The position numbers and the translations under genes were made by a program. A DNA stretch of 61,286 nucleotides from Ruminococcus flavefaciens. Its GTDB lineage: Bacteria > Bacillota > Clostridia > Oscillospirales > Ruminococcaceae. Numbering within the stretch: position 1 is the first letter of the stretch; each line of letters begins with the position of its first letter. The stretch covers positions 1-61,286 of the forward strand of contig CACYSQ010000012.1 in the NCBI GenBank assembly GCA_902777125.1, written 5' to 3'. A model generated the notes under the pieces. The model ran no database searches and had not been told where the DNA came from. It saw only the letters and a list, made by a program, of their open reading frames with translations. This document shows positions 1-61,286 of the stretch, piece by piece.

Positions 1-1
1 A

Positions 2-778
2 CTTGCAGAGCGTGGATTTCTGACCATTGCATTCGATCCGTCCTTTACGGGTGAAAGCGGAGGACAGCCGAGATACATGGCTTCTCCCGACATCAACACG
101 GAAGACTTTATGGCAGCGGTGGACTTCCTCTCGATTCAGGAAAATGTTGATCCTGAACGCATTGGTATCCTTGGCATCTGCGGCTGGGGCGGTATGGCTC
201 TGAATACAGCGGCACTGGATACCCGTATCAAGGCGACTGTTGCATCTACCATGTACGATATGACAAGAGTGAATGCAAATGGCTATTTCGACAGCGAGGA
301 CAGTGAAGAAAAGCGTTATGAGAAAAAGGTTGCTCTGAATGCCCAGCGTATCAGGGATTATCAGTCCGGCGAGTATGAGCTTGGCGGCGGTGTTATTGAT
401 CCTTTGCCGGAAGACGCTCCCTACTTTGTCAAGGACTACCACGCATACTACAAGACCGAAAGAGGCTATCACCCACGCTCGCTCAATTCAAACGGCGGCT
501 GGAACAAGATCGGCTGTATGTCGTTTATCAATATGCCTATCCTGCAATACAGCAATGAGATACGCTCCGCTGTGATGATCGTTCACGGTGAAAAGGCTCA
601 CTCCTGTTATTTCGGCAGGGACGCTTACGAGAATATGACGAAGGACAGCAAATACACCGATAACAAGGAACTTCTCATTATTGAGGGAGCTTCTCATACC
701 GATCTGTATGACGGCGGTGAAAAGAAGGTCATTCCGTTTGATAAGCTCGAAGCGTTTTATAATGAGTATCTGAAATAA
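2..778 (+). CDS. Alpha/beta hydrolase, dienelactone-hydrolase-like, 5' partial
   Basis: The frame is open from the window edge, so the true start lies outside. The visible part holds the nucleophile elbow GICGWGG, a G-x-C-x-G form typical of the dienelactone hydrolase family with a cysteine nucleophile, and a late histidine in EGASHTDLYD. It should be a cytoplasmic esterase or hydrolase; the substrate cannot be told. It is followed after 22 bases by a sugar acetyltransferase gene with a good GGAGG site, so the two probably share a transcript. A near-identical but truncated paralogue lies at 10105-10563. The family call is firm; the function is not. Confidence 0.8.
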   Translation, partial: LAERGFLTIAFDPSFTGESGGQPRYMASPDINTEDFMAAVDFLSIQENVDPERIGILGICGWGGMALNTAALDTRIKATVASTMYDMTRVNANGYFDSEDSEEKRYEKKVALNAQRIRDYQSGEYELGGGVIDPLPEDAPYFVKDYHAYYKTERGYHPRSLNSNGGWNKIGCMSFINMPILQYSNEIRSAVMIVHGEKAHSCYFGRDAYENMTKDSKYTDNKELLIIEGASHTDLYDGGEKKVIPFDKLEAFYNEYLK

Positions 779-800
779 AGCTATCACGGAGGAAACAGCG

Positions 801-1348
801 ATGACAACACAAGAATTCCTTGATTTCATGAACAGCGGAAAACAAGTCAAGGCGGAGTGTGGTGTGCATCAGACGATGCACAGGCTCAGTCAGGAAGCTA
901 TCCGCATCACAATGGAGATCAATAATCATTATCATACTCCCGATGAGATCAATGCGCTGATGTCGGAGCTGATCGGTGCGCCTGTTGAGGTAGGGCTGTT
1001 TCCACCGTTTTATACGGACTGCGGAAAGAACATTAATCTCGGAAAAGGCGTGTTCATCAATGCAGGCTGTAAATTTCAGGATCAGGGCGGTATTTACATA
1101 GGTGACGGTGCGCTGATCGGTCACAATACGGTGCCCACGGACTTCTGCCCGAAGAACGTCACGACCTGATACCGAAACCTATTCACATTGGTAAGAATGT
1201 GTGGATCGGCTCAAACTCAACTATTCTTCCAGGCGTGACGATCGGAGACAATGCCGTTATCGGTGCAGGCTCGGTGGTCACAAAGGATATTCCCGAAAAC
1301 ATGGTAGCTGTGGGAAGTCCTGCGAGAGTTATAAATAGTATAGGATGA
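801..1348 (+). pseudogene. Sugar O-acetyltransferase (maltose acetyltransferase type), frameshifted
   Basis: Residues 1-110 read as the N-terminal helix and first left-handed beta-helix turns of a maltose/galactoside O-acetyltransferase ([26 protein letters not shown]). At about base 1133 the frame breaks, and the rest ([20 protein letters not shown], then the [19 protein letters not shown] type end) continues in another frame to a stop at 1346-1348. Family spacing suggests that 13 bases, coding for roughly LATLN, are missing. The intact enzyme would move acetyl from acetyl-CoA to a sugar hydroxyl. Start ATG at 801 follows GGAGG at 788-792. This is either a real pseudogene or a sequencing or assembly deletion. 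Confidence 0.8.
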
Positions 1349-1376
1349 CTATAATATGAGTCTCTATTCAGATGCT

Positions 1377-2225
1377 CTATGTTGTGTCAATAGACCACAG
1401 TCTATCCAGTATCTCACGTCCTGTCTTCTCATAGCCGTAACGAGCCGCCCAGCGGTTCATCGAATACTCAGAACGACGACTGAATCTAAGGAGTTCCGCC
1501 CAGTGTGTCTCAACAAAGAACAGGATGCGACTTATAACGTCTTCCTGTTCATCGTGTGTCTCACCGAGACTGCTTCTGTTTACGTGGATATGCAGTCCGC
1601 AGGTCGAGGTCTGATGTGAGCGATATCCCAGAGATATAGCTTTTTTCATTATCTCCTCCCACTGATAATTCTTGTGATATTCAAGGCTTGCAGGATGACT
1701 TACAAGCTCCATACCGTCATCTAATGAGCCGTCACCTTTAATGTAAATATGCTCATCGCCCCTATTGGCGATAGCAAGTAGCTCGTCAGCATTATCGCTA
1801 TCTTTACCAGCCCCATCAATCTCCAGCTCAATGCCGAAATACCGCTTAGAATCGCCGTAGAATATAGGGTCAGGCTTGTAGCCGTAGTCGTGGATAGAGC
1901 GGTTCTTGTCAACTTCATCGTGGTAGCATTCTGAGCAGTAGTCGTATCCGTCGAGATGATAAGCGTCATCCTCATGCAGTAATGCATCGCAGCAGGAGCA
2001 GCGAGTATAGTGGTTTTCGTAACAGTGACGGCAAAGCGTGGTATATTCGTCACCGTAGCTATCATCTGTCCATACAACCTCACCGCAGCGGTTGCAGGTT
2101 GATGTGAACCTTTCATAACAGTCGGTGCAGACTATCTCGCCGTTTACCTCCTCATAGTCCTCATCTTCGACGATAAGAGCTCCACATCTGGAGCAGTACA
2201 GTGCGTTCTTCTTGTTATCTTCCAT
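1377..2225 (-). CDS. Zinc-ribbon amidoligase-family protein, probably truncated
   Basis: The N-terminal 95 residues contain repeated C-x2-C pairs (CSRCG, CTDCY, CNRCG, CRHCY, CSCC, CSECY), suggesting several zinc-binding knuckles. Residues about 115-270 match the amidoligase_2 family: FGIELEID, then ELVSHPASLEYH, then TCGLHIHVNR. Relatives are ATP-grasp-like glutamine-synthetase-fold ligases that join amino acids to amines and are common on plasmids and phage-like elements. Family members usually continue with a conserved Arg/Phe-rich end; here the reading stops soon after GREIL with a short unrelated tail, next to a 16-bp palindrome at 1390-1405. I infer 3' truncation. Start chosen at 2225 because GGAG lies 9 bases upstream; 2240 is an alternative. 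Confidence 0.65.
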   Translation of the reverse strand: MEDNKKNALYCSRCGALIVEDEDYEEVNGEIVCTDCYERFTSTCNRCGEVVWTDDSYGDEYTTLCRHCYENHYTRCSCCDALLHEDDAYHLDGYDYCSECYHDEVDKNRSIHDYGYKPDPIFYGDSKRYFGIELEIDGAGKDSDNADELLAIANRGDEHIYIKGDGSLDDGMELVSHPASLEYHKNYQWEEIMKKAISLGYRSHQTSTCGLHIHVNRSSLGETHDEQEDVISRILFFVETHWAELLRFSRRSEYSMNRWAARYGYEKTGREILDRLWSIDTT

Positions 2226-2252
2226 TGTAAAAAACTCCATAAATAGAAAGAA

Positions 2253-2272
2253 CCAGCCCCCGAAGGGGCTGG
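2253..2272 (-). terminator. Hairpin with UUCG loop
   Basis: CCAGCCCC and GGGGCTGG form an 8-bp stem that, on the minus strand, closes a TTCG tetraloop and runs into a T-rich stretch. It separates the DUF960 gene from the amidoligase gene, so it is a terminator or partial attenuator for the upstream gene. Confidence 0.65.
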
Positions 2273-2280
2273 CTTTACAT

Positions 2281-2562
2281 TCAATATTCTTCTGCTAAAA
2301 GCATAGTGCTGTGGTCGCCATCATCGATTATATAGACTTTCTCGGCGATTGGATTATCCATAGGAATAACATATTCCATTTTATATGCAGGCTCTTCCGA
2401 GCTGTGCGTTATGGACTGTAGTATTCCTACCGGTTTCAGTTGGAATACCTGTAGGTAGTCACGCAGAGCAGGCATACGGTCTACGCACTCCCAAAGGAAT
2501 AGCTGTAATTCCAGCGGTATTGTGCTGTCCACGCCACAGGTCAGATAACGTTGTTGAGACAT
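2281..2562 (-). CDS. DUF960-like small protein
   Basis: A 93-residue protein. The stretch RYLTCGVDSTIPLELQLFLW followed by DYLQVFQL resembles the DUF960 family of Gram-positive bacteria and their plasmids, whose function is unknown. There is no signal peptide or membrane segment, so it should be cytoplasmic. The start at 2562 is fixed by the strong AAAGGAGG upstream. It lies immediately upstream of the amidoligase-like gene on the same strand, a pairing typical of mobile-element accessory genes, but the hairpin between them may uncouple expression. Confidence 0.6.
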   Translation of the reverse strand: MSQQRYLTCGVDSTIPLELQLFLWECVDRMPALRDYLQVFQLKPVGILQSITHSSEEPAYKMEYVIPMDNPIAEKVYIIDDGDHSTMLLAEEY

Positions 2563-2680
2563 CGATCGTTCCTCCTTTCTGAATTTGATTACCACGAACA
2601 TGGTATCAATATAATCATATATATACGGAAAGGACAAATAATAGGAATTGGCTACAAATGAAGAAAAAATTCAATTGAAT

Positions 2681-2703
2681 TATGAAATAATTATTATTTC
2701 ATA
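2681..2703. promoter_or_regulatory. 23-bp AT-rich palindrome between divergent genes
   Basis: A perfect inverted repeat with arms TATGAAATAAT and ATTATTTCATA around a single central base sits between the minus-strand DUF960 gene and the plus-strand DUF1848 promoter. It could be an operator for a dimeric regulator; in such AT-rich sequence, chance remains possible. Confidence 0.35.
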
Positions 2704-2747
2704 ATAATTATATATATTTACAAAATCAAAATAATAGGAATTCTATC

Positions 2748-2777
2748 TTGACATTGTATTTCAATCCTTAGTATAAT
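2748..2777 (+). promoter_or_regulatory. Promoter for DUF1848-GNAT gene
   Basis: TTGACA (2748-2753) and TATAAT (2772-2777) are both consensus, with an 18-bp spacer. Confidence 0.75.
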
Positions 2778-2803
2778 AAGAAAAATACTGATTCCAAGCT
2801 CTA

Positions 2804-2864
2804 CCGCCCCATTACGGGGCGGCGTGAGAATAAAAAAGCAGCTGTACCGATATGATACAGCTGA
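2804..2864 (+). other. Two hairpins in the 5' leader
   Basis: CCGCCCC/GGGGCGG (2804-2822) and CAGCTGTA/TACAGCTG (about 2840-2864) lie between the promoter and the AAGGAG ribosome site of the DUF1848-GNAT gene. Neither has a T tract, so they are leader structures rather than terminators. Confidence 0.45.
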
Positions 2865-2880
2865 GAGAATAAGGAGAATT

Positions 2881-3894
2881 ATGATTATAAACACAGGAAT
2901 GCGGACTGATATTCCCGCATTTTACTCTGAATGGTTCATGAACCGTATACGAGAAGGCTACGTTCTTGTGCGGAATCCGTATCGACAGGACTGGATAACG
3001 CGATATGAGTTGGATCCTGAAGTAGTTGACTGCATAGCCTTCTGTACAAAGAATCCTGCTCCGATGCTGAAGTATATTGACGAGCTGAAAAGGTTTCATC
3101 AATACTGGTTCGTGACAATTACTCCCTACGGAAAGGACGTTGAACTGAATGTTCCGCCGAAGGAGCAGGTCATGCAGAACTTTATTACTCTCTCAAAAGC
3201 GATAGGCGTCAATTGTGTCGGCTGGAGGTACGATCCGATATTCATTGACAGCACCTACACGCTCGAACGTCACTTATCTGACTTTGAGACTATGTGCAGA
3301 ACTCTTTCAGGTTATACAGAAGTATGCGTTATCAGCTTCATTGATATCTATGAGAAGGTCACTCGAAATTTTCCGCAGGCAAGAACAGTAAATATGCTGA
3401 TAATAAAACCTGCTAACTACGAAGATATAGAGAAAGAGTGGCTCTTTCAGCGCAGTATTCCTGTTGAAGAGAACGGTTTTCTAAACGATTATCCTGATAT
3501 AAGCCGTGATGATTTTGATTCTGCTCTTGAAACGATTATTGCTCAATCAAAGGGCGAAAAGCTACCAGAAGGATATGTTCCGCAGACAGTATATTACCTG
3601 TGGGATGATGATACTATCGTTGGCACATTTCACTTCCGCCATTATCTCTGCCAGTCGCTTATTGAGGGAGCAGGACATATCGGCTACTACATAGCTCCTG
3701 AATATCGCGGTAAACGCTATGCTTCTCAGGGACTTAAACTCCTCATCGACGAGATAAGAGACGATGTTCAGGATGATGAAATATATCTGCGTGTTAACAG
3801 GGATAATCCAGCTTCTCTCAGAGCTATGCTGAATAACGGCGGGTATATCCATCACCAAGACGATACGAAGTACTATGTCAGAATCAAGAAATAA
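2881..3894 (+). CDS. DUF1848 half fused to GNAT acetyltransferase
   Basis: Residues 1-180 match the first half of DUF1848 proteins (INTGMRTDIPAFYSEWF, CIAFCTKNPAPML, ITPYGKDVE, GWRYDPIF). Usual members carry a cysteine cluster near their C-terminus; that half is absent. From about residue 190 the protein reads as a GNAT N-acetyltransferase (GTFHFRHYL, the acetyl-CoA loop IAPEYRGKRYASQGLKLL, and a final RVNRDNPASLRAM). This is either a natural fusion or the product of a recombination that joined two frames. The start at 2881 follows AAGGAG; the upstream in-frame codons lie inside a hairpin leader. The acceptor substrate is unknown. Confidence 0.7.
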   Translation: MIINTGMRTDIPAFYSEWFMNRIREGYVLVRNPYRQDWITRYELDPEVVDCIAFCTKNPAPMLKYIDELKRFHQYWFVTITPYGKDVELNVPPKEQVMQNFITLSKAIGVNCVGWRYDPIFIDSTYTLERHLSDFETMCRTLSGYTEVCVISFIDIYEKVTRNFPQARTVNMLIIKPANYEDIEKEWLFQRSIPVEENGFLNDYPDISRDDFDSALETIIAQSKGEKLPEGYVPQTVYYLWDDDTIVGTFHFRHYLCQSLIEGAGHIGYYIAPEYRGKRYASQGLKLLIDEIRDDVQDDEIYLRVNRDNPASLRAMLNNGGYIHHQDDTKYYVRIKK

Positions 3895-3916
3895 ACTAAA
3901 ATCACAGGTGAAATAA

Positions 3917-4693
3917 TTGAAACAATACGTCGTTGACGCTTTCACAGATAAGATTTTCTCAGGTAATCCCGCTGCTGTAAGCGTTCTGGACTCGTTCCCA
4001 AGTGAAGATATCATGCAGAGTATCGCAGATGAGAACAATCTGTCGGAGACTGCATTTGTTGTCAAAGAGAATGACCATTATCATATCCGCTGGTTTACTC
4101 CCAAGAGTGAGATTGATTTCTGCGGTCACGCTACTCTGGCAACTGCGTTCGTACTCTTCAATTACTATGCCCAGGATGTGGATACTATCAACCTTTATGG
4201 TCAAATCGGTGAGCTCACCGTTCAAAAGAGCGATGAGCTGATAAGAATGGAGTTTCCGGCTTATAAGCTGGAACATATCGAGATAACTGATACAATGATT
4301 GAAGCTCTCGGAACTATCCCACTTGCAGCATACACGGATCGCGATATTCTATTTGTCCTCAGGAATGAAGACGAAGTTCGGGACTTGCAGCCTGATATGG
4401 AGCTTATTTCCAAACTGGACGGAGCTTGTGTTGCTGTTACTGCCAAGGGTACGGAATACGACTGCGTTTCACGGGTATTCGCTCCAAAGTACGGTATGAA
4501 CGAGGATCCCGTTACCGGTTCAACGCATTGTATGATTGCTCCGTACTGGTGCAAACGGCTGAACAAACCTCAAATCCCAGCTTTTCAAACCTCCCACCGT
4601 ACCGGTATCCTGTACTGTGAATGTGTTGGAGATAAAGTAATTATCTCTGGTAAAGCCGCACTATTCTCAATAAATGAAATTGTTGGATTATAA
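3917..4693 (+). CDS. PhzF-family isomerase
   Basis: A 258-residue member of the PhzF/diaminopimelate-epimerase-fold family. It shows the N-terminal VDAFTDKIFSGNPAAVSVL, the catalytic-glutamate context NNLSETAFV, the DFCGHATLA motif and EDPVTGSTHC near the end. Family members isomerise small acids by proton shift; housekeeping members have unknown substrates, so phenazine synthesis should not be inferred. The start is a TTG at 3917 after a weak AGGTG; no better in-frame ATG exists. It lies 22 bases after the DUF1848-GNAT gene and probably shares its promoter. A short piece of a second copy is present at 10985-11082. Confidence 0.85.
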   Translation: MKQYVVDAFTDKIFSGNPAAVSVLDSFPSEDIMQSIADENNLSETAFVVKENDHYHIRWFTPKSEIDFCGHATLATAFVLFNYYAQDVDTINLYGQIGELTVQKSDELIRMEFPAYKLEHIEITDTMIEALGTIPLAAYTDRDILFVLRNEDEVRDLQPDMELISKLDGACVAVTAKGTEYDCVSRVFAPKYGMNEDPVTGSTHCMIAPYWCKRLNKPQIPAFQTSHRTGILYCECVGDKVIISGKAALFSINEIVGL

Positions 4694-4701
4694 TATTATA
4701 T

Positions 4702-4730
4702 GCACCGCCTACGGGCGGTGCTTCTTTTTT
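4702..4730 (+). terminator. Rho-independent terminator after phzF-like gene
   Basis: GCACCGCC/GGCGGTGC stem with TACG loop followed by TTCTTTTTT. Confidence 0.85.
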
Positions 4731-4854
4731 ACTGTTGCGTGCAAGACTTGATGTTGCTGTTTTAAGTACGATAATTAAAATTTGAGGAAAATGAAGGTTT
4801 TACGATCAACTATATGTAGCAGTTGAAATAATAAACATTTTTACGAAGTTTGGC

Positions 4855-4883
4855 TTGAAATAAATTGTGAAATATGTTACAAT
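4855..4883 (+). promoter_or_regulatory. Promoter for macrodomain gene
   Basis: TTGAAA (4855-4860), 17-bp spacer, TACAAT (4878-4883). Confidence 0.6.
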
Positions 4884-4941
4884 ATCTAAAATGTCATTTA
4901 TGTGCCAGATTCATATCATAATAGATTCCGGAGGCGATAAT

Positions 4942-5976
4942 ATGCCGTTTCATATAATCAGGAATGATATAACAAAGGTCGAAGCAGACGTTATAGTGAA
5001 CACTGCAAATCCTGAGCCGATTATCGGTGACGGAACTGACAGCGCTGTATATCAGGCGGCTGGCAAGGAGAAGCTGCTTGCAGAGCGCGTAAAGATAGGC
5101 AAAATGGAGCAGGGACAAGCTGCTATAACTCCTGCATTTGACCTCCATGCGAAATACATAATACATACCGTCGGACCTGCGTGGATTGACGGTAAGCATA
5201 ATGAACGCGATATACTGCGTTCCTGCTATTCAAATACTCTTGCACTCGCGGAGCAGGTCAAGGCTGAGAGTATTGCTTTTCCGCTTATTGCGACAGGTGT
5301 ATACGGTTTCCCGAAGAACGAAGCTCTTGATATAGCGCTTTCGGAGATAGGCAAGTATCTCCTTACACACGATATGGATATAATTCTTGTTGTATTTGAT
5401 AAGGAGTCTTTTCAACTGTCATCGGAACTGGTCGGTGCTATTGATGAATATATAGACGAATTCGGCATAAAGAAGATGTACAGCGATGAATACTCCATTA
5501 GCGGAGAAGAATATATCCACCGCAGAAGAGCGGCTGCTATGCTTGAAGATGCTGAAGATGAGGTGCTTTCCGCATCTTATACGCCTTTACCGGCGGATAC
5601 AAGCCTTGACCGGTTGCTTGACAATGGCGAAGAAACATTTCAGCAGTGCCTTTTCAGACTGATTAACGAGCGCGGCGCTGATGAAATCGAGCTTTACAAG
5701 AAAGCCAATATTGACAGGAAGCTGTTTTCCGCTATTCGCTGCAATGTCAACTATAAGCCGAAGAAGAAAACGGCTGTTGCGCTGGGCATAGCCCTTGAGC
5801 TTGATATGATGGAGATGATGGATCTGCTCCAAAGAGCAGGAATAGCTCTTCACTTCATTCTTGGCTTTGAAGGTGGGGAATCGATTAAGAAGCATCACCT
5901 TCGTCAATTTGATGCTCTGCCACTTGCAAAGAATGGTACGCTGAAAACAAAACTCGATTCTATATTTAACGACTGA
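4942..5976 (+). CDS. Macrodomain protein with C-terminal helical domain
   Basis: Residues 1-170 form a macro (Appr-1''-p processing) domain: ITKVEADVIVNTANPEPIIG, the GVYGFP loop and IIHTVGP. Such domains bind or hydrolyse ADP-ribose or O-acetyl-ADP-ribose. After a linker, residues about 235-310 form a compact helical region (LYKKANIDRKLFSAIR, KKKTAVALGIALELD, LLQRAGIAL) resembling an XRE-like helix-turn-helix. In relatives I know, this domain ends with a different tail; the last 45 residues here diverge and may reflect rearrangement. Start at 4942 follows GGAGG; upstream in-frame codons overlap the promoter. The next gene, a small HhH protein, begins 13 bases downstream. Confidence 0.8.
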   Translation: MPFHIIRNDITKVEADVIVNTANPEPIIGDGTDSAVYQAAGKEKLLAERVKIGKMEQGQAAITPAFDLHAKYIIHTVGPAWIDGKHNERDILRSCYSNTLALAEQVKAESIAFPLIATGVYGFPKNEALDIALSEIGKYLLTHDMDIILVVFDKESFQLSSELVGAIDEYIDEFGIKKMYSDEYSISGEEYIHRRRAAAMLEDAEDEVLSASYTPLPADTSLDRLLDNGEETFQQCLFRLINERGADEIELYKKANIDRKLFSAIRCNVNYKPKKKTAVALGIALELDMMEMMDLLQRAGIALHFILGFEGGESIKKHHLRQFDALPLAKNGTLKTKLDSIFND

Positions 5977-5989
5977 AAGAAGTGAATCT

Positions 5990-6217
5990 ATGCCAGAACA
6001 GAAGATTATCGACCGAGATACCTACTGTGCAATAAAGAAAATGAGCCGTGAGGAGTTGCAAGCCTTTCTGATGCGCTACGCTGACGGACTACTGGAGAAA
6101 GACGGCAAGTCCATCGATCTGCGTGAGGTAGAGAAAGACCTACGTCAGATCAAGGGCATCGGCGATAAACGTGTCGAAGAAATCATGGCAGTATTTGAAA
6201 AGCATCTGGGCGTATGA
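5990..6217 (+). CDS. Small helix-hairpin-helix protein, copy 1
   Basis: A 75-residue protein ending with IKGIGDKRVEEIMAVFEKHL, a typical HhH (GIGxKR) DNA-backbone-binding motif, after an N-terminal IIDRDTYCAIKKMSREEL region. Its paralogue at 14715-14945 shares the same layout. It is the second gene after the macrodomain gene and ends just before a strong terminator. Function is unknown; a DNA-binding accessory role is an inference from the motif alone. Confidence 0.75.
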   Translation: MPEQKIIDRDTYCAIKKMSREELQAFLMRYADGLLEKDGKSIDLREVEKDLRQIKGIGDKRVEEIMAVFEKHLGV

Positions 6218-6221
6218 AAAA

Positions 6222-6260
6222 AGCCGCTGAGTGGTACATTCCACTCGGCGGCTTTCTATA

Positions 6261-6262
<2 letters not shown>
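6222..6262 (+). terminator. Strong terminator
   Basis: AGCCGCTGAGTGG pairs with CCACTCGGCGGCT (13 bp, one wobble) and is followed by TTCTATATTTT. Confidence 0.85.
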
Positions 6263-6964
<702 letters not shown>

Positions 6965-9718
6965 TTAAGCCGCCTTTAGTAATATTCTTGATAATGCTGT
7001 AATTTCCACGCCGAACAGCTGAGGCTTTCCAAATACACGGATGCCCTGCCTCCAGAGGTCGGCGTCTATGTCGTTGAGTTCTGCCGCAGTGATAGCGCCG
7101 TCATTAACGATGAATTCAGCTATCTGCCGCATAACATCTGTTTGATCCTCGGAGAGGTCACGCTGAGTCTGACCGCAGTACAGGTTGAAACGCTGAACAA
7201 ATCCGTTCATAAGGCTGGTCAGCTTGGGATTCTTCTTGTATGCGTACCTGACAAGCTGTATCAGGTTAGTGAGAGCCTTTACATTAGCTCTTGTATCAAG
7301 GTCGTCAACACTGCCCGGATCGAGTGTCTTATAGTACTTCCACAGCTGAGGAGCACTGAAGTGGCTGCTCTCAGACAGAAGCCTGTCTCTCAGGTCTACA
7401 AGCATAGAGTGAGTTATCAGCGTATCTTCCGAGTTGTATATGATACGCAGAGCCTCAATACTGTCCTTGTTGTCGTTGATGTATTTCGCGAAGTTCTCGG
7501 TATATGTCTTGGCAGTCTCCTTTGAGAAGCCAGCACTTATAAGCGTATCGGGATCTTCGTCAGTTGTGAGGATGTAGCCCTGTCTCAGTTCAAGGAGCTT
7601 CTTCCTTGCAGGGATATTGCTGATAAGCCTGTCGATAAGAGCCATACGGATATGGTTGTCATCCGAAGGACTTATATAAGGAGGAAGCTTTCCGTCGTCA
7701 AAAGCTTCCTGTATCGCTGCTGCAAGCTCTTTCGGAGAGTAGCCGTAGTTGTCAATGAAGTATTGCAGATGATGTCCGAAGAAACGGTTATCCTCATAAC
7801 GCCTGTTTATCATAGCACAATAGTCACGGAGCAGGAACAGGTTATCGTCGCTCAGCTCATTATGCGACAGACGCTCCAACAGCTGTTCGAGTGTCAGCCT
7901 TTGTTTAACAGGACTTGGACCGGGGCCAGGCCCCGGTATATCCTTTTCATGTTCTGTTACGCCGATAGCATCGACAATGTAGTAGCATTCTTTGACATCG
8001 GCATTGGGCGTTACTTCACGGAGCTTATCTTCGTTGATAACACGACAGCCTCTGCCTTTCATCTGTGTATACAGTACCTCAGAGAATACGTCCTTCATGA
8101 AGAGTACAATTTCCAGAGGCTTAACATCCGTACCTGTAGCAACGAGAGTTACTGTTACTGCAATACGGAAGTCCTTCTCATTACGCAGGTCGCGGATAAG
8201 TCCGTTTGAATCATCGGATGAATAAGTGATTTTCTGAACAAAATGCTCGGGAACTTCTTCGTTCGGGAACTCGCGCTTGAATACGTCCTTTACAGCCTCT
8301 ACAATCTCAGTAGCATGATTATCGTTCTTAGCGAAGATAAGCGTTTTAGGTATGTATTCCCACGACTTTTCACGTTCCGGATAAAGGTCGTCATATATGG
8401 CCTTTTTGAATTCTCTAAGCACTTCACGTATCTGCTCACGATTGGTGATTGATCTGTCCAGCAGTTTAGCATCGTAATCCTTGTCCTGATCAACGGTATA
8501 GGTTGTATCGTTACCTGTCCTTCTTGCTGTTTCTGTAACAGATGTACCCTTATCAAGCGAACCGCCGTATTCGGTAACCTCCGTCATGATACGGTATACA
8601 CGGGCTGGAACGTTAACGCCGTCAACTACTGAACGCTCATAGGTGTAGTTTTCGACAATGTTATTATTGAAATAGGCGTATGCCTCTGGAGTAGGAGTAG
8701 CTGTAAGGCCGAGTATGTTAGCGCCTTTGAAGTAATCAAGTACAGCCTTCCACTTGCCGTATATCGAACGATGGCACTCATCAACGATGATAAGCTGTAA
8801 ATAATCCGGCGGTATCTTCAGATCATCGCCGAGCTGAATAACGGTATCGTCCTTCTTTTCAGATGCTTCAGCGATACGCTCATCCTCAGCATCTTCATCA
8901 TCGTCGCTTACAGCCTGTCCTGTCATTATAGCAAACAGTTTCTGAATAGTGGAAATGACGATATCTCCCTTTATATCACCTTCGTGTCTAAGCCTTCTTA
9001 TATCATAAAGGGCGTTCATTTCCTTTTTATTCTCAGTCATATTGAACTGGCTGAACTCGCTTTCAGTCTGTCTTGCAAGGTTATTTCTGTCTACAAGGAA
9101 CAGTATCCGCTTTGTGGAGGTATAGTTGAGCAGACGGTAGCTTGCAAGGCAAGCCAGATAGGTCTTTCCACTGCCGGTTGCAAGAACTGCCAGATTCTTC
9201 TTCTTTCCGTTCTTTATGGACTTCTCAAAGTTGAGTTCTGCGTTGTATTGGCAGTCTCTGAGAGACAGTTGCTCAAGCTTAGGCAGAGCGCCGTATTCAG
9301 AGGAACGCTTAATCATACGAAGCATCTGCTTAGGGGTATGTATAGAATCGATCTCTGCGTACTCCTCGTCTCCGGAAAGAAGATTCTTGAATAGTATCTT
9401 CTCGCCGTTTGACATATATACAAGTGGAATGAAGCCGTCTTCCCATAATCCGTACCATGAAAGCGGAGTACGGGCATAGTTCTCTGCCTGTGATTCAACA
9501 TCTTCTCCCAGCGGATTATCAGCTCTCTTTGCTTCAAGAACGGCGATAACCTTGTTGTCTATGAAAAGCAGATAGTCGCTCTCTTTATTGCCCTGAGTTA
9601 GAGCTTCTCTAATGGCAGAAGTAGTCTGTGGGACATACTCGTCCCTGTCAACTATATACCAGCCGGCTTTATTGAGTTTATCATCAATTTTTACGCGAGC
9701 TTTTTCTTCTGGGAGCAT
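6965..9718 (-). CDS. hsdR: Type I restriction enzyme R subunit
   Basis: A 917-residue protein of normal length for HsdR. The N-terminal PD-(D/E)xK nuclease core is visible (ESDYLLF, then VLEAKRAD), followed by a superfamily 2 helicase with Walker A ATGSGKTYLA, the DECH box and LTATPTPEAYAYF, then motif VI TQMKGRGCR. In the complex it translocates and cuts DNA, but only when bound to HsdM and HsdS. Those partners are broken or absent here, so it is an orphan unless supplied from elsewhere in the genome. The start at 9718 has GGTGG upstream and a consensus-like promoter at 9756-9784. Confidence 0.95.
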   Translation of the reverse strand: MLPEEKARVKIDDKLNKAGWYIVDRDEYVPQTTSAIREALTQGNKESDYLLFIDNKVIAVLEAKRADNPLGEDVESQAENYARTPLSWYGLWEDGFIPLVYMSNGEKILFKNLLSGDEEYAEIDSIHTPKQMLRMIKRSSEYGALPKLEQLSLRDCQYNAELNFEKSIKNGKKKNLAVLATGSGKTYLACLASYRLLNYTSTKRILFLVDRNNLARQTESEFSQFNMTENKKEMNALYDIRRLRHEGDIKGDIVISTIQKLFAIMTGQAVSDDDEDAEDERIAEASEKKDDTVIQLGDDLKIPPDYLQLIIVDECHRSIYGKWKAVLDYFKGANILGLTATPTPEAYAYFNNNIVENYTYERSVVDGVNVPARVYRIMTEVTEYGGSLDKGTSVTETARRTGNDTTYTVDQDKDYDAKLLDRSITNREQIREVLREFKKAIYDDLYPEREKSWEYIPKTLIFAKNDNHATEIVEAVKDVFKREFPNEEVPEHFVQKITYSSDDSNGLIRDLRNEKDFRIAVTVTLVATGTDVKPLEIVLFMKDVFSEVLYTQMKGRGCRVINEDKLREVTPNADVKECYYIVDAIGVTEHEKDIPGPGPGPSPVKQRLTLEQLLERLSHNELSDDNLFLLRDYCAMINRRYEDNRFFGHHLQYFIDNYGYSPKELAAAIQEAFDDGKLPPYISPSDDNHIRMALIDRLISNIPARKKLLELRQGYILTTDEDPDTLISAGFSKETAKTYTENFAKYINDNKDSIEALRIIYNSEDTLITHSMLVDLRDRLLSESSHFSAPQLWKYYKTLDPGSVDDLDTRANVKALTNLIQLVRYAYKKNPKLTSLMNGFVQRFNLYCGQTQRDLSEDQTDVMRQIAEFIVNDGAITAAELNDIDADLWRQGIRVFGKPQLFGVEITALSRILLKAA

Positions 9719-9755
9719 AACTATACCACCTTTCGCAAGATTCTATATTTAATTT

Positions 9756-9784
9756 ATTATAGCATATTTCAACAAAAAAATCAA
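9756..9784 (-). promoter_or_regulatory. Promoter of hsdR
   Basis: On the minus strand: TTGATT, 17-bp spacer, TATAAT. Confidence 0.7.
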
Positions 9785-9919
9785 TAGATTAAAGCCGCTG
9801 ATTATAAATAATTGATCTGTTATATTTTTCTCATTCAATCCGTGTTTGGCCATTTTGCCGAAAATATGTTCGGATGATTTGTATACAGTGACGATTTTAT
9901 AGAAAATGCCTTTAGCTCA

Positions 9920-9948
9920 TTGACGGAACAGATGTTCTGTGATAAAAT
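9920..9948 (+). promoter_or_regulatory. SOS promoter with LexA box
   Basis: TTGACG (9920-9925) and TAAAAT (9943-9948) are 17 bp apart. GAACAGATGTTC (9926-9937) sits in the spacer and fits the Gram-positive LexA/DinR box GAAC-N4-GTTC. It controls the umuC-like start at 9985. Confidence 0.85.
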
Positions 9949-9984
9949 AATTGATACCAACAGATGAGTGAGGGGGGCGTATGT

Positions 9985-10542
9985 ATGGGACAAGTGTATA
10001 TGTGTATCGACCTCAAGTCGTTCTACGCTTCCGTCGAATGTGTCGCCAGAGGCTATGATCCGTTCAAAGTACCTCTTGTTGTAGCTGATCCGACCAGAGG
10101 CGACAGTCGCCTTGATACGGGTATCGAGGGCTGCTGTATTGATCGCCATACCGCCCCAGCCGCAGATACCGCATATTCCGATACGGTCTGCATCGACATT
10201 ATCCTGCACGGACAGAAAATCGACAGCCGCCTGAAAGTCCTCGGTGTTGATGTCGGGAGAAGCCATATAGCGAGGCTGACCTCCGCTTTCTCCTGTAAAG
10301 GAAGGATCAAATGCGATAGTCAAGAAACCGCGCTCCGCAAGTGTCTGAGCATACAGACCGCTGCACTGCTCCTTGACCGCGCCGAACGGTCCGCTGACAG
10401 CGATAGCAGGGAGCTTTCCTTCGGCGTTTTTCGGGATATACATATCGGCTGCGAGTGTGATACCATAGCGGTTATGGAATGTCACTTTCTTGTGATCTAC
10501 CTTGTCGGACTGCGGGAAGGTCTTGTCCCATTCCTGTGTTAA
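9985..10542 (+). pseudogene. UmuC/DinB-type polymerase stub fused to antisense hydrolase sequence
   Basis: The first 38 codons (MGQVYMCIDLKSFYASVECV, then GYDPFK and LVVADPTRG) are the start of a Y-family error-prone DNA polymerase, preceded by GAGGGGGG and an SOS promoter. Homology ends at about 10100-10106. From there the frame continues only as the antisense of a hydrolase gene fragment to a stop at 10542. The polymerase would normally run to about 420 residues; palm-domain catalytic residues beyond the first Asp are lost. The junction has a few bases of shared sequence (around GGCGACAG). If expressed, an SOS-induced chimeric polypeptide of 185 residues would result. Confidence 0.85.
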
Positions 10543-10563
10543 AATCAACATTTCTTCTTTCAT
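10105..10563 (-). pseudogene. 5' fragment of dienelactone-hydrolase-like gene
   Basis: Starting at ATG 10563 with GGAGG upstream, the product reads as an alpha/beta hydrolase with the GICGWGG elbow and is close to the hydrolase at the start of the window over the shared stretch (SPDINTEDFQAAVDFLSVQ here). It breaks after IKATVAS at about 10105, losing the C-terminal half with the catalytic histidine. It follows the cyclophilin-like gene on the same strand with 17 bases between them, so both were probably one operon before the break. Confidence 0.85.
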
Positions 10564-10580
10564 CTCAGATACCTCCGTTT

Positions 10581-10949
10581 TTAATATGATAGTGTTACGG
10601 TGATATTCCCCTCACCGAACAGCTTTGCAAGTTCTTCGCCTGTGATATTGTCGATATGTCCGAGCCTCGTATAACTCCATGAATTCGAGTTATAGAAGAT
10701 CGTCATCTGATTGCCCTGATAAAGCATAATATCTCCCGCTTCGGTCACGATACTCTCATCTGTTTTGGTAAGCGACCACGGCAGCTTGCCGACATTTTCA
10801 AATCCACCGTATTCGTTCAGGGTAACGGTCACCGGCTCTGCTTTCAGCTTCTCTGCAAGCTCTTTTGCGGCGGTGCTGTCGGCAAGTGTTGCGGTAAGCT
10901 CCGTACCGTTGACGGATATTTTCAGCATGTTGTCTAATTTGGTGTTCAT
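10581..10949 (-). CDS. Cyclophilin-like fold protein
   Basis: A 122-residue protein: ISVNGTELTATLADSTAAKE, then TVTLNEYGGFENVGKLPWSL, then GDIMLYQGNQMTIFYNSNSW and YTRLGHIDN. This pattern fits the small cyclophilin-like domain family (cyclophil_like2), which in bacteria is of unknown function and often occurs near reductases and flavodoxins. Start at 10949 has GAGG 10 bases upstream; 10973 is an alternative ATG. Its upstream region is the PhzF fragment, so its original promoter may have been replaced. Confidence 0.75.
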   Translation of the reverse strand: MNTKLDNMLKISVNGTELTATLADSTAAKELAEKLKAEPVTVTLNEYGGFENVGKLPWSLTKTDESIVTEAGDIMLYQGNQMTIFYNSNSWSYTRLGHIDNITGEELAKLFGEGNITVTLSY

Positions 10950-10984
10950 AACTTTTAGAACCTCACGCTTCATAAGAGCCGGAG

Positions 10985-11082
10985 ATTTGATACGAATGGA
11001 GTTTCCTGCGTATAAGCTGGAGCATATCGAGATAACGGACATGATGATCGAAGCTCTCGGAACTATTCCTCTGGCAGCATAA
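10985..11082 (+). pseudogene. Internal fragment of a phzF-like gene
   Basis: About 32 codons (DLIRMEFPAYKLEHIEITD, then IEALGTIPLAA) match residues about 107-140 of the PhzF-family protein at 3917-4693, with clear DNA divergence, so it derives from a paralogue. It has no start and ends at TAA 11080-11082. Confidence 0.85.
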
Positions 11083-11084
11083 AG

Positions 11085-11113
11085 AAAACGGCAGTCACAC
11101 AGCTCGCCGTTTT
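11085..11113. terminator. Bidirectional hairpin
   Basis: AAAACGGC/GCCGTTTT stem with a 13-base loop, A- and T-rich on both sides; it insulates the marR operon. Confidence 0.5.
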
Positions 11114-11142
11114 GAAAAAATACTGAAAAATCAAAATAGTTC

Positions 11143-11171
11143 TTGACAAATCTAAATATATGTAGTATACT
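11143..11171 (+). promoter_or_regulatory. marR promoter
   Basis: TTGACA (11143-11148), exactly 17 bp, TATACT (11166-11171). Confidence 0.85.
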
Positions 11172-11201
11172 GCGTATATAGGGAATATACTACATATATT
11201 T
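11154..11201. promoter_or_regulatory. Large inverted repeat over the marR promoter
   Basis: AAATATATGTAGTATA (11154-11169) and TATACTACATATATTT (11186-11201) are perfect 16-bp arms separated by 16 bp. The left arm covers the spacer and most of the -10 element; the right arm lies just before the ribosome site. The likely ligand is the MarR protein encoded immediately downstream (autoregulation). Confidence 0.75.
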
Positions 11202-11215
11202 GAAGGAGGTTGCTT

Positions 11216-11674
11216 ATGTACGATTTTGAAAACATGGATCCGAGGATCATCGCCTTTGTAAACATCTTTATCTGCTCCAACAGACTTCAGGCTATAATGG
11301 ATAACGGACTTGTGGATATTACCGCAAAACAATGGCTTGCTATTGCAATGATAGAGGCGTTTCCCGAGCCACCAACGCTCAAGCAGATGTCTGAGCTTTC
11401 CGGCGTTACGCATCAGAGTATGAGACAGATAGTTGATCGCCTTGTAGATAAGGGCTTTCTGGAGGTCGTTCCCGACAAAAAAGACAAGCGTGCAATAAGG
11501 CTTGTCAAGACTGAAGCGGCTAATCATATCCGGACAAAAAAATCAGATCAGAACATTCAATTCGTGTATAAGCTGTTCGATTGCCTGACAGAAGAGGAGC
11601 AGCGAGTTTACTGCACGGCACTTGAAAAACTCTGCAACAGGCTGAATGAGCTGAAAGAGGAAAATGATGCGTAA
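11216..11674 (+). CDS. MarR-family transcriptional regulator
   Basis: A 152-residue winged-helix protein. LKQMSELSGVTHQSMRQIVD is the recognition helix region and PDKKDKRAIRLVKT the wing with the Asp-Lys-Arg signature; flanking helices give the dimer interface. It should repress its own operon through the palindrome over its promoter until a ligand binds. ATG 11216 is placed 6 bases after AAGGAGG; the TTG at 11210 is less likely. The 3' end overlaps the membrane protein gene by 11 bases, so the pair is translationally coupled. Confidence 0.9.
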   Translation: MYDFENMDPRIIAFVNIFICSNRLQAIMDNGLVDITAKQWLAIAMIEAFPEPPTLKQMSELSGVTHQSMRQIVDRLVDKGFLEVVPDKKDKRAIRLVKTEAANHIRTKKSDQNIQFVYKLFDCLTEEEQRVYCTALEKLCNRLNELKEENDA

Positions 11675-12533
11675 ATTCCAAATGATGCACATTTTGTCCA
11701 CTGCCGCTATTGTGCTCCTTATCATGATAACTCTGTGCGGTATGCTTTCGTGGGATACTTCCAAAACGTATGAAACAGTGAATCAGTACGGCGAAACTAT
11801 AAAGATGTGGGGCAGCGGTATATATGCCCGTGACAGCTATCTTAAAGCGACGATTTTTATCGGAAGCGATATGTGTATGCTTTTTGTTGGTATTCCACTG
11901 ACTGCAATATTAGTGATATATGATGTGAAGAAGAAGGATAAACTCAGCTTTCTGCTGCTTGTCTCGGTACTTGCGTGGCTGTTGTATTATGCAGCGAGCC
12001 TGTGCTTCGGAGTAACATACAATATGTTATTTCTGGCGTATACCGCTCTTTTTGTATGCACTTTTTTTGCCTTCATCACCGGCATATACAGAATATCAGG
12101 TGAACACTTTGATGTACCCGATATACTTTCAGGAAAACCATATACAGTCTTTCTGGTGCTTTCGGGAATATCAACTTTTATTGCCTGGCTTCCGGATATC
12201 GTTTCTTCGTTCGGAAGGCTGCAGCTCATAGAGGTCTATACAACAGAGATCACATATATCCTCGATATGGGGATAATAAGTCCCACAGCTTTCATATGCC
12301 TTTATCTGCTGAAGAAAAGGAACTCATTCGGTGTGGTGCTGCTTTCCGTTCTTCTGATTGGAATAATTGTAGTAGGGATATTGGTGATTTTTCAGACAGC
12401 CGTACAACTCGTTTCGGGAGTTGATCTTCCGATATCGGCTATCATTACAAAATCTGCAATATTCACCTTGCTGGGGATATACGCGGCAATACTCGCCAGA
12501 AAGCTTTATAAAACAATCAAAGAAGGAGAATAA
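11664..12533 (+). CDS. Polytopic membrane protein in marR operon
   Basis: A 289-residue protein with about eight hydrophobic segments (for example ILSTAAIVLLIMITLCGML near the start and VVLLSVLLIGIIVVGILVIF toward the end) and no recognisable catalytic motif. An extracytoplasmic loop follows the first segment. I do not recognise the family. Its coupling to a MarR regulator suggests a role in an envelope or drug response, but this is inference. It starts at ATG 11664 after AAAGAGG inside the end of marR and is followed immediately by the flavodoxin gene. Confidence 0.75.
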   Translation: MMRKFQMMHILSTAAIVLLIMITLCGMLSWDTSKTYETVNQYGETIKMWGSGIYARDSYLKATIFIGSDMCMLFVGIPLTAILVIYDVKKKDKLSFLLLVSVLAWLLYYAASLCFGVTYNMLFLAYTALFVCTFFAFITGIYRISGEHFDVPDILSGKPYTVFLVLSGISTFIAWLPDIVSSFGRLQLIEVYTTEITYILDMGIISPTAFICLYLLKKRNSFGVVLLSVLLIGIIVVGILVIFQTAVQLVSGVDLPISAIITKSAIFTLLGIYAAILARKLYKTIKEGE

Positions 12534-12534
12534 C

Positions 12535-12978
12535 ATGAAAACGATAGTTGCTTATAAGTCTAAATCAGGTTACACTAAAACATACGCTGAGTGGATCGCA
12601 CAGGAACTTGATTGCGACATCAAAGAAAATGCTGAGATTTCCGATATTATCGGTTATGACACGATAATTTACGGAGGCGGAATGTATGCCGGAGGTTTCA
12701 ACGGTATTAAGCTCATCACCAAAAATCTTGACAAGCTGTCCGGGAAGAAAATCGCTTTGTTTGCGGTAGGATCAAATCCCGGCAGAGAGCATGAGATGCA
12801 GCCGTTCTGGGAAAAGGTGCTGACCGCTGAACAGCAAAAACAAATAGGACATTTTTATCTCAGAGGCGGTTTTGATTTCAGCAAGTTGACTTCCGGGGAT
12901 AAGATCCTTATGAAAATGCTCAAAGTACGTTTGCAGATACTTAAAAAACGTACCGAAGATGAACAAGGAATACGCTGA
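12535..12978 (+). CDS. Flavodoxin-domain protein, C-terminus probably truncated
   Basis: A 147-residue protein with the FMN-binding P-loop YKSKSGYTKTYAEWIA, then DTIIYGGGMYAGG and ALFAVGSNPG, typical of the flavodoxin/HemG-like domain that carries electrons. It starts at ATG 12535 after AAGGAG, one base beyond the membrane protein stop. In relatives the sequence after TEDEQG continues for about 20 more residues; here it ends after two more codons and the following bases belong to an exonuclease fragment. I infer that recombination at about 12966 removed the end. Confidence 0.75.
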   Translation: MKTIVAYKSKSGYTKTYAEWIAQELDCDIKENAEISDIIGYDTIIYGGGMYAGGFNGIKLITKNLDKLSGKKIALFAVGSNPGREHEMQPFWEKVLTAEQQKQIGHFYLRGGFDFSKLTSGDKILMKMLKVRLQILKKRTEDEQGIR

Positions 12979-12995
12979 AAAACTATGGAACAACA

Positions 12996-13385
12996 ATGGA
13001 AGATGCTTATTGGCAGTTCATAGAGTTCTGCTATGACAGCGAGCTGGTAACTGCCCACTACAACTTTGATATGAAGCTTATCGAACGCATATGCAAAGAG
13101 TACGACCTGCCTATGCTAACAAATCATATCACCGACCTTGAAACCCTTTTCCGTATGAAGTATAACAGAGGCTACAGTACACGATTTGCAGAAAAGCAGT
13201 TGGGTATTTCCACAGACGAGGAAGCTGACTGGAGACATCTTGATATTGCAGGGAAAACGTATATTGCTTTAAAAGAACCATATAAAGAGGAAAATTACAT
13301 AGAACAACTACGGTCCTGCGAAAATGAGATAGAGCGGATAAAAATACAATTACTGCCTCAGGAGCAAGAGAATAAGCCGTCTTAG
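12996..13385 (+). pseudogene. C-terminal part of a DnaQ-like exonuclease
   Basis: The frame is open from 12963, before the ATG at 12996. It contains AHYNFDMKLIERICKEYDLP, an ExoII-like Asn-x3-Asp motif, followed by a DTLE-like TDLETLFRMKYN and a weak ExoIII region (WRHLDIAGKTY). The ExoI motif D-x-E, which should lie about 80 residues upstream, is absent, so the nuclease would be inactive. A charged tail ends at the terminator. It abuts the truncated flavodoxin, which points to a deletion or translocation joining two genes. The assignment rests on motifs only. Confidence 0.55.
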
Positions 13386-13402
13386 GACGGTTTATTCCTT
13401 TT
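13370..13402 (+). terminator. Terminator overlapping the exonuclease stop
   Basis: GAATAAGCCGTC/GACGGTTTATTC, 12-bp stem with one wobble, TTAG loop, then CTTTTT. Confidence 0.85.
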
Positions 13403-13458
13403 TAAATTAAAAACCACATGAATATTTCAAGTTTTTTCGCTATACAAGTAAAAACTTC

Positions 13459-13487
13459 TTGACTATTGCAAATGTTTTGGGTATAAT
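13459..13487 (+). promoter_or_regulatory. Promoter of DUF4143 ATPase gene
   Basis: TTGACT (13459-13464), 17 bp, TATAAT (13482-13487). Confidence 0.8.
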
Positions 13488-13506
13488 AGAATACAGAGGT
13501 GATATT

Positions 13507-14703
13507 ATGATTCTTAGACCTGATTATATTAACGCAATAGGGCCTTTTATTGACTCTCCTATTGTTAAGATACTTGCCGGAGTTCGTCGCTGCGGTAAAT
13601 CCACTATACTTGAAATGGTGGCAGATGAACTCATAAAGCGCGTCGTTTCAAAGGAAAATATAATTGAACGCAGATACAACGAGATTATATATGAAGACTA
13701 TTCTGCAAAGGATATGTATTCTGACTTAAAAAAAGAAATATCCGGTAAAGGCCGCTGTTACCTGCTCCTCGATGAATTGCAGGAGATCAAAGGCTGGGAA
13801 AAAGTTGTTAATGATCTGCTCGAAAACAGCGATGTTGACTTATACGTTACAGGTTCAAACAGCAAGCTTATGTCAAGTGAAATATCAACATATCTCACCG
13901 GAAGGTACGTTACTATCCCAGTCTATACGCTTTCGCTCAGAGAATATCTTACATTCAAAAACAAAGACGAATCCAAGGCACGGGATGTATTCGATGAGTA
14001 TGTTCAGTATGGCGGATTTCCTCTTGTTGGTATCAGCAATTTTGATACAAAGGCAGCGTATCAGATAGTAGACGGAATATATGCTTCCGTTATCACAAGA
14101 GACATCTCCAAACGTCACAAGATACGCAACAAGGAGCTTTTCGACAGAGTTGTCAGGTACGTTATCGAAAACGTTGGTATGACGTTCTCAGCTAATACCA
14201 TTGTAAAATTCCTTAAAAGCGAAAACCGCAGTCTCTCTGTTGAGTCAATATACAACTACCTGAAGTGGCTCAGTGAAGCTTTTATCATCTATCCATGTCA
14301 GCGTTACGACCTGCAAGGTAAAGCTGTACTCAAAACTCAGGAGAAGTATTATCTCTCCGATATATCCATAAAGTACAGTCAGATGGGCTTTGACACAAAG
14401 ATGCTCTCAGCTGTATTCGAGAATATAGTATATCTTGAGATGAAACGCCGGGGATATGAGGTATATATTGGCAAGAACAACACAAAGGAAATTGACTTTG
14501 TTGGCGTTCGCAGAGATGAAAAAGTATATGTTCAGGTATGCGTTCAGCTTCCGGACGGCTCGGATCGTGAGACCGCCAACCTCATGGACATAAAGGATCA
14601 CTATCATAAATATGTAGTTTGTCGTGATACGCTTGCTTTAGGCAATGACAATGGCATTGAGATAGTTCATATCGCAGACTTCCTTATGCGCGATAACTGG
14701 TAA
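13507..14703 (+). CDS. AAA ATPase with DUF4143 domain
   Basis: A 398-residue protein. Walker A is GVRRCGKSTIL (about residue 27), Walker B CYLLLDELQEI, and TGSNSKLMSSEISTYLTGRY is the conserved sensor stretch. The second half is the DUF4143 domain, ending in a PD-(D/E)xK-like KEIDFVGV. Such proteins are widespread and poorly understood ATPases; members vary from strain to strain. The start at 13507 follows GAGGTG and the promoter above. The next gene, a small HhH protein, begins 11 bases downstream in the same operon. Confidence 0.9.
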   Translation: MILRPDYINAIGPFIDSPIVKILAGVRRCGKSTILEMVADELIKRVVSKENIIERRYNEIIYEDYSAKDMYSDLKKEISGKGRCYLLLDELQEIKGWEKVVNDLLENSDVDLYVTGSNSKLMSSEISTYLTGRYVTIPVYTLSLREYLTFKNKDESKARDVFDEYVQYGGFPLVGISNFDTKAAYQIVDGIYASVITRDISKRHKIRNKELFDRVVRYVIENVGMTFSANTIVKFLKSENRSLSVESIYNYLKWLSEAFIIYPCQRYDLQGKAVLKTQEKYYLSDISIKYSQMGFDTKMLSAVFENIVYLEMKRRGYEVYIGKNNTKEIDFVGVRRDEKVYVQVCVQLPDGSDRETANLMDIKDHYHKYVVCRDTLALGNDNGIEIVHIADFLMRDNW

Positions 14704-14714
14704 AGGAGCTACAT

Positions 14715-14945
14715 ATGGGAAATCAAGAGATTATTGACAGAGATACCTATAAGAAGATTAAGAGGATGAATCGTGAGGAACTTACAAAGTTCATTATTCA
14801 ATACGGAGATCAGCTTCTCGGAGAACAGGGTAAAACCAGTGATCTCCCAGCACTTGAGGCGGAACTCAGTAAAATCAAAGGTATCGGCGGTAAACGTCTT
14901 GAAGAGATAATGGTCGTAATAGAAAAATTCTTAGATATTGAATAG
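14715..14945 (+). CDS. Small helix-hairpin-helix protein, copy 2
   Basis: A 76-residue paralogue of the protein at 5990-6217: IIDRDTYKKIKRMNREEL at the start and IKGIGGKRLEEIMVVIEKFL at the end, with the GIGxKR HhH hairpin conserved. It follows the DUF4143 ATPase gene and precedes a lipoprotein gene by 9 bases, so the three are likely co-transcribed. Ribosome site AAAGGAG precedes the ATG. Confidence 0.75.
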   Translation: MGNQEIIDRDTYKKIKRMNREELTKFIIQYGDQLLGEQGKTSDLPALEAELSKIKGIGGKRLEEIMVVIEKFLDIE

Positions 14946-14954
14946 AGGGTTAGT

Positions 14955-15890
14955 ATGAAAAAAGTAATTTTAGCAGCCATGTTATGTATGGCGATATTTA
15001 CAGCGTGTGGTGATAAAAACAGCTCGGAGTATTCTGAAAAAGAACAAGTTCAAACAACAACGGCTGTTGCTTCTTCGACTACCATTACAACAACAACTTC
15101 AACTGTAGAAACTACAACTACCGCTACAGAAACAACTTCGACTGCTACAACTACAGACGCTACTGCTACAAAAACATTTCATGCTGAGCATTCCGTAACG
15201 TTTACGCCAAATGACCTTGACAATATCCAGTTAAAAGATGGCTATAAGATCGCAGAAGGGAATAAAAGCTCTTACCGTGAAATGCGTGACGAATACCTCT
15301 CACAGTTGTTGGAAAGCGGAAGCGAAATACCTGTGTACGTCGGTGATATAGCCGTGGATCATCAGAATAACTGTGTTTATGTTATTGGAAAATACGACTG
15401 GTGTACTATGGAAGAACCATACTGCGGAGATGTAGCTGTATTCCGTATAGATGAGGCAACCGGAGATATAACTCAGTGCTGCCGCAAAAATCTATTCAGT
15501 CCAGGACAGAAAAATGGTTTTGGATTGTTTAATGTACGTGGAAAGACCTTTATGGATACTACAAAGGGCTTATATCTTGTTGATGAAAGAAAAAATGAGT
15601 TCATAACTCTCGAACCGGACTTCAATCCACAAGTTTCCTCTCTTTATATAAGCGATGAACGGGTAATCGTTCAGGTTCCTGTCATGAATGAAGAAAGCAA
15701 TACATTTGACCTACATACCACTGAATTCGATTTTGAATCAAATACCATGAAAGAAATCGAACTCAATGTCGAGGATACCAAGGACATGAGATATTATAAT
15801 GAATATGATGTTGAAAACATCAACGTTGAGTACGAATATGCGATCCCTGAAAACCATTACTCTAAAACGAAGATAAAAGTAGAATGGTAA
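14955..15890 (+). CDS. Thr-rich lipoprotein
   Basis: Signal peptide with lipobox IFTAC (Cys at about residue 18), then about 55 residues of Thr/Ser/Ala-rich linker, then a globular domain of about 240 residues with no recognised motif. The repeated D-x-x-NN and beta-strand pattern suggests a beta-propeller-like or sensor domain, without proof. It should be anchored on the outer face of the membrane with the linker crossing the wall. It follows the HhH gene by 9 bases. Confidence 0.8.
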   Translation: MKKVILAAMLCMAIFTACGDKNSSEYSEKEQVQTTTAVASSTTITTTTSTVETTTTATETTSTATTTDATATKTFHAEHSVTFTPNDLDNIQLKDGYKIAEGNKSSYREMRDEYLSQLLESGSEIPVYVGDIAVDHQNNCVYVIGKYDWCTMEEPYCGDVAVFRIDEATGDITQCCRKNLFSPGQKNGFGLFNVRGKTFMDTTKGLYLVDERKNEFITLEPDFNPQVSSLYISDERVIVQVPVMNEESNTFDLHTTEFDFESNTMKEIELNVEDTKDMRYYNEYDVENINVEYEYAIPENHYSKTKIKVEW

Positions 15891-16030
15891 ACCCAATATT
15901 ATATGCTTATTAAATATCAATAATTCAATTAAGCAAAGAAAACTACAAAAAAACAGCCTGCCCCATACGGTGCTTATCGGCGAACGTGATTTTGTTGACT
16001 TTCTTGAAATGTACAGTAACAATATCAGGT

Positions 16031-16057
16031 AATAAAAAAGCCTCCGACCGGAGGCTT
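16031..16057 (-). terminator. Terminator of the 557-residue gene
   Basis: AAGCCTCC/GGAGGCTT with GACC loop; the minus strand continues with TTTTTTATT. Confidence 0.85.
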
Positions 16058-16060
16058 TCG

Positions 16061-17734
16061 TTATGTGCTTTGAGAGGCAGTCGCAAGGTGTTCCGGCATA
16101 TAGCCGATGACGATTTTTCGCGCATTTTCGTCCCAGCAGAAATAAATTCGCACCAAAACCTGCGAGCTCACGCCGTACTTGATGTGCATATCGAGGAGGT
16201 GCTTTTCGCCGTCAACAAGAACCTCATAATCGTCCCGGTGGATCCTCAGCGCACCGCTTCCGCAGCCGCCGACTTCCCAGTTATAGCTCTCGGCGTAAAG
16301 GGACAGTTCCTCCTCTGTGATCTCGGACTTCCGGTATTTTGCATAGGCGTTCAGGTAGTAGATTCCGTCGCAGAGAACGGCGGTATCCAGCGCACCGCTG
16401 TACTTCCTGAGGGCAGATTCAGCCCTCGGAGCAACGACGATATTCCCGGAGAAATTTCTCCGTGCCCAGTCGCAGACCTCGTCCTTGTACGTTGGAAATT
16501 CCGCTGTATCAAAGGCTTTCTGACGGTAGAACGCAACGAGTTCAGCTGCTTTACGGTAGGCTTTCTCCTTGGCCTCCGCCTCCTTTTTGGAGTTTTCGAT
16601 ATAAACTTTCAGTTCCTCGTTTTCGGCAGCGAGATTTTTCATCTGCTTCTGCAAAAGCCGGACATTTTCCGCGCCGATTTGCAGGTCGGTATTCTGCTGG
16701 CTGAGTTCACGGTTGTGTGCCCGGAGCTCAGAATTTTCCTGCTTGTAAATAGCCAGCTTATCCTCAAGGGAGATGTTTTCGTGACGTCTTTCGCGGAGCT
16801 CGGCAAGCCTTGCGTCGGAGTAGAACAGCACCTCTCCGTATGTGAACGCGCTGCGCTTCAGCATATCACGGAGCTCGATTTTAAGCCTTTTGTAGATATT
16901 CTCAATTGTCGGTTCGGAGTAGTGCAGACGCTCGCTCTCCCTGCCGTTATCAAGGACAATTATCTCGTTCGCAGCAATGCTTATGCCCAGTTTGTTTTTC
17001 AGAAGTCCGAAGCAATTCTCAGTGACAAAGCACACAACAGCAAATCCCATTGTCTTGAAAGCGAGCCGTTCGCAGCAGAAAACCGGCTGCTTTTTCTCAG
17101 CGGTTTTTTCAGCCGGAACGTCCTTCGGCGCTTCCTTTTCAGCCTTTTTGCCGCCCGTTTTTACAGCGTTGGTCTTTATCGTGACCTTGGACGTATCAGC
17201 GGTCAGGTCAGCCGTAAAATTCATACTCCCGAAGCCCGTGAACGAGAGCGCATTCTTGTCCGGGAGAGCAATGTCCGTGCTGACGGACTGCTCATATCCG
17301 CTGTCGGCAACGATAGCAAGCGGCATATCAAATTCGTCGGAATTCAGCAGGCGTTCAAGGTTTCGCAGCTCGGTCTGATTAGTCACCATAAGCGGCTGAC
17401 CGTTCAGCCGGAAGCCCTCAATGACAAGTCCCACATCAGGATTTTTGGCAAGCTCACGCACGACAGCCGGACGAAATACCGAGCACGGCTCATTGCAGCC
17501 GGAAGGCTCAGAACAGGTCGTCCTCACGCCTATCTCAACACTATCACTGTGCCTGCGAAACGATATTTCGGTGCGGAAAGTTCTGCCGTTGACGGGAAGA
17601 CGTTCAGTCTCAGTACCGATGTTTTCGCCGTTATCCGGCTCTGTTATCCTCAGTGACCACACTCCCTGACCGGGAATGAATGTGCAGTCCATTGTCGCTC
17701 CGACATTTATATTGAATGATGTGAGCTGCTCCAC
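16061..17734 (-). CDS. Unknown protein with coiled coil and toxin-like C-terminus
   Basis: A 557-residue protein I do not recognise. Residues 1-180 are beta-rich; 190-225 are a Lys/Glu/Pro-rich linker; 230-310 form another domain (CCERLAFKTMGFAVVCFVTE); 335-430 are a clear coiled coil with heptads (LEDKLAIYKQENSELRAHN). The last 110 residues (YGVSSQVLVRIYFCWDENAR then IVIGYMPEHL) resemble the core strands of RelE/ParE-fold toxins, which is a weak likeness. It is the third gene of an operon with the HAD protein and a 70-residue protein, 9 bases after the latter. Possibly an accessory or defence protein. Confidence 0.6.
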   Translation of the reverse strand: MEQLTSFNINVGATMDCTFIPGQGVWSLRITEPDNGENIGTETERLPVNGRTFRTEISFRRHSDSVEIGVRTTCSEPSGCNEPCSVFRPAVVRELAKNPDVGLVIEGFRLNGQPLMVTNQTELRNLERLLNSDEFDMPLAIVADSGYEQSVSTDIALPDKNALSFTGFGSMNFTADLTADTSKVTIKTNAVKTGGKKAEKEAPKDVPAEKTAEKKQPVFCCERLAFKTMGFAVVCFVTENCFGLLKNKLGISIAANEIIVLDNGRESERLHYSEPTIENIYKRLKIELRDMLKRSAFTYGEVLFYSDARLAELRERRHENISLEDKLAIYKQENSELRAHNRELSQQNTDLQIGAENVRLLQKQMKNLAAENEELKVYIENSKKEAEAKEKAYRKAAELVAFYRQKAFDTAEFPTYKDEVCDWARRNFSGNIVVAPRAESALRKYSGALDTAVLCDGIYYLNAYAKYRKSEITEEELSLYAESYNWEVGGCGSGALRIHRDDYEVLVDGEKHLLDMHIKYGVSSQVLVRIYFCWDENARKIVIGYMPEHLATASQST

Positions 17735-17743
17735 TGAAAAACT

Positions 17744-17956
17744 CTAATAATTCTCCGGTTCGGGAGCAGTCAGCTCCTGCGGCAGCATATCATACTGATT
17801 AAGGCGCAGTCTCAGCCATTTCAGGGTTTCAAGAACACATATACTGAAAACCTTGTCAGTGCCCAGCTTGTCATTAGCCGTAAATGCGTGGAGCTGATAG
17901 GTCGGATAGCTCTTTATCGGCTGAAGTCTGGTTGCGATATACTCCAAAATGCTCAC
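17744..17956 (-). CDS. Small unknown protein (70 residues)
   Basis: No domain recognised. The sequence is amphipathic, with a helical end (VLETLKWLRLRLNQYDMLPQ) and no signal or membrane segment. It starts 6 bases after the HAD gene stop, with GAGGTGA upstream, and ends 9 bases before the 557-residue gene, so it is translated from the same message; a structural partner of either neighbour is possible. Confidence 0.6.
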   Translation of the reverse strand: MSILEYIATRLQPIKSYPTYQLHAFTANDKLGTDKVFSICVLETLKWLRLRLNQYDMLPQELTAPEPENY

Positions 17957-17962
17957 CTCGCA

Positions 17963-19150
17963 TTATGTTTTGCTATTCTCAGTCTTTTCCCAGCATTTCG
18001 CAATCTCGGCTGCTTTGTCGTTCCCCGGGGACAGCTTTTTGAGAAGCTTCTGATAGAATGATTTGACGTCAAGATCGTTCAGAAGATAGCGCACAGGGTG
18101 TCTGTTCAGCGCTATGTCAAGGAGCATTTCTATCTCGTCGGCAGTCCAGCTGTCTATCAGGAGCATCTCCTTGATAAGCGTGTGAGTCGTGCCGAAAGAA
18201 GCGCTGCCGTCCAGCGAAAGAATGAGGTCGAGCCTGTCGCGTTTTTCCTCGTTATTGCTGCGTCTTGTGTCATTCTGATCGCGCTCGTCCTTGCAGTCGT
18301 AATACACGTTCTCAAGGACTTCATTTGCCGCGGTACGGTCAATGATAGCCTTCACCAGCAGGTCGAGCTTCGAGCCGTCGGTATAGTCCGCAGGTGCAAA
18401 ATAGCGGATACGGTTATCGTGCAGCATCTTGTACACCTTCGACTTGTCAAGGGTATCGTTATTGTACACACCTATCGAATGTCCGCCGTTCGTGTTCACC
18501 AGTTTCATGCACGGAATATCGGTATCGCTGTCGCCTATGTAGACCATATTTCTGAACGGCACACGGAGGTCCTCCGGTGCAAAATAGTCGTTGACGCCGG
18601 AATCGTTGACGTCAAGGATACCCTTCTCTATCCTGAAAAGGAACTGCGTCTTGTTGGTGTAGTTGATGACCTGTGCAGGCCATATCGGAACGTCCTTGTC
18701 GTCGAACATGAACGAGCTCGCGTATATCTTCTCGAAAGCGCCTGCCTTTGCAACGGAAGTTCCCTCGATCATCTCTTTCAGTCCGGAGGAGATGATGTAA
18801 TGCTCCACGATCACGCCGTGTTCCGAGCCGTATTCTCTTATGCGCTCGAACCAATCCTCAACTCCGGGGAAGAGCTTGACCTTTGCGCCGTATTCCTGCA
18901 AACTCTTTCGCGTTAGCACGATGCGTCCGCGGGCTTCATTAACCATTTTGAACATATATGCTAGGTTGGAGTCCATTTCGTTGGCTTCTGCCATTTCATC
19001 AGTTTCTTTCCAGAAGGACGGTACGTCGCCGTCGTAGACCGCCTGTATGTAACCCTGCGCCTGCATATCGTCAGGTGAGAGGGTCTTGTCAAAATCGTAG
19101 CAGATCGCGAGAACAGGCTTGTCCTCTTTGGTTTTTCTTATTGCTGACAT
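17963..19150 (-). CDS. HAD-superfamily hydrolase
   Basis: A 395-residue protein. Motif I is YDFDKTLSPDD, motif II IISSG, and motif IV GDSDTDIPCM, giving the complete acidic HAD site for phosphoryl transfer with Mg2+. The C-terminal 120 residues form a helical extension (LLLIDSWTADEIEMLLDIAL) of unknown function. The substrate is unknown; this long form occurs in accessory regions. The ATG at 19150 has GAGGTG upstream and is preferred over an upstream in-frame ATG at 19207. It is the first gene of a three-gene operon read from the promoter at 19218-19246. Confidence 0.85.
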   Translation of the reverse strand: MSAIRKTKEDKPVLAICYDFDKTLSPDDMQAQGYIQAVYDGDVPSFWKETDEMAEANEMDSNLAYMFKMVNEARGRIVLTRKSLQEYGAKVKLFPGVEDWFERIREYGSEHGVIVEHYIISSGLKEMIEGTSVAKAGAFEKIYASSFMFDDKDVPIWPAQVINYTNKTQFLFRIEKGILDVNDSGVNDYFAPEDLRVPFRNMVYIGDSDTDIPCMKLVNTNGGHSIGVYNNDTLDKSKVYKMLHDNRIRYFAPADYTDGSKLDLLVKAIIDRTAANEVLENVYYDCKDERDQNDTRRSNNEEKRDRLDLILSLDGSASFGTTHTLIKEMLLIDSWTADEIEMLLDIALNRHPVRYLLNDLDVKSFYQKLLKKLSPGNDKAAEIAKCWEKTENSKT

Positions 19151-19217
19151 CGTTTCACCTCTGTTTTGATGTTGTATCAGACAAAAATCACTCGAAATTT
19201 GCCGCAAATATATTTAT

Positions 19218-19246
19218 ATTATACCATTTTCCGAGCCGTTTTGCAA
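19218..19246 (-). promoter_or_regulatory. Promoter of HAD operon
   Basis: Minus strand: TTGCAA, 17 bp, TATAAT. Confidence 0.75.
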
Positions 19247-19302
19247 TACTTTTATGACAGATCCAAACAATATTCGTTTTCATTTCAAAAGCTGCAAATC
19301 GC

Positions 19303-19331
19303 TTGACATTGTCCGTAACGAGTGGTATAAT
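19303..19331 (+). promoter_or_regulatory. Promoter of fluoride riboswitch
   Basis: TTGACA (19303-19308), 17 bp, TATAAT (19326-19331), both consensus. Confidence 0.85.
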
Positions 19332-19352
19332 ATATATGATGAAAATTTCATA

Positions 19353-19440
19353 CGGGAATGATGTTCTCCCTTGGGAAACCTAAACCGCTTATCAGGCTGA
19401 TGACTTCTGCAATTTTTATGCAGAAGCTGTCGGCTTTTTT
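19353..19440 (+). ncRNA. Fluoride riboswitch (crcB motif) with terminator
   Basis: GGGAATGATGTTCTCCC, then AACCGC and GGCTGATGACTTCTGC, match the conserved parts of the fluoride aptamer (GG-n-GATG-n2-GTTC-n-CC and CTGATGAC). The aptamer's last strand also pairs with GCAGAAGCTGTCGGC (19420-19434) in a long terminator stem followed by TTTTTT, giving a classic transcriptional switch: fluoride should prevent the terminator. The promoter is 20 bases upstream and GGAGG follows at 19446. Confidence 0.88.
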
Positions 19441-19456
19441 ATTTTGGAGGAATACT

Positions 19457-19520
19457 ATGCTTTTATCTCTTGCTACTTGAAAAGGAGGAGCATTTTTCGG
19501 CAGATACGCAATAACAAGTC
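19457..19520 (+). pseudogene. crcB: Decayed fluoride channel gene start
   Basis: Directly after the riboswitch and GGAGG, an ATG opens MLLSLAT and stops at TGA 19478-19480. The same frame continues GGAFFGRYAI, which resembles the N-terminal GG-x-x-G-x2-RY-x-I of CrcB/Fluc fluoride channels, and then loses all likeness. A full channel would need about 120 codons; only about 20 remain before the convergent gene's terminator. The identity rests on the riboswitch plus a ten-residue match. Confidence 0.5.
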
Positions 19521-19596
19521 CAGTCTCAACACGCGGTCATCGGCGGCACAGAACGCATTACTGCGGACCCTCCTTAATGAAAATGAGATAATGCAA

Positions 19597-19629
19597 AAAA
19601 CCTCCCACGGTCTTGCCGCAGGAGGTTTT
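19597..19629 (-). terminator. Terminator of CE1 esterase gene
   Basis: AAAACCTCC/GGAGGTTTT with an inner CGG/CCG stem; the minus strand continues with TTTTTTGCAT. Confidence 0.8.
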
Positions 19630-19668
19630 ATAATGTACGTTTTTACCCGGACGTTCCGGGAGCTCAGA

Positions 19669-21279
19669 TCAGTCCGTTGCCTGGAATACAGCTCTTACGA
19701 AGCAGTACAGGCTCGAATGGATAGAGTCGTCACCGTGGTGACCGTTCTGGACAACGTGCCATACATGAGGAACGCCGTTCTTTGTGAAGTTGTTGTGATA
19801 GCCCTGCGGAGTGGTGAGTCCGACAACGTCATCGGAAGTACCGCCGGTTATGAATACGAGATGAGGAGTTGTTTCCTCGCTGTCCCATTTCCATGCGCCC
19901 TGAGCACCCGGTGCAGGACAGATAGCGCCGACATAGCCGAACTTGTCGCCGTACTTCATACCGATCTGGAGTGACTCCATACCTCCCATTGAGAAGCCGG
20001 TAACGGCTGTATAGTCTCTGCCGGTCTTGACGCTGTATTTTGATTCGATCTCAGGCATGAGGCTGTCAACGATATCGTCAACGAAGTTGTTGTAGCCCTC
20101 GACCGATGCAGGATCGCCAAAGCCTGTAGCGCTTTCCTTTGTTGCACTTGTGAAGATAAGCGGGCATACAACGATCATATCCTTTGCTTCACCGGAAGCG
20201 ATAGCGTTTTCGACGATCTGGCGGGTGTACATGGTACCGTTGCCCTTTACGATCATACGGTCCTCGTTCTCGAAGAAGCCGTGGAGCACATAGAGGACAG
20301 GATACTGCTTGCTCTCGTCGTAATTTGCAGGGAGCAGGATATTATAGGGCTTGTTCTTGTTAGCCTTCTTGGAGAAGTAGGTCTTCTTAACGATAGTGCC
20401 GTACTGAACTCCGGGCTTTTCCTGGTGAGAATCGCCGGGCTCATTGTTAACGAGCTCGTTCTGAGTCTTTTCGGTGAGCTCCTCCATAGTGTACTTCACC
20501 TGTCCGGGAATCGGTTCAGCAATGGGGAATTCCTTGATCCTTCCGAGGCAGAAGTCGTTGATGAGGACGAAGTCCGCGATCTCGAATACACCGTTGCTGT
20601 CAGCATCGGCAGCCTTCAGTGTTTTCTTTTCGGTAATGCCGTCGATAACGCCTTTGCGGGCGAGCATGATGTCGTAAACGTTTATTGAACCGTCGTAGTT
20701 GATATCGCCCTTTGCCAGCTTGACAGCAGCCGGCGGCTCGCCTATTTCCGTTCCGCTCTTTGCACCGACCACTTCGTCAATATAGAAGCTGCACTTGCTT
20801 TCCTCTGTCTCAACATAGAGGTGAATGTCAGCCGCATCACTTGGTATAGTGAAATCATTGTTTTCGAGATGCGCCCACTTACCTTTTTCAGCCGTGACCT
20901 TAGCTATCTTGGGGTATTCGGTAGTATCCCCGCTTTTGTACTGTAGCGTCAGGCAGAATGTTACCGGTTCATCAGTGTCCTCGGTCATAACATATGCGCT
21001 GAATGCGTAGGACTGACCTGCCTTGAATTCGGAACTGAGTGGCATTGTGGCACCGTTCCACGCAGCCTCTCGGCCGCTTGTCATAAGCGAGCATTGTCCG
21101 GAACGTGAAATATCGGTCACGACTCTGACAGATGCCGAACCGCGTCCTGACCACTGATCTTTTCCGTCCTCAAAGGTGCTGTGCAGCATATAGTCAGATT
21201 CGGCTGCGGTTACAGAAATTGATGCAGTGACGGAAAGTGACAGAGCTGCGGCAGTGATGATAGATATTGCTTTTTTCAT
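19669..21279 (-). CDS. Secreted CBM-dockerin-CE1 esterase
   Basis: A 536-residue protein: signal peptide (1-26), a CBM22/CBM4_9-like jelly roll (about 30-180, FEDGKDQWSGRGSASV to SFYIDEV), a type I dockerin with two Ca-binding repeats (about 190-255, GDINYDGSINVYDIMLARKG and AADADSNGVFEIADFVLIND), and a CE1 esterase (about 290-536) with nucleophile GFSMGGMES and a late NGHHGDD. CE1 enzymes remove ferulate or acetate from xylan. The dockerin lies between the binding module and the catalytic module rather than at the C-terminus. It should dock to a cellulosomal cohesin. AAGGAGG precedes the start. Confidence 0.92.
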   Translation of the reverse strand: MKKAISIITAAALSLSVTASISVTAAESDYMLHSTFEDGKDQWSGRGSASVRVVTDISRSGQCSLMTSGREAAWNGATMPLSSEFKAGQSYAFSAYVMTEDTDEPVTFCLTLQYKSGDTTEYPKIAKVTAEKGKWAHLENNDFTIPSDAADIHLYVETEESKCSFYIDEVVGAKSGTEIGEPPAAVKLAKGDINYDGSINVYDIMLARKGVIDGITEKKTLKAADADSNGVFEIADFVLINDFCLGRIKEFPIAEPIPGQVKYTMEELTEKTQNELVNNEPGDSHQEKPGVQYGTIVKKTYFSKKANKNKPYNILLPANYDESKQYPVLYVLHGFFENEDRMIVKGNGTMYTRQIVENAIASGEAKDMIVVCPLIFTSATKESATGFGDPASVEGYNNFVDDIVDSLMPEIESKYSVKTGRDYTAVTGFSMGGMESLQIGMKYGDKFGYVGAICPAPGAQGAWKWDSEETTPHLVFITGGTSDDVVGLTTPQGYHNNFTKNGVPHVWHVVQNGHHGDDSIHSSLYCFVRAVFQATD

Positions 21280-21467
21280 TTACAAACCTCCTTAATTTTT
21301 TATTTTATAATAAAAATCTTTTGTGCATATTATATCATATCCTTTACCGTGTGTCAACCTGTATACAGAAAATTTTTTCAAAATAATAAATAACATCATT
21401 GTTTTAACAAAACCGCATTCTGTTTCCTGACGTTCCGCTGATATCATGATATATGTCCATATTAAAA

Positions 21468-21529
21468 GGGATACCGTTCAGCTCCTGCGCCGGAAGATGC
21501 ACTATCCGGCGTGTTTTGAACGGTATCCC
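21468..21529 (-). terminator. Long hairpin terminator
   Basis: GGGATACCGTTCA pairs with TGAACGGTATCCC, with an inner CGCCGGA/TCCGGCG stem; the minus strand runs into TTTTAAT. It ends the DUF134/C_GCAxxG operon. The rest of the 300-base gap to 21279 shows only AT-rich sequence and the esterase ribosome site. Confidence 0.75.
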
Positions 21530-21587
21530 CTTATATTCGGAGGTTTTCAGTTAAGCTTCATCGTATCAGGTCGTTCAGGTTCCGCCC

Positions 21588-22049
21588 TCATTCGGGATGG
21601 TTCTCCTCAAGGTACCGGTCGAGTATCTCCGCTGCGGTCCTGACAAATCTGACGCAAGGTCTGACCTTATAGTATTCCCCGGTCCTTTTTTCGGGAACGG
21701 GTCCCTTCGTGACCGCAAGTCCTTTCAGAAGGTCACGGCATATTATCGTTTCATGCTCTCTGCGGAATTCCTCCGCAAGATGCTGTATCCTCTTATAGTG
21801 TGCCGCTTTCAGCATATCGTCAGTTTCAGTCCCCTGACCGTAAAGTATGCCTGCCACCATAAACATACCCGAACAAGCGCCGCACACCTCGCGCATTCTT
21901 CCCATTCCGCCGCCAAATGACGATGAGAGCCGCTTTGCAAGCTCCTCGTCCATGCCTGTCACGTCACAAAATGCCGTGAAAACAGCCTGAGCACAGTTAC
22001 AGCCCTGCGAAAAAAGCTCTGCCGCTTTTTCTGAGTGAGCGTATCTCAT
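21588..22049 (-). CDS. C_GCAxxG_C_C family protein
   Basis: A 153-residue protein with the family signature: GCNCAQAVFTAFCD near the N-terminus, then FGGGMGRMREVCGACSGMFM. The spaced cysteines suggest metal or redox binding; the family is common in anaerobes but has no proven function. It overlaps the upstream regulator gene by four bases (ATGA), so the two are translationally coupled. Confidence 0.85.
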   Translation of the reverse strand: MRYAHSEKAAELFSQGCNCAQAVFTAFCDVTGMDEELAKRLSSSFGGGMGRMREVCGACSGMFMVAGILYGQGTETDDMLKAAHYKRIQHLAEEFRREHETIICRDLLKGLAVTKGPVPEKRTGEYYKVRPCVRFVRTAAEILDRYLEENHPE

Positions 22050-22777
22050 AAGTGTTCACCGCAGGAGTGACTTCCGCAGCCGTGGTCTCCGCAGGAATGT
22101 CCCTCAACGTGTTCGTGGTGGTGGTCACAGGTCGGATTTGAATTCTGCGCGAGTGTCCGCGTAAGGAAAGCCTTTACCGCTTCATCAGCGCTGCCCATAT
22201 TGCCGCCGTAGAGGGCAATTCCAGCCTCCTGCATAGCCATTTGTGCGCCTCCGCCGATGCCTCCGCAGATAAGAACGTCAGCCTGAGCGTTCCTGAGAAA
22301 GCCTGCAAGAGCACCGTGTCCGGCGCCGTTCGTGTCAACTACCTGCTCGTTTATTACCTTTCCGTCGGCGATATCGTAGAGCTTGAACTGCTCTGTCCTG
22401 CCGAAATGCTGGAAGATCTGTCCGTTTTCATAGGTTACTGCTATCCTCATGATACCAAATCCTTTCCGTGCGATCTCCTCTGAGACCGTACTGTCAAGAG
22501 TGTAATTTCCGCCCGAAATTACGATGCGTCTGCCCTCGACAAGTGCAGCGGCAAGCTTTTTCCTTGCGCTGTCGTATATCGCCGTGACGGTAGTCCTTGC
22601 GACGTTCATCTCGGCAGCGCACTGCTCCTGAGTTTTCGCCTGATAGTCTATCAGACGTATGGTCTCGAACTCGTCAAGCGACATTGTTACCGTATCGTTT
22701 GCGGTATCCTGATCGGGTGCAAAGCTCCAGTAATCGGGGTAACAGCATATACGGCGCGATTTCTGAGGCCTTGGCAT
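22046..22777 (-). CDS. DUF134 HTH protein fused to NifX/NifB-like domain
   Basis: Residues 1-100 are the DUF134 helix-turn-helix domain (MPRPQKSRRICCYPDY, then MSLDEFETIRLIDYQAKTQE and MNVARTTVTAIYDSARKKL). Residues 125-215 are a dinitrogenase iron-molybdenum-cofactor-binding domain (MRIAVTYENGQIFQHFGRTE, then DVLICGGIGGGA). The final 25 residues are rich in His and Cys (HHHEHVEGHSCGDHGCGSH), a likely metal site. Together this suggests a metal- or Fe-S-sensing regulator. The start at 22777 follows AAAGGAG. The tandem operator in its promoter supports autoregulation. Confidence 0.85.
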   Translation of the reverse strand: MPRPQKSRRICCYPDYWSFAPDQDTANDTVTMSLDEFETIRLIDYQAKTQEQCAAEMNVARTTVTAIYDSARKKLAAALVEGRRIVISGGNYTLDSTVSEEIARKGFGIMRIAVTYENGQIFQHFGRTEQFKLYDIADGKVINEQVVDTNGAGHGALAGFLRNAQADVLICGGIGGGAQMAMQEAGIALYGGNMGSADEAVKAFLTRTLAQNSNPTCDHHHEHVEGHSCGDHGCGSHSCGEHL

Positions 22778-22789
22778 AAGCACATCTCC

Positions 22790-22834
22790 TTTCTGACTTA
22801 TGTCAATTATACCACCGTTTCCGACTTATGTCAA
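22790..22834 (-). promoter_or_regulatory. Promoter with tandem operator
   Basis: Minus strand: TTGACA (22829-22834), 17 bp, TATAAT (22806-22811). The 17-mer TTGACATAAGTCGGAAA covering the -35 box recurs as TTGACATAAGTCAGAAA immediately after the -10 box, 28 bp away with one mismatch. The pair brackets the promoter and is a strong operator candidate for the DUF134 protein encoded downstream. Confidence 0.75.
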
Positions 22835-22879
22835 GTATTATTTCTCAACTTCCATGTTTTTCAAAGCTGCACTCCGCTA

Positions 22880-22908
22880 TTGTAAAAGGGAACGCGATAT
22901 GTTATAAT
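22880..22908 (+). promoter_or_regulatory. Promoter of GH16 gene
   Basis: TTGTAA (22880-22885), 17 bp, TATAAT (22903-22908). Confidence 0.7.
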
Positions 22909-22929
22909 TTAGGAAAGAAGGTGTGCATT

Positions 22930-24408
22930 ATGAAAAAGCAGATATTATCTTTACTCATTTCAGCAGCGTGTTCAGCCTGCATCGTCCCTGCAAAAGCCTC
23001 CGCTTCAACGGAAGCTCTGGCGGTAACAGGCGATGTCAACTGTGACGGAGAATTCAGCATCGCGGATATAGTCCTTCTTCAGAAGTGGCTGCTCGCCGCC
23101 CCCGATACCGGCCTTCCCGGCTGGGAAGCGGCTGACTTCTGCACGGACGGCAGACTTGATGTGTTCGACCTCTGCCTTATGAAGCGTCACTATTTCACCG
23201 GCTCGGAACAGCGCCTCATATGGAGCGACGAATTCAGCGGAGACAGTCCCGATGCGTCAAAATGGTCTTATGAGCTCGGAAACTGGAAGCTCGATGCTGA
23301 CGGGAACTACATCACGAGCGGCTGGGGCAACAACGAACAGGAATTCTACACTGATTCAAACGTCTCCGTTCACGACGGTATACTGACGATTGCTGCCCGC
23401 AGAGAAAAATATACCGATCCCGTACAGGGTGAATACGAATACACCTCGGCCCGTCTAAGCAGCCAACACCTGTTCTCGACCTGCGGCGGACGGATAGAGG
23501 TACGCGCCCGCTGCGATTCCGGAAGATCACTCTGGCCTGCTATATGGATGCTCCCCGAGGACAGCGTTTACGGCGGCTGGGCTGCTTCCGGAGAGATCGA
23601 CATTATGGAAGGCTGGGGCAGCGATCCCGGGAAAATATGCGGCACTATCCACTTCGGTGACGTTTGGCCCGGAAATACCTACCTCACGAACGATTACATC
23701 TTCCCGGAGGGCGATTCCACGGAGAACTGGCATACCTACGCAATCGAATGGGATCCCGGAGAGATACGCTGGTACGTTGACGGTCAGCTTTACAGCACCC
23801 AGACCGAATGGTATTCCGCCGGACACAGCTATCCTGCTCCTTTCGACCAGAACTTCTACCTGATACTCAATCTTGCGGTCGGAGGACATTTTGACGGCAT
23901 TGACGGAGTTCACGCCGATCCCTCGATATTCGAGAACGGCGAAAAGCACTTCGATATCGACTACGTCCGCGTTTACAGCCTGAACAGCTCATTCGTCCCG
24001 ACTCCGGTCACATCTCTGCCGCTCGAAGCCTACATCGAGGGTGCGGAAGCAGCACTTTCCAACAAGGACGGCGAAACTGTCGTAAAGATCAGCAGCACAG
24101 GCTCCCTCGAATACGGCGTTATGGGACTTATCCGCGGCAATAAAGTCAAAGCCGGCGAAAAGCACACGCTTTCGTTCGATGTATCCTCAACAGCAGTGCG
24201 GGACATCATCGTTACCGCTGAGGACTCCGCCTACACGCGCTATCTCGATGAAAAGCTCACGGTAGGTCCGGAGGTAAAGCATTACAGCTTCGATACCGTT
24301 TTCAGCGAGGATATGTCCGTTGACCTGAAATTCCAGCTCGGTAACATAGGCGATACCGCTTCTGCCGGGGAACATACCGTAACGATCGGCAGCATAAAAT
24401 GGGAATAA
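22930..24408 (+). CDS. Secreted dockerin-GH16 glucanase
   Basis: A 492-residue protein: signal peptide (1-26), a type I dockerin at the N-terminus (about 35-97, GDVNCDGEFSIADIVLLQKW and TDGRLDVFDLCLMKRHYF), a GH16 catalytic domain (about 100-360, WSDEFSG, WPAIWMLP and the double-glutamate site GEIDIMEGWG), and a C-terminal beta-sandwich of about 120 residues like a carbohydrate-binding module. GH16 enzymes of this type cut beta-1,3 or mixed-linkage glucan. The dockerin is placed before the enzyme. ATG 22930 is chosen because a signal peptide begins there; AGAAGGTG lies upstream. Confidence 0.92.
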   Translation: MKKQILSLLISAACSACIVPAKASASTEALAVTGDVNCDGEFSIADIVLLQKWLLAAPDTGLPGWEAADFCTDGRLDVFDLCLMKRHYFTGSEQRLIWSDEFSGDSPDASKWSYELGNWKLDADGNYITSGWGNNEQEFYTDSNVSVHDGILTIAARREKYTDPVQGEYEYTSARLSSQHLFSTCGGRIEVRARCDSGRSLWPAIWMLPEDSVYGGWAASGEIDIMEGWGSDPGKICGTIHFGDVWPGNTYLTNDYIFPEGDSTENWHTYAIEWDPGEIRWYVDGQLYSTQTEWYSAGHSYPAPFDQNFYLILNLAVGGHFDGIDGVHADPSIFENGEKHFDIDYVRVYSLNSSFVPTPVTSLPLEAYIEGAEAALSNKDGETVVKISSTGSLEYGVMGLIRGNKVKAGEKHTLSFDVSSTAVRDIIVTAEDSAYTRYLDEKLTVGPEVKHYSFDTVFSEDMSVDLKFQLGNIGDTASAGEHTVTIGSIKWE

Positions 24409-24420
24409 CACGATCAAAAA

Positions 24421-24442
24421 AGCCCGGACAACTGTCCGGGCT
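24421..24442. terminator. Shared terminator
   Basis: AGCCCGGAC/GTCCGGGCT with AACT loop between the convergent GH16 and nucleotidyltransferase genes, with A-run on the left and CTGCTTTT on the right. Confidence 0.85.
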
Positions 24443-24448
24443 CTGCTT

Positions 24449-25564
24449 TTATCTGCTTTTTTCAAGCTGTCTGAACTCATTTTCAAGCTCTTTTCTTTTG
24501 ACGGTCGCACCGCGCAGGAAACGGTAGCCGTATGCCGCCGGTATGAGCAGTCTGCTCTTTTTCACCCACGGTACGGCAGTTTCAAGGACTCTCAGCGGCG
24601 GGAAGAAACGGTATCTCAGATATCCGAGCTTAGAGCCGTTTCCGCGGTTCATGATGCCGTTCTTCACGGAATTCTCCGTATTTCCGTATATTCCGGACAT
24701 AACGTAATATTCGAGCTGTCTCTTTTCATCAACAGTGAGCTTCTTCATCGAGAATACCTTCATTGCAAGCTCACGGTTGCTGCGCTCAAAATCTGCGATG
24801 CCGAGCTTTCCGAATTCTTCATCAAGGTACCCCCAGTCGAGGAGGTCGCCGTAAATATTCATGAACACATATGTGTCCGCAAGTGAACGCACGCCGGTAC
24901 CGCCGTATGTGAAGTGCTTGTACTCATGCGCCACCATAAATAGGTAGAAGTCCTCATCGCTGAAATGGAAGCCGTATTTGCTGCCCTCATCAGGAATGAG
25001 CCGTTCCTTTATGTCCTTGAAGTGATCATAGAGACCTCCGATGTGTCTGCTGTCGAAAAGGCTGCTGTGCATCTCGAAATTCAGCACAGGCGCCTTGAAA
25101 TACGCATCATCGTTGCCCTGACCGAAGTGCTCGCAGGTGTATCCGTTTCCGAGGAAAATATCGCGCACATCAGCCATTCGGCTGCCGTCGCAGAGTATAT
25201 CGTTGTCCGACATCTGACGCATACCGAGCCTCGGGTACCAATACTGGAGCAATGCGCCTTTCAGCGGCATATACCATATCCCTTCGGATTCAAGCTCACG
25301 CAGTATGGTCCTGCGTTCGGCATCAAGGAGGATATTCTTGCGGATAGCCTTTTCCTTAGCCTGAGTAAATTCGCTGTCCCTGAAACCGGCTGATTCAAGA
25401 GCATAGGCAGCGCAGGCTGTGAGGATATGCTGCTGGCAGACCTCAAAAAGCTTCGGGAGGTCCATTTTCTCTATGCGTTCCGGACTGGGCTTCCTGCCGT
25501 TTATCGCACAGGCGGTAAGGTAGATCATATCCGTGGCGTTCCTGCGGAATTCAGGCTTTTCCAT
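24449..25564 (-). CDS. Nucleotidyltransferase-family protein (NTP_transf_5)
   Basis: A 371-residue protein. MPLKGALLQYWYP followed by MSDNDILCD gives the G-x-A and D-x-D elements of the NTP_transf_5 family; AHEYKHFTYGGTG is also typical. Members occur in lasso-peptide loci and near polysaccharide genes and may add a nucleotide to a peptide or protein; the reaction is not established. Its ATG lies 14 bases inside the end of the ABC transporter gene, making it the last gene of a tightly coupled five-gene operon. Confidence 0.85.
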   Translation of the reverse strand: MEKPEFRRNATDMIYLTACAINGRKPSPERIEKMDLPKLFEVCQQHILTACAAYALESAGFRDSEFTQAKEKAIRKNILLDAERRTILRELESEGIWYMPLKGALLQYWYPRLGMRQMSDNDILCDGSRMADVRDIFLGNGYTCEHFGQGNDDAYFKAPVLNFEMHSSLFDSRHIGGLYDHFKDIKERLIPDEGSKYGFHFSDEDFYLFMVAHEYKHFTYGGTGVRSLADTYVFMNIYGDLLDWGYLDEEFGKLGIADFERSNRELAMKVFSMKKLTVDEKRQLEYYVMSGIYGNTENSVKNGIMNRGNGSKLGYLRYRFFPPLRVLETAVPWVKKSRLLIPAAYGYRFLRGATVKRKELENEFRQLEKSR

Positions 25565-27272
25565 TCTCTATCACTCCGTTTTCAGTAAATTGCAGTATCC
25601 TGTCGCATATATCGAGTGCAGCAGGACGGTGGGTAACAATAACAACGGTCTTGTCCGTCATATCCCTGAGATTTTCGAGGACCTTCCGCTCTGTAGCCTC
25701 ATCGAGGGCACTTGTTGCCTCATCAAGGAGGAGTATCGGGCACCTTGAATACACAGCCCTCGCGATCGCGATACGCTGCATCTGTCCCTCCGAGAGACCC
25801 GTTCCGCGCTCTCCGAGGAGGGTATCGGCTCCGTCGTCAAGCTCGCTGACGAACTCGTCCGCGCAGGCTATTTTCAGGGCTTTGCTGATACGCTCGTCAT
25901 CGCCGAGACCTCCCTTGTCCGCAAAGCACACGACCTCGCGTATCGTTCCGGACATGAGCTGATTGCCCTGCGGAACATACGCAAAAAGGCGGTGGTATTT
26001 CGCGGAAAGCTCCTCGGTATTGCCGCTGTTATCGGTCACATAGCGTCTGCCGCCGTCGAGCTTGTAAATGCACATCAGCAGCTTGAGGACGGTGCTTTTG
26101 CCGCAGCCGCTGTGTCCCGTGAACGCAACGTACTGTCCCTTTCCTATCTCAACGCTGATGTTTTTCAGCACCACAGGCATAGCGTCCTTGCTGAGCTGAC
26201 GCACTGTATCAGAGGAGGGATAGTACGCAAAATCGGCGTTTTCAAGCCCCATAGCCGCAAAGCTCTCCCTGTAATAATCGAGCGTTTCGTCTATGTCCAT
26301 AGGCGTAACATCGGAATCGTTCTCGAATTCCTCTATCTCCATAAGTCTCTCAGCGCTCGCGGTCATCGCGTAATATTTCGGCAGATAGCCCGTAATATTG
26401 GCAAAAGGCGACTGTATCTGCGAAATGAGCTGAGTTATCGCAGTCAGCGTACCGTAGCTGATAGCTCCCGTGAGTATGCCGTAGCCGCAGTAGATAACGC
26501 CGACGACGTACATTCCCTGCATACCTGTCTGGAAGCCGATATTGCAGAAATTGGCGAAGCGTGTGCGTTTCATTCTTGTTGACTTGTGGTCGAACATTTT
26601 TTCAAGGGCTTCGTCCTCGGTCTGCTGTTCAGCCGCAAAGGAGCGAATCATCATCATGCTGCTGAGGCGTTCCTGAAGGTAGACCCGGAGCTTGCCGTCA
26701 CGTTCCTGAATGTTCTTGTGGAGCTTTTTCAGCACCTTCCGGAAGCCGTATGTGGCGAAAAACAGGACTATCCCGACCGGCAGAAGGACGAGCGCAAAGC
26801 GGTAGTCGAGGACTATCATCATCGCCATTGCGCTGACCATTTTCACTACCATTCCGGCGAGTCCGGGAAGTATCTCCACGCTGTTATTTGCCACGACGAC
26901 CGTGTCATTGGTCAGGCGGTTGAGCCACTCTCCGGAGTGGACCGCGCTGACGGTCCCGAAATCCTTGCTGAGGATATTGTTGAGCAGCCGCTGCTTGAAA
27001 AGGTTCTCGAGCGAGGCACGGGAAAGCTCCTCCAGCCAGCGTATTATCGCCCTCATCAATACCTGTGCGAGGACGAGGAGGACTATCAGCAGAACATAGA
27101 GCTTGAAGCCGTCCCTGTCGCCGTCAACGGCATTGTCCACGATATTCCGGAGCAGCAGCGCGTAAAGTACGCCGCTCGCACCGTGAAGTGCCTGGATTAT
27201 CATAAGCCAAAGGATATTCCATTTTTTCTTTCCGGTGACGGCACAGAGCCATTTTACTGCGGTGTTCCTCAT
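25551..27272 (-). CDS. ABC transporter, fused membrane and ATPase domains
   Basis: A 573-residue half-transporter. Residues 1-310 hold about six membrane segments; the ATPase domain has Walker A TGHSGCGKSTVL, signature LSEGQMQRIAIARA, Walker B PILLLDEATSALDE and H-loop THRP. It lacks an N-terminal C39 peptidase domain, so any leader removal would be done by another protein. A homodimer exporting a peptide or small product is the usual arrangement. It overlaps the peptidase gene by four bases. Confidence 0.92.
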   Translation of the reverse strand: MRNTAVKWLCAVTGKKKWNILWLMIIQALHGASGVLYALLLRNIVDNAVDGDRDGFKLYVLLIVLLVLAQVLMRAIIRWLEELSRASLENLFKQRLLNNILSKDFGTVSAVHSGEWLNRLTNDTVVVANNSVEILPGLAGMVVKMVSAMAMMIVLDYRFALVLLPVGIVLFFATYGFRKVLKKLHKNIQERDGKLRVYLQERLSSMMMIRSFAAEQQTEDEALEKMFDHKSTRMKRTRFANFCNIGFQTGMQGMYVVGVIYCGYGILTGAISYGTLTAITQLISQIQSPFANITGYLPKYYAMTASAERLMEIEEFENDSDVTPMDIDETLDYYRESFAAMGLENADFAYYPSSDTVRQLSKDAMPVVLKNISVEIGKGQYVAFTGHSGCGKSTVLKLLMCIYKLDGGRRYVTDNSGNTEELSAKYHRLFAYVPQGNQLMSGTIREVVCFADKGGLGDDERISKALKIACADEFVSELDDGADTLLGERGTGLSEGQMQRIAIARAVYSRCPILLLDEATSALDEATERKVLENLRDMTDKTVVIVTHRPAALDICDRILQFTENGVIENGKA

Positions 27273-27700
27273 CGCTTTATCAGCCTTTTCAGCTTATTTG
27301 CAGCGTGGAGGACAAACGCCCGCACAGGGAAAAGGTCGCACCACAAATGCACATACAGCCTGTATTTCCGGCTGTTCACGGAGACCTCCCTGCCATTGCG
27401 GATGACCGCCGTCAGAACGCCGATGATGTGGCGGTCGGTAACGCCGTACTCCTTCGACCAGCGGTTGTCTCCGCAGATAACATAATCACTGTCACGGACT
27501 TTGAGTATGCGGTGCAGCACATACTGTCCGCTGTCGCGCTTATACAGCGGAACATCGTACTTTTTCAGCCTGCCGTGAACGGGCTCGATGACGAGCAGGT
27601 CCCTGTCCTGCTTGATTAGCGGCATCATGCTGTCGCCCTTATTGGTGTAGATGAGCTTGCCGCTTTTTGCAAGCTGTTCCTCGAAAGTTGACTTAGCCAT
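27269..27700 (-). CDS. S24/S26-family peptidase-like protein
   Basis: A 143-residue protein with TNKGDSMMPLI, the serine-nucleophile box of S24/S26 (signal peptidase/LexA) enzymes, followed by LLVIEP and KYDVPLYKRDSGQYVLHRIL, where the catalytic lysine box and HRI strand are expected. GDNRWSKEYGV matches the last conserved box. No hydrophobic N-terminal anchor is seen, unlike ordinary signal peptidases, so it may be cytoplasmic; a hydrophobic stretch near the end (LFPVRAFVLHAAN) could associate with membrane. Small members of this type sit in peptide-modification operons. It overlaps pqqD-like gene by 8 bases. Confidence 0.8.
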   Translation of the reverse strand: MAKSTFEEQLAKSGKLIYTNKGDSMMPLIKQDRDLLVIEPVHGRLKKYDVPLYKRDSGQYVLHRILKVRDSDYVICGDNRWSKEYGVTDRHIIGVLTAVIRNGREVSVNSRKYRLYVHLWCDLFPVRAFVLHAANKLKRLIKR

Positions 27701-27959
27701 CTATCGCCCCGATTTGTCTGAGCTGGTCGATTATCTTCTTCACATCGCGCTCCATAGCCTCTTTCGGACCGTCGAACTTCTGCTGCATCTTGGAAACTAT
27801 CTCAGCCTCGGTAGTCTCATTCTCAAGGCAGCCTATGATGAAGCCTGCCGTTTTATTGCTGCGGACAAGTCCCGAAAAATTGCTTTCTCCCGTGGAAACG
27901 AGAATCTTCTGATCGCCGTCGTCATGTGTTAAAAATGCCTTGTTGAGTATCATAACCAT
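27693..27959 (-). CDS. PqqD-like RiPP recognition protein
   Basis: An 88-residue protein fitting the PqqD/RRE fold: N-terminal beta strands, then SNKTAGFIIGCLENETTEAE and VSKMQQKF, then a helix DVKKIIDQLRQIGAI. Such domains bind leader peptides of ribosomally made, modified peptides and hand them to tailoring enzymes. Its start overlaps the stop of the kinase gene (TAATG). No precursor peptide gene was found next to it. Confidence 0.85.
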   Translation of the reverse strand: MVMILNKAFLTHDDGDQKILVSTGESNFSGLVRSNKTAGFIIGCLENETTEAEIVSKMQQKFDGPKEAMERDVKKIIDQLRQIGAIDG

Positions 27960-28696
27960 TATCCTTTCATTCCGTTGTAAGCGACTTCCGCCGCTTCGAT
28001 ATCCATATTGCAGGCAAGCCTGTAGAGCTCGGTCTTTTCCGCCAGCTTGTCGATAAGCTCCAGCGTTTCAGCCATTTTCAGAGGCGACTGCGGACGGTAG
28101 ACCTGCTGTACGAGCATTGTATACGCCTCGGATTTTTCAATGCGGACGATGTTGTTTTTTTCGCCGCGGGTGAGTATACATATCGCTTTCAGCGGGACTG
28201 CAATGTCATTACCTAGCCTGTGCTTGCCGTTGTAGGGCGTACCGTAGGCGGTAACTCCGCTGTCAGTCACCTTCAGCATGGGCTTATCGTCGTTGACCAT
28301 GACTGCTCTGTCCCCGAGATACTCCCGCCAGAGCCGCGTATGCGTGGACTTGCCCGTGCCGCTTTTGGCTGTGAACAGGTACCCCTGACCGTCCACAGCT
28401 ATCACCGAGCCGTGGAACACGAATATACCGTGATCCGGCATTATCTCGGCTATCTTTCGGTAAACTGCCGTTTCCTCAAGAATATCGTCCGTGAAGTCCG
28501 GCAGAGGGAGCCCCTCATAGGCGTACTCCGAATCGGATTTCTTCTTCTCAAAGACAATGTCCTCCGGCGTAACAGTAACCGAAAAATCGGCAGTTTCATC
28601 GGAAGCATAGTCCTTGCAGTAATTCTGGACTCTCTCATAGATCGAGTTGATCTCAACGACCTTTTCTGCAAATCTGTATTTTCCGGTATACATCAT
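27959..28696 (-). CDS. HPr-kinase-like P-loop protein
   Basis: A 245-residue protein. GIFVFHGSVIAVDGQGYLF followed by P-loop SGTGKSTHTRLWREYLG and VNDDKPML are those of the HPr kinase/PEP-carboxykinase-like fold seen in lasso-peptide tailoring kinases, which phosphorylate a serine of the precursor. The C-terminal part carries the AICIL strand and a helical end. It is much shorter than true HPrK and lacks its N-terminal domain. Start at 28696 or 28693, both after AGGGAG. First gene of the operon from the promoter at 28734-28762. Confidence 0.8.
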   Translation of the reverse strand: MMYTGKYRFAEKVVEINSIYERVQNYCKDYASDETADFSVTVTPEDIVFEKKKSDSEYAYEGLPLPDFTDDILEETAVYRKIAEIMPDHGIFVFHGSVIAVDGQGYLFTAKSGTGKSTHTRLWREYLGDRAVMVNDDKPMLKVTDSGVTAYGTPYNGKHRLGNDIAVPLKAICILTRGEKNNIVRIEKSEAYTMLVQQVYRPQSPLKMAETLELIDKLAEKTELYRLACNMDIEAAEVAYNGMKG

Positions 28697-28733
28697 TCTC
28701 TCCCTGATAATAATGTTGTAAATGTCTGCATTC

Positions 28734-28762
28734 ATTATAGCATAAAATCTTATCCAATGCAA
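28734..28762 (-). promoter_or_regulatory. Promoter of kinase-PqqD operon
   Basis: Minus strand: TTGCAT, 17 bp, TATAAT. Confidence 0.75.
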
Positions 28763-28793
28763 GAACGTATCTTGCAGATATACCTTCTTCCTG

Positions 28794-28835
28794 CAAAAAA
28801 GTTAAGGCTGTACAGCGTTTGTAAACTGCACAGCC
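28794..28835 (-). terminator. Terminator of DUF2828 gene
   Basis: GGCTGTACAG/CTGCACAGCC stem (one wobble); the minus strand continues with TTAACTTTTTT. Confidence 0.8.
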
Positions 28836-28905
28836 ATTGCATTTGTTATTTGGAACGGACAGGCTCCCCGTTTTCTTGCAGGAGACCGTCCCCTTTTCGG
28901 ACTGC

Positions 28906-30375
28906 TCAGGCGGTTACAGCGGCGTATCTCTCCGATGAGAGTATCCTGTTCATTACGGTCTCAGGCGAACACTCGCCGCCCATTACCATATCGAATATTG
29001 CCGGTGAATAGCCGGATACAAGTGCCGCACCGGTCTGTGAGCGCTGGACCGGTATCGCATCGCAGCGGGCATTGACGTTCCAGAAAATGATCTCGGGAAG
29101 CATATAGCCGTAGTTATGGTAGAGCCTCTGCATCGTCTTGAAAAGAGTGTCGTTGTTTCCGCCGATTATGCAGCTGTCGAACTGCATATCGGAGATTATG
29201 TAGAGCTTTGACGGCATATCGCTCGCGGCAACGTTGTTTTTCAGTGCCGTGCGGAGTATCAGCATGAAGACCGCTTCAAGGTCGGTATTCGCTACCTCGT
29301 TGAATGTACGGCAGTAATTGACCTTTTCGACGATATCTGCGCCCTTTATCTCGACAAGACGGGGCTTCTGCGAGAATGTGATGAAGTGGTTCGCAAAGTC
29401 TCCCCTGTTGTGTTCGGCGAAGTATATTCCCAGCGAAAGCGCTGCGTCTATCGGACGTATACCGCCGCAGCCGCAGGTCATCGAGCCTGAGCCGTCGATA
29501 ACGGCAAGTGCGTTCTCCTGCTTTGAAGCAGTGAGGTCGGGCAGGGACTTCCATGCCGTATCAAGCGAAAGGGTCTCCTCGCGGGAGATATTCCCAGCCA
29601 TAGCGGCACGGACTATATCATAGGGGAACAGTCTGTCGGCGTGGAGCTTAGCCTCTCCCCTGTTCACACGTTCAAGATATTCCGTGTAGCGCTCGTTATC
29701 GTTGCGGATAAACGCATTGCGGTACTTGAACATGGCGCAGGAGGGCTGCACCTCGTATTTGAAGGTGTAGTCACGCTCACGGAGACGGTTCTCCAGAATG
29801 TCGGTATATCTGCGGAGACCGGAAAGCATTTTTCTGTAATTGCGCTCGGTCATGCCGAGAAGTGCGGCAATGCGTCTTCCAAGACTGCGCGTTGCCGTTG
29901 AGGAGGTATTCACGGAGGGAAGCCACTTTGCAAGCAGAGAGGCAGGCTTTCCTGCACTCATTGCGGCAGTGTCAATATCAAGCCGGTTCCTTATAACGCT
30001 TATGGCGTCGCTCTCAAGGGGAGTTCCGATGAGAACGAGGAGGTCATCGTATCTGCCGTATTCCGCAAAAAGAGGGATATTCTTCTTTACAGCCGCCGGT
30101 GCAGTTTTTACAAGCGAAGCAACTGCGATACGGAAGAAACGTCTCTCGCCGAGACCGCCTCTTGCGTCACGGGCAAAGAAAATTATCTTCATGGTCTTGT
30201 CTGGATCCTCCGCATAGGCACGGACAACTGCGTCCGCAATATCCTCCGCCTTTGAATTACGCATAGCGCCTGCCTTGAAGAAAAGGTCAAGGCAGAACGA
30301 CTCAGAGGAAAGGTAGGCTGTTCCGCCGTTCTCGGTCGTTGTCATATTGGATTCTTCTTTAAGATAGTTGAGCAT
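28906..30375 (-). CDS. DUF2828 / Ro60-like vWA protein
   Basis: A 489-residue protein. The N-terminal helical-repeat part (FFKAGAMRNSKAEDIADAVV, FFARDARGGLGERRFFRIAV, SLLAKWLPSVNTSS) and the C-terminal von Willebrand A domain with MIDAS site DGSGSM fit DUF2828, a relative of the TROVE ring of Ro60/Rsr RNA-binding proteins. Ro60 homologues bind structured non-coding RNAs and act in RNA quality control. Start 30375 is favoured because AGAGG is 8 bases upstream; 30381 is possible. A tandem repeat and a strongly folded RNA candidate lie directly upstream on the same strand. Confidence 0.85.
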   Translation of the reverse strand: MLNYLKEESNMTTTENGGTAYLSSESFCLDLFFKAGAMRNSKAEDIADAVVRAYAEDPDKTMKIIFFARDARGGLGERRFFRIAVASLVKTAPAAVKKNIPLFAEYGRYDDLLVLIGTPLESDAISVIRNRLDIDTAAMSAGKPASLLAKWLPSVNTSSTATRSLGRRIAALLGMTERNYRKMLSGLRRYTDILENRLRERDYTFKYEVQPSCAMFKYRNAFIRNDNERYTEYLERVNRGEAKLHADRLFPYDIVRAAMAGNISREETLSLDTAWKSLPDLTASKQENALAVIDGSGSMTCGCGGIRPIDAALSLGIYFAEHNRGDFANHFITFSQKPRLVEIKGADIVEKVNYCRTFNEVANTDLEAVFMLILRTALKNNVAASDMPSKLYIISDMQFDSCIIGGNNDTLFKTMQRLYHNYGYMLPEIIFWNVNARCDAIPVQRSQTGAALVSGYSPAIFDMVMGGECSPETVMNRILSSERYAAVTA

Positions 30376-30427
30376 GGTCATTACCTCTTTTCTGAGCCTT
30401 TTTCAGCGGTATATTCCGCATAAACTG

Positions 30428-30838
30428 CCGTGTGCGAAAGCAGACTAAACCGTCCGCACAAACGGAGCGAGCCTGCGAGCGGCATCGTGGAAAACAGCGG
30501 TATCGCCCGAGCCTTAAACTGCAATTTTTCGTTATCTTCCGTGTGCGAAAGCAGACGCTGCCGTCTAAAAAAACGGAGCGAGCCTGCGGGCGGCAGCGTG
30601 GAAAACAGCGGTATTGCCCGAGCCTTAAACTGCAATTTTTCGTTATCTTCCGTGTGCGAAAGCAGACTAAACCGTCCACACAAACGGAGCGAGCCTGCGG
30701 GCGGCAGCGTGGAAAACAGCGGTATCGCCCGAGCCTTAAACCGCAATTTTGAGTTAACTGCCGTGTGCGAAAGCAGACTAAACCGTCCGCACAAACGGAG
30801 CGAGCTTGCGAGCGGCAGCGTGGAAAACAGCGGTATCG
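30428..30838. repeat. 111-bp tandem repeat, nearly four copies
   Basis: The start CCGTGTGCGAAAGCAGAC recurs at 30428, 30539, 30650 and 30761, exactly 111 bp apart. Copies differ by a few substitutions, copy 2 most, within the first 40 bases. Because 111 is a multiple of three, several frames stay open through the array and create false reading frames on both strands. Related single copies lie at about 34190-34220 and 37050-37150. Confidence 0.95.
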
Positions 30839-30842
30839 CTGC

Positions 30843-31121
30843 AAGTCAGCTCTGCCGGGGACACCGGCAGAAACATGGCGGTGAAGCCTTGGAGTCGTTC
30901 TTTTGCTGTAGCTGACTTAGTTTTAGAACAAGACGCATTATAATTTCGTGACTAGCGAAATCCTCAGATCGCTGTGTGCGTCTTAACAAGGTGCTCTTAG
31001 TTATCATATTACACGAATAGATATCCACATCTTTTTGCTGCAAGCACCTTTCTTTCCCGGCTTTACGCCGGCAAGGCACGTTTTTTATCGACCAAGATAA
31101 AATGACCGCTGTTAGTGCCTT
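30843..31121 (-). ncRNA. Candidate structured RNA upstream of the Ro60-like gene
   Basis: Read on the minus strand the region folds into consecutive hairpins: AAGGCAC/GTGCCTT (31073-31121), CCGGC/GCCGG (31057-31071), AAGGTGCT/AGCACCTT (30988-31050), AAGACGCA/TGCGTCTT (30930-30984) enclosing ATTTCG/CGAAAT, and AAGTCAGCT/AGCTGACTT (30843-30918) enclosing CTGCCGG/CCGGCAG. A promoter ends 7 bases before the first stem. No convincing reading frame explains it. I do not recognise the class. Confidence 0.6.
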
Positions 31122-31127
31122 GATGAT

Positions 31128-31156
31128 AGTATACCACAGTTCCTCCCGGAAATCAA
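31128..31156 (-). promoter_or_regulatory. Promoter of structured RNA
   Basis: Minus strand: TTGATT, 17 bp, TATACT, placing the start at the first hairpin. Confidence 0.65.
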
Positions 31157-31318
31157 GGGCTTTTGGAAAACATTCCGCGGCAATCATTCAAATATGTTAA
31201 CTATACATCATTCCACTTCGTATAATTTGCAGTAAATTGTCCCCGATATTAGCAAAAGTAACCAAAAGTGGACTTTATAATTCTACGTCCCGGCAATAAA
31301 CAAAACTGCCGGTTTTCA

Positions 31319-31347
31319 TTGATTTGTTTTGAGCAATATGATAAAAT
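31319..31347 (+). promoter_or_regulatory. Promoter of GH5 gene
   Basis: TTGATT (31319-31324), 17 bp, TAAAAT (31342-31347). Confidence 0.6.
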
Positions 31348-31406
31348 TAAAATGACATAGTGTGTTCAGACACTATATTATCAATTCTAAAAGGAGGATG
31401 ATTAAA

Positions 31407-34175
31407 ATGAAGTCATTCATCAGAAGGACAGTCAGCGTTTTCTCTGCTGCTGCCTGTATGCTGACAAGCTTCCACTTCGCTAAGATAGCTGATGTTACGG
31501 AAGCTAACTCGGCAAGCGGTATGAGCGCATTCGACATCACCCGCGAAATGAAAATAGGCTGGAATATAGGCAACAGCCTCGATGCGACCGGCGGAAACGG
31601 GTACTATGGCGTGAATACCGAGGAAAGCTGGGGCAACCCCAAGACAACTCAGGCGATGATCGACACTGTCAAAGCTAAGGGCTTCAACACCATAAGGATA
31701 CCTACTACATGGTACCCTCACCTCGACGGCAGCAACCGCATCGACAGTGCGTGGATGAGCCGCGTCAAGGAGGTCGTTGACTACTGCATCAAGGACGATA
31801 TGTACGTTATCCTCAACGTTCACCATGAGGACTGGGTAAACGTCAATCAGTTCAACGACCAGACCTATCAGAACGCTGAGACCAAGCTCACCGCTATATG
31901 GCAGCAGGTCGCCGATACCTTCAAGGACTACGACCAGCACCTCGTCTTCGAGGGCATGAACGAGCCGCGTCAGACCGGCAACCCTAATGTCAGCCAGTGG
32001 GGCAACGGCAGCGGCGACGGCGGCTACACATGGAACTACATCAACAAGCTCAATGCCAAGTTCGTTTCGACCGTCCGCGGACAGGGCTCGGCTGCAAACA
32101 AGGAGCGTCTGCTCATGCTGCCCGGCTACTGTGCATCGTCCGATATGCAGGCTATCAAGGCTGTAACATTCCCTGCAAACTGCGGAAACGTCGCCTACTC
32201 GGTACACGCTTACCTCCCCTACTATTTCACTATGGCAGAGGATCAGTACGCCAACCACAACTATCCCGGTCAGAGCGGCTGGGGCGAGGACTATACAAGC
32301 AGCATCAACTCTTTCTTCAGCAATCTCAAGCAGCTCGAGGATCAGACGAATATCCCGGTCGTTATCGGTGAATTCAGTGCCTCGAACTTCAACAATCTCA
32401 GCGCTCGTCAGGCTTGGGCAAAGGACTACATCACCGCTGCAAAGAAAGCCGGCATTCCCTGCATACTATGGGACAACAATGTTGAGGGCGGCAACGGCGG
32501 AGAGTCCCACGGCTACCTCAACAGAAGCGCTAATTCGTGGTATTCAGCCTCCGAGCCCGTTCTCGACACTATGATGTCCGTCATCAACGACAAGTCGATA
32601 CTCTGGGGCGGCAAGGAGACTCCCGTTATCACAACTACTACCACTACTACTACCCGCGAGCCCTACCAGTACGACGACTACTTCAAGAACGACTTCGAGA
32701 GCAGTACCGAGGACTGGACCGCAAGAGGCAGCGCTTCCCTGAGCCGCGACAGCAAGAATTACTACACAGGCTCGAATTCTCTCTACGTCACCGGCAGAGA
32801 AAAGGACTGGCACGGCTGTGCGATAACCCTCGACAGCAGCCTTTTCGTTCCCGGCGAGACCTACAGCTTCAGTGCGGCAGTCCTCCAGAAGGGCGGCTCG
32901 ACAGCTTCGATACAGATGTCCCTCCAGCAGTCGGACGGCACCAATACCTCCTACAACGAGATAGCTACCGTTCAGGCAAAGAGCGGCGAATGGACAAAGA
33001 TCGAGAATACACGCTACACTATCCCTGCGGGCGGCAGTGACCTCGTCCTCTACATTGAAACAACAGACGGATCGAACAACCTCTGCGACCTCTACATTGA
33101 CACGGTTCAGGTCTCCAAGGCAGGTATCGCCTCCACTGTTGTTACAGGTCAGGGAACAGTCGATTCCTCCGCGGTAGTTACGGGACCCGTCGGTGATCTC
33201 ACCAAGGACAGCACCATAAAGGTCATGCCTATCGGCGACTCTATCACCTTCGGCTACGGTCATACCGGCGGCTACAGAAAGTTCCTCGACTATTACCTCA
33301 AGCAGAAGGGCTTCACAAAGGTCGATATGGTCGGTCCCGAGGGCAGCAGTTCGGCTCAGTTCAGCTACAACGGTCAGAACGTCACCTACGACGACAACCA
33401 CGCCGGCTACAGCGGTTACACTATCGTTCAGAAGTACCCGATCCCGAGCTGGGGCGAGAACGGTCTCCTTGAAAAGCTGAAGTCAAAGAACGCTATCGCA
33501 AGCGCTAAGCCCGATATCGTCCTCCTCATGATAGGAACCAACGATATGACCGCAAACCGCAGCATGAGCGAGTGCGAGGAGGACCTCCACTCACTGCTCG
33601 ACTATATCCTCGCAGACCTCCCCTCCGGCGGCATCGTATACCTCGCATCTATCCCCGAATTCACCGCTTACGGCGGAAATGCTCAGCGTGTTGCGAATTA
33701 CAACGCTACAGTTAAGAAGGTCGCTGAGTCCTACGGTTCAAACGTGGTGTTCGCAGACGTTCACGGCTGTCTCGACGGCATGAACGATATGGACAGCGAT
33801 CAGCTCCACCCCACCGAGAAGGGCTATGAGAAAATCGGCAAGTTCTGGGCTGGTATCATCGACAATTACGTTTCCGCTTCGACAGTTTCCACCACAACTA
33901 CTACCACGACCACTACGACTACCACCACAACGACAACTACTACGACTACAACTCCTCCCAGCGATACCGAAAAGACTCCCGGTGATGCAAACTGTGACAA
34001 TGCGGTCAATATGGCGGACGCCGTATTTATCATGCAGTGCATAACCAACCCCGACAAGTACAGGCTCACCGAAAAGGGCGAGCGTAACGCTGATACCGAC
34101 AACAGCGGCGATATCACCAACCTCGACGCTATGATAATCCAGCAGTACAAGCTCGGACTTCGTCAAGCTATCTGA
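31407..34175 (+). CDS. Secreted GH5-CBM-SGNH esterase-dockerin enzyme
   Basis: A 922-residue bifunctional enzyme. After a signal peptide (1-33) comes a GH5 domain (about 35-400) with acid/base E186 in FEGMNEP and nucleophile E322 in VVIGEFS. A Thr linker (408-416) leads to a CBM22/CBM4_9-like module (about 425-575). Residues 605-810 are an SGNH esterase of CE3 type with S612 in GDSITFGYG and D798/H801 in DQLHP. A run of about 20 Thr (829-848) precedes a C-terminal type I dockerin (859-922). It probably cuts beta-glucan or xylan and deacetylates it. AAGGAGG precedes ATG 31407. Confidence 0.95.
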   Translation: MKSFIRRTVSVFSAAACMLTSFHFAKIADVTEANSASGMSAFDITREMKIGWNIGNSLDATGGNGYYGVNTEESWGNPKTTQAMIDTVKAKGFNTIRIPTTWYPHLDGSNRIDSAWMSRVKEVVDYCIKDDMYVILNVHHEDWVNVNQFNDQTYQNAETKLTAIWQQVADTFKDYDQHLVFEGMNEPRQTGNPNVSQWGNGSGDGGYTWNYINKLNAKFVSTVRGQGSAANKERLLMLPGYCASSDMQAIKAVTFPANCGNVAYSVHAYLPYYFTMAEDQYANHNYPGQSGWGEDYTSSINSFFSNLKQLEDQTNIPVVIGEFSASNFNNLSARQAWAKDYITAAKKAGIPCILWDNNVEGGNGGESHGYLNRSANSWYSASEPVLDTMMSVINDKSILWGGKETPVITTTTTTTTREPYQYDDYFKNDFESSTEDWTARGSASLSRDSKNYYTGSNSLYVTGREKDWHGCAITLDSSLFVPGETYSFSAAVLQKGGSTASIQMSLQQSDGTNTSYNEIATVQAKSGEWTKIENTRYTIPAGGSDLVLYIETTDGSNNLCDLYIDTVQVSKAGIASTVVTGQGTVDSSAVVTGPVGDLTKDSTIKVMPIGDSITFGYGHTGGYRKFLDYYLKQKGFTKVDMVGPEGSSSAQFSYNGQNVTYDDNHAGYSGYTIVQKYPIPSWGENGLLEKLKSKNAIASAKPDIVLLMIGTNDMTANRSMSECEEDLHSLLDYILADLPSGGIVYLASIPEFTAYGGNAQRVANYNATVKKVAESYGSNVVFADVHGCLDGMNDMDSDQLHPTEKGYEKIGKFWAGIIDNYVSASTVSTTTTTTTTTTTTTTTTTTTTTPPSDTEKTPGDANCDNAVNMADAVFIMQCITNPDKYRLTEKGERNADTDNSGDITNLDAMIIQQYKLGLRQAI

Positions 34176-34323
34176 GCCTCCGCGCTGCCGCTTACTCTAT
34201 GCAGAGCACAGCTCTGATTCCGCACACGGCAGTTCTAAAAGGGACAGATAATACCTAACAATAAGCACAAGGGGCGCGGTCTTTCCGCGCCCTCTGCAAT
34301 ACCAAAAGAAAAGATGATGATAT

Positions 34324-34914
34324 ATGAACAGGATAATCGACATTTCTCAGGAGGTCTTCTCCTGCCGCGTTTTCCCCGGTGACCCCTCCCCGGAGGGAAA
34401 CACCTCCCTGAGCATTGCAAACGGCGATATCTGCAACCTTACCGACTTTTCAATGTGCGCCCACAACGGTACTCACGCCGATGCGCCCTTCCACTTCATA
34501 AACAGCGGCAAAACGATAGACCAGCTCGGACTTGAGCCCTTTGTCGGGGACTGCTTCGTTGCCCGTCACGAGGGCGACGTAACTGCCGCGGACGCTGAAC
34601 GCATAATGGAAAAGGCAAGAGCTGCCGGTGCTGCCGAGCGTATCCTCATCGCAGGAAAAGTGACCGTTACCGCAGAGGCAGCGCGTGTTTTCGCAGGCAT
34701 ACTCCTTCTCGGGAACGAGAGCCAGACCGTCGGTCCGGAGGCTTCCCCGAAGGAGGTACACCTTATCCTTCTCGGTGCCGGGACTGTTCTGCTGGAGGGC
34801 ATCGTGCTTGACGATGTTGCCGAGGGGAAATACTTCCTGAGTGCCGCACCGCTGAACCTCGGCGGCTGTGACGGAGCACCATGCCGAGCATACCTCATAG
34901 GAGTTGAGAGTTGA
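34324..34914 (+). CDS. Cyclase / kynurenine-formamidase-like metal hydrolase
   Basis: A 196-residue protein of the cyclase family (PF04199 type). The signature HNGTHADAPFHF provides the metal-binding His and Asp residues; DISQEVFSCRVFPGDP is the usual start. Such enzymes hydrolyse N-formyl or related amides. It lies just upstream of the thiamine operon but before the TPP riboswitch promoter, so it is not under that control. The ribosome site is weak (AAAGATGATGAT). Confidence 0.85.
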   Translation: MNRIIDISQEVFSCRVFPGDPSPEGNTSLSIANGDICNLTDFSMCAHNGTHADAPFHFINSGKTIDQLGLEPFVGDCFVARHEGDVTAADAERIMEKARAAGAAERILIAGKVTVTAEAARVFAGILLLGNESQTVGPEASPKEVHLILLGAGTVLLEGIVLDDVAEGKYFLSAAPLNLGGCDGAPCRAYLIGVES

Positions 34915-34980
34915 AAGTTGAAAGTTGATTTGCAGGGAAAGGCGCACTCTATATTACTGTCAAACCAACGGCAACAAACC

Positions 34981-35005
34981 GTAGGGGCGGATATTATCCG
35001 CCCGC
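34981..35005. repeat. Palindromic repeat, family GTAGGGGCGG
   Basis: GTAGGGGCGG with GGGCGGAT/ATCCGCCC stem; reverse-oriented relative at 42752-42776 keeps the outer arms but changes the middle. Confidence 0.75.
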
Positions 35006-35070
35006 GGATAACAAACACACCACCGGCAGCGATGTAGGAACGCCCTTCCCTACTATTTCGATAAAAACTC

Positions 35071-35099
35071 TTGCTTTTTTTCAGCAGATGTGTTATAAT
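35071..35099 (+). promoter_or_regulatory. Promoter of thiamine operon
   Basis: TTGCTT (35071-35076), 17 bp, TATAAT (35094-35099). Confidence 0.75.
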
Positions 35100-35104
35100 A
35101 ACAA

Positions 35105-35231
35105 ATGGGGAGCTTGTGGACAGGCTGAGAGGAAGGTTTCACCTTCGACCCGTAACCTGATTTGGATAATGCCAACGTAGGGAAGCTGATAACGACTTTC
35201 AGGGAACTGCGCTGTGCGGTTCCCTTTTTTT
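35105..35231 (+). ncRNA. TPP riboswitch with terminator
   Basis: GGGGAGCTTG, GGCTGAGAGG, GACCCGTAACCTGATTTGG, ATAATGCCAACGTAGGGAAG are the conserved THI-box elements. AGGGAACTGC/GCGGTTCCCT (35201-35225) followed by TTTTTTT is the terminator that forms when thiamine pyrophosphate is bound. It begins 6 bases after the -10 element and controls thiS and the genes after it. Confidence 0.97.
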
Positions 35232-35243
35232 CGGAGGTATGCT

Positions 35244-35438
35244 ATGGTTAAGGTAAACGGCGAAATGCTCGATATGAACGGCAGAACGGTCACTGAGCTA
35301 CTTGCTGAGATGAACATCAGCGGTCAGCGCGTTGCCGTTGAACTGAACGAGGACATCGTCCCCAAGGCTAAGTACGGCGAGACCGTTCTCAGCGACGGCG
35401 ACAGCGTTGAGGTCGTCCGCTTTGTGGGAGGCGGCTGA
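35244..35438 (+). CDS. thiS: Sulfur carrier protein ThiS
   Basis: A 64-residue ubiquitin-like protein ending in the required Gly-Gly (VVRFVGGG, one extra Gly). Its C-terminal thiocarboxylate supplies sulfur to ThiG for thiazole synthesis. N-terminal MVKVNGEMLDMNG and the VAVELNEDIVPK strand are typical. GGAGG lies 7 bases before ATG 35244, directly after the riboswitch terminator. The thiF start overlaps the end closely (1 base apart). Confidence 0.95.
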   Translation: MVKVNGEMLDMNGRTVTELLAEMNISGQRVAVELNEDIVPKAKYGETVLSDGDSVEVVRFVGGG

Positions 35439-35439
35439 T

Positions 35440-36081
35440 ATGGCTGTCCCGACAAGGGAGGAGATGTACCGTGCCCTTAAGGAACGCCACGGCGCTGAAT
35501 TGCAGGCGAAGCTCTCTGCGGCTTCCGTTGCGGTCTGCGGACTTGGAGGCCTCGGCTCGAACATCGCTATTGCCCTCGCAAGGGCAGGTGTGGGACATCT
35601 TCACATCATGGACTTCGACTGCGTTGACATCTCGAACCTCAACCGGCAGCAGTATTTCCCGGAGCAGATAGGTCTGCCCAAGACCGAGGCTATGCTCGAT
35701 ACTCTCCGCAGGATAGCGCCTTACTGCGATATCAAGGCGGACTGCGTGAAACTCACAGAGGAGAATATCCCGGGGCTTCTGCGGAACGAGGAGATCGTCT
35801 GCGAGGCGTTCGACAGGGCTGACCAGAAGGCTATGCTGGTGAACTGTGTGCTGGAGAATATGCCGGAGAAGTACCTTGTGGCAGGCTCGGGCATGGCAGG
35901 CATAGGTCCCTCGAACCTCATAACGACAAAGCGCATAGCAAAGCGGTTTTACCTGTGCGGCGACGGCGTCAGCGACGCGGGCGAGGGTCTCGGACTTGTA
36001 TCCTCGCGTGTGCTGATATGTGCCGCTCATCAGGCAAACGCGATAATCCGGATAATCGCCGGAAAACTTGAAATAAATTGA
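35440..36081 (+). CDS. thiF: ThiF-family adenylyltransferase
   Basis: A 213-residue E1-like enzyme. [19 protein letters not shown] is the nucleotide-binding loop and [16 protein letters not shown] the conserved Asp/Arg region. It adenylates the ThiS C-terminus before sulfur transfer. This is the short form common in Clostridia, without the C-terminal zinc-binding cysteines of E. coli ThiF. ATG 35440 follows the thiS stop directly, implying coupled translation. Confidence 0.92.
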
Positions 36082-36200
36082 GAATGCAGAATGGAGAATG
36101 GAGAATTGTTGTGTTCGCCTATCGGCGAACCATTTTAAATATTATCGCCTCAGCGATACATTCATTCTCAATTCTCAATTTTCAATTCTCAATTACAGTT
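36082..36200. repeat. Interspersed hairpin element inside the thi operon
   Basis: AGAATGCAGAATGGAGAATGG at the left and repeated AATTCTCAATT at the right form outer arms; inside are GTTCGCC/GGCGAAC and TATCGC/GCGATA hairpins. It fills the thiF-thiG gap, resembles a small MITE-like repeat and is followed by the thiG ribosome site AAAGGAG. Confidence 0.6.
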
Positions 36201-36215
36201 AAAGGAGCAATCACA

Positions 36216-36986
36216 ATGAAAGACGATAAGCTTATTTTAGGCGGTCACGAATTTACTTCGAGATTTATTCTCGGTTCCGGCAAATACTCCCTCAGCCTCA
36301 TCGAGGCTGCTGTCAAGTACGCCGGCGCTCAGATAATCACTCTCGCAGTCCGCCGCACCAATTCCAAGGAGCACGAGAATATCCTCGACTATATCCCCGA
36401 GGGCGTTACGCTTCTCCCGAACACCTCCGGTGCAAGAAATGCGGACGAGGCTGTCCGCATCGCAAGACTTGCCCGTGAGCTCGGCTGCGGTGACTTCGTA
36501 AAGGTCGAGATAATGCGCGATACCAAGTACCTCCTCCCCGACAATCAGGAGACGATAAAGGCTACCGAGATACTCGCAAAGGAGGGCTTCATCGTAATGC
36601 CCTATATGTACCCCGACCTCAACGCTGCCCGCGACCTTGTGAATGCCGGTGCAGCCTCGGTAATGCCTCTTGCTTCGCCTATCGGCTCTAACAAGGGACT
36701 TGCAACTCGCGATTTCATTCAGATACTCATTGACGAGATAGACCTGCCGATAATCGTTGACGCCGGCATCGGACGTCCCTCACAGGCTTGCGAGGCTATG
36801 GAAATGGGCGCTGCTGCGGTAATGTCGAACACTGCCCTTGCTACGGCAGGCGACCTCCCCGTTATGGCGGACGCTTTCCGTCAGGCTGTTGAAGCCGGAA
36901 GAAAGGCATACCTCTCGGGGCTCGGACGAGTTCTCACAAGAGGGGCAGCACCCTCCGATACACTCATCGGATTCCTGCGCGACTGA
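36216..36986 (+). CDS. thiG: Thiazole synthase ThiG
   Basis: A 256-residue TIM-barrel enzyme. [14 protein letters not shown] at the N-terminus, [39 protein letters not shown] and [19 protein letters not shown] are all conserved. It condenses 1-deoxyxylulose 5-phosphate, dehydroglycine and ThiS thiocarboxylate to the thiazole phosphate. ATG 36216 follows AAAGGAG; the in-frame extension upstream is repeat sequence and is not coding. Confidence 0.97.
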
Positions 36987-37050
36987 GCGGTGAGCCACCG
37001 CGGGCTTCCACGGGTCGCCCCTGAGGGGCTTGCGTTCTTACAAACCGACA

Positions 37051-37190
37051 GTCTGCTTTCGCACACGTTGGTTTATACTGCCGTGAGCGATCAGGAAATT
37101 GACCGTTTGTAATTACTGAACGAGCTTGCGAGTGACAACGTGGAGGGCAGCGCGGACTCCGCGCCTGCTTTCGCCCACGATAGTTATATT
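37051..37190. repeat. Degenerate copies of the 111-bp repeat unit
   Basis: GTCTGCTTTCGCACACG (37051-37067) is the exact reverse complement of the start of the 30428 array. About 40 bases later, GAACGAGCTTGCGAGTGACAA and CGTGGAGGGCAGCG resemble the middle of that unit on the plus strand. This occupies the thiG-thiH gap of 257 bases; no gene is seen there. Confidence 0.7.
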
Positions 37191-37243
37191 AATGCGTACA
37201 ACTTTCAACTCTAAGAAACTCTGAAAAGAGGCAAGGTAAAGAA

Positions 37244-38497
37244 ATGGATAACAATTATTTTGTGGATTCGGACAAGCTTTCCGAAGCCGCACTTGAAAAG
37301 AAGCACCGCTTGGAAAGCGACCCTTCCTCCCGTACTGACCATATGCAGTACATGGAGGGTATGGAACGCATCAGTTCCGATATCATGGACCGGGTACTCT
37401 CCGAAATGAACTCCTACGACTGCAATTCCTACACCTATGCGGACGTAAGAGCTGCACTCGCACACGACACCTGCACCGTCGAGGACTTCAAGGCTCTGCT
37501 CTCACCTGCTGCCGAGCCCTTCCTCGAAAAAATGGCTGAAAAAGCCCGTCTCGAGACACAGAAGCACTTCGGCAATACGGTCTACCTGTTCACTCCGCTG
37601 TATATCGCCAATTACTGCGAGAATTACTGCGTCTACTGCGGCTTCAACTGCTACAACGATATCCGCCGCATGAAGCTCAACATGGAACAGATAGAGCACG
37701 AAATGAAGGTCATCGCGGACAGCGGCATGGAGGAGATCCTCATTCTCACCGGCGAGAGCCGTGCTCAGAGCAGCGTCGAGTATATCGGCGAAGCCTGCAA
37801 GCTCGCCCGGAAATACTTCCGCATGGTCGGTATCGAGATATACCCCGTCAATACCGACGAGTACCGCTACCTCCACGAATGCGGCGTGGACTACGTCACG
37901 GTCTTTCAGGAGACCTACAACAGCGACCGCTATGAACAGCTTCACCTCCTCGGTCACAAGAGGGTGTTCCCCTACCGTTTCGAGGCTCAGGAACGTGCTC
38001 TAATGGCTGGTATGCGCGGCGTGGCAGGTTCGGCTCTGCTCGGACTTTCCGACTTCCGCAAGGACGCTCTCGCAAGCGCTCTCCATATGTACTACCTACA
38101 GAGAAAGTACCCGCAGGCTGAGATATCGCTGTCATGTCCAAGACTACGTCCCATAATCAACAACGATGAGATAAACCCTCTCGACGTTCACGAAAAACAG
38201 CTCTGTCAGGTGCTTTGCGCCTACAGGATATTCCTCCCGTTCTGCGGCATAACCGTTTCTTCAAGGGAAAGCAAGACCTTCCGCGACGGCATCGTCAAGA
38301 TCGCCGCTACAAAGGTCTCAGCCGGTGTTTCGACCGGTATCGGCGACCACGAGAGCAAGTACACCGGCAAGGAGGCTGACACTGCCGAGGGCGACGAACA
38401 GTTCGAGATAAACGACGGCAGAAGCTTCGACCAGATGTACAAGGATATGTCCGGCGAAGGTCTCCAGCCCGTCCTCAACGACTACCTCTATGTCTGA
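37244..38497 (+). CDS. thiH: 2-iminoacetate synthase ThiH
   Basis: A 417-residue radical-SAM enzyme; the cluster motif is CENYCVYCGF (C-x3-C-x2-C). It cleaves tyrosine to dehydroglycine (2-iminoacetate) and p-cresol, the oxygen-independent route matching an anaerobe. ETYNSDRYEQLHLLGHKRVF, SLSCPRLRP and GVSTGIGDHE are typical ThiH motifs. AAGAGGCAAGG precedes the start weakly. Its stop overlaps the start of the tenI-like gene by eight bases. Confidence 0.95.
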   Translation: MDNNYFVDSDKLSEAALEKKHRLESDPSSRTDHMQYMEGMERISSDIMDRVLSEMNSYDCNSYTYADVRAALAHDTCTVEDFKALLSPAAEPFLEKMAEKARLETQKHFGNTVYLFTPLYIANYCENYCVYCGFNCYNDIRRMKLNMEQIEHEMKVIADSGMEEILILTGESRAQSSVEYIGEACKLARKYFRMVGIEIYPVNTDEYRYLHECGVDYVTVFQETYNSDRYEQLHLLGHKRVFPYRFEAQERALMAGMRGVAGSALLGLSDFRKDALASALHMYYLQRKYPQAEISLSCPRLRPIINNDEINPLDVHEKQLCQVLCAYRIFLPFCGITVSSRESKTFRDGIVKIAATKVSAGVSTGIGDHESKYTGKEADTAEGDEQFEINDGRSFDQMYKDMSGEGLQPVLNDYLYV

Positions 38498-39089
38498 TAT
38501 CATCTGCGTCACGAACCGGAAGCTCTGCGGCGGAGACTTCCTCGCTCAGATCGAAAAAGTCGCCGCTGCCCGTCCGAAAGCACTGATCCTCCGCGAAAAG
38601 GATATGTCCCCGGAGGAATACGGTCAGCTCGCAGGACGGGTCATGGAGATCTGCCGGAGATACGGCATTCCGTGCATTCTTCACAGCTTCACGGACATTG
38701 CAATTGAACTCGGTGCCGATGCGGTACACCTTCCGCTCCCAAAACTGCTCGAACTGCCCGATGAGATGAAGTCCCGTTTCAGGCGCATCGGTGCCTCCTG
38801 CCACTCGGTAAGCGACGCCGTTTCCGCAGAAAAAGCAGGGGCAGCCTACATAACTGCCGGTCATATTTTCGCTACCGACTGCAAAAAAGGACTCCCTCCG
38901 CGGGGACTTGACTTTCTCCGCGAGGTCTGCGGCTCGGTGAGCGTTCCGGTCTACGCTATCGGCGGTATATCGCCGCAAAATATCAGTGAAGTCCTCGCCT
39001 GCGGCGCTGCCGGAGGCTGCATTATGAGCGGTCTTATGAGGTGTCAAGACCCGCTCGCCTACCTCGGAGGTGAAGACCATGTTCGATAA
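38490..39089 (+). CDS. tenI: TenI-like thiazole tautomerase
   Basis: A 199-residue TIM barrel of the ThiE/TenI family: IICVTNRKLCGGDF, ALILREKDMSPEEY, GASCHSVSDAVSAEKAGAAY and VYAIGGISPQNI. Compared with ThiE it lacks the pyrophosphate-site QLR-DK and NDN motifs (RLREK and LHSF here) but keeps His in CHS, as in TenI, which aromatises the thiazole carboxylate made by ThiG. Hence the assignment as TenI rather than a second ThiE; the symbol is by similarity. Confidence 0.8.
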   Translation: MSDIICVTNRKLCGGDFLAQIEKVAAARPKALILREKDMSPEEYGQLAGRVMEICRRYGIPCILHSFTDIAIELGADAVHLPLPKLLELPDEMKSRFRRIGASCHSVSDAVSAEKAGAAYITAGHIFATDCKKGLPPRGLDFLREVCGSVSVPVYAIGGISPQNISEVLACGAAGGCIMSGLMRCQDPLAYLGGEDHVR

Positions 39090-39702
39090 GAAATACCTCA
39101 AGCTTTACGCTATTACCGACCGCGGCTGTCTTCGCGGACGCGACCTCGCAGAACAGGTCGAGCTTGCGATACTCGGCGGTGTTACCTGCGTTCAGCTCCG
39201 CGACAAGGGCGTCAGCGACCGCGAACTGCTCTCGGAGGCGAAGCTCCTCATGAGCGTTTGCCGTCCCTACGGCGTACCGCTAATAATCAACGATAACTGG
39301 CAGGTCGCTCTCCACAGCGGCGCGGACGGCGTTCACGTCGGCATAGAGGACGCTCCCGTTGACGAGATAAGAAGCGCTGCCGGCGAACGATTCGTCATCG
39401 GTGCGACCGCAAAAACTATCCATCAGGCTCAGCACGCAGCAGCCTGCGGTGCGGATTACCTCGGCGTGGGCGCAGTATTTCCCTCCCCCACCAAGAAAAA
39501 CGCCCTCCGTATTACCCCGGATATGCTCCGCGGGATATGTGCCTCGGTAAGGATACCGGTGTGCGCTATCGGCGGTATCTCAAAGGATAACGTCAGCGAG
39601 ATAAAAGGCTGCGGACAAGCCGGTATCGCCGTTGTCTCCGCAGTTTTCGCCCCGGACGACGTCAGGCAGGCTGCATCTGAACTCGTTCAGCTGATTGGCT
39701 GA
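39079..39702 (+). CDS. thiE: Thiamine-phosphate synthase ThiE
   Basis: A 207-residue TIM barrel with all ThiE motifs: LYAITDRG, CVQLRDKGVSDRELL, LIINDNWQVA, GADGVHVG, IGATAKTIHQA, YLGVGAVFPSPTKK and CAIGGIS. It joins HMP-pyrophosphate and thiazole phosphate to thiamine phosphate. ATG 39079 is preferred, 8 bases after GGAGG, and overlaps the tenI-like gene by 11 bases; the GTG at 39070 is the alternative. Confidence 0.95.
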   Translation: MFDKKYLKLYAITDRGCLRGRDLAEQVELAILGGVTCVQLRDKGVSDRELLSEAKLLMSVCRPYGVPLIINDNWQVALHSGADGVHVGIEDAPVDEIRSAAGERFVIGATAKTIHQAQHAAACGADYLGVGAVFPSPTKKNALRITPDMLRGICASVRIPVCAIGGISKDNVSEIKGCGQAGIAVVSAVFAPDDVRQAASELVQLIG

Positions 39703-39732
39703 CCCGTTGCAGATACAAGCGGCAAACTGATC

Positions 39733-39764
39733 GGGGGAGAACCCTTTTTCAAAAGGGTTTCCCT
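39733..39764. repeat. Hairpin repeat between thiE and thiD
   Basis: GGGAGAACCCTTTT pairs with AAAAGGGTTTCCC. It resembles a widespread interspersed hairpin of gut Firmicutes; as it lacks a T tract, read-through into thiD is expected. Confidence 0.6.
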
Positions 39765-39823
39765 CAATAAATCTGTTACTTGTAACTGTAACGGATAAAC
39801 CAAATAACCGAAAGGAGAATCAG

Positions 39824-40624
39824 ATGAAGACAGCATTGACTATCGCCGGGAGTGACAGCTCCGGCGGTGCAGGAATACAGGCAGACATCAAGACAATGAC
39901 GATGAACGGAGTATATGCGATGAGTGCGGTGACGGCTCTCACGGCTCAGAACACCACGGGTGTACGGGCGGTAAGCGCTGTGACGCCGGAATTTCTCCGT
40001 CAGCAGATAGACGCGGTTTTCGAGGACATCAGACCGGACGCTGTAAAGATAGGCATGGTATCAGATGCGGCACTGGTTGAGGTCATTGCGGAAAGGCTGC
40101 GTCACTACGAGGTCGAGAACATTATCGTTGACCCGGTAGCTATTTCCACAAGCGGCTCGAAGCTCAGCTCCACGGAGGCTTACGATGCGCTGAAAAAGCT
40201 GCTCCTGCCCATTGCGGCGCTTGCAACCCCCAATATCCCGGAGGCAGAGCTGCTTTCCGGAATGACTATCCCGGACGAGGACGGTATGCTTGCTGCGGCT
40301 AAGGCTATAACTGAAAAATTCGGCTGCAACGTCCTTGTCAAGGGCGGTCACAGCGTGAATGACGCCAACGACATTCTCTACCGTCTCAACGGCTCGCACT
40401 ACTGGTTCACCGGCAAGCGTGTGGACAACCCAAATACCCACGGCACAGGCTGTACGCTTTCGAGTGCTATCGCGGCTAACCTCGCAAAGGGGCTTTCCAT
40501 GCCGGAGGCTATACAGCGTGCAAAGGACTACATTTCCGGCGCACTCGGAGCAATGCTCGTCCTCGGCCACGGCAGCGGTCCGCTTGACCATATGTTTGAT
40601 CTTAAAAGTAAATTTGCGGACTGA
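39824..40624 (+). CDS. thiD: HMP/HMP-phosphate kinase ThiD
   Basis: A 266-residue ribokinase-fold enzyme: ALTIAGSDSSGGAGIQADIK, NIIVDPVAISTSGSKL, NVLVKGGH and the anion-hole NTHGTGCTLSSAIAANLA. It phosphorylates hydroxymethylpyrimidine and its phosphate to the pyrophosphate used by ThiE. GAAAGGAG lies 7 bases before ATG 39824. Confidence 0.96.
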   Translation: MKTALTIAGSDSSGGAGIQADIKTMTMNGVYAMSAVTALTAQNTTGVRAVSAVTPEFLRQQIDAVFEDIRPDAVKIGMVSDAALVEVIAERLRHYEVENIIVDPVAISTSGSKLSSTEAYDALKKLLLPIAALATPNIPEAELLSGMTIPDEDGMLAAAKAITEKFGCNVLVKGGHSVNDANDILYRLNGSHYWFTGKRVDNPNTHGTGCTLSSAIAANLAKGLSMPEAIQRAKDYISGALGAMLVLGHGSGPLDHMFDLKSKFAD

Positions 40625-40644
40625 CCGCACGAAAGGAATAATCT

Positions 40645-41958
40645 ATGAGAAATTACAGCACACAGATGGAAGCAGCCAAAAAAGGCATCATCACTCCCGA
40701 AATGGAGATCGTCGCAAAGAAGGAGTACATCGAGCCCGAACAGCTCCGTGAGCTCGTTGCTAAGGGCGAGGTCGCCATTCCCTGCAACATCAACCACAAG
40801 TCCATTTCACCCGAGGGCATCGGTACCCGTATGCGTACCAAGATCAACGTGAACCTCGGTATCTCCGGCGATGTCAAGGACTATGACATGGAAATGGAAA
40901 AGGTCGATATGGCACTGAAATTCGGCGCTGAGGCTATCATGGACCTCAGCAACTACGGCAAGACCAACAAGTTCCGTCAGGCTCTCGTTGAGAAGTCGCC
41001 CGCTATGATAGGAACAGTTCCGATGTACGATGCTATCGGCTACCTCGACAAGGACCTCCTCGAGATCACCGCGAAGGACTTCCTCAGAGTTGTCCGTGCT
41101 CACGCTGAGGAGGGCGTTGACTTCATGACGATACACGCCGGCATCAACAAGCGTGCAGTCGAGGCTTTCGTCCGTGACAAGAGAAAAATGAACATCGTTT
41201 CCCGCGGAGGCTCGCTGCTTTTCGCTTGGATGGCTATGACGGGCAATGAGAACCCCTTCTATGAATACTACGACGAGGTGCTCGATATCCTCCGCGAATT
41301 CGACGTTACTATCAGCCTCGGAGATGCACTCCGTCCCGGCTGTCTCGACGATGCTACCGACGGCGGTCAGATTGCGGAACTCATCGAGCTCGGCGCACTC
41401 ACCGAACGCGCATGGGCTAAGGACGTTCAGGTAATGGTCGAGGGTCCCGGTCACATGGCTATGGATCAGATCGCGGCAAACATGAAGCTCCAGAAGCGCA
41501 TCTGCCACAATGCCCCGTTCTACGTCCTCGGACCTCTCGTTTCCGATATTTTCCCCGGCTACGACCACATCACCTCGGCTATCGGAGGTGCTATCGCTGC
41601 CGCAAACGGTGCGGACTTTCTCTGCTATGTCACACCTGCCGAGCATCTTCGTCTTCCGGACGCTGATGACGTTAAGGAGGGTGTAATCGCAAGCCGTATC
41701 GCCGCTCACGCTGCCGATATCGCAAAGGGCGTTCCCCACGCTATGGACGCTGACAACGCTATGGCAAAGGCTCGTCACGCTCTCGACTGGGAGGAGATGT
41801 TCAAGGTCGCTGTTGACCCCGAAAAGGCTCGCCGCTACTACGAGAGCACTCCCATTGCCGAGCGCCACACCTGCTCAATGTGCGGAAAGATGTGCGCTGT
41901 AAGGACTACCAACATGATACTCAACGGCGAAAAGGTCGAATTCTGCACAGAAAAATAA
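40645..41958 (+). CDS. thiC: Phosphomethylpyrimidine synthase ThiC
   Basis: A 437-residue non-canonical radical-SAM enzyme. The C-terminal cluster motif is CSMCGKMC (C-x2-C-x4-C type: [10 protein letters not shown]), with [38 protein letters not shown] and [12 protein letters not shown]. It converts 5-aminoimidazole ribotide to HMP phosphate. It is the short form without the N-terminal extension of E. coli ThiC, usual in anaerobes. GAAAGGA precedes the start. Confidence 0.97.
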
Positions 41959-41980
41959 CCGTCATAAGGAGTTGACCGAT

Positions 41981-42679
41981 ATGCTTGAAGAACTGAAAAA
42001 GAGGGTTCTCGAAGCCAATCTTATACTGCCGAGAGAGGGACTCGTCAAGTTCACATGGGGCAATGCCTCCGGTATCGACCGTGAACGCGGACTTGTCGTG
42101 ATAAAGCCCTCCGGAGTTGAATACGACACCATGACCGCGGACGATATGGTGGTCGTGGATATGGAGGGGAATACGGTCGAGGGCAGCTATCGTCCGTCAA
42201 GCGACACCCTCACTCATCTTGAGCTGTACAAGGCTTTCCCGGAGGTAGGCGGCGTAGTCCACACCCACAGCAAATGGGCAGTCACCTTTGCACAGGCTGG
42301 CAGAGGTTTAGTACCTTTAGGTACTACCCACGCCGACACCTTTTACGGTGAGGTCCCCTGCACCCGTCTTCTTACTCCCGAGGAAATAGCCGGCGAATAC
42401 GAAAAAGAGACCGGAAGAGTTATTGTTGAGACCTTCCGCAATACAGACCCGCTCTCTATACCGGCAGCTCTTGTCTACCGTCACGGTCCTTTCACATGGG
42501 GAAGGGACTGCCTCGAAGCGGTACACAATTCGGTCATACTTGAAGAGGTCGCATTCATGAACTTCCACAGTCTCATGCTCGAACCCGGACTTGGCGCGAT
42601 ACAGCGCGAGCTGCTCGACCGCCACTACCTCCGCAAGCACGGCAGCAATGCCTATTACGGACAAAGCTCTAATAACTAA
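41981..42679 (+). CDS. araD: L-ribulose-5-phosphate 4-epimerase / class II aldolase
   Basis: A 232-residue protein. [48 protein letters not shown], the metal-binding [15 protein letters not shown] and [10 protein letters not shown] match AraD. It interconverts L-ribulose 5-phosphate and D-xylulose 5-phosphate. ATG 41981 is chosen 9 bases after AAGGAG and starts as in other AraD proteins; a TTG at 41972 is less likely. It begins 22 bases after thiC with no terminator between, so it is probably in the TPP-regulated message. Confidence 0.9.
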
Positions 42680-42751
42680 GGAATCGGTTTGTAGGGAACG
42701 GCGCCATCGGATTTCCCTACACGGCGTTGCTGACGGTGCATTTTGTTATCT

Positions 42752-42776
42752 GCGGGCGGCGGAACGCCGCCCCTAC
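42752..42776. repeat. Palindromic repeat, family GTAGGGGCGG (reverse)
   Basis: GCGGGCGGCGGAACGCCGCC followed by CCTAC is the reverse-oriented relative of 34981-35005. Neighbouring TGTAGGGAACGGCG and TTTCCCTACACGGCG (42690-42727) add a further inverted pair. Confidence 0.75.
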
Positions 42777-42879
42777 AACTTGTTCCGGAACATTATTCAG
42801 ATCAGTCCGCATATGCGGACACCACAACTCTCAGCTTTCAACTCTCCACTCTAAACTATAATTACGAATTATGCATTGA

Positions 42880-42905
42880 AAAAGGGACGCTTTCGCGTCC
42901 CTTTT
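42880..42905. terminator. Bidirectional terminator
   Basis: AAAAGGGACGC/GCGTCCCTTTT with TTTC loop, between araD and the convergent GH43 gene. Confidence 0.9.
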
Positions 42906-42909
42906 GTTG

Positions 42910-45903
42910 TTATGTTGCCTTGAAGATGTATCTCAGGAAGTTGTACATATGCGGTCTAACGGTGCTTGCATCGTGACCTGCATTGGGTATTACCTGCCAG
43001 AGATGCTCAACTCCGTTGCTTGTGAGAGTATCGTGGTATGTCTGAGGGTACTTCTCAACTACATCGTCGTTCTGTGCTGCGGAAATGAGTATCATATGCG
43101 GCATTGTGGAGGGCTTGAACTCTCCGGGCTGGATACAGCCAGCGTGAGTCATGTACTTATCCACTGTTGCGAAAATTCCGGGTGCGGGACAAGCGCCGCC
43201 GACATAGCCATAGAGCTCAGAGCGTGTGATTCCCGTGTAGAGAGCCTCACGTCCGCCCATTGAGAAGCCTGTGATAGCGGTATTATCTCTGCCGGTCTTG
43301 ACTGAGTAGTGTTCTTCGAGATAAGGCATGATGCTGTTCTCGATGTCCTCGCGTATAAGGTCGTAAGCCTTTGCTGCCTCAGCCGTGAAGCCGGGAGCAG
43401 TGGTCGAGGAGGTAAACATCGCCGGGAAGACGACTATCATCTTTTCAGCCTTGCCGTCAGCAACGAGGTTGCCGAGCATGGTCTGTATCTTGTTGTCCTC
43501 GCCTGTCATTGAGGTCTCATCACCGAAAATTCCGTGGAGAACGTACAGGACCGGGTACTTTTCGGACGAGCTGTAGCCGGGAGGAAGCAGAACGTTCATC
43601 TTCTTGTTCATGTTTCCGTCCTTGGAGAAGTATGAAACACTCTCCATTTTGCCGTAGTCAACGCCGTTTCTCTTGGAGGTGTAGCTGCTGTCCTCCTTGA
43701 GCTGCATATCTTCTGAGATCTGAGCCATATAGTCACCGCTGGGCTTATTGCCTGTTGTAACGGTAGTGGGCGTGGTCTGAGTGACAGGAGCTGTCATAGT
43801 AGTCGTTTTCGCCTCGAATTTCTTTGTTCTTCCGAGGAGGAACTTGTGCATCTGAACGAGGTCGGCAAGTGAATAATCGCCGTCGCCGTCAACATCGGCA
43901 GCCTTGATGACCTTGGCATCGTTTGAGCTGCCCGCGAACTTGTTGACGTAGGTCTTTCTCGCGATCATCATGTCGAAAACGTCTATTTTTCCGTCGAAGT
44001 TAAGGTCGCCGGGGATAACAGTATATTCGGAGTGTCCTGCACCTTCAATGACTGTTCCGCCCTTAGCTGCCACGATGTCGTCAACATAGAAGCTTATGCC
44101 CTCATCGCCCTCGGTCTCGACGTAAACATAGCAGCTCTTTGCACCGGCAGGTATCGTGAAATCGGTATTTGCAAGCTGCGTCCACTCGCCCTTTGTGACG
44201 GTCTGCGTGTCGATCTTCTTGTAGACCGTATCCGTACCGTCGTTGTACTGGAGCGTGAAGTGGAAGGTGTTTGTCGGTTCGCCGGAGGTATACTTTACGT
44301 TAGCTGAGAAGCTGTAGGTCTCGCCCGCCTTGAACTTGTAGTTGAGAGCCTTTGAGATTCCGTTCCATGCGGCTGTTCTGCCGGAAACGTAAGCGGAACT
44401 GTTTCCGTTGAGAGCCTCGTCAGTGCTCTTTTCTACTGTAGCGGCACCTCTGCCTGACCAGCCGTCCGTGCCGGTCTCGAATGGGCTGTTGAAGATGTAG
44501 GTGTCATCAGAAACGGAAGCGCTTCCCGGACCGCTGAACTGCCACCAGTCAACGTTCATGATATAGTTGTCGCTGCCCTTGAATACGAAGTAAACGTCGT
44601 GCTCACCGCTTGCACCGGCAACGTCACAGGACGCCTCCTCCCACTTCTGCCAGCCGCCTGTTCCGGAAACACGGAGTGCGCCGACCATGGGACCTGTCTT
44701 GGAATCAAGGTGAATCTCCATAGTACCGCCATTGCTCTCGGAGGAAACGCTTGCTGTGAACTTGTCAGCGCCCTCGCCGAAGTCAACGCCGCTGACCTTG
44801 ATATAGCTTCCGTCCTTGATATTGCCGATATTGACGCCGCCCTCGCTGCACTTTTCGGTCTTTACGCCCTCGCACCAGCAGATGGTCTCAGCCTCATTGC
44901 GGATAAAGGGATTGAGCGGCTCGATCTGATCGGGACCGCTCTGTGTGAGTTTCATGACAGGGAGAGAACCGTCGGCATTATAGGTGAACTCCTCGCACGA
45001 TGCGCTTCGGTTAAATGCACCGCCGCCGGGCAGACCGTTCTTGTGATAGAAGAAATATGAGTGGTCTTTATAGTCGATGATACCGCCGTGTGTAGTGAAG
45101 CAGTTCGAGCCCTGCTGGATAACACCGCCGTATGTCCACGGACCTGTGGGCGAGGGACCTGTCGCATAGCACTGGCTCTCACCGCCGTATCCATCGACAA
45201 ACGAAGCCCATACCAGATAATAGAGGCCATTGTGCTTATATATCCACGGACCTTCGCCGTAAGATGTCTGGTGATCGCCCGAAGGAGGACCGAACTGCTG
45301 TGAGTTCATGTCAAAATGCTTTATCTGACCGTCGAGGGTTATCATATCCTCCTTGAGTTTGACGTAGTAGCAGGTGGGATTTCCGAACATCAGCCATGCC
45401 TGACCGTCATCGTCGATCATAACGGTAGGGTCGATGTAAGCCCAGTCAGGACCGCAGAGCGGCTTTCCGATGGGGTCACTGTAGGGACCCTCGGGACTGT
45501 CTGCAACGGCAACGCCGATAGCACGTCCGCCGCCTGCCTTATTCGTGGTCGTGAAGTAGAAGTAGTATTTTCCGTTTCGTTCGATACACTGTGAAGCCCA
45601 TGCGTCATTCGCGCCGCACCAGCTAAAGCTTGTATCCTCGAGTATTCTTCCGTGGTCAGTCCAGTTTTTCATGTCCTTGGTCGAAAAACACTGCCAGCCT
45701 GTCATAGTGTAAAAGCTATTGTTTCCGTCACGGTCGCAGCCGGTGTAGACGTACAGCTCATCGCCGAAAACGACCGGTGCAGGGTCAGGCGTGAACGAGG
45801 TCTGCACGATAGGGTTTTCAGCCTTAACAGTCTCGGGGACGGTCAGATTGACTGCTGAAAAGGCTATAGCCGCTGAAAAAACGGCAGCTGCTAATTTCTT
45901 CAT
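42910..45903 (-). CDS. Secreted GH43-CBM6-CBM-dockerin-CE1 enzyme
   Basis: A 997-residue multimodular enzyme. Signal peptide (1-28); GH43 five-bladed propeller (about 30-330) with catalytic D40 in SFTPDPAP; CBM6 (about 340-465, ending NVDWWQF); CBM22/CBM4_9-like module (about 475-625); type I dockerin (about 635-705, GDLNFDGKIDVFDMMIARKT and ADVDGDGDYSLADLVQMHKF); Thr/Pro linker; CE1 esterase (about 735-997) with GFSMGGREA and PNAGHD. It likely removes arabinose or xylose and feruloyl or acetyl groups from arabinoxylan. The dockerin is internal, as in the 19669-21279 esterase. ATG 45903 is 8 bases after GGAGGG. Confidence 0.93.
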   Translation of the reverse strand: MKKLAAAVFSAAIAFSAVNLTVPETVKAENPIVQTSFTPDPAPVVFGDELYVYTGCDRDGNNSFYTMTGWQCFSTKDMKNWTDHGRILEDTSFSWCGANDAWASQCIERNGKYYFYFTTTNKAGGGRAIGVAVADSPEGPYSDPIGKPLCGPDWAYIDPTVMIDDDGQAWLMFGNPTCYYVKLKEDMITLDGQIKHFDMNSQQFGPPSGDHQTSYGEGPWIYKHNGLYYLVWASFVDGYGGESQCYATGPSPTGPWTYGGVIQQGSNCFTTHGGIIDYKDHSYFFYHKNGLPGGGAFNRSASCEEFTYNADGSLPVMKLTQSGPDQIEPLNPFIRNEAETICWCEGVKTEKCSEGGVNIGNIKDGSYIKVSGVDFGEGADKFTASVSSESNGGTMEIHLDSKTGPMVGALRVSGTGGWQKWEEASCDVAGASGEHDVYFVFKGSDNYIMNVDWWQFSGPGSASVSDDTYIFNSPFETGTDGWSGRGAATVEKSTDEALNGNSSAYVSGRTAAWNGISKALNYKFKAGETYSFSANVKYTSGEPTNTFHFTLQYNDGTDTVYKKIDTQTVTKGEWTQLANTDFTIPAGAKSCYVYVETEGDEGISFYVDDIVAAKGGTVIEGAGHSEYTVIPGDLNFDGKIDVFDMMIARKTYVNKFAGSSNDAKVIKAADVDGDGDYSLADLVQMHKFLLGRTKKFEAKTTTMTAPVTQTTPTTVTTGNKPSGDYMAQISEDMQLKEDSSYTSKRNGVDYGKMESVSYFSKDGNMNKKMNVLLPPGYSSSEKYPVLYVLHGIFGDETSMTGEDNKIQTMLGNLVADGKAEKMIVVFPAMFTSSTTAPGFTAEAAKAYDLIREDIENSIMPYLEEHYSVKTGRDNTAITGFSMGGREALYTGITRSELYGYVGGACPAPGIFATVDKYMTHAGCIQPGEFKPSTMPHMILISAAQNDDVVEKYPQTYHDTLTSNGVEHLWQVIPNAGHDASTVRPHMYNFLRYIFKAT

Positions 45904-46109
45904 AAAAACTTCCCTCCAAATCATATTAAGTTAAATATTAAAAATGAACACAATATTTCTTTATGCACATATATTACCACTGTAACAAATTGTTTACAAC
46001 CCACATTTCGCAGATTTGGTGGACGTTTCACGACTTTTTTATTAATAATACCTTATAACATTGCTCATATTTTGTTTTTACTGTTACCATTCACCAATCC
46101 GGAACCAAA

Positions 46110-46131
46110 AAAGGACGCATAAGCGTCCTTT
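46110..46131 (-). terminator. Terminator of GGDEF gene
   Basis: AAAGGACGC/GCGTCCTTT with ATAA loop; the minus strand continues with TTTTGGTT. Confidence 0.85.
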
Positions 46132-46171
46132 CCTGAATATATGCTGTGACCGTCAGAGGTGTCCGAAGTTT

Positions 46172-47953
46172 TCAAATGTACGCCTGCTTTTTGAGGAGAG
46201 CAGTTATCGTGCGTCCGATTATCGCAAAATAGCTGATATCCGATACCGACCACTTCTTGAACCGCGAAATGTAGCAGAAGGATATCATGCCCTTGACCAC
46301 GCTGTCCTCCGTCATGAGGTACTGAACTGCGCCGCCGATATTCTGCGAGGACAGCTCCGCGTAGGCATTGTCGTCGCGTCCCTCAAGCTCGTTCACGTTG
46401 TCGATGACAAGAATGCCGTCACCGGAAAAGCGCTCCGTATAACGGTTCTGGAACAGGTAAGACGCACTCTTTGAGCTTGCATTGCCGCAGCTCAGTATCA
46501 GCGCCATGTCGTTGCCTGCAAATACACATATATCGTCGATCCCGAACTTCGAGCGTATCTGTTCGAGCAGCACGGAGATATCCGGCACCCTTCCGAGCAC
46601 AAGGCTCTCCGCAAGCTGTCCCGCAAAGCTCAGCTTCTCCGAAGTCTCGCCCTTTCCGCTAAGGTAGACTATCTTATTCTCGGCGTCCTTTTCAACGGGA
46701 CCGTGCTTGTTGATGTCGTAGATGACATAGCGGTTCTGACCCTTTTCCTGTGCAAGGTAAAGAGCCTTGTCCGCCTGCATGAAAAGCTCCTCGTAGCTCA
46801 GGCTGTCCACAGGATAGGTCGAAACGCCCATTGAACAGGTCAGCCTGAAATTCCAGAAACGGTCCGCAAATGCAAACTCGGTCTTCGTCCTTATCGCCCG
46901 AAGTATGCTGCGGAGGTCCTCCTCATCGCGCGTATTTTCAAGGACTATCAGGAAACCGCCGCCGCTTATCCTGCCGGCAAAGCCCCTCGCTCCTATCTCG
47001 CTCCTTATGATACCGGCAATGGTGTATATCACCTCGTCGCCGAACATATGACCGTAGCTGTTGTTCACACCCGTGAAATCGTCTATGTCAAGAATGACAA
47101 GATTGACGTTATATGGCGGTGCAGCGGCAATTATCTCCTTCGCAAAGGTGCTGACCGCACGTTTATTGAGAAGTCCCGAGAGAGAGTCCTTGTTCGCTTC
47201 GATCGCAAGGTTGACGTCCTTGCTCTTCTGACGCGAGCTTATGACCGAGATGATGCCGCAGACCTTCCGGACGTCAGGATCGTCAAACCGCGTTATCCCG
47301 CGGAAAAGACACAGCTCGCGAGCCTTGCCCTGTGTGAATGCGGAGGTCTCAAGCTCATAGTCAAAACGGTATACTCCGCTGTGGATATCCCTGCAAAGAC
47401 TGTTGAATGTCTCGATATACCGCGATACGACATAGCCTGAGCTGATACAGTCCTGCCGCCATTTGTCAAGCTCCTCGTCCGTCAGGATAAGGTCGCGGCA
47501 GCAGCCAAACATATATATGCGTATCCTCTTCGTCTCAAAGGAATACTCAAACGCAAGATCACTTATCAGGCTCAGTATGTACCTCTGATCCGACAAAGCC
47601 CTTTCACGGCTGTATGCCGCGGCTTCAAGCGAGAATATGTCGCTGAATGCTATGCTGTACAAGGGCTCGGCACTGCTTCCCGTAAGTCTGTGTACAGTCG
47701 CCGCCGTCCACCTCAGCGAGCCGTTTCTCCCCTTCATGCGGATAACGGTCTTGCACTGCGGAACGCTGTCCGCTGAGGCTATGCAGCCGCAAAGCTTCTC
47801 ATAATCCTCGTCGTCCATAGTGCGCCTTATCGAGTAGATAACATCGTTCCCGAAATAGCTGAAAAATCTCTCATCGGCACTCTGAGTATGAAGACTGCTG
47901 TCTACAGTAACCCTTCCGACACTGTATATCTTCTCATTGAGGAATTCTTCCAT
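46172..47953 (-). CDS. PAS-GGDEF-GAF-like protein with degenerate GGDEF site
   Basis: A 593-residue cytoplasmic protein. Residues about 1-110 look like a PAS sensor, 130-240 like a second sensor, 250-420 are a GGDEF domain (DSLSGLLNKRAVSTF, LVILDIDDFTGVNNSYGHMF, TCSMGVSTYP) and the rest is GAF-like. The active-site loop that should read GG(D/E)EF is SGGGF, so metal-bound catalysis of c-di-GMP synthesis is doubtful and a receptor or scaffold role is more likely. AAAGGAGG lies before the start, immediately after a terminator hairpin. Confidence 0.85.
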   Translation of the reverse strand: MEEFLNEKIYSVGRVTVDSSLHTQSADERFFSYFGNDVIYSIRRTMDDEDYEKLCGCIASADSVPQCKTVIRMKGRNGSLRWTAATVHRLTGSSAEPLYSIAFSDIFSLEAAAYSRERALSDQRYILSLISDLAFEYSFETKRIRIYMFGCCRDLILTDEELDKWRQDCISSGYVVSRYIETFNSLCRDIHSGVYRFDYELETSAFTQGKARELCLFRGITRFDDPDVRKVCGIISVISSRQKSKDVNLAIEANKDSLSGLLNKRAVSTFAKEIIAAAPPYNVNLVILDIDDFTGVNNSYGHMFGDEVIYTIAGIIRSEIGARGFAGRISGGGFLIVLENTRDEEDLRSILRAIRTKTEFAFADRFWNFRLTCSMGVSTYPVDSLSYEELFMQADKALYLAQEKGQNRYVIYDINKHGPVEKDAENKIVYLSGKGETSEKLSFAGQLAESLVLGRVPDISVLLEQIRSKFGIDDICVFAGNDMALILSCGNASSKSASYLFQNRYTERFSGDGILVIDNVNELEGRDDNAYAELSSQNIGGAVQYLMTEDSVVKGMISFCYISRFKKWSVSDISYFAIIGRTITALLKKQAYI

Positions 47954-47971
47954 AAAACCTCCTTTATATAT

Positions 47972-47999
47972 AAAAAAGCCCGATATCTTGCTATCGGGC
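47972..47999 (-). terminator. Terminator/attenuator just before the GGDEF gene
   Basis: GCCCGATA/TATCGGGC with T6 on the minus strand. In the unoccupied chromosome it would be the terminator of the tRNA-Ala transcript; today it also lies between any upstream start and the GGDEF ribosome site. The 340-base gap 47954-48294 further contains ATAACAG/CTGTTAT, a GCCCCATAGC hairpin (48079-48101), the att repeat and an integrase-arm repeat. Confidence 0.75.
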
Positions 48000-48105
48000 G
48001 ATCGTGCAGCTCCTTACCGGACTTTGAATATAACAGTACATCTCCCCTGTTATCCATTCCGTGCTGTATGTTATTTTTGCCCCATAGCTAGGCTATGGGG
48101 CAATG

Positions 48106-48153
48106 TTGGTGGAGCATAGGGGATTCGAACCCCTGACCCCCACACTGCCAGTG
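48106..48153. other. Left attachment site (tRNA-Ala 3' duplicate)
   Basis: 48 bases identical to 59751-59798. They reproduce the tRNA-Ala 3' end from CCA through the anticodon arm but not the acceptor 5' half or D arm, so this is not a functional tRNA. It marks the far end of the integrated element. Confidence 0.95.
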
Positions 48154-48268
48154 GCTAATTTTACCTTCAGCACTTTTTTACACCCTCACCAAAAATGCTA
48201 TAAATAGCCAAATAGTGAATAATCGCTTTTATTTGGTTTTCCAGTTTCTTATTATTTTTCATCTCAAT

Positions 48269-48288
48269 GGCGCACAAATGGCGCACAA
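48269..48288. repeat. Arm-type repeat near left end
   Basis: GGCGCACAAATGGCGCACAA consists of two GGCGCACAA units. GCGCACAAATGGCGCACAA is also found at 59663-59681 near the other end, as expected for integrase arm or excisionase sites. Confidence 0.6.
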
Positions 48289-48294
48289 AAATAA

Positions 48295-49167
48295 TCAGCT
48301 CAGAAGATGCTCTTTCCAGTTGTCCGGAAAGCCCATTAGTCTTATATCAACGTGCGGATATTTTTTCAGAAATGTTTCAAGAGTATCCACAAAATCTGTC
48401 CAGTGTTTATCCCTCGGAAGTATATGCTTCAAGCATATCAAGGTAGCAAACGCACGGACATTGCTTATCTTAGCCTGATTATATTGCTTATACAGCATAG
48501 GTGTCTTAACAAAGTTGACGTTATACAGTCTGCCGTAATGAGCGCATATATTCCGCACGAAGGCGATATGCTCTATCCAGCTTTCGAGATATGTATATCC
48601 GATGCCGTACTGTGAAGCGATAGCCTTTTTGTCAGCCGGTTTCATATTCTTGAAGAATTTGGAAAGAGTTCCGAAGCTGAAAAGCTCAATAAGAGCGTAG
48701 AATGGTATTTTGCCGTCAGCATAGTTCTGACGGAAGTTCCTTACAAATGGCGCACGGCTGTTGCGGTCAGTCTCGCTCTGTATGTCGGCTAAAAATTCAG
48801 CGTGATGCTCTGAATCAACAAAGTTGTCAGGGTTTTCATAGCCGAGTACACCGTAAGCACAAGAAATATAATTTGCTATCCTACACCGGAGATTGACCTC
48901 GACCTGTTCTATCCTTGCAAATAGGAGCTGCCGAAAATTCGCATTAAACAGGTATAATTCCACGATCTGCTCAAAGGTTGTCTGACCGTCAAAAGAACCG
49001 TTTTTCTTTTTCAAACCAAGTCCATAAGCCTTGATAAGCCTGAAATACGAAATATCGTTCAGAATAGTCTTTGCATAGTCCTCATCATTTATGATAAGAC
49101 CAAGTTTTTTCAGATTATCTATCTGCTCGTCAACGTCCATAGCAGGCTGCTGCTGTTTTAGTTCCAT
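48295..49167 (-). CDS. Abi_2/AbiF-family HEPN protein
   Basis: A 290-residue protein of the Abi_2 (AbiD/AbiF) abortive-infection family: LKKLGLIINDEDYAKTILND and ISYFRLIKAYGL at the start and R205-x4-H210 (RNICAH), the HEPN RNase motif, in FVRNICAHYGRLYN. HEPN Abi proteins are RNA-cleaving toxins that block phage growth; several are controlled by a small RNA encoded beside them. ATG 49167 is 6 bases after GGAG. Here a hairpin RNA lies in the 5' leader directly behind a consensus-like promoter. It is the outermost cargo gene of the element. Confidence 0.88.
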   Translation of the reverse strand: MELKQQQPAMDVDEQIDNLKKLGLIINDEDYAKTILNDISYFRLIKAYGLGLKKKNGSFDGQTTFEQIVELYLFNANFRQLLFARIEQVEVNLRCRIANYISCAYGVLGYENPDNFVDSEHHAEFLADIQSETDRNSRAPFVRNFRQNYADGKIPFYALIELFSFGTLSKFFKNMKPADKKAIASQYGIGYTYLESWIEHIAFVRNICAHYGRLYNVNFVKTPMLYKQYNQAKISNVRAFATLICLKHILPRDKHWTDFVDTLETFLKKYPHVDIRLMGFPDNWKEHLLS

Positions 49168-49189
49168 ATTCTTCTCCAATAATTAAATG

Positions 49190-49227
49190 ACCCGACGTGG
49201 TACGCATAGTTTAGAGGCGTGTCGGGT
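49190..49227 (-). ncRNA. Hairpin RNA in the AbiF-like leader
   Basis: On the minus strand: ACCCGAC, ACGC, loop CTCTAAACTAT, GCGT, bulge ACCAC, GTCGGGT. The outer 7 bp and inner 4 bp stems are perfect. It starts about 13 bases after the -10 box and ends about 23 bases before the AbiF-like ATG. Structured abiF-associated RNAs are known upstream of such genes. Confidence 0.7.
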
Positions 49228-49240
49228 TCTGTTACAATAT

Positions 49241-49269
49241 ATTATATGCTATTTTTGTGAGAAATGCAA
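49241..49269 (-). promoter_or_regulatory. Promoter of AbiF-like unit
   Basis: Minus strand: TTGCAT, 17 bp, TATAAT. Confidence 0.8.
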
Positions 49270-49357
49270 GAGGTAAAATAAGCATTTTTTTATAATATAC
49301 ATTGTGTTATCTTGCATATTCTACTGTTTTTGCAGTTTTTGACGAATTGCAGCTTCA

Positions 49358-49663
49358 CTATGCCGCATAGGTTGCATTAGGCATATTAACTGCGAGCACC
49401 GGATTTACAACGATATACAACTCCCAGACCGCAAGATCATTGATAAGCCTCAGCTCCTCAAAGTCCTCCAGTGCGATGCCGAGAGTGCCAAAAAGTGCCC
49501 TCGTTGCTTCAAGCACGTCCGCAGCACTCTCAGCTGCGGATAAATCCGTGCTGTAAGTGTAGATATGCCGGTCAATCTCGAGCTTCGATTCTTTGCGCAT
49601 ATTGTTTAACGTTTGCCTTGTCCTGCTCGTCATAACGCTGATGCCCAATATATCTATTCTCAT
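49358..49663 (-). CDS. Small protein overlapping mob 3' end
   Basis: A 101-residue frame after AAAGGGTG, overlapping the mobilization gene by 92 bases in another frame. The C-terminal part (FEELRLINDLAVWELYIVVN) looks like a folded helical protein; no family is recognised. Overlap of this length makes the start uncertain, and an internal ATG at about 49603 is possible. It is probably co-expressed with the relaxase. Confidence 0.45.
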   Translation of the reverse strand: MRIDILGISVMTSRTRQTLNNMRKESKLEIDRHIYTYSTDLSAAESAADVLEATRALFGTLGIALEDFEELRLINDLAVWELYIVVNPVLAVNMPNATYAA

Positions 49664-51065
49664 ATTCATCACCCTTTCGTAAACTGTCGCATAATGTTTC
49701 AAAGATCGTTTTGAATTTGCCATTTTGAGCCTTTACAATTGCCCTGACAGCATAATATACTTCTCGTTCCTTCTTGTAAACGTCCTCCGCTCGCTGATTT
49801 ATAACCTCAGCACGTTCCTTGATCTCCCTCAGCCTTTTGTCAATTTGCGTTTGCTTGCTGTCGATCTCAGTCAAAAGCACCTTCTGGCGTTTATCCGCAT
49901 TTTGTACCACTGCTGCAAGCTGATATGTGCTGTCCCATTTGCGGCAATCCTCCTCCCAATTCGGAAGAGCCTTTTTTTCATATTCAGCAAAAGCTTTGTT
50001 GTACTCCTTCATCGCCCTGTCATATTCCTTCTGTCGTGCTCTATCGCAGTTTGCAGGAGGCGTTAAAGGCTTATCCGGACACTTAGGTTTATAAGGACGT
50101 GGAGGTATATCAAGGCGCTTTACAATCGTTATATCAACGTCAGCAAGCTCTTTCGACTTGATTTCAAGAGCCTGTGACTTTTCTTCAAGTTCTGTTTCCA
50201 CCTGATTCTTTTTATCCTCTGCATTTTTTGCAGCAGCTTCATTCGCCTCACGCTTTATCTTAGCCATTTCCGCTGCTTGTTCCTCCTGCTCACGGAGCGC
50301 CCTGAGCTGTTCCAACTTTTGCTGCTCCTGAGCTATTTGCTGCTCAACATCGTGCTTGTACGCTCTGCTGTCTCTGCCACGATCAGCTTTAAGCGCCCTG
50401 CGGTATTCTCTGTACTGCTCCTCGCCCATTTCAAGGCGTTTCTGTTCTTCCTCAGCCTTGTCATAAGCTCGGCAGTCATCGACCATAGACCAACCTTTGG
50501 CTCGGAGACGCTTCGGCATTTCACGGTTTAGCTTGCCAAAAAACTTGATATTGTGCATCTCCTTTGCACATATCCTGTGTTCGTCCGCCATAGGCTCCCA
50601 GAAGATGTGCAGATGCGGCACACGTTCATCTAAATGAAACGCCGCCGACTTTACATTATCAGCGCCAACAAGCTCTTTGAATATTTCAAGACTATCATTG
50701 AGAAATTTCAGCTGATTTTCGGCAGAAAGCTCCAACATCATCTCCGCAGGCGGCTTGATAACTGTTGCACACATCACGACCGTATCTTTTTTGAGCTTTC
50801 TGCGGTCGCAAGCTCGTTCTCCGTGCTCCGCTCGCCATTCGTTTAACTCGTCAATATGACTGTCAGAGTAGTCAATCAACTCCGCAGCCGTTGCAAATCC
50901 TTCATAGATATTACGATCTGCAAGCTCAGGATTAATGTCCAAGTCCAAGCCTTGACGCTCTTTCAGAGCCTCGGCAGCTACCTTGCGGAAGTTGCCGCAG
51001 TGTTTGCCGCCCTTGCCTTCTACATTGCTCAGTTTAAGCGACGGCATACCAATTGTATAGCCCAT
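49572..51065 (-). CDS. MobV/Pre-family relaxase
   Basis: A 497-residue protein. The N-terminal domain (1-200) has AAFHLDERVPHLHIFWEP, the H-x-D-E-x-x-P-H-x-H motif of Pre/Mob relaxases, which nick oriT for transfer by a helper conjugation system. Residues 215-480 are a long charged coiled coil. The Tyr or His nucleophile is not certain by eye. GAAGGAGG precedes the ATG. The likely oriT lies directly upstream at 51129-51155. Confidence 0.88.
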   Translation of the reverse strand: MGYTIGMPSLKLSNVEGKGGKHCGNFRKVAAEALKERQGLDLDINPELADRNIYEGFATAAELIDYSDSHIDELNEWRAEHGERACDRRKLKKDTVVMCATVIKPPAEMMLELSAENQLKFLNDSLEIFKELVGADNVKSAAFHLDERVPHLHIFWEPMADEHRICAKEMHNIKFFGKLNREMPKRLRAKGWSMVDDCRAYDKAEEEQKRLEMGEEQYREYRRALKADRGRDSRAYKHDVEQQIAQEQQKLEQLRALREQEEQAAEMAKIKREANEAAAKNAEDKKNQVETELEEKSQALEIKSKELADVDITIVKRLDIPPRPYKPKCPDKPLTPPANCDRARQKEYDRAMKEYNKAFAEYEKKALPNWEEDCRKWDSTYQLAAVVQNADKRQKVLLTEIDSKQTQIDKRLREIKERAEVINQRAEDVYKKEREVYYAVRAIVKAQNGKFKTIFETLCDSLRKGDEYENRYIGHQRYDEQDKANVKQYAQRIEARD

Positions 51066-51128
51066 TTTAATCCCTCCTTCGACCTGTTGCTGCGGATTAT
51101 ATGTGTATCATCACAGGTATGTGACCTC

Positions 51129-51155
51129 GGACTTATTTGCTATGCGCATAAGTCC
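51129..51155. other. Candidate oriT hairpin
   Basis: GGACTTAT/ATAAGTCC inverted repeat with 11-base loop, placed 64 bases before the relaxase start in a noncoding 155-base gap. MobV relaxases act at an inverted repeat next to their own gene, so this is the expected nick region. Confidence 0.6.
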
Positions 51156-51220
51156 CCACTGCACTTACGCTACGTTGAGGTCGTCTGCGACGCTTTTGAC
51201 ATTGCAAGCAAGCGCCTTGC

Positions 51221-51460
51221 TTAATCCTTCATCTCCTCAAATGCGGCATTGAGATATGCAGTTACCGCATTTCTGCTGCTATTCGCACGTTCAAGCATCT
51301 GCTCCTCGGCGGAAGAATCCGTGAAGATGCGGCGTTCACCGATGTGCTCAATGAAGTCGTCAAGCAGAAAGCGCAGAAAAACTGCATCGTTATAGTTAAG
51401 CTCAATTTTGCCGATAATATCACCGTTCTGGAGCTTGCTTAATTTTTCGCTTTGGCTCAT
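51221..51460 (-). CDS. Small unknown protein (79 residues)
   Basis: Acidic, helical protein (DAVFLRFLLDDFIEHIGE, MLERANSSRNAVTAYLNAAF). No family recognised. It overlaps the end of the 132-residue gene by 41 bases in another frame and precedes the oriT gap; it may be a mobilization accessory protein. Confidence 0.5.
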   Translation of the reverse strand: MSQSEKLSKLQNGDIIGKIELNYNDAVFLRFLLDDFIEHIGERRIFTDSSAEEQMLERANSSRNAVTAYLNAAFEEMKD

Positions 51461-51818
51461 AATTTATGCCCCTTTCATTAACTTTGAGTAATTCGTAGTC
51501 CTCTATATAAAGCTCAACACTCTCACGTTTGCTAATCGGAACATCGCTGCCAAAGTATATTGTTAGTGTTCCGCTTTTATCGTCCTTATTGAGAGCGTCC
51601 GTAGGTGTAAACATCACAGCGGAGTCGCCGTATTTGATGAGAATATCCTCGATAAAACAGCCTTGTCCCTCAGTAATGCCGCCGTTTCCGGTGAGATCAG
51701 CTTTTAGCATATCCAAAGCCGCCGGAATATCAGCACAGTTGATGACGAGAGCAGAATCCTCGCCATTGTAATACTTTACATACGCTGCGTATGTGACAGG
51801 AAATTCATTCTTATTCAT
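51420..51818 (-). CDS. Unknown protein (132 residues)
   Basis: Starts at ATG 51818 after AAAGGAG and overlaps the resolvase stop by four bases. YAAYVKYYNGEDSALVINCA and GCFIEDILIKYGDSAVMFTP suggest a mixed alpha/beta fold; the basic tail GINYEPKRKIKQAPER may bind nucleic acid. Family not recognised. Co-expressed with the resolvase. Confidence 0.55.
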   Translation of the reverse strand: MNKNEFPVTYAAYVKYYNGEDSALVINCADIPAALDMLKADLTGNGGITEGQGCFIEDILIKYGDSAVMFTPTDALNKDDKSGTLTIYFGSDVPISKRESVELYIEDYELLKVNERGINYEPKRKIKQAPER

Positions 51819-52378
51819 ATCCCCAACTCCTTTACTTTCCGATAAAAACGGTTTGGTTTCATTTCGAGCTTTGACATTGTTGCTCTTGCGGTCTGCTCGC
51901 CGTTGCGCCACTTTTTGCATTCCCTCCGGAATTTAGATTCATCAAATTCAAGCGCCTGTCTTCCCTTATACACGCCACGTTCTTTCGCAAGCGCGATTCC
52001 CTCACGCTGACGTTCCAGAATCATTTCACGTTCAAATTCTGCAAGTCCGGCGAATATCGTGAGCATCAGCTTACCCTGCGGAGTAGATGTGTCAAATTGC
52101 TCCTTGACACTGCGGAGCTGAACGTCTTTCGCCCTTAGTTCGTCAACTATAGACAGCAAATCCCTTACAGATCGTGCAAGTCTTGCATACTCGGTCACAA
52201 TTACCGTATCGCCTTCTCGAACGTAAGTTCTCATAGCCGTGAGCTGCGGACGTGCAGCGTCCTTACCTGAGCATTTGTCGATGAAATACTTGTCAACGCC
52301 AAGCTCCGTGAAGGCTTCAAGCTGCCGTGCTTCGTTCTGTTCCTGCGTAGAAACACGGGCATATCCAATGAGTGCCAA
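51815..52378 (-). CDS. Serine resolvase
   Basis: A 187-residue small serine recombinase: IGYARVSTQEQ with the nucleophile Ser, then YARLARSVRDLL and GLAEFEREMILERQREGIAL, ending in a short HTH. It resolves cointegrates or multimers at res sites. The start is taken as TTG 52378 (MALIGYARVS is the usual beginning) with GGCGGTG upstream; GTG 52387 is the alternative. Two GAACATATATTC boxes separated by one base lie between promoter and start. Confidence 0.88.
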   Translation of the reverse strand: MALIGYARVSTQEQNEARQLEAFTELGVDKYFIDKCSGKDAARPQLTAMRTYVREGDTVIVTEYARLARSVRDLLSIVDELRAKDVQLRSVKEQFDTSTPQGKLMLTIFAGLAEFEREMILERQREGIALAKERGVYKGRQALEFDESKFRRECKKWRNGEQTARATMSKLEMKPNRFYRKVKELGI

Positions 52379-52396
52379 AACGATCACCGCCTTTAA

Positions 52397-52463
52397 GAAT
52401 ATATGTTCAGAATATATGTTCTATGTCCTGATAATATTATACCATAAATTTGAAATATGTCAA
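52397..52463 (-). promoter_or_regulatory. Resolvase promoter with double LexA-like box
   Basis: Minus strand: TTGACA (52458-52463), 16 bp, TATAAT (52436-52441), then GAACATATATTC twice (52410-52421, 52397-52408; period 13). The boxes differ from the LexA consensus GAACATATGTTC at one position; they could instead be recombinase sites. Confidence 0.6.
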
Positions 52464-52528
52464 TAGGAAAAATGGTATTTATACGGGATATTTTCACGCT
52501 GTTTCGCTGAGGTATAGCCAAATGCAAA

Positions 52529-52558
52529 ACAGGCACAGACTCTTTGTCTGCACCTGTT
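52529..52558 (-). terminator. Terminator
   Basis: AACAGG-CA-CAGAC pairs with GTCTG-CA-CCTGTT around TCTTT; the minus strand continues with TTTTGCATTT. Confidence 0.7.
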
Positions 52559-52564
52559 GTTTTA

Positions 52565-53560
52565 TTAACCGTATCTTGTAAAAAACATATAAATCGGAAG
52601 AAAATGAAGGAATATGAGATTTATTCCGGCTATAACAAAAACTGTATATTTGAACGGCGTACTTACAGCAATATCTTTACATATCTCAAAAAATGTGTCT
52701 CCTGTATCGGCTTTTCTGCGACTAACTAAATGAATTAAACCGCCTATTATACATACCACTATGTATATTGCCAATAATACAGCTATGCTCATAAGCAATG
52801 CAATTAGTATTCTTAACAGTGCATATATTAGACATTTTCCAAGCAGCGCCGAACCACCAAGCGAATAGTTATCGTAGTTATAGTACATATCAAGACCAAT
52901 CGGGAAAAGAAATGTCAGAATTATTGAAATCCATATTGCTGCTTTGCCTATTTTATTTAATCCGATAGCTACGCCAAGAAATATACTTAAAGGTACTTCC
53001 ACTGCACCAACTACAACAAAAATTATTCCTGCGGCGATAAAAATAATAAAAAGCAAAGAATATAGAACATATTTTATTTCTTCGCCAAAATGAAAAATAA
53101 TCTTCTTTATCGCTTTTGTAACCTCGTCCCAATAAACTTCAACCTGTTCCTCGGCTTCCGAATCTGCGTTATCTGTTGTCTGAGTTGTTACAGTTGTGAT
53201 ACGCTGTCCGGTAGCCTCCGCAAGAGCGTTAATCGTTGCCGAATCAGCTTTGCCGTTAGCGTCGATACCCTTACTCTTTTGGAACTCAATGAGCGCTGTT
53301 TCTGTGTTGCCTCCGAAGTTTCCGTCAACTGTCAAATTTGCGTTCATCGCCGTATTCAGCGCTGATTGAAGCCACTTTACATCTTCTCCGGTCGCTCCTT
53401 TGGCAAGCACGACAGAATCCGAGGGTATTGCATATTCCGTTGTGATCTCAGCCGCAGACTCAGCCAATGCCGGAAATGTTGTTAATGATATAATGCTGAA
53501 TAGAGCCATAAACGCCGCAACGAGCAGAACAATCATTCTCGGCAGTTTTCTTACTTTCAT
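52565..53560 (-). CDS. Membrane protein with peptidoglycan-binding domain
   Basis: A 331-residue protein: signal peptide (1-34), a PG_binding_1 domain (about 50-115, KGATGEDVKWLQSALNTAMN, VDGNFGGNTETALIEFQKSK, GKADSATINAL), a Thr/Glu linker, then four or five membrane segments in the C-terminal half (LYSLLFIIFIAAGIIFVVVG and others). The outer domain should bind the cell wall while the rest spans the membrane. Function unknown; on a mobile element it could aid transfer, exclusion or surface modification. AGGTTAT lies before the start. Confidence 0.8.
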   Translation of the reverse strand: MKVRKLPRMIVLLVAAFMALFSIISLTTFPALAESAAEITTEYAIPSDSVVLAKGATGEDVKWLQSALNTAMNANLTVDGNFGGNTETALIEFQKSKGIDANGKADSATINALAEATGQRITTVTTQTTDNADSEAEEQVEVYWDEVTKAIKKIIFHFGEEIKYVLYSLLFIIFIAAGIIFVVVGAVEVPLSIFLGVAIGLNKIGKAAIWISIILTFLFPIGLDMYYNYDNYSLGGSALLGKCLIYALLRILIALLMSIAVLLAIYIVVCIIGGLIHLVSRRKADTGDTFFEICKDIAVSTPFKYTVFVIAGINLIFLHFLPIYMFFTRYG

Positions 53561-53656
53561 ATAACCTCCAATCTATTTCAAAACGGCTGCCGTTTGACAG
53601 CCGAAGTTATTTATATCCAATTTCTGTTAAGATAATCCGGTAACTTTTGAATTCTA

Positions 53657-54616
53657 TTAGTTTTCTACTACAATTTTACCGTCGCCGTCAGGGTCTTTTA
53701 AAGTCTCTCTCATTTTATCGCTGTTAAGTGAAGTATCAACTTCTTTTAAGAAATACTGCTTAGCAAGTACAAATGTTACGTCACCATTTGAAGCATTACT
53801 ATTATCAGTAAGTCTATAAATATATGCCGGATATTCACCATACATATTCTTTTCAGCACTTCTAATTATGCTGTCAACTTCTATTGTATTGCAGCCAGTA
53901 TCAATTTCTCTATAAGTGTTTTCATATTCTTTTGTATCGTAAGCTGAAATGATTCCGTCATCTTTCATAATGTTAATTATTTCATCACGATAAGCTGGAT
54001 TAGTTGATTTGTGGGAAATACCACCGGCAAACCAAGTAAAATCATTGACATTGTTTTCAGCTGTTGAACTAAATTCATATACTGGCTGTTCTCTTAATGT
54101 TCCCGGTTTATTTGCTCTTTTGGCTTGAACCTTTACAAATAATATGATATTATTGTCCGCCTTATTTACACAATGGAATCTTACTTCGTCCTGATTTGAT
54201 AATTCTTTATCGGGGTCATAATCAACATAAGTAACATCATCGTAACTACCCTTTATTGCTTTAATTTCATATTCATCACCATATTTGTCAAGAAATTCAC
54301 CAAATGTTGTATATCCGCCGTTACGAAAAACATTATTTCCTATCTGAATCATACCAGAATGAATATCTGCATTTATTATCTCCTGTGAAGGTGAGTATGA
54401 GACTGATGATACTTTATTTTCGCTCTCCGTCACTGATGTTTCGTTGTTTGTAGCGGCTTCTGTATTTTCAGCTACTTCCGATGAACTATCTGTCTTTTCT
54501 GCTCCTGTCGTTGACTTTGCTGTACTTTCCGAGCTTGAACCGCTGCTTCCGCAACCGGCAAAACTGCCGCAGATACAAAGTGCTGCTGCCATTGCAATGA
54601 TTGACTTCCTTTTCAT
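53657..54616 (-). CDS. Lipoprotein cargo
   Basis: A 319-residue lipoprotein: lipobox GSFAGC (Cys about residue 22), a Ser/Thr/Glu-rich linker to about 75, then a domain with no recognised family (TTFGEFLDKYGDEYEIKAIK, FHCVNKADNNIILFVKVQAK). ATG 54616 follows GGAGG. It is expressed through a long structured leader ending in a terminator just before the ribosome site. A polypeptide 26 residues longer is open upstream but would include the terminator hairpin. Confidence 0.8.
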   Translation of the reverse strand: MKRKSIIAMAAALCICGSFAGCGSSGSSSESTAKSTTGAEKTDSSSEVAENTEAATNNETSVTESENKVSSVSYSPSQEIINADIHSGMIQIGNNVFRNGGYTTFGEFLDKYGDEYEIKAIKGSYDDVTYVDYDPDKELSNQDEVRFHCVNKADNNIILFVKVQAKRANKPGTLREQPVYEFSSTAENNVNDFTWFAGGISHKSTNPAYRDEIINIMKDDGIISAYDTKEYENTYREIDTGCNTIEVDSIIRSAEKNMYGEYPAYIYRLTDNSNASNGDVTFVLAKQYFLKEVDTSLNSDKMRETLKDPDGDGKIVVEN

Positions 54617-54639
54617 ATTGATTTCCTCCATAATAAAAA

Positions 54640-54663
54640 AGTGCGCAGCCGAAGCTACGCACT
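54640..54663 (-). terminator. Attenuator-like terminator before the lipoprotein gene
   Basis: AGTGCGTAGC/GCTGCGCACT with TTCG loop and T6 on the minus strand, 7 bases before GGAGG. Confidence 0.8.
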
Positions 54664-54686
54664 GAAAAATGCATAACTCCAATTGC

Positions 54687-54797
54687 TGCGACACAACTCG
54701 ATACTCTAAAAGAAAGCATACGAAAAAAGAGTATGCACTTTTACCATAATAGTAAAAGTATATACTTTACTTTTAGAGTTTATTCAGTTGTGTCGCA
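54687..54797 (-). ncRNA. Multibranched leader RNA
   Basis: TGCGACACAACT (54687-54698) pairs with AGTTGTGTCGCA (54786-54797); inside, ACTCTAAAAG pairs with CTTTTAGAGT (54703-54712, 54770-54779), enclosing GCATAC/GTATGC and CTTTTAC/GTAAAAG hairpins. Transcription from 54804-54832 begins almost exactly at the outer stem. With the terminator at 54640-54663 it forms a candidate riboregulator of the lipoprotein. Confidence 0.65.
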
Positions 54798-54803
54798 CTT
54801 ATT

Positions 54804-54832
54804 ATTATAGCTCATCTGACATATATTGTCAA
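54804..54832 (-). promoter_or_regulatory. Promoter of structured leader
   Basis: Minus strand: TTGACA, 17 bp, TATAAT, both consensus. Confidence 0.85.
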
Positions 54833-54847
54833 CTATTTACAGAAAAA

Positions 54848-54873
54848 AACACGCTGTAAAAATGCAGCGTGTT
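54848..54873 (-). terminator. Terminator of exonuclease gene
   Basis: AACACGCTG/CAGCGTGTT; the minus strand continues with TTTTTTTCTG. Confidence 0.85.
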
Positions 54874-54905
54874 ATAACGTAGATATAAAAATATGAGTGG
54901 TATTT

Positions 54906-55817
54906 TTATCTGTTATTCATCTTATTATAAACAAATAAAGTTGCATAACAGTCCGCAAGACTATTGTGTGCCTGCTCCGCACGACAATTCCAGTCATATC
55001 CGTAATATTGAGCTGCAAACGTCAGCTTTTTATATTTGTAGTTTTTGTAATACTCATCCCAATCATCATAGATAATGGCAAACTCTTTCATCGCATCAAT
55101 AAATTTGATGTTTTCCGGAAAAACTATTCCATTATTTTTTAGGAAATTCACATCAAATTGCGTATTATAGCCAATAATTCTATCAGCACGGCGCAGGATA
55201 GCATTTATCTCAGTAACTTTACTTGCAAAAGACGGTGCAAACCTTACCATTGCAGGGCTGATATGGTTAATACACTGCGCTTCATCCCACGTCTCGACAC
55301 ACGGCTTAAAATAGCTGTTGAACACGATTTCACCCTTGTCGTTGATAATTGATAGCTGTAACAACTCGTCATACTGTGGGTCGAGTCCTGTCATTTCTGC
55401 ATCAATGACGTAGCATTCATTTCCTTCACAGCTTGTCTTGATTTGATTTGACATCTCTAAGATGATCTTATGAAGCTCCTCAATTTTGCACTGATAAGGA
55501 GTGGCAATCTCTTTAATAAGTGCTTGATGTTGTTTCTTAGCCTCACGCGCTCTCTCCTCTAAGACTTCATTTCTATGCTGTTCTCGCCGTTCTTTATCCT
55601 TTTTTCTGCGCCTTTCACGTTCAGGAGCGAAGAACTCATCAAGCTGTGCCTTGGTAACTTTTGTCACTTGATCGGGACTATAATAAGTATAGATTTTTTG
55701 ATAATAACCACTTGCCCATAGTCTAATTCCTTCCGCACCTTGCATTGGTAAGTAGCCGTGCAATGCCCACTGCCTTGCGGTCTTATACTCTGGATAACTG
55801 TATGATTTTACTTTCAT
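54906..55817 (-). CDS. DEDDh 3'-5' exonuclease
   Basis: A 303-residue protein. The C-terminal 170 residues hold ExoI VIDAEMTGLDP, ExoII IIGYNTQFDVNFLKN and ExoIII AHNSLADCYAT, a complete DnaQ-type DEDDh site. The N-terminal part includes a highly charged helix (PERERRRKKDKERREQH) likely to contact nucleic acid. ATG 55817 follows AAAAAGGAG. Intact, in contrast to the exonuclease fragment at 12996-13385. It lies 57 bases after the replication gene and is likely a cargo or replication accessory. Confidence 0.85.
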   Translation of the reverse strand: MKVKSYSYPEYKTARQWALHGYLPMQGAEGIRLWASGYYQKIYTYYSPDQVTKVTKAQLDEFFAPERERRRKKDKERREQHRNEVLEERAREAKKQHQALIKEIATPYQCKIEELHKIILEMSNQIKTSCEGNECYVIDAEMTGLDPQYDELLQLSIINDKGEIVFNSYFKPCVETWDEAQCINHISPAMVRFAPSFASKVTEINAILRRADRIIGYNTQFDVNFLKNNGIVFPENIKFIDAMKEFAIIYDDWDEYYKNYKYKKLTFAAQYYGYDWNCRAEQAHNSLADCYATLFVYNKMNNR

Positions 55818-55874
55818 TTTTTTCTCCTTTTTATCATAATAATCAATCGTACAAAGCACTTAAACTACAAACGA

Positions 55875-56867
55875 TCAACCACCGATATAGGTGTTATAAA
55901 GCGTAAGAGTATCAACAATGCTCATTGCAGCCCTATAAATCGCCTCACAATCAAACTCTAATTTCTTTTCATTAGCTTTGATAATTGCTTCTATTTTCTT
56001 CTTCTCTCTATAGCAAAGTCTGTTCCAGTAATTGAGCTTCTTAGGTGATTCCAAAAGGAGATCAACGAGAACTTTTTCTGTATCATTCAATTTGACTGAA
56101 TAAGTTTTTCTGCGAGCAATACCCTGTTTTATGTAAATCTCCGGAAGCGTCTTGATAAGATCGCTATTCCAATTACTGCCTAAAGGATTTCCCAGAGTAA
56201 GTTCAACTCTTGTAAGGTTATAAGGCAGTCCTGCTTCCTTATGCTTATCGTAAACTTTCACTCTTCCGCGAGTGTTCCTCTTCTTTCCGAGGTATTCGGA
56301 AGGCGAATCTTTGGTTGTGTAAATATCAATTTTAGTGCGCTTATCCTTGATAACTGAAACGGATTTACGAACAACAGGAACATCAACAGCAGCGTCAAGA
56401 CGCTTGATAGTATATGATGTGCTGTTGCTTAAAAGAAACATAATGTCATCTAAGCACTGCTGTATATTAAAGCACTTATTAGGATTTACCTCCAAATAAC
56501 AGCGGTTAGGCACAACAGATGAATTGAGAACAAGACGCAGACACATAGTTGCATCTTTATCGTAAACTACTTTGTATACCTCAGTATAATGGTGCGGTCT
56601 CTTATCGGTATCAGTGCATACAGCATTTTTGATGTGCTGCTTAATCCAGTGTTCGTCAGCACAAATCTTATGGCTGATCTCGTCCGTAAGAAAGAAATCG
56701 ACCCTAAGATTGTCCACTGAATAAATATTATCACCAGAAATTATCGGAGCATAATAAGTCATTCCGTTGACAATTTCGTTTAAACAAACATCTTTGTTGC
56801 TAACAAGAGCGGTTTGCTCAGAAAAAAGCTCTATATTTTTTCTTTTTGTTTCATCTATTTTTTTCAT
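55875..56867 (-). CDS. Rep_trans-type replication initiator
   Basis: A 330-residue protein resembling rolling-circle initiators of the Rep_trans family: YTIKRLDAAVDVP, KVYDKHKEAGLPYNLTRVEL. These nick a double-strand origin with a tyrosine to start replication of the excised circle. Its presence suggests the element replicates after excision. It overlaps the excisionase gene by 17 bases. The nicking Tyr cannot be fixed by eye. Confidence 0.75.
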   Translation of the reverse strand: MKKIDETKRKNIELFSEQTALVSNKDVCLNEIVNGMTYYAPIISGDNIYSVDNLRVDFFLTDEISHKICADEHWIKQHIKNAVCTDTDKRPHHYTEVYKVVYDKDATMCLRLVLNSSVVPNRCYLEVNPNKCFNIQQCLDDIMFLLSNSTSYTIKRLDAAVDVPVVRKSVSVIKDKRTKIDIYTTKDSPSEYLGKKRNTRGRVKVYDKHKEAGLPYNLTRVELTLGNPLGSNWNSDLIKTLPEIYIKQGIARRKTYSVKLNDTEKVLVDLLLESPKKLNYWNRLCYREKKKIEAIIKANEKKLEFDCEAIYRAAMSIVDTLTLYNTYIGG

Positions 56868-57090
56868 AGTATCTCTCCTTAATTACATTGTTTTCGGGTG
56901 TTTTTATATAGCTTTCGTTAAAAAAATCAACTACGCTCTGTGCGTTAATAAGGATTTTTCCTCTGCCGACACGAACAGCCTTTACCTTTCCAGATAAAGC
57001 AAGCTGCCTTGCGTAGTGCTGTGCGATTCCGAATTTCTCGGCTGTTTCTTTCACGCCGAGCATTGTAGGAATACTATTGGAATTTTCCAT
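56851..57090 (-). CDS. Excisionase-like HTH protein
   Basis: A 79-residue winged-helix protein: TMLGVKETAEKFGIAQHYAR, then GKVKAVRVGRGKILINAQSV, the HTH_17/MerR-like fold of excisionases. It should steer the integrase toward excision and may regulate rep. ATG 57090 follows AAAGGAG. Confidence 0.8.
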   Translation of the reverse strand: MENSNSIPTMLGVKETAEKFGIAQHYARQLALSGKVKAVRVGRGKILINAQSVVDFFNESYIKTPENNVIKERYYEKNR

Positions 57091-57131
57091 AGTATTAACT
57101 CCTTTCATTTTTGAATAAATTGGATTTTCCC

Positions 57132-57160
57132 TTGCACACACTCCGAAAAAATGTTATAAT
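57132..57160 (+). promoter_or_regulatory. Promoter of small plus-strand transcript
   Basis: TTGCAC (57132-57137), 17 bp, TATAAT (57155-57160), antiparallel to the excisionase-rep operon. Confidence 0.8.
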
Positions 57161-57165
57161 AGGAG

Positions 57166-57235
57166 TGGGCAAGTATTATGATGTGGATATGGTATTTGCT
57201 TAGCGTCTGGCGTCGCAACCGCCGGACGTTTTTTA
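57166..57235 (+). ncRNA. Short plus-strand transcript with own terminator
   Basis: About 70 bases between the promoter and CGTCTGGCG/CGCCGGACG (57204-57228 region) followed by TTTTTT. It is divergent from the excisionase-rep operon and runs into the 3' end of the small HTH gene. It holds an ATG-ATG frame of 22 codons (57178-57246). It may be a regulatory RNA or a tiny mRNA. Confidence 0.6.
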
Positions 57236-57246
57236 TTGCTTTTTGA
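57178..57246 (+). CDS. Possible 22-residue hydrophobic-basic peptide
   Basis: MMWIWYLLSVW followed by RRNRR and a hydrophobic end: aromatic, membrane-active-looking, like type I toxins in composition. AGGAG is 12 bases upstream, a long spacing. The stop lies beyond the terminator hairpin and T tract, which argues against full translation. Confidence 0.25.
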   Translation: MMWIWYLLSVWRRNRRTFFIAF

Positions 57247-57412
57247 GTTCATCAATGATGCGGCAGAATTCTGCTTTTTCATTTTCCGTAAGCTCAAAAC
57301 GCAATCGACGAAATACTGTGTTTTCGTGAACTCCCATTTTAGCTGCTATTGCGTAAACAGGAACGTGTTCATTCTTCATCAGTTTTCTGAGGTCTTTATT
57401 TGCTTTCTCCAC
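57233..57412 (-). CDS. Small HTH protein (59 residues)
   Basis: A frame from GTG 57412, with AAAGGAG 8 bases upstream, to TAA 57233-57235: RKLMKNEHVPVYAIAAKMGV, HENTVFRRLRFELTENEK. The middle is a helix-turn-helix of the kind found in mobile-element proteins of Firmicutes. It is divergent from the XRE repressor and reads from the operator region 57459-57474. Confidence 0.65.
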   Translation of the reverse strand: MEKANKDLRKLMKNEHVPVYAIAAKMGVHENTVFRRLRFELTENEKAEFCRIIDELKKQ

Positions 57413-57458
57413 TTTTTTTCTCCTTTCAAAAAAAATTTGTGGTAGGGGTTGTAATTTG

Positions 57459-57594
57459 ATAACATAAGTGTTATAATAATGTTTAGAATAACATCACCGC
57501 TATCACCACTATCATAATACAACGCAAAATGATAATAGTCAAGCAAAATCCAAAATAATTTTCAGATACCCGCAAATAAGTAACAAATATGTTA
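57459..57594. promoter_or_regulatory. Two operator palindromes of the XRE repressor
   Basis: ATAACATAAGTGTTAT (57459-57474) and TAACAAATATGTTA (57581-57594) share the TAACA-N4-TGTTA core. They lie before the minus-strand small HTH gene and the plus-strand XRE gene, as expected for a switch repressor. Confidence 0.65.
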
Positions 57595-57612
57595 TCAGAA
57601 AGGAAGATATCA

Positions 57613-58392
57613 ATGAATGATAACACAAATTTAAAGAAAATAATTGGAGCGAGAATACAAGACGCTTTAACGCACAGACAAAAAAAACAAAAAGATCTTG
57701 CTGATCACTTAGGCGTGACTCCAAATACAATTTCATATTTTTGTAAAGGTAAACGTATGCCAAATACTGAACAAATATACCAAATATCAGAATATCTGAA
57801 TGTTCCAACAGATTATCTGTTCGGAAAGGTTAAAATGAGAAATCCTCAAATAATGGAAGATAACTTTCTAAAGATTTGTCAACAGACAGGATTATCAGCC
57901 GATACTATTGAGTTGTTTAAACAGCTTGATTCCTTTAGTTTTGAGATAAATAATGGTGACTTCACTATGAGAGACGCTATCACATTGTTGCTAAACAATA
58001 ATCATCTTAAAACTTTGTGCATTAATATTGTAAAATTTAAAAATTTATCAAACCACTACATCAGCAAAGTAATTGAAGAGTTGTCTTATATTATGGAAGA
58101 TAGCAATAATATTAATTTATTTAATCTTGATGAAGAGATGCAAGATTTATCTGAAAAAGTAGAATACAAGAAATACAAAACAGCTAAGACTTTTAATGAA
58201 ATTCTCGTTTCTTCCTATTGCTCGCTTTTTGACGAAGCAAGAGCATTGTACAATACTTACCGCTATTCAATTAGTGGAAAAACAGCTCAAAAGCAAGATA
58301 TCAAAGATGCTCAGAAAGAAGTAAAAGAATTAACAGAAAAATTTGAAAAGGAGATGTTAGAATATGGCAAACATAACCCCACGCAAGAATAA
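57613..58392 (+). CDS. XRE-family repressor
   Basis: A 259-residue protein. Residues 10-70 are a lambda-repressor-like HTH (KQKDLADHLGVTPNTISYFC, then EYLNVPTDYLFG). The rest is helical, likely for dimer formation or signal sensing. ATG 57613 follows AGAAAGGAAG. Its 3' end overlaps the integrase gene by 29 bases, so integrase is made from the same message and both come under its own control. Confidence 0.88.
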   Translation: MNDNTNLKKIIGARIQDALTHRQKKQKDLADHLGVTPNTISYFCKGKRMPNTEQIYQISEYLNVPTDYLFGKVKMRNPQIMEDNFLKICQQTGLSADTIELFKQLDSFSFEINNGDFTMRDAITLLLNNNHLKTLCINIVKFKNLSNHYISKVIEELSYIMEDSNNINLFNLDEEMQDLSEKVEYKKYKTAKTFNEILVSSYCSLFDEARALYNTYRYSISGKTAQKQDIKDAQKEVKELTEKFEKEMLEYGKHNPTQE

Positions 58393-59581
58393 GGACGGCA
58401 AGATAACTTCTGTCTCGATCAGAGTTTATCACGGCTACGATTCCGAAGGCAACCGCTTAAAGCCTTATACAATGAGTTGGAAACCGGAAAGAGAAATGTC
58501 CGAAAAGCAGATAATGAAGGAAGCCAATCGTCGTGCTGCACTGTTTGAGGAAGAGTGTAAAAACGGTAATATAAGCAGTACCCCTAATATGAAGCTGAGA
58601 GACTTCTGCAATACCTACCTCGATATAAAAACCGGTATCTTATCACCAAGAACATACGAATACTATACCAGAGTTATCAACGATCTCATAATTCCGTTAT
58701 TAGGGCATATCAGAATCACTGACCTCAAACCTGCACACGTTCAGCAGTTCATCAAGTATATTCAGGATAACAGCGAAAAGACCCCCTCACCGTCAACTAT
58801 CAAGCGTAAAGTTGCTATCTTGCAGTCAATACTCCGTCAGGCTGTAAAGCTCGGTCTGATACAGACTAACCCTGCAAATGCAGAACGCCTTACAATGCCT
58901 AAGCAGATCGCCCCGCAGGTAGAAATCTTCACACGTCAGGAAGCTGTTGATATGCTTGAAGCCCTCGAAGATGAACCGCTACAATATAAGGTTATCATCT
59001 ACCTTGCGATAATGTCCGGCGCTCGTGAAGGTGAACTTGTCGGGCTGAAATTCTCAGATATTGACTTCATTAATAACAGGATCACTATTGAACGAAGCGC
59101 ATATAAGCTCACAGGAAAGCCGATAGCAACTAAACCTCCGAAGGATAACGATGTGCGAACGGTCAAGGTCGATGATTATACAATAGACCTGATAAAGCAG
59201 CTCAAAGCTGAAAAGGAGCGTGAGCGTTTCCGGCTCGGCACAGCTTGGCAGGGAGACGAATGGCTGTTTACAAAGTGGGACGGCTCGATTATGTTCCCCT
59301 CAACTCCTTCACATTGGTTCAGAAGTTTTCTCAAACGTCACGGTTTGAAGCATAGGAAATTCCACGCCCTGCGCCATACCTCCGCTACACTGCTGCTTCT
59401 TGCCGGAACTAACGTCAAGCAGGTCTCCGGAAGATTAGGACACGCCGATCTCCGTGTAACAAATCAGTATCTCCACTGCATCGCTGAGGCTGACGAAGCC
59501 GCCGCCAACGCTCTCGGAAATATGCTCATAACTCAGCACAAGCGTACTTACGAACAGGAAAGCATCAAGAAAACAGGATAA
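58364..59581 (+). CDS. int: Tyrosine integrase
   Basis: A 405-residue recombinase. An AP2-like arm-binding N-terminus (PRKNKDGKITSVSIRVYHGY), a SAM-like core-binding domain (about 65-170) and the catalytic domain with R221 in GAREGEL, H334/R337 in HALRHTSAT and nucleophile Y369 in TNQYLH. It integrates the element into the tRNA-Ala 3' end. ATG 58364 follows AAAGGAG inside the repressor gene. The att site is 170 bases downstream. Confidence 0.95.
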   Translation: MANITPRKNKDGKITSVSIRVYHGYDSEGNRLKPYTMSWKPEREMSEKQIMKEANRRAALFEEECKNGNISSTPNMKLRDFCNTYLDIKTGILSPRTYEYYTRVINDLIIPLLGHIRITDLKPAHVQQFIKYIQDNSEKTPSPSTIKRKVAILQSILRQAVKLGLIQTNPANAERLTMPKQIAPQVEIFTRQEAVDMLEALEDEPLQYKVIIYLAIMSGAREGELVGLKFSDIDFINNRITIERSAYKLTGKPIATKPPKDNDVRTVKVDDYTIDLIKQLKAEKERERFRLGTAWQGDEWLFTKWDGSIMFPSTPSHWFRSFLKRHGLKHRKFHALRHTSATLLLLAGTNVKQVSGRLGHADLRVTNQYLHCIAEADEAAANALGNMLITQHKRTYEQESIKKTG

Positions 59582-59589
59582 AAAATATG

Positions 59590-59619
59590 GGACTCTCCTT
59601 CACGGAAAGTCCCTTTTCT
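59590..59619 (+). terminator. Terminator of integrase
   Basis: GGGACT-TCC/GGA-AGTCCC stem followed by TTTTCTTT. Confidence 0.75.
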
Positions 59620-59662
59620 TTGCATATCGTGTTCTGATTTCGCGTTTCTTTTTATCTGAATA

Positions 59663-59681
59663 GCGCACAAATGGCGCACAA
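59663..59681. repeat. Arm-type repeat near right end
   Basis: GCGCACAAATGGCGCACAA, the same as at 48270-48288, 70 bases inside the right att core. Confidence 0.6.
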
Positions 59682-59750
59682 TTTACGCTTAACAAAAAGA
59701 ACAGGCATTCTCTCAAATCTAAAAGAATGCCTATCCTAAGCCAAATTCAA

Positions 59751-59798
59751 TTGGTGGAGCATAGGGGATTCGAACCCCTGACCCCCACACTGCCAGTG
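59751..59798. other. Right attachment site in tRNA-Ala
   Basis: The 48-bp core overlaps the tRNA from its CCA end through the anticodon arm; identical to 48106-48153. Confidence 0.95.
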
Positions 59799-59827
59799 TG
59801 ATGCGCTCCCAACTGCGCTAATGCCCC
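59752..59827 (-). tRNA. tRNA-Ala (GGC)
   Basis: Read on the minus strand: acceptor GGGGCAT/ATGCTCC with one wobble, D arm with GCGCAGTTGGGAGCGC, anticodon stem CACAC with loop TGGCAGT (anticodon GGC), T arm GGGG-TTCGAAT-CCCC, and an encoded CCA. Intact; its 3' half is now supplied by the integrated element. Confidence 0.95.
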
Positions 59828-59839
59828 AAGTACCTGTAT

Positions 59840-59868
59840 ATTATACCACAGAGCACCGGAAATGTCAA
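59840..59868 (-). promoter_or_regulatory. Promoter of tRNA-Ala
   Basis: Minus strand: TTGACA, 17 bp, TATAAT. Confidence 0.85.
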
Positions 59869-59948
59869 GACTTTTTTCCAAAAAAGTAAAAAAAGCGGTG
59901 CAGAAAGTTCATCTGCGGGGAGGGAGATACGTTACGTAGGAAATTAAA

Positions 59949-59971
59949 AAGGGCGTGATAAACACGCCCTT
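59949..59971 (-). terminator. Terminator after rplA
   Basis: AAGGGCGTG/CACGCCCTT; the minus strand continues with TTTAATTT. Confidence 0.85.
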
Positions 59972-59986
59972 GATAACAAATTCGGA

Positions 59987-60682
59987 TCAGACACCGTACT
60001 TTGCAGTAGCAACCGGAACTCCGGGGCCCATTGTTGAGGTAACAGTGCAGCTCTTGAGGTAAGTACCCTTAGCAGCAGCAGGCTTAGCCTTAACGATAGC
60101 CTCCATGAGAGTAGCGAAGTTCTCCTCGAGCTTAGCAGCGCCGAAGGAAGCCTTTCCGATAGGACAGTGAATGATGTTGGTCTTGTCGAGACGGTACTCG
60201 ATCTTACCAGCCTTAGCGTCTGTAACAGCCTTTGCAACATCGGGAGTTACAGTACCAGCCTTCGGGTTCGGCATGAGACCGCGAGGTCCGAGAACCTTAC
60301 CGAGACGTCCTACGAGACCCATCATATCGGGTGAAGCAACAACAACGTCGAAGTCCATCCAGTTTTCCTTCATGATCTTGTCAACGAGATCCTGACCGCC
60401 TACGAATTCAGCGCCGGCAGCCTGAGCAGCCTCATACTTGTCCTCCTTGCAGAAAACGCATACACGAACTGTCTTACCAGTACCGTTAGGGAGAACAACA
60501 GCACCTCTTACCTGCTGGTCAGCGTGACGGGAGTCAACGCCGAGGCGGATATGAGCCTCGATAGTCTCATCGAACTTAGCCTTAGCGTTCTTGCAGACGA
60601 GATCGAGAGCCTCTGTGGAATCATACTGCTTTGCATAATCAACAGCCTTTGCGCTGTCAACATATTTCTTGCCGTGTTTCAT
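59987..60682 (-). CDS. rplA: Ribosomal protein L1
   Basis: A 231-residue L1. [55 protein letters not shown] and [16 protein letters not shown] are conserved. It binds 23S rRNA at the L1 stalk and, in many bacteria, represses its own operon mRNA. TAGGAGG precedes the ATG. Follows rplK with a 118-base gap and ends at a strong terminator. Confidence 0.97.
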
Positions 60683-60800
60683 TATATTTCCTCCTATTTA
60701 AGTGGTAATACCGGGATTTATACACCCGGTTAGCGGAATTTTCCTCCCACCAATAGAACTCTGAACGGGACAAAGGTCCCTTCATCATTCAAAATTTTGA
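60683..60800 (-). promoter_or_regulatory. rplK-rplA intergenic leader with hairpins
   Basis: Minus strand holds GGGAC/GTCCC and ACCGGG/CCCGGT hairpins around GGTGGGAGGAAAATTCC. The length and structure are unusual for a gap between rplK and rplA; a translational control site for L1 is possible but not shown. Confidence 0.4.
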
Positions 60801-61226
60801 TTAGTCAACAACTACAACGCCCATTGAACGAGCTGTACCAGCGATCATGCTCATAGCAGCCTCGAGTGAACCTGCATTGAGGTCAGGCATCTTTGTCTCA
60901 GCGATCTTCTGGATCTGCTCCTTGGTGATATTAGCGACCTTGGTCTTGTTCGGAACACCTGAACCGCTCTCGATATTGCAAGCCTTCTTGATGAGGACAG
61001 CTGCGGGAGGAGTCTTGGTGATGAAGGAGAATGAACGGTCTGCGTAAACAGTGATAACAACGGGGATTATCATACCGATCTCGTTCTTGGTTCTCTCATT
61101 GAATTCCTTTGTGAATGCCATGATGTTAACGCCGTGCTGACCGAGTGCCGGACCAACAGGCGGTGCAGGAGTAGCCTTTCCTGCTGTGATCTGAAGCTTA
61201 ATGTAGCCAACTACTTTCTGTGCCAT
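60801..61226 (-). CDS. rplK: Ribosomal protein L11
   Basis: A 141-residue L11: [55 protein letters not shown] and [20 protein letters not shown]. It forms the GTPase-associated centre with 23S rRNA. ATG 61226 is supported by GGAGGTG 9 bases upstream; the longer in-frame reading is noncoding. Confidence 0.97.
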
Positions 61227-61286
61227 GTATTCGCACCTCCATAAATGTGGTAAATGGCGAGGCAAGAATTATTTTACCTCTCCCAC

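Follow-up and report, generated by a model that had tools for sequence, protein, structure and literature searches.

A five-gene operon of Ruminococcus flavefaciens resembling the LPP maturation set, with probable short precursors encoded elsewhere in the genome

The 61,286-nucleotide stretch of Ruminococcus flavefaciens DNA analyzed here (hereafter the window) carries an operon of five genes of the kind that modify and export peptides, and raises the question of what these enzymes act upon, as the window holds no recognizable precursor. Sequence comparison and structure models yielded the gene set and its order, two protein folds, conserved catalytic and leader-reading residues, a precursor family, and the co-occurrence and adjacency relationships described below. 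The operon very probably represents a complete RiPP maturation and export set of the Linear Polyphosphorylated Peptide (LPP) type, i.e., lppKBSDN-like, which would act in trans on short precursors encoded elsewhere, six of them in this genome. LPPs, encoded by lppA-K-B-S-D-N of Paenibacillus alginolyticus, were published in May 2026 (PMC13381572), and the operon is not of a new kind because its gene set and order match the published lppK-B-S-D-N; the scattered multi-copy precursors and their pairing with secreted proteins are apparently new.

Gene calls and Pfam/NCBIfam profile matches place all five genes at 24449-28762 on the minus strand (Table 1), with neighbouring genes overlapping by 14, 4, 8 and 1 nt from the NTP_transf_5 side to the kinase side. 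An earlier note on this DNA had described the same five genes (kinase, PqqD, S24/S26-like peptidase, exporter and NTP_transf_5) joined by overlaps of 1-14 bases, and both points are confirmed, the former by profiles and structure models. Its statement that the genes lie behind one promoter goes further than the data, because the promoter-like site was seen by eye and was not called by the scan, which found 4 promoter-like sites in the region versus 3.7 expected. For terminator-like sites, 9 were found versus 4.4 expected. The best NCBIfam match of the exporter is MsbA (E 2e-64), a value under that model's cut-off.

Table 1. Features of the operon and its immediate flanks
Feature	Position	Strand	Basis
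lppN-like NTP_transf_5 nucleotidyltransferase	24449..25564	-	PF14907, E 1.5e-38
lppD-like MsbA-type ABC exporter	25551..27272	-	PF00664 and PF00005
Putative lppS-like leader peptidase, Ser-His signal peptidase type	27269..27700	-	residues and predicted structure
lppB-like PqqD-type RiPP recognition element (RRE)	27693..27959, probable start 27953	-	PF05402, E 1.8e-12
Putative lppK-like HprK/PEPCK-fold peptide kinase	27959..28693 (frame from TTG 28762)	-	residues and predicted structure
Terminator-like hairpin directly after last operon gene	24421..24442	-	sequence; T-run after it on both strands; scan lists + strand only
Terminator-like hairpin between upstream DUF7788 gene and operon	28806..28835	-	terminator scan
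Promoter-like TTGCAT-17 nt-TATAAT, TG before second hexamer	28734..28762	-	by eye

When solved structures were searched with profiles of the kinase, NTP_transf_5 and protease, no match was returned at E 0.01, and the kinase and protease were therefore both modelled. The kinase gave weak sequence matches, both below curated cut-offs (Hpr_kinase_C, E 0.025; ScmC of the SynChlorMet cassette, TIGR04249, its best NCBIfam match, E 7.8e-10), and a model with a mean pLDDT of 95.3, whose best Foldseek matches are PEPCK/HprK structures (best E 4e-7). Residues H94, K115 and D136 occur in all 38 aligned rows and D135 in 34 of them, which by our own reading corresponds to the published His-Lys-Asp-Asp kinase motif (PMC9266682). 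The kinase probably starts at 28696/28693 rather than at the TTG at 28762; in alignment A3, 29 of the 37 other kinases start within 2 columns of the 28696/28693 Met, with seven starting further upstream and one downstream. The sequence matches of the protease are likewise weak and below curated cut-offs (E 0.029 to Pfam S24 and 4.7e-4 to the NCBIfam model of archaeal signal peptidase I). Its model is confident, with a mean pLDDT of 91.2, and has SpsB, UmuD' and LexA as its best Foldseek matches, the lowest E being 3.1e-3, so that no match reached 0.001. Judged by its residues, it is an enzyme of the Ser-His signal peptidase type: S24, H63 and D78 are present in 41/41 aligned rows, and D89, located 26 positions after the His in the window protein and found in 28/41 and 42/55 rows, is common, not invariant. 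The catalytic residues of LppS are S29, H68 and D93, with the Asp 25 positions after the His (PMC13381572). In NTP_transf_5, G103, D120 and D122 are invariant, and K102 and D126 are present in at least 90% of 20 rows.

The PqqD identity assigned to the putative RRE rests on profile matches, and a PDB search with the single protein returned one weak, unrelated match. Compared with solved RREs, profile A4 matched the lasso proteins TbiB1 (3.1e-8) and TfuB1 (2.4e-7), followed by PbaB1 (9x90, E 2.1e-5) and LppB (9x8z, E 2.2e-4), and so ranks lasso RREs above LppB. N35 and D72, conserved in 31 and 32 of 33 rows, respectively, align by our own count of the residue offset with N33 and D70 of LppB, which hold the kink at the Pro, as well as the Tyr, of YxxP (PMC13381572). 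This Asp cannot separate LPP from lasso systems, because an actinobacterial lasso RRE uses it too (PMC13381572). As judged from these alignments, the catalytic and leader-reading residues of the operon proteins are largely kept.

A search of relatives for the operon and for conserved small frames nearby, as proposed in the earlier note, yielded a family of short peptides with a YxxPExEVIxFxxEDVITTS leader and a variable tail, the candidates measuring 30-47 aa in a 17-row alignment. In 20 of 45 operon loci of relatives, a precursor gene lies no more than 2 kb from the gene for the kinase or the protease; ten of the 25 loci that show none cover less than 12 kb of DNA. A family profile search of the window's own genome found six copies, none inside the window, and three of them stand directly behind frames holding a shared C-terminal domain, described below. 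Precursors are scattered, a single genome yielding as many as 14 match rows, and no precursor was found near the operon in the closest named relative, R. flavefaciens Y1 (L132). NCBIfam and Pfam searches with five precursors identified no family (one Pfam match, E 0.04, below cut-off), and the literature searched contained neither a mention of ‘EDVITTS’ nor a product of such a system in this bacterial group. Of the 92 peptides parsed, 90 have Ser as the final motif residue, a figure biased by a profile that favours Ser and by a parsing pattern restricted to S, A, N, T or D at this position; three of the 95 precursors (L206, L237 and L238) have no parsed tail. Many post-motif stretches are only 5-10 residues long, and 24 of the 92 tails contain no Ser, Thr or Tyr. 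The likely substrates are short peptides encoded elsewhere in the genome, which supports as likely one half of a suggestion in the earlier note, i.e., a substrate encoded elsewhere, and not the other, i.e., a substrate that is not a short precursor.

The link between these peptides and the operon was assessed by co-occurrence. Precursors were found in 43 of 99 genomes (own included), comprising 39 of 40 protease-positive and 4 of 59 protease-negative genomes (Fisher p 8e-22), in a test that is partly circular, the 17 rows of the profile having all been drawn from operon loci among these relatives and none from the window's genome. The sole protease-positive genome without a precursor is G072, while precursors without a protease occur in G005, G023, G029 and G032 (completeness 90, 66, 73 and 99%, respectively). 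The second sample comprised 291 genomes, five of which are shared with the first; here, 30 of 31 precursor-positive genomes have the protease versus 98 of 291 overall (p 5e-15), and with the five shared genomes removed and protease matches held to E <=1e-15 (hand list), these figures become 27 of 29 versus 75 of 286 (p 9e-16); all p-values assume independent genomes and loci, with relatedness not modelled, and the genome lists, as well as the coordinates for the domain/peptide pairing below, were transcribed by hand. Of the 98 protease-positive genomes in this second sample, 68 show no precursor; their precursors may be out of the profile's reach, they may use other substrates, or some of the matches may be ordinary signal peptidases.

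Within the peptide family, a radical SAM branch accompanies cysteine in the tail. A tail Cys is present in 9/9 precursors that have a radical SAM gene on the same strand no more than 1500 nt away, versus 3/83 others. The enzymes of these nine cases belong to about three lineages; six share 51-100% identity with the query, and those of L177 and L203 share 29-31%. Loci L191 and L201 possess such an enzyme and no recognized precursor. The own genome contains no close relative of this enzyme (one match, 28% identity over ~140 residues), and Cys is absent from all six of its tails. Three Cys tails lack a nearby radical SAM gene, and two of these (L038:6800 and L194) look doubtful as precursors by eye.

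Measured against the LPP system as described in PMC13381572, the window operon has the same five enzyme types in the same K-B-S-D-N order, recognized there in an expressed operon and here from sequence and models, and each core component of an LPP locus (SpI-like peptidase, discrete RRE, HprK-like kinase, NTP transferase and MsbA-like exporter) is matched. The likeness extends to a SipW-like Ser-His-Asp leader peptidase (S24, H63 and D89 here), to the RRE Asp/Asn for the Tyr of YxxP (D72/N35), to the His-Lys-Asp-Asp kinase residues, and to the candidate substrates, which share a YxxP leader, short precursors with variable tails and a conserved Ser past the leader. As in LPP, no macrolactam cyclase was recognized in the window operon or in related loci, the Asn_synthase matches of the genome lying elsewhere and not each being excluded. 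The LPP leader, however, reads YxxPxVLxHQxIxFETxxS and has only YxxP and the downstream Ser in common with the leader found here, with a Tyr-to-Ser spacing of 18 versus 19. Furthermore, the window cluster is without a precursor and precursors are scattered; the post-motif stretch is often 5-10 residues, compared to 45 in the sole LPP core studied; radical SAM and methyltransferase branches occur in this group; and the link is to large secreted proteins, whereas LPP is linked to capsule loci. The main text of PMC13381572 contains no Ruminococc, Clostridi, radical SAM, lipoprotein or surface protein.

By homology, we infer binding, phosphorylation, cleavage and export, and the order of these steps. 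The PqqD-like protein would grip the YxxP part of the leader, and the kinase would phosphorylate the conserved Ser of EDVITTS once or several times. The signal-peptidase-type enzyme would then cut in or just before ITTS, so that the Ser would come to lie close to the N-terminus of a short and mostly acidic peptide, to whose phosphate NTP_transf_5 may attach a nucleotide or sugar, and the ABC protein would export the finished peptide. The cleavage position and phosphosite are extrapolated, because the leader shares only YxxP and the downstream Ser with LPP and the Tyr-Ser spacing differs. In the published LPP system, no activity was seen for LppN (PMC13381572).

It is extremely unlikely that the operon belongs to a lasso-peptide system with its cyclase and B2 protease elsewhere in the genome, even though its kinase, RRE, exporter and nucleotidyltransferase are of the types present in the paeninodin and Bsf lasso loci (PMC9266682, PMC10368454). 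Phosphorylated lasso systems (paeninodin, pseudomycoidin, Bsf) share the HprK-like kinase and PqqD-like B1, the psm and bsf loci also a nucleotidyltransferase, and their leaders carry YxxPxL or WxxP, compared to YxxP here. Lasso B1 proteins are moreover the best solved matches of the RRE profile, and the six Asn_synthase-type match rows of the own genome, located on other contigs, represent possible cyclases. Against this, a profile search detected no Transglut_core3 (B2) in the own genome (97.5% complete), and the matches in 10 of the 99 genomes (six above cut-off) are in no case at an operon; the lasso-type set of G019, comprising an ABC transporter with a fused Transglut_core3, a PqqD and an Asn_synthase protein, lies on a contig apart from the operon. 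No lasso cyclase was recognized by BLAST in 125 operon loci, using the G019 cyclase (a 380-aa piece) and three own-genome Asn_synthase proteins as queries, the search yielding just an asparagine-synthetase end in L137. This AsnB-type piece, the last third of the enzyme, follows PqqD beside a serine-recombinase-like gene and was read as an insertion; two SGGxDS proteins considered as cyclases were also rejected, that of L075 being GMP synthase and that of L199 having just a weak QueC match below cut-off. Many tails comprise 6-10 residues after the motif, which is too short for a lasso peptide. A lasso cluster with missing parts is disfavoured by the B2 and cyclase searches, and with neither a macrolactam cyclase nor a B2 cysteine protease found, the product is expected to be linear. 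The earlier note had named a cyclase and precursor beside the operons of relatives as evidence against its reading; the precursor was seen, in the 20 loci mentioned above, and the cyclase was not recognized. Its view of a modified-peptide system distinct from lasso peptides, yet akin to the tailoring portion of phosphorylated lasso loci, gains support, as does that of a signal-peptidase-type enzyme standing in for the B2 protease.

That the operon is a substrate-less leftover in this strain would agree with a window devoid of precursors and with their absence near the Y1 operon, yet all five frames are open, catalytic residues are retained, and the genome holds six precursor genes, three of them directly behind shared-domain frames, making this reading very improbable. 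The peptides could also be regulatory or structural companions of secreted-protein genes rather than substrates, with the operon acting on, e.g., a surface protein or polysaccharide. Both the tight linkage of precursors to secreted-type proteins and the 25 relatives' loci without a nearby precursor are in line with this idea, which is nonetheless given only a slight chance: the leader bears YxxP, which RREs of this class read, precursor and protease co-occur in two genome samples, and tail Cys accompanies radical SAM genes.

If the peptides are substrates of an LPP-type set, as preferred here, their genomic setting points to a possible role. Precursors are tightly linked to genes for large secreted-type proteins, in an analysis that kept 75 of 95 precursors by requiring at least 40 bits and a parsed tail, drew any position and strand as control, and took the open frame rather than the start codon as the reference point for distances. 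A C-terminal domain without a Pfam match has a peptide gene within 150 nt downstream in 71 of its 100 occurrences, and, conversely, 73 of 144 precursor rows lack a domain match in the 150 nt upstream. The domain is present in 28 of the 99 genomes, every one peptide-positive, a count that is partly circular for the eight genomes (own included) whose proteins upstream of precursors supplied the 12 rows of profile A8, the other 20 having given no profile row. Its position near the C-terminus is a biased result, as only the last 170 residues were searched.

This pairing suggests that the peptides may serve the domain-bearing surface proteins, and names a concrete, testable partner for LPP-type peptides, the biological role of which is stated as unknown in PMC13381572. 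As many as 14 scattered precursors may be served by a single operon, and searches of enzyme neighbourhoods would miss them. A more speculative proposal, which we consider doubtful, is that LPP-type peptides of Ruminococcus and relatives are dedicated surface-protein partners, each domain protein having its own peptide gene 20-50 nt downstream and one shared operon modifying and exporting all peptides; the modified peptide would bind the domain, or join a cell-surface sugar via its phosphate, and so hold or display the protein. If true, this would give LPPs a first role, in a protein-display system distinct from sortase, SLH and dockerin anchoring. A separate enrichment, for which no mechanism was found, concerns lipoprotein-like frames with ELPFVP-like tail ends (13 of 80 versus 24 of 3180 other frames).

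The five genes of the operon that the earlier note had described were confirmed at their positions on the minus strand, where they overlap by 1, 8, 4 and 14 nt. Family profiles assign among their products an ABC exporter, a PqqD-like protein (PqqD, E 1.8e-12) and a nucleotidyltransferase (PF14907, E 1.5e-38); the signal-peptidase-like protein and the HprK/ScmC-like kinase are both weak by sequence match. AlphaFold models of the latter two, based on alignments of 55 and 49 rows, respectively, are of high confidence (pLDDT 91.2 and 95.3), and Foldseek returned SpsB, UmuD', LexA and human SPC as neighbours of the protease (E 3.1e-3 at best, with query TM of 0.36-0.54 over the top 25 rows) and PEPCK and HprK as neighbours of the kinase (best E 4e-7). 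Since terminator-like hairpins bound the operon on both sides, one of them separating it from the DUF7788/DUF2828 gene upstream, this gene is probably no operon member.

Judged by the main text of PMC13381572, the operon as such is of a known type that was described very recently, the Linear Polyphosphorylated Peptides (LPP). The present group differs from LPP, as described there, above all in pairing its precursors with one secreted-protein domain, and further in its scattered precursors, its different leader and a cysteine branch; no mention of these four features was found in the sections of that main text covered, or by a term search of it.

The check for conserved small frames near the operons of relatives, as proposed in the earlier note, turned up a family of short candidate precursor frames with the leader MKxxYxxPExEVIxFxxEDVITTS and a variable, mostly acidic tail. 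It is represented in 20 of 45 loci, where its distance to the gene of the kinase or protease does not exceed 1.9 kb; 10 of the 25 operon loci without a precursor span less than 12 kb of DNA. Five precursors searched against Pfam and NCBIfam matched no family above cut-off. The suggestion that the substrate is encoded elsewhere was supported by six good candidate precursors on other contigs of the same genome (one each on C18 and C4, two each on C26 and C10), with an additional weak match on C1 and none in the window (contig C12). The highest counts per genome, 14 match rows, were reached in G048, G115 and G310.

Among 99 genomes, the protease was detected in 40, the present one included (E 0.001), and precursors in 39 of these 40 versus 4 of the 59 protease-negative genomes, an association that is partly circular because all 17 rows of the precursor profile, none contributed by the present genome, derive from these relatives' operon loci. 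In a class sample of 291 genomes, five of them in common with the first sample, the protease occurs in 30 of 31 precursor-positive genomes versus 98 of 291 overall, and 68 protease-positive genomes have no precursor match.

The pairing with secreted-type proteins was apparent upstream of the precursors. Of 75 precursors scoring at least 40 bits, 56 are preceded by a same-strand frame of at least 240 aa whose end lies no more than 75 nt within the precursor's open frame and no more than 300 nt ahead of it, versus 10.4% for random positions; seven of the 75 have less than 700 nt of upstream DNA. A crude test classed 32 of 39 complete upstream frames as secreted-looking, compared to 115 of the 282 further large frames in these loci, and a common domain lies within the last 170 residues of 34 of 51 upstream frames but of only 2 of those 282. 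None of the 51 carries LPxTG in its last 60 residues. In a Pfam run on seven upstream proteins, the C-terminal domain matched nothing; four contain known domains, whether leucine-rich repeats (BspA type, DUF285), prenyltransferase-like repeats or a transglutaminase-like domain, and three none. Domain matches in the 99 genomes number 100 and are spread over 28 of them, each of which has precursors and 27 of which have the protease; a precursor match follows within 150 nt in 71 of the 100 (67 of these at 19-49 nt) and lies within 1500 nt in 81. Seen from the precursor side, the 150 nt upstream contain the domain for 71 of 144 rows and lack it for 73. In the present genome, three domain frames each end close to a precursor frame, at most 6 nt inside it or 38 nt ahead of it, and one of the three has the domain away from its end. 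In the 291-genome sample, nine genomes have the domain; comparison by eye gave precursors in eight of them (not G307) and the protease in all nine (weak in G354). This gene order leads us to the hypothesis that the peptides serve surface proteins.

Features of the window and of two operon loci of other genomes (L137, L127)
Feature	Location	Description
Five-gene operon	window 24449-28762	
491-aa protein	window 28906-30381	DUF7788 (E 2e-44), DUF2828 (E 4.7e-32), weak von Willebrand A match
Tandem array	window 30428-30839	3.7 copies of a 111-bp unit with 91% matches; upstream of DUF7788/DUF2828 gene
12-bp repeat (ACCACGACCACT)	window 33891-33946	encodes Thr-rich linker of large secreted-type frame 31362-34175
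Serine-recombinase-like gene and asparagine synthetase end	L137:5372-7739	after PqqD, at the expected protease position
Lipoprotein-like frame	L127:8512-8925	precursor leader motif (YTTPEVEIVEFTTEDVITTS) ahead of LP-type tail

In line with the earlier claim that the operon lacks a lasso cyclase and B2 protease, no lasso machinery was recognised in the genome: the assembly, 97.5% complete, contains one PqqD, no Transglut_core3 by profile search, and six Asn_synthase match rows, all on contigs other than the window's, of which one, on C10, resembles a QueC-type protein on visual inspection. Transglut_core3 matches occur in 10 of the 99 genomes, none at an operon. G019 carries a lasso-type set and the operon on different contigs; the former (L212, contig C1, ~511 kb) comprises a Transglut_core3-ABC transporter fusion, PqqD and an Asn_synthase protein, and its fusion resembles that reported for R. 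albus 8 and R. flavefaciens ATCC 19208 (PMC7533575). BLAST of the G019 cyclase and three Asn_synthase proteins of the present genome against 125 operon loci (45 from relatives, 80 from named genomes) gave a single match, in L137, which was rejected as a cyclase, being an asparagine synthetase end only (profile positions 229-354); with the adjoining recombinase-like gene it is probably an insertion into the operon. Of two SGGxDS proteins, that of L075 was rejected as a GMP synthase and that of L199 has a weak QueC match.

The kinase profile matched at least 593 loci in named genomes, the closest among the matches listed being that of Ruminococcus flavefaciens Y1 (79%). In the 80 loci kept, the region reaching 4.5 kb ahead of the kinase and 5.5 kb past it contains PqqD in 61, the protease in 57, ABC in 40, NTP_transf_5 in 37 and a recognised precursor (22 bits) in 32. 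Since partner genes are missing from many kinase loci, the kinase family alone is broader than the operon system, and may have a role in other systems. At ten loci (L145, L146, L148, L153, L157, L176, L181, L190, L198 and L205), some at contig ends, the other four genes were not recognised nearby. Gene order is changed to PqqD, NTP_transf_5, kinase, protease, ABC in L051, L065 and L081, the last with protease and NTP_transf_5 each split into two frames.

By homology with LPP, as presented in the main text of PMC13381572, the leader would be presented by the PqqD-like protein, a Ser near the cut phosphorylated by the kinase, the peptide cleaved by the signal-peptidase-like enzyme and the product released by the exporter. 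A Ser ends EDVITTS in 90 of 92 parsed peptides and 24 of the 92 tails lack any hydroxyl residue, so that this Ser is, from sequence, the best phosphosite candidate. In LPP, according to the same text, Ser3 is phosphorylated and the cut falls after Thr-1; as the spacing differs by one, the cut may here lie before or inside ITTS. As to the role of NTP_transf_5, no activity was seen for LppN (PMC13381572, main text), and hexose addition is reported for PsmN.

A radical SAM gene sits between kinase and precursor in six loci (L038, L040, L041, L042, L133 and L147), and more distant relatives lie near precursors in L177 and L203. Cys is present in the tail of each of the nine precursors that have a radical SAM gene within 1500 nt, versus 3 of 83 others; as this association predicts, the tails of the present genome are free of Cys and a close relative of the radical SAM enzyme is absent from it. 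Methyltransferases of one family occur in L038, L040, L043, L150 and L206.

ELPFVP-like C-terminal tails were seen in 13 of 80 lipoprotein-like frames versus 24 of 3180 others, and such small proteins are found in L057, L058, L062, L065, L071, L081, L124, L127, L130, L170, L176, L178 and L189. Some precursor tails end like these lipoproteins, e.g., in L124, where both finish IELPLVPLR, and the L127 frame reads as if precursor and lipoprotein had been fused.
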